From Desulfobacteraceae bacterium (GTDB taxonomy: Bacteria; Desulfobacterota; DSM-4660; Desulfatiglandales; Desulfatiglandaceae): a stretch of DNA of 6,631 nt. A model generated the notes under the pieces. It had not been told where the DNA came from, ran no database searches, and saw only the letters and a program-made list of their open reading frames with translations. The DNA lies in the NCBI GenBank assembly GCA_013203065.1, contig JABMQV010000727.1:1-6631 (forward strand), written 5' to 3'. The translations under genes were made by a program, and so were the position numbers. This document shows positions 1 through 6,631 of this stretch, piece by piece (the first letter of the stretch is position 1; each line of letters begins with the position of its first letter).

Positions 1-353
1 ATGGCAAGGGAGAATAAACTTAAACTCATTGAGTAAAAAGCATGAAATCATAGAATGTCCCCCTCTATGAATGGTGATTTGTCAAACCGGTTGTGAACAC
101 CTTCCATCTTCCGTTCCGGATGTCAACATCCCCGTGCCCGCATATGAAATTATCTTGGATAACGGGGATACGAATCCATGCGGTGAACATTTACAGCAAT
201 GTGGTTCTTTATTAAGCGATTTCTTCGGGAAAAATCTTGTCCCCGGATGTTTTAGGAGAGGGCCTAATAAGCTGTTAATGTTGGGTTGTTTTCTTGTGGA
301 TGATGAGAGGCCGAAACCCAGGCATCCGGCTTTATTGTATTCTTAATGTATCC
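1..353. other. Gene-poor stretch downstream of the dehydrogenase
   Basis: No gene is supported here. Positions 1-36 read in frame on the plus strand as 11 codons ending in TAA. This could be the tail of a gene entering from the left, but it is too short to judge. An open frame on the plus strand (71-346, 91 codons, six Cys) has no ribosome binding site, and its antisense frame is also largely open, so neither is called. I see no convincing rho-independent terminator after the dehydrogenase stop at 354. A 7-bp inverted repeat at 48-70 is the only clear small structure. Confidence 0.5.
48..70. repeat. 7-bp perfect inverted repeat, 9-base loop
   Basis: TCATAGA (48-54) and TCTATGA (64-70) are exact reverse complements separated by ATGTCCCCC. 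The stem is AT-rich, and no T-run follows on the plus strand, so it is a poor terminator. It lies just after the TAA at 34-36 and could be a weak 3' hairpin or chance. Confidence 0.3.
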
Positions 354-1445
354 TTAAATTTTTTCTGTTCCGTTGGGTTCGATAACAACCTTTACGGCGC
401 CATCACGTCGATTGATAAAAGTGTCTAGTGCCTTTTCAAACTCTTGCAAGGGGAATGTATGGGTGATCAAGTCCTTCACAAGCAGTTGGCCCGAAGAGAT
501 CAGGGAGATGACCTTGTGTTTGGTGTTGGGATCCGCCTTAATAGCGAATATGGCAATTTCATTCCGACAGATATATTTGAAAGGCAATGGTTCCATAAAT
601 TCCCCCTTTGGAACGCCCAACAAAGCAACTCGTCCACCCTGTTTTACCATCCTGACGGCCTGATGAAAGGTGCCCTTTGCACCAGAGCATTCTAAAGCTT
701 CATTGACCCCTAAACCGTTTGCCGCAGCCCGCACGGCTTCGACAGGGTCTTCCCTTTCAAAATCGATCAACAGGTCGGCGCCAAGTCTGCCTGCGGCTTC
801 CAACCGGGATCCTCGACCGACAGCGATGATTTTCGCTGCGCCCATACAACGGGCCAAACGCATGGCCAGTAGCCCAATGGGCCCGGGGCCAATAATCGCA
901 ACAGTACCTCCCGGTGTGACGCCCGTTAGTTCCAGGCCGTGAAGGGCAACTCCGGCTGTATCAACCAGAGCTCCTTCAAGAAAGGAGATGTTCGACGGCA
1001 TTTTGCTGACGCTCTTTATTGAGTAAGCATTGTATTGGGCATAAGCGCCCGGAGAAATAAATCCATAGTGCCGAAACCCCGTCTCCTCTTTGCCATAGTT
1101 CTCGCACAGGTTGTATCTTCCTTCCAGGCAATTCGTGCAATATCCACACCCCTTCCACGGCTCGCCCGCTACCCGGTCTCCCATCTCAAAATTCAATACA
1201 TTTTCCCCCACGGCAACCACTTCTCCGGCCCATTCGTGTCCGGGAATAAACGGATAGGATGGGGGCCAGGTCCCGGCCAGGTCTCCCCTGATGATTTCCG
1301 GATCGCTGCCGCAAATTGCCACACCGCGCACCCGACACAGGACCTCATCAGGTCCGGGAACAGGCACCGGGACCTCCCGGATCTCAAACTCACCGGGATT
1401 GGTGAGGACCACCGCTCGCATTTTCTTGGGTATCCTATCATTCAT
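354..1445 (-). CDS. Zinc-dependent medium-chain alcohol dehydrogenase (MDR family)
   Basis: This 363-residue protein belongs to the threonine/sorbitol/alcohol dehydrogenase branch of the zinc-containing medium-chain dehydrogenases, cytosolic enzymes that oxidise alcohols or reduce carbonyls with NAD(P). The GroES-like catalytic domain has the catalytic-zinc residues C45 (ICGSD) and H70-E71 (GHEWAG). The structural-zinc lobe has C100, C103, C106 and C114. The Rossmann fold starts with GPGPIG at 186-191. After the second strand the sequence is AVGRGSR (208-214). It has Arg211 and no acidic residue where NAD-specific members usually carry Asp, which suggests NADP(H) preference (inference). Length is normal for the family. 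The ATG at 1445 follows AAGGAG with a sensible spacer, so this start is preferred over Met9. It is the last gene of the probable operon, 61 bases after the mutase small subunit. This suggests it handles an alcohol or ketone made or used by the mutase pathway. The exact substrate is unknown. Confidence 0.93.
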   Translation of the reverse strand: MNDRIPKKMRAVVLTNPGEFEIREVPVPVPGPDEVLCRVRGVAICGSDPEIIRGDLAGTWPPSYPFIPGHEWAGEVVAVGENVLNFEMGDRVAGEPWKGCGYCTNCLEGRYNLCENYGKEETGFRHYGFISPGAYAQYNAYSIKSVSKMPSNISFLEGALVDTAGVALHGLELTGVTPGGTVAIIGPGPIGLLAMRLARCMGAAKIIAVGRGSRLEAAGRLGADLLIDFEREDPVEAVRAAANGLGVNEALECSGAKGTFHQAVRMVKQGGRVALLGVPKGEFMEPLPFKYICRNEIAIFAIKADPNTKHKVISLISSGQLLVKDLITHTFPLQEFEKALDTFINRRDGAVKVVIEPNGTEKI

Positions 1446-1483
1446 GTTTCACTCCTTGTCCAGCATGTCCGGCGAAATGAGCC

Positions 1484-1511
1484 CTCAAATCACCAATCTT
1501 CAATTCTCAAT
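1484..1511 (-). repeat. Four-unit degenerate heptamer tract
   Basis: On the minus strand, 1511 to 1484 reads as four consecutive heptamers: ATTGAGA, ATTGAAG, ATTGGTG, ATTTGAG. All share A-T-T at positions 1-3. The first unit contains the TGA stop of the mutase small subunit (1509-1507), so the tract begins at the very end of that gene and runs into the gap before the dehydrogenase. No function is known. A longer period-7 tract lies at 6321-6397. Confidence 0.5.
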
Positions 1512-1899
1512 CAAACAAGCCCTCCATGGTATCGAGTATGGTTTGCTTGGTTGTTCCGGGCACAAAAACAGCGTCGGCACCTGCTTTCTTGAGTCCCACC
1601 ACGTCATCCGGGGGTATCACGCCTCCAACAACCAGTTTGATATGATCCATGTCCCCATGGCTCAGTCTTTGAATCAACTCTCTGGTGTAATAGAGATGCT
1701 CACCCCCTAAAAAGCTGATGCCCATGACATCCGCGTCCTCCTGAACAGCCATTTGAACCAACCGTTCCGATGTATTGTAAAGCCCTGCGTAAATGACTTC
1801 ATAACCGATGTCCATGAGCCACTTGGCAATAATCCTCAGTCCGTTGTCGTGGGAATCCAGTCCCATTTTTCCAACAATGATACGTTTCTGCCGCGCCAT
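1507..1899 (-). CDS. Cobalamin-binding small subunit of acyl-CoA mutase
   Basis: This 130-residue protein is the free-standing B12-binding domain that pairs with the large subunit encoded just upstream to form an adenosylcobalamin-dependent carbon-skeleton mutase. The base-off/His-on signature is complete: D15-S-H17-D-N-G20, with H17 the lower cobalt ligand and K11 matching Lys604 of Propionibacterium methylmalonyl-CoA mutase. The second motif is S62-F-L64, followed by GGEH, and the third is VVGGVIP (90-96). Its length matches stand-alone small subunits of archaeal-type methylmalonyl-CoA mutase and 2-hydroxyisobutyryl-CoA mutase. The start at 1899 follows GGAGG by seven bases. It lies 74 bases downstream of the large subunit and 61 upstream of the dehydrogenase, in one direction. 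The cofactor half looks fully functional, in contrast to the altered pocket of the partner. No MeaB/ArgK-type GTPase chaperone is encoded in the window. Confidence 0.95.
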   Translation of the reverse strand: MARQKRIIVGKMGLDSHDNGLRIIAKWLMDIGYEVIYAGLYNTSERLVQMAVQEDADVMGISFLGGEHLYYTRELIQRLSHGDMDHIKLVVGGVIPPDDVVGLKKAGADAVFVPGTTKQTILDTMEGLFD

Positions 1900-1973
1900 A
1901 ATCTCGCCTCCAAATGAAAATGATAGACCCCAACACTCTTCAATAATCCACCATAAAGGATGTCGCCATGGGT

Positions 1974-3605
1974 TCAGACCGGTATTTTAAACCCTGCTGT
2001 TTTTCTGAAGGCATCCGATACCTCTTGTATTGTTGCCCCGGCTTCAACCGCCTTCATGATCGGTTCGAAGAGGTTTGTCTCCGGTCTTTTCCGGGCCAGA
2101 TCAAAGAGTTCTCCCAGTGCCCTCTTGACAGGTTCTTGATCCCGGTTTTTTTTGTATTCCTGTATATAGTGTATGCGTTTGGCCTGCATGTCCGACGTCT
2201 GCTTGAAAATGTTGATCACCACCTCTTCATCTTCTTCTTTGAAGATGTTGACACCCACCAAGGGTTGATCCAAACTCTCGATTGCCTCTGCCAGCGTGTA
2301 ACGGGCCTCATTAATCTGCTCTTCCACCCATCCCTGCTTGAAGCATTGGATAAATCCTCCCTTGTCTTCGATTACTTTCATCAATTCCCAGATCTTTTCT
2401 TCAATCTGGTCTGTAAGGGATTCCACCAGATAGGAACCCCCAAGGGGGTCTGCCGAATTGACGACTTTGGTCTCGTAGGCGATGATCTGTTGGGTGCGAA
2501 TGGAAAGCTTATGGCTCTCCTCGGTCGGCAGGGAGTATGCCTCATCATAACCGGTCGTGTGTATGGATTGGGTCCCTGCCAGCACAGCAGCAAGGGTCTG
2601 AATCGTGGTCCGGACGATATTGTTAATGGGCTGCTGGGCCGTCAGTGGCAAGGCTGAAGTCTGGATCGCACTTCGAAACCACATGGATTTCTCGTTTTTG
2701 GCCCCGAATTTTTCTTTGAGCATCCTGGCCCAAATCCGTCGCATGGCCCTCAACTTGGCTACCTCTTCGAAAAGGTCCATGTGGGCCGCAGAGAAAAAGG
2801 CCATCCGCCTGGCGAAGCTGTCCACATCCAGCCCCCTCGCCATCAGGGCCTTGATATAATCAGCCGCCACCGAGAGCGAAAAGGCCGCCTCCTGTACTGC
2901 ATCAACCCCTGTTTCGCGGACATTGTATGCGTTGATGTTGACGATGTTCCATCTGGGCATCCGCGGTACGATATATTCCATGACGTCAAGCCCGATCTTT
3001 ATGGTGAGATCAATAGGAAAAAAGGTGGTGTTGGCTTGATAGGTAGGGCCCACGAACTGTGTTATGGGGCAGTTCATAATGGTGCCGATCAATTTTTCCC
3101 ATGGGATGCCCCGCTCTCTTGCCAGCAAGAGATATTGAGACATGATCACGGCGGAATAGGGGGGTTGGACGATCAGCGTTGAACTAACCTGGTCAAGGGG
3201 GATGTCCGCATACAAGGCCCTCATGTCTTCGTAAGTGCTCAAGGAGGTTCCCTGGAGCCCAACGTCGGCCCGGGCGAGGGGATAGTCCGGATCGAGCCCC
3301 AACTTGGTGCCGATGTCCGTGTCCATATTGATTCCCGTCTGTCCGATCTTGAGAAGATATTTGAATCGCTCATTACTGTCCTCAGGCGTCCCAAATCCGC
3401 TCTGTTGCCTCCTGGTCCACAGCCTGCCCCGGTACATATCCTTGTGGATTCCCCTGGTGAATGGGTATACGCCTGGGTTCGGGATTTCCTTGTCCCAGTC
3501 GGATTTGCTATAGGTCTCTTTATACTCGAAGCCCGAAAGGCTCCTGAAATGGTTAATCTTTTCACCCTTGAGATAGGTTGATTTCTTTTCCCTGTTTTGG
3601 TCCAT
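1974..3605 (-). CDS. Acyl-CoA mutase large (catalytic) subunit, methylmalonyl-CoA mutase family with atypical pocket
   Basis: This 543-residue protein is the substrate-binding TIM-barrel half of a B12-dependent acyl-CoA mutase. Family hallmarks are PFTRG (48-52), W63-T64, GFGTPEDSN (70-78), GQTG (88-91), IPLDQVS (135-141), an MPRWN core (216-220), the TQSIHT segment (345-350), DPLGGSY (386-392) and AGAT near the C-terminus (522-525). By hand alignment to the Propionibacterium enzyme, Tyr89 becomes Gln68 and His244 becomes Asn228. The Arg207 loop is rewritten with about four extra residues, and no arginine occurs between 165 and 215. Ala116 becomes Asp95, the position of the substrate-binding Asp117 of 2-hydroxyisobutyryl-CoA mutase. 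Methylmalonyl-CoA is therefore an unlikely substrate, and a hydroxyacyl-CoA or other unusual acyl-CoA is more likely (inference). The ATG at 3605 follows AGGGAGG with a seven-base spacer. An out-of-frame ATG four bases earlier is ignored. The TetR gene is 38 bases upstream. Confidence 0.93.
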   Translation of the reverse strand: MDQNREKKSTYLKGEKINHFRSLSGFEYKETYSKSDWDKEIPNPGVYPFTRGIHKDMYRGRLWTRRQQSGFGTPEDSNERFKYLLKIGQTGINMDTDIGTKLGLDPDYPLARADVGLQGTSLSTYEDMRALYADIPLDQVSSTLIVQPPYSAVIMSQYLLLARERGIPWEKLIGTIMNCPITQFVGPTYQANTTFFPIDLTIKIGLDVMEYIVPRMPRWNIVNINAYNVRETGVDAVQEAAFSLSVAADYIKALMARGLDVDSFARRMAFFSAAHMDLFEEVAKLRAMRRIWARMLKEKFGAKNEKSMWFRSAIQTSALPLTAQQPINNIVRTTIQTLAAVLAGTQSIHTTGYDEAYSLPTEESHKLSIRTQQIIAYETKVVNSADPLGGSYLVESLTDQIEEKIWELMKVIEDKGGFIQCFKQGWVEEQINEARYTLAEAIESLDQPLVGVNIFKEEDEEVVINIFKQTSDMQAKRIHYIQEYKKNRDQEPVKRALGELFDLARKRPETNLFEPIMKAVEAGATIQEVSDAFRKTAGFKIPV

Positions 3606-3643
3606 TCATTTTCCTCCCTAAAATCTTTGCGGGATCCGGATGT

Positions 3644-4246
3644 TCATTTGAAATCTTCTATACCCCTGAGGAAAACGGCCCAGATTATCTCCGAGAGTTC
3701 ATCAGGGTTTACGGTCCCTTTCGGGTCATACCAGGCATAAATCCAGTTGCACATCCCAAAGAGCATGAAGGTTATGGTCTTTACTTGCCCCTTTGGAACG
3801 GGGTTTTTGAGAAAATCGGCTAGGATTCCGAACACCTCATGATAGTATCTTCTCTCTTTTTCGGCGATAATTTGAAAATATTTTGTGGGCAGGCAATTGG
3901 CCTCGTGGAGAAGCACTTTTGCCTCGTTCAGATGGTTCGCATAAAGCGCGATATGCCGCGATATAATGAACTTGAGCTTTTCACGGGCACCATCTATCTG
4001 GCCTACCTCACCCTCCAGGTTATCAAGAACCCGATCCATATAATGGCTCAAAATAAAGAACAGCACCTCGGTCTTGCTCTTGAAATAATGATACATCCCG
4101 CCTTTGCTGATCTTGGCACTCGTGGCGATGCCATCCATGGTTGTTTCCAGGTAACCTTTTCGGCTGAAAAGTCTTGCAGCCGCCTTGGCGATTTTCTCAG
4201 CCCTTTCCCGGCCCTTTTTATCCAGTTGTTCCCATCTTCCTTCCAT
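3644..4246 (-). CDS. TetR/AcrR-family repressor, KstR2-like C-terminal domain
   Basis: This is a DNA-binding repressor of about 200 residues. The N-terminal helix-turn-helix spans roughly residues 17-60, with recognition helix region ISKGGMYHYFKSK. The all-helical ligand domain ends in a motif with NWIYAWYDPKG, which resembles the KstR2-type C-terminal domain found in many regulators that sense acyl-CoA esters (from memory of the family). I chose the ATG at 4246 because GAGG lies nine bases upstream (4259-4256). An in-frame ATG at 4261 would add five residues but has no ribosome binding site and crowds the operator. It is the first gene of the operon, 38 bases before the mutase large subunit, with a perfect palindrome just upstream. 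The simplest model is autorepression of the whole mutase-dehydrogenase operon, relieved by a CoA-ester substrate or product. The ligand is unknown. Confidence 0.92.
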   Translation of the reverse strand: MEGRWEQLDKKGRERAEKIAKAAARLFSRKGYLETTMDGIATSAKISKGGMYHYFKSKTEVLFFILSHYMDRVLDNLEGEVGQIDGAREKLKFIISRHIALYANHLNEAKVLLHEANCLPTKYFQIIAEKERRYYHEVFGILADFLKNPVPKGQVKTITFMLFGMCNWIYAWYDPKGTVNPDELSEIIWAVFLRGIEDFK

Positions 4247-4269
4247 TTTGGAATTCCTCATAGCATTTC

Positions 4270-4285
4270 AACCGACTGGTCGGTT
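4270..4285. promoter_or_regulatory. Probable TetR operator (AACCGAC-TG-GTCGGTT)
   Basis: Two exact 7-bp inverted half-sites flank a 2-bp centre, 24 bases upstream of the chosen regulator start and downstream of its best promoter candidate. The size, symmetry and ACCGAC/GTCGGT half-sites are typical of TetR-family operators. Binding here would block transcription of the minus-strand operon. Confidence 0.7.
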
Positions 4286-4305
4286 TATTTCGGCATAACG
4301 AGCGA

Positions 4306-4334
4306 TTCAAACCACAGGCTAGCTCCTATGTCAA
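4306..4334 (-). promoter_or_regulatory. Candidate sigma70 promoter of the minus-strand operon
   Basis: On the minus strand a perfect -35 TTGACA (4334-4329) is separated by 17 bases from a weak -10 TTTGAA (4311-4306). The -10 is preceded by TGG, as in an extended -10. Transcription would begin near 4299, placing the palindrome at 4270-4285 within the first 30 transcribed bases. The -10 matches the consensus poorly, so confidence is moderate. Confidence 0.45.
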
Positions 4335-4507
4335 GAAAAAACGATCGTAGAAACCGTGGGAAATAAGGGTGAGACCGCCTCCATTCACAGGGAAAACAAG
4401 GCTATCATGGTTGATGGGGATGTGAATTTGGTTTGAAGCGGTTCATTGTTATATGGAAAAAGGGGAATAATATCTGCAAACCCTCTTGACTTGGGAGCCA
4501 TATTTTT
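4335..4507. other. Intergenic DNA between divergent transcription units
   Basis: No gene or RNA is recognised. A short plus-strand open stretch ending in TGA at 4441 has no ribosome binding site and no recognisable homology. With the promoter and operator entries this accounts for the 336-base gap from 4247 to 4582. Confidence 0.4.
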
Positions 4508-4536
4508 TTGAGGTAAAATCATTTCTATGGTATATG
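4508..4536 (+). promoter_or_regulatory. Candidate sigma70 promoter of the GT-C/TPR gene
   Basis: TTGAGG (4508-4513) and TATATG (4531-4536) are separated by exactly 17 bases, and each matches consensus at four of six positions. Transcription would start near 4543, giving a leader of about 40 bases before the ATG at 4583. An upstream TTGACT near 4488 is spaced too far from TAAAAT to be a better choice. Confidence 0.4.
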
Positions 4537-4538
4537 CT

Positions 4539-4556
4539 TCAAAACTTCCGTTTTGA
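4539..4556 (+). repeat. 7-bp hairpin in the leader of the GT-C/TPR gene
   Basis: TCAAAAC (4539-4545) and GTTTTGA (4550-4556) are exact reverse complements around a TTCC loop. The hairpin falls at the predicted transcription start and ends 14 bases before the AGGA of the ribosome binding site. It could stabilise the 5' end of the message or be an operator half-site pair. Confidence 0.4.
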
Positions 4557-4582
4557 TAAGGGGACCTTTTAGGAAATATTCC

Positions 4583-6253
4583 ATGTCATTGAGGGCAAAT
4601 ATTCGATCTCATCGTTTTGAACTGATCGTCTGTGTGTTTTTGATTGTGATGACGCTTGCGGTCTACTGGCAGGTGCTTGGCTATGATTTTGTGAACTATG
4701 ATGACGACGGTTATATTACCGAAAATCCTTCTGTGAGGGAGGGGCTTACCAAAAAGAATTTCCTCTGGGCTTTCACTTCATTCCACATCGGAAACTGGCA
4801 TCCGTTGACCTGGATTTCCCATATGTTGGACTGCGAACTGTTTGGGTTGAAGCCAGGAATGCATCATCTGACCAACCTCCTATTTCACACAGTAAACAGT
4901 CTGTTGCTGTTTTTGGTTCTTAGGAGGATGACGGGATCCATATGGCGCAGCGGTTTTGTTGCGGCCCTTTTTGCTTTGCATCCTCTTCATGTCGAATCGG
5001 TGGCATGGATCGCAGGGAGGAAGGATGTCCTCAGCACCCTTTTCTGGATGCTCACCCTGTGGGCCTATGTTAGATACTGTGAGAGGCCGGCTGCTTTTCG
5101 GTATTTCCTGATCCTTATCTTCTTTGCCTTGGGTCTCATGGCCAAACCGATGCTTATTACCCTCCCGTTTATCTTGCTTCTCTTGGACTACTGGCCTCTT
5201 AATCGGTTGAACCTGGACTGGGCGGATAAAAAAAACAACATGCAGTTCCAGACATCGTCGATTTTTCGGCTTGTTTTAGAAAAAGTCCCGCTGTTTGCTA
5301 TTACAGGGCTATTGGTCGTTGTGACTTTTTTTGCCGCGGACAAGCCAGGCTTGTTGACGTCTTTGGATGATCTTTCCCTAGAGGCAAGAGCAGCTAATGC
5401 TCTTGTTTCATACGTGAGTTACATAAGGAAGATGGTCTGGCCAGGTGATCTCGCGGTCTTCTATCCCCATCCGGGAACTGTCCCGGTATGGCAGGTTGGG
5501 GGTACAGGGCTGCTTTTCATCTGTGTATCGATTATGTTTATAGGGGTCTTCAGGAGCCGTCCCTATCTATTGGTGGGATGGCTATGGTATCTTGGAACCC
5601 TTGTGCCGGTCATTGGCGTGGTTCAAGGGGGTGCGCAGGCCATGGCGGACCGGTACACCTATGTTCCCCTTATCGGCCTGTTTATCATGATCGCCTGGGG
5701 CATCCCGGACTTATTGGGTAAATGGCGCTACAGACGCAGTGTGCTTTCCCTTTCAGCGGGTCTGGCGCTTTCGGCTGTCATGCTCTTTACATGGCTTCAA
5801 CTCCACCACTGGAGAGACAGCATTTCACTTTGGACAAATGCCTTGAGGACGACTCCTAACAACTGGATAGCACACAATAACCTGGGAAAATTTCTATTGG
5901 ATGAGGGGTGGCGCATAGAGCAAAGGAGACATCTTTCGAAGGAGATACTGATTCGCTATGGTTTTCATAGTGTACCTGTCGATGAATTGATAAAAGCTCC
6001 CCCTTTTCAGAAGACCCTCCAAGAAGCCGCCGGACATTTCATTGAGGCGCTAAAGATAAATTCCAACTACGTGAGGGCCTACGATAACCTTGGCATTGCG
6101 CTTGCCTATCAGGGCAAATACAACGAAGCTATTATTCAGTTTAGAAACGCACTCCACATAAGACCGGATGATGAGACTGCGCGTCGAAATCTCGAACATA
6201 CTTTGAAGAAAATAAGGAAATCCCCCAGTGCGTCTGATAGCAGCCCCCGTTAG
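4583..6253 (+). CDS. GT-C (TMTC/PMT-like) multi-spanning membrane protein with C-terminal TPR
   Basis: This 556-residue inner-membrane protein has about ten hydrophobic segments (for example 12-32, 98-115, 173-203, 234-252, 307-323, 328-346, 361-376 and 387-404). A soluble tail follows from about 410. The first loop carries NYDDDGY (38-44), the acidic motif expected for a GT-C lipid-phosphosugar glycosyltransferase. NWHPLTW (71-77), HPLHVESVAW (133-142), GRKD (145-148) and DRYTY (356-360) match the pattern of TMTC/protein O-mannosyltransferase-like proteins with TPRs. The likely role is transfer of a sugar from a polyprenyl carrier to an exported acceptor (family inference). The tail has a clear TPR at 497-530. 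A preceding TPR is split by about 35 extra residues (443-480). I chose ATG 4583 because AGGA lies eight bases upstream. An in-frame TTG at 4553 adds ten residues without a ribosome binding site. It is divergent from the mutase operon and probably unrelated to it. Confidence 0.88.
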   Translation: MSLRANIRSHRFELIVCVFLIVMTLAVYWQVLGYDFVNYDDDGYITENPSVREGLTKKNFLWAFTSFHIGNWHPLTWISHMLDCELFGLKPGMHHLTNLLFHTVNSLLLFLVLRRMTGSIWRSGFVAALFALHPLHVESVAWIAGRKDVLSTLFWMLTLWAYVRYCERPAAFRYFLILIFFALGLMAKPMLITLPFILLLLDYWPLNRLNLDWADKKNNMQFQTSSIFRLVLEKVPLFAITGLLVVVTFFAADKPGLLTSLDDLSLEARAANALVSYVSYIRKMVWPGDLAVFYPHPGTVPVWQVGGTGLLFICVSIMFIGVFRSRPYLLVGWLWYLGTLVPVIGVVQGGAQAMADRYTYVPLIGLFIMIAWGIPDLLGKWRYRRSVLSLSAGLALSAVMLFTWLQLHHWRDSISLWTNALRTTPNNWIAHNNLGKFLLDEGWRIEQRRHLSKEILIRYGFHSVPVDELIKAPPFQKTLQEAAGHFIEALKINSNYVRAYDNLGIALAYQGKYNEAIIQFRNALHIRPDDETARRNLEHTLKKIRKSPSASDSSPR

Positions 6254-6320
6254 AGTCTTAGTTTGCAACTTCTATTCACGATGCGGAATTTCTTAATCGG
6301 CTGAAAATCTTTTGATTCGG

Positions 6321-6397
6321 TGGGAATTGAGTCTTAAGTATTAGGTTTCGGGCGTCCGGTTTAAGGCTTGAGGTTTGCTGACACTAGACACCTGACA
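6321..6397. repeat. Eleven-unit degenerate period-7 tandem repeat
   Basis: The 77 bases divide without gaps into eleven heptamers, from TGGGAAT, TGAGTCT, TAAGTAT and TAGGTTT to GCTGACA, CTAGACA and CCTGACA. Every unit has G at position 4. Position 7 is T in the first eight units and A in the last three, which are the most alike. The tract lies between the convergent stops at 6253 and 6478. It recalls heptamer (STRR-like) intergenic repeats described in cyanobacteria, but any relationship is unknown. Confidence 0.6.
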
Positions 6398-6475
6398 CCA
6401 AAACACTTGAGATATGTTGATAGATCTGCGCAACCTGAAGTCTTTCATTGGCACTTCATACTCTCTCACAGCCGC

Positions 6476-6631
6476 TTACTTCACTTTCCTTAGATATTTC
6501 TGCTTTAGAGCAAGATCGAGGTTAAAGCGTATCCTCTCATCATCAGGGTTAAAGCGTAATGCATTTTTAAGATGGGAGATAGCATCGTCAATTCTTCCCT
6601 GCCGCATGAGAGCAACTCCAAGGTTACTGAG
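6476..6631 (-). CDS. C-terminal end of a TPR protein (partial, runs off the window)
   Basis: The minus strand is open from the window edge (6631) to TAA at 6478-6476, giving 51 residues with no start visible. They form one near-complete TPR, with NLGVALMRQG (residues 3-12), then AISHLKNAL and a closing NPDDE, followed by a charged helix ending LRKVK. About half of the aligned residues are identical to the C-terminal TPR of the protein encoded at 4583-6253: NLG.AL..QG, AI, NAL, PDDE, R.NL and LK are shared. It is therefore probably the tail of a paralogous GT-C/TPR membrane protein transcribed towards it. A plain soluble TPR protein is the alternative, and the missing upstream part would decide. 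Confidence 0.8.
   Translation of the reverse strand, partial: LSNLGVALMRQGRIDDAISHLKNALRFNPDDERIRFNLDLALKQKYLRKVK

Follow-up and report, generated by a model that had tools for sequence, protein, structure and literature searches.

The window, a 6,631-nucleotide stretch of DNA from an uncultured bacterium related to the sulfate reducers, encodes a B12-dependent acyl-CoA mutase large subunit, MutL, that very probably represents a distinct subfamily of this known kind of enzyme. Together with its small B12-binding subunit, MutS, it would probably catalyze a radical 1,2-shift, with an acyl-CoA substrate that is not methylmalonyl-CoA.

Four genes lie on the minus strand of the window, in the following order of transcription: a TetR-family regulator (4261-3644; TetR_C_24, PF17932 and PF00440), MutL (3605-1974; 543 aa, the substrate/CoA barrel of PF01642), MutS (1899-1507; 130 aa) and a Zn-dependent medium-chain dehydrogenase (1445-354; 363 aa, PF08240/PF00107), the last of which is likely to belong to the same operon as MutL and MutS. 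All four recur in this order, with the dehydrogenase again 3' of MutS, in the Desulfobacteraceae MAG BS750m-G49 (L001), whose DNA is 94.4% identical to the window over 3879 bases and whose TetR gene is cut by the contig end. A palindrome with 7-base arms, AACCGACTGGTCGGTT, lies 9 to 24 bases before the TetR start (4270-4285) and is a candidate TetR operator. A similar palindrome, AAACCGGTCAGTCGGTTT, precedes the TetR gene of L190, and different ones are found in L046 and L196, while the same scan identified none before TetR in L047 and L043. No cobalamin riboswitch was detected at the gathering threshold in the window, L041, L043, L047, L194 or L195, and the same RNA scan returned one tRNA, in L047. 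The divergent gene at 4553-6253 of the window, whose product has TPR repeats and a region resembling mannosyltransferases (PF13231), seems unrelated to the mutase genes.

The MutL sequence scored far above the cut-off of the PF01642 barrel (563.7 against 22.1 bits) and also exceeded that of TIGR00641, a broad NCBI domain model (522.4 against 303.8). The complete B12-binding partner reported in a preliminary description of this DNA was recovered as MutS, which matches TIGR00640 (124.5 bits, cut-off 57.45) and PF02310 and carries the DxHxxG motif as DSHDNG at residue 15. With a barrel above cut-off and a B12 partner containing DxHxxG, MutL and MutS have the features of an AdoCbl-dependent acyl-CoA mutase, for which isomerase activity is predicted. 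The best PDB sequence match of MutL was the 2-hydroxyisobutyryl-CoA mutase (HCM) 4r3u (422.6 bits), and its AF2 model (mean pLDDT 87.8) gave Foldseek TMq values of 0.92 to 4r3u and 0.91 to 2xiq. The score of MutL on NF006944, the equivalog model of methylmalonyl-CoA mutase (MCM), was 440.5 against a cut-off of 876; this model also spans the B12 domain. The shortfall was dropped as proof against MCM and is weak evidence, since L016, a mutase with the MCM pocket pattern Tyr89/Arg207/His244 (Tyr/Arg/His) from the related genome G001, falls short as well (663.6). Other Tyr/Arg/His proteins also scored below it (L125 453.4, L152 402.6, L085 784.2), and only L084 (982.5) exceeded it among those scored.

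MutL was aligned by HMMER to 4r3u, human MCM and 1req, and a multiple alignment was prepared in addition. Both confirmed the three replacements named in the preliminary description: MCM Tyr89 is Gln68 (codon CAG, 3404-3402, minus strand), His244 is Asn228 (codon 2924-2922), and the loop carrying Arg207 has four added residues and no Arg. The loop (Gly186-Ala191, codons 3033-3050) aligns as GTIMNCPITQFVGPTYQANTTFF against GTIQNDILKEFMVR----NTYIY. Asn228 follows Tyr227, the counterpart of MCM Tyr243 (codons 2922-2927), and Met177-Asn178-Cys179 (codons 3069-3077) correspond to MCM Gln197-Asn198-Asp199. Beyond the replacements described earlier, the alignments contain Gln197 to Met177 and Asp199 to Cys179, as well as Ser114 to Asn93, Ser164 to Thr143 and Thr166 to Ile145, and Asp95 (codon 3321-3323) where MCM has Ala116. 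The Asp95 column is that of HCM Asp117 (4r3u SEQRES 128) and the Gln68 column that of HCM Ile90 (SEQRES 101), with a constant offset of 11 to the HCM numbering. The window protein shares with MCM (1req, human 2xij) the PF01642 barrel, the B12 motif, Glu247, Arg87 and Tyr243, but Tyr89, Arg207, His244, Gln197, Ser114 and Asp199 are all replaced and the small subunit is separate.

In MCM, Tyr89 and Arg207 hold the substrate carboxylate, and His244 and Gln197 the thioester oxygen. The loss of the Tyr89/Arg207 clamp, combined with the replacement of His244 and Gln197, argues that the substrate is not methylmalonyl-CoA. Two of these sites, His244 and Tyr89, have already been studied in MCM, as the PDB contains the mutants H244A (1e1c) and Y89F (5req). 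Isobutyryl-CoA mutase (ICM) and IcmF (4xc6) resemble the family in having no Arg207 carboxylate clamp; however, MutL lacks the Phe89/Gln207/His244 combination seen in ICM-like proteins of the survey described below, having Gln, the rebuilt loop and Asn instead, and the family has no GTPase fusion.

The conservation of the pocket was followed in 238 distinct relatives that share 58-97% identity with the window MutL; these were the best 120 of 7997 scored in each of two protein searches, and so the set leans to close kin and under-samples distant ones. All 238 retain Asn93, Asp95, Met177, Asn178, Cys179 and Asn228, all 232 with a residue at the position in question retain Gln68 and Arg87 (six gaps for Gln68), and 237 retain Glu247. 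Gln68, Asn93, Asp95, Met177, Asn178 and Asn228 are likewise kept in each of 18 family proteins from the examined loci (55-83% identical to the window, some also among the 238). Cys179 is Asp in two of the 18 (L043 7387-9015 and L044 7249-8889), which form the earliest branch of the family. Such strict retention of the replaced residues speaks for selection acting on a functional pocket, so that the family probably rearranges a different acid and would have a new substrate specificity.

An MCM with unusual but equivalent residues would have the same fold (TMq 0.91 to 2xiq), exceed TIGR00641 and carry the source names observed, most of those shown for the relatives (best 120 of each search) being methylmalonyl-CoA mutase. 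This explanation is nevertheless highly improbable, as Tyr89, Arg207, His244 and Gln197 are all absent and G001, a close relative, has separate mutases with the Tyr/Arg/His pattern (L016/L069).

To place the family among its paralogs, PF01642 proteins were surveyed in 49 genomes of the phylum of G001; matches were obtained in 38, and all 122 listed (E up to 1e-80) were taken. The His244 column contains 92 His, 12 Asp, 8 Asn and 10 other residues, with the assignment uncertain in the most diverged rows (e.g., L149, L157, L161, L178), and Gln197 is kept in 108 of the 122. The earlier statement that His244 is nearly invariant was therefore too strong, and its loss was rejected as a unique trait of the window family, 30 survey proteins being without it. 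Among these 30 are two that resemble MCM beta chains (L139 and L142). MutL could by analogy be a catalytically dead, beta chain-like subunit, an idea that its own B12 subunit, its gene neighborhood and the strict pocket conservation make extremely unlikely. Three of the 122 proteins, from G027 and from G001 (the chosen center of the survey), belong to the window family. Other clades without His244 have Asp, Phe, Val, Tyr or Gly instead (L119, L120, L122, L123, L129-L131, L138 and others). A second, separate Asn244 clade (L132, L137, L143) has Leu or Ile at position 89 and keeps Gln197; L011 (G003:C68), outside the tree, resembles it in the alignment. Acyl-CoA mutase paralogs are unusually numerous in some genomes, with 17 PF01642 matches in G042 and 10 in G001.

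The tree comprised 64 rows, leaving out ten truncated, beta-like or duplicate ones, with no more than eight His rows taken for each pocket signature and without labelled ethylmalonyl-, pivalyl-, methylalkylsuccinyl- or benzylmalonyl-CoA mutases; midpoint rooting was used for drawing only. The window family forms one clade with 100/100 support. It falls within a 32-row group (87/98) together with an eight-row Asp244 clade and a five-row clade, the branching order among them being unsettled, and its half of the tree contains 43 rows, one of them with His (L126). The uncharacterized Asp244 clade of Desulfobacterota (mostly Val89, Ile116, Gly207) shares with the family the lack of His244 and the NxxY(N/D)xRE motif, but keeps Gln197 in seven of its eight tree members and has neither the loop insertion nor Gln at position 89. 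With the replacements kept in relatives, a fully supported clade and separate Tyr/Arg/His mutases in G001, the proposal of a distinct mutase subfamily was supported, as was the warning that an automatic MCM label would mislead, given a rewritten and conserved pocket in a clade of its own.

HCM was placed, weakly, in the other half of the tree, and a single clade of HCM and the window family was rejected (p-AU 0.0012). The Asp that the two have in common was accordingly rejected as a sign of close kinship and must be convergent or coincidental and not due to descent. MutL might still have arrived from another branch at an HCM-type activity, on 2-hydroxyisobutyryl-CoA or a similar 2-hydroxyacyl-CoA. 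Ile90 and Asp117 are the HCM-specific residues, with Asp117 binding the substrate hydroxyl, and Asp occupies the latter column in all 238 listed relatives (best 120 of each search). In addition, sequence and fold comparisons both rank 4r3u first among PDB entries (TMq 0.92), and HcmAB has the same layout of large and small subunits. However, Ile90, Gln and His of HCM are replaced by Gln, Met and Asn in the family, the loop insertion is added and the common clade is rejected, so that we consider an HCM-type enzyme rather unlikely, although less so than an MCM.

The gene neighborhood was compared across 17 loci, drawn from the window and from 14 genomes, a set without the surroundings of the G458 member; neighbors were labelled through BLAST clusters with one or more annotated members, and many others stayed unlabelled. 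MutS lies beside MutL in 15 of the 17 loci, the remaining two (L192 and L193) ending nearby, and a TetR gene adjoins MutL or is one gene away in 11. A CoA ligase is encoded near MutL in 12 loci: a PaaK-like ligase in six (L002, L190, L047, L045, L193, L196), and an AMP-ligase accompanied by an MmgE/PrpD protein (PF03972/PF19305) in six (L041, L043, L044, L191, L194, L195). TRAP transporter parts occur in eight loci (L041, L043-L047, L195, L196), with some about 6 kb off in L192, and MeaB in two (L042 and L194). The window and L001 have the Zn dehydrogenase beside the mutase instead of a ligase, L042 has neither, and the contigs of L046 and L192 end too soon for a judgment on ligase or dehydrogenase. 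The recurrence of TetR, CoA ligase, TRAP transporter and MmgE/PrpD genes near the mutase suggests uptake, CoA activation and B12-dependent rearrangement of a carboxylic acid under TetR control. The known hcl-hcmAB plan also has a ligase gene beside the mutase genes (PMC7176365), a likeness to HcmAB seen in the 12 ligase-bearing loci and not in the window. The MmgE/PrpD proteins accompanying the mutase and AMP-ligase (e.g., L041:2298-3659, L194:6991-8349 and relatives) form a subfamily with no assigned role; the best PDB matches of the L194 protein were cis-aconitate decarboxylase (94.6 bits) and iminodisuccinate epimerase (93.4 bits).

The PaaK-like ligase adjoining the mutase in six loci would suit an HCM-type enzyme, but in L047 it is nearer to phenylacetate-CoA ligase (PaaK 2y27, 279.4 bits) than to 2-hydroxyisobutyryl-CoA synthetase (6hdw, 157.2 bits), and its score of 341.7 falls short of the 646.3 required by the PaaK equivalog model. 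Another candidate substrate is a larger or aromatic acid of the 2-arylpropionyl-CoA type, since the loop insertion and such a ligase fit a bulky group. Phenylacetate-CoA ligases are the best PDB matches of the L047 protein and the bulky Tyr89 is gone, whereas half of the ligase-bearing loci (6/12) have the other AMP-ligase with MmgE/PrpD; we regard such an acid as improbable. An acyl-CoA mutase of an anaerobic pathway, benzylmalonyl-CoA mutase IaaGH, is described in PMC8360864; compared by description and not by sequence, it differs from the family in that its aromatic substrate carries a carboxylate.

From the observed sequence, conservation, clade and gene neighborhood, a radical mutase activity, its reaction type and a substrate class can be predicted. 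The acid would be taken up by the cell and tied to CoA, and MutL and MutS, as an AdoCbl radical mutase, would then shift the -CO-S-CoA group between neighboring carbons of that acid, with Asn228 taking over the contact to the thioester oxygen. Asp95 and Gln68, at the two columns that distinguish HCM, point tentatively to a small branched acyl-CoA with a hydroxyl or similarly polar group. To our knowledge, few reactions of B12 acyl-CoA mutases have been characterized, and the strictly kept, rewritten pocket in a recurring neighborhood points to a rearrangement of carbon skeletons, probably a new one, in anaerobic carbon turnover. The family also constitutes a natural test of the need for His244 and Gln197 in radical migration. 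Its members could serve as scaffolds in mutase engineering; one Hcm was inactivated when first-shell residues were changed by rational design (PMC11599936).

Family members were found in seven of 395 genomes of the phylum (56-97% identity, up to three candidates scored per genome), in six of 85 genomes of the order of G001 (three already found by other searches), in four of 23 of the class of G218 (query L045; two already found), in four of 46 of the class of G180 (three already found) and in one of ten of the class of G172 (already found). On plasmids, searched with the window MutL and again with L045:7161-8798, none of the 426 records with a match reached 60% identity. A full-text literature search, with most subscription journals outside its scope, returned no paper recognized as describing the family.

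Finally, the column of MCM Tyr243 divides the family into two forms, as 159 of the 238 listed relatives (best 120 of each search) have Tyr and the other 79 have Arg. On a 79-row tree (75 family rows, from listed proteins thinned at 86% identity, and four outgroup rows), two changes from Tyr to Arg are the fewest required, placing the replacement at least twice independently. A single Arg243 clade, a group defined by the trait itself, was rejected (p-AU 2.75e-62). Ser242, Arg243, Val290 and Ala383 predominate in each of the two Arg lineages and are seldom found among the Tyr rows, with Ser242 at 67% in the first lineage and the second comprising four sequences only. Five of the six genomes with an Arg form also have a Tyr form (G027, G364, G218, G464, G491); in G340, a whole-genome search found the Arg form only, on a contig ending after MutS. 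As a tentative overall proposal, the family may use B12 radical chemistry to rearrange a class of substrates on which no mutase is known to act, Asn standing in for the His that holds the oxygen, and may form the center of an operon for acid degradation in uncultured Desulfobacterota; Arg243 and Tyr243 large subunits may then be paired through two successive shifts or in one mixed complex. Arg-form large subunits are encoded in L043, L044, L045, L192/L196 and L194/L195; in L043, L044 and L045 both forms lie in one stretch, and L045 contains two MutL genes and one MutS gene.
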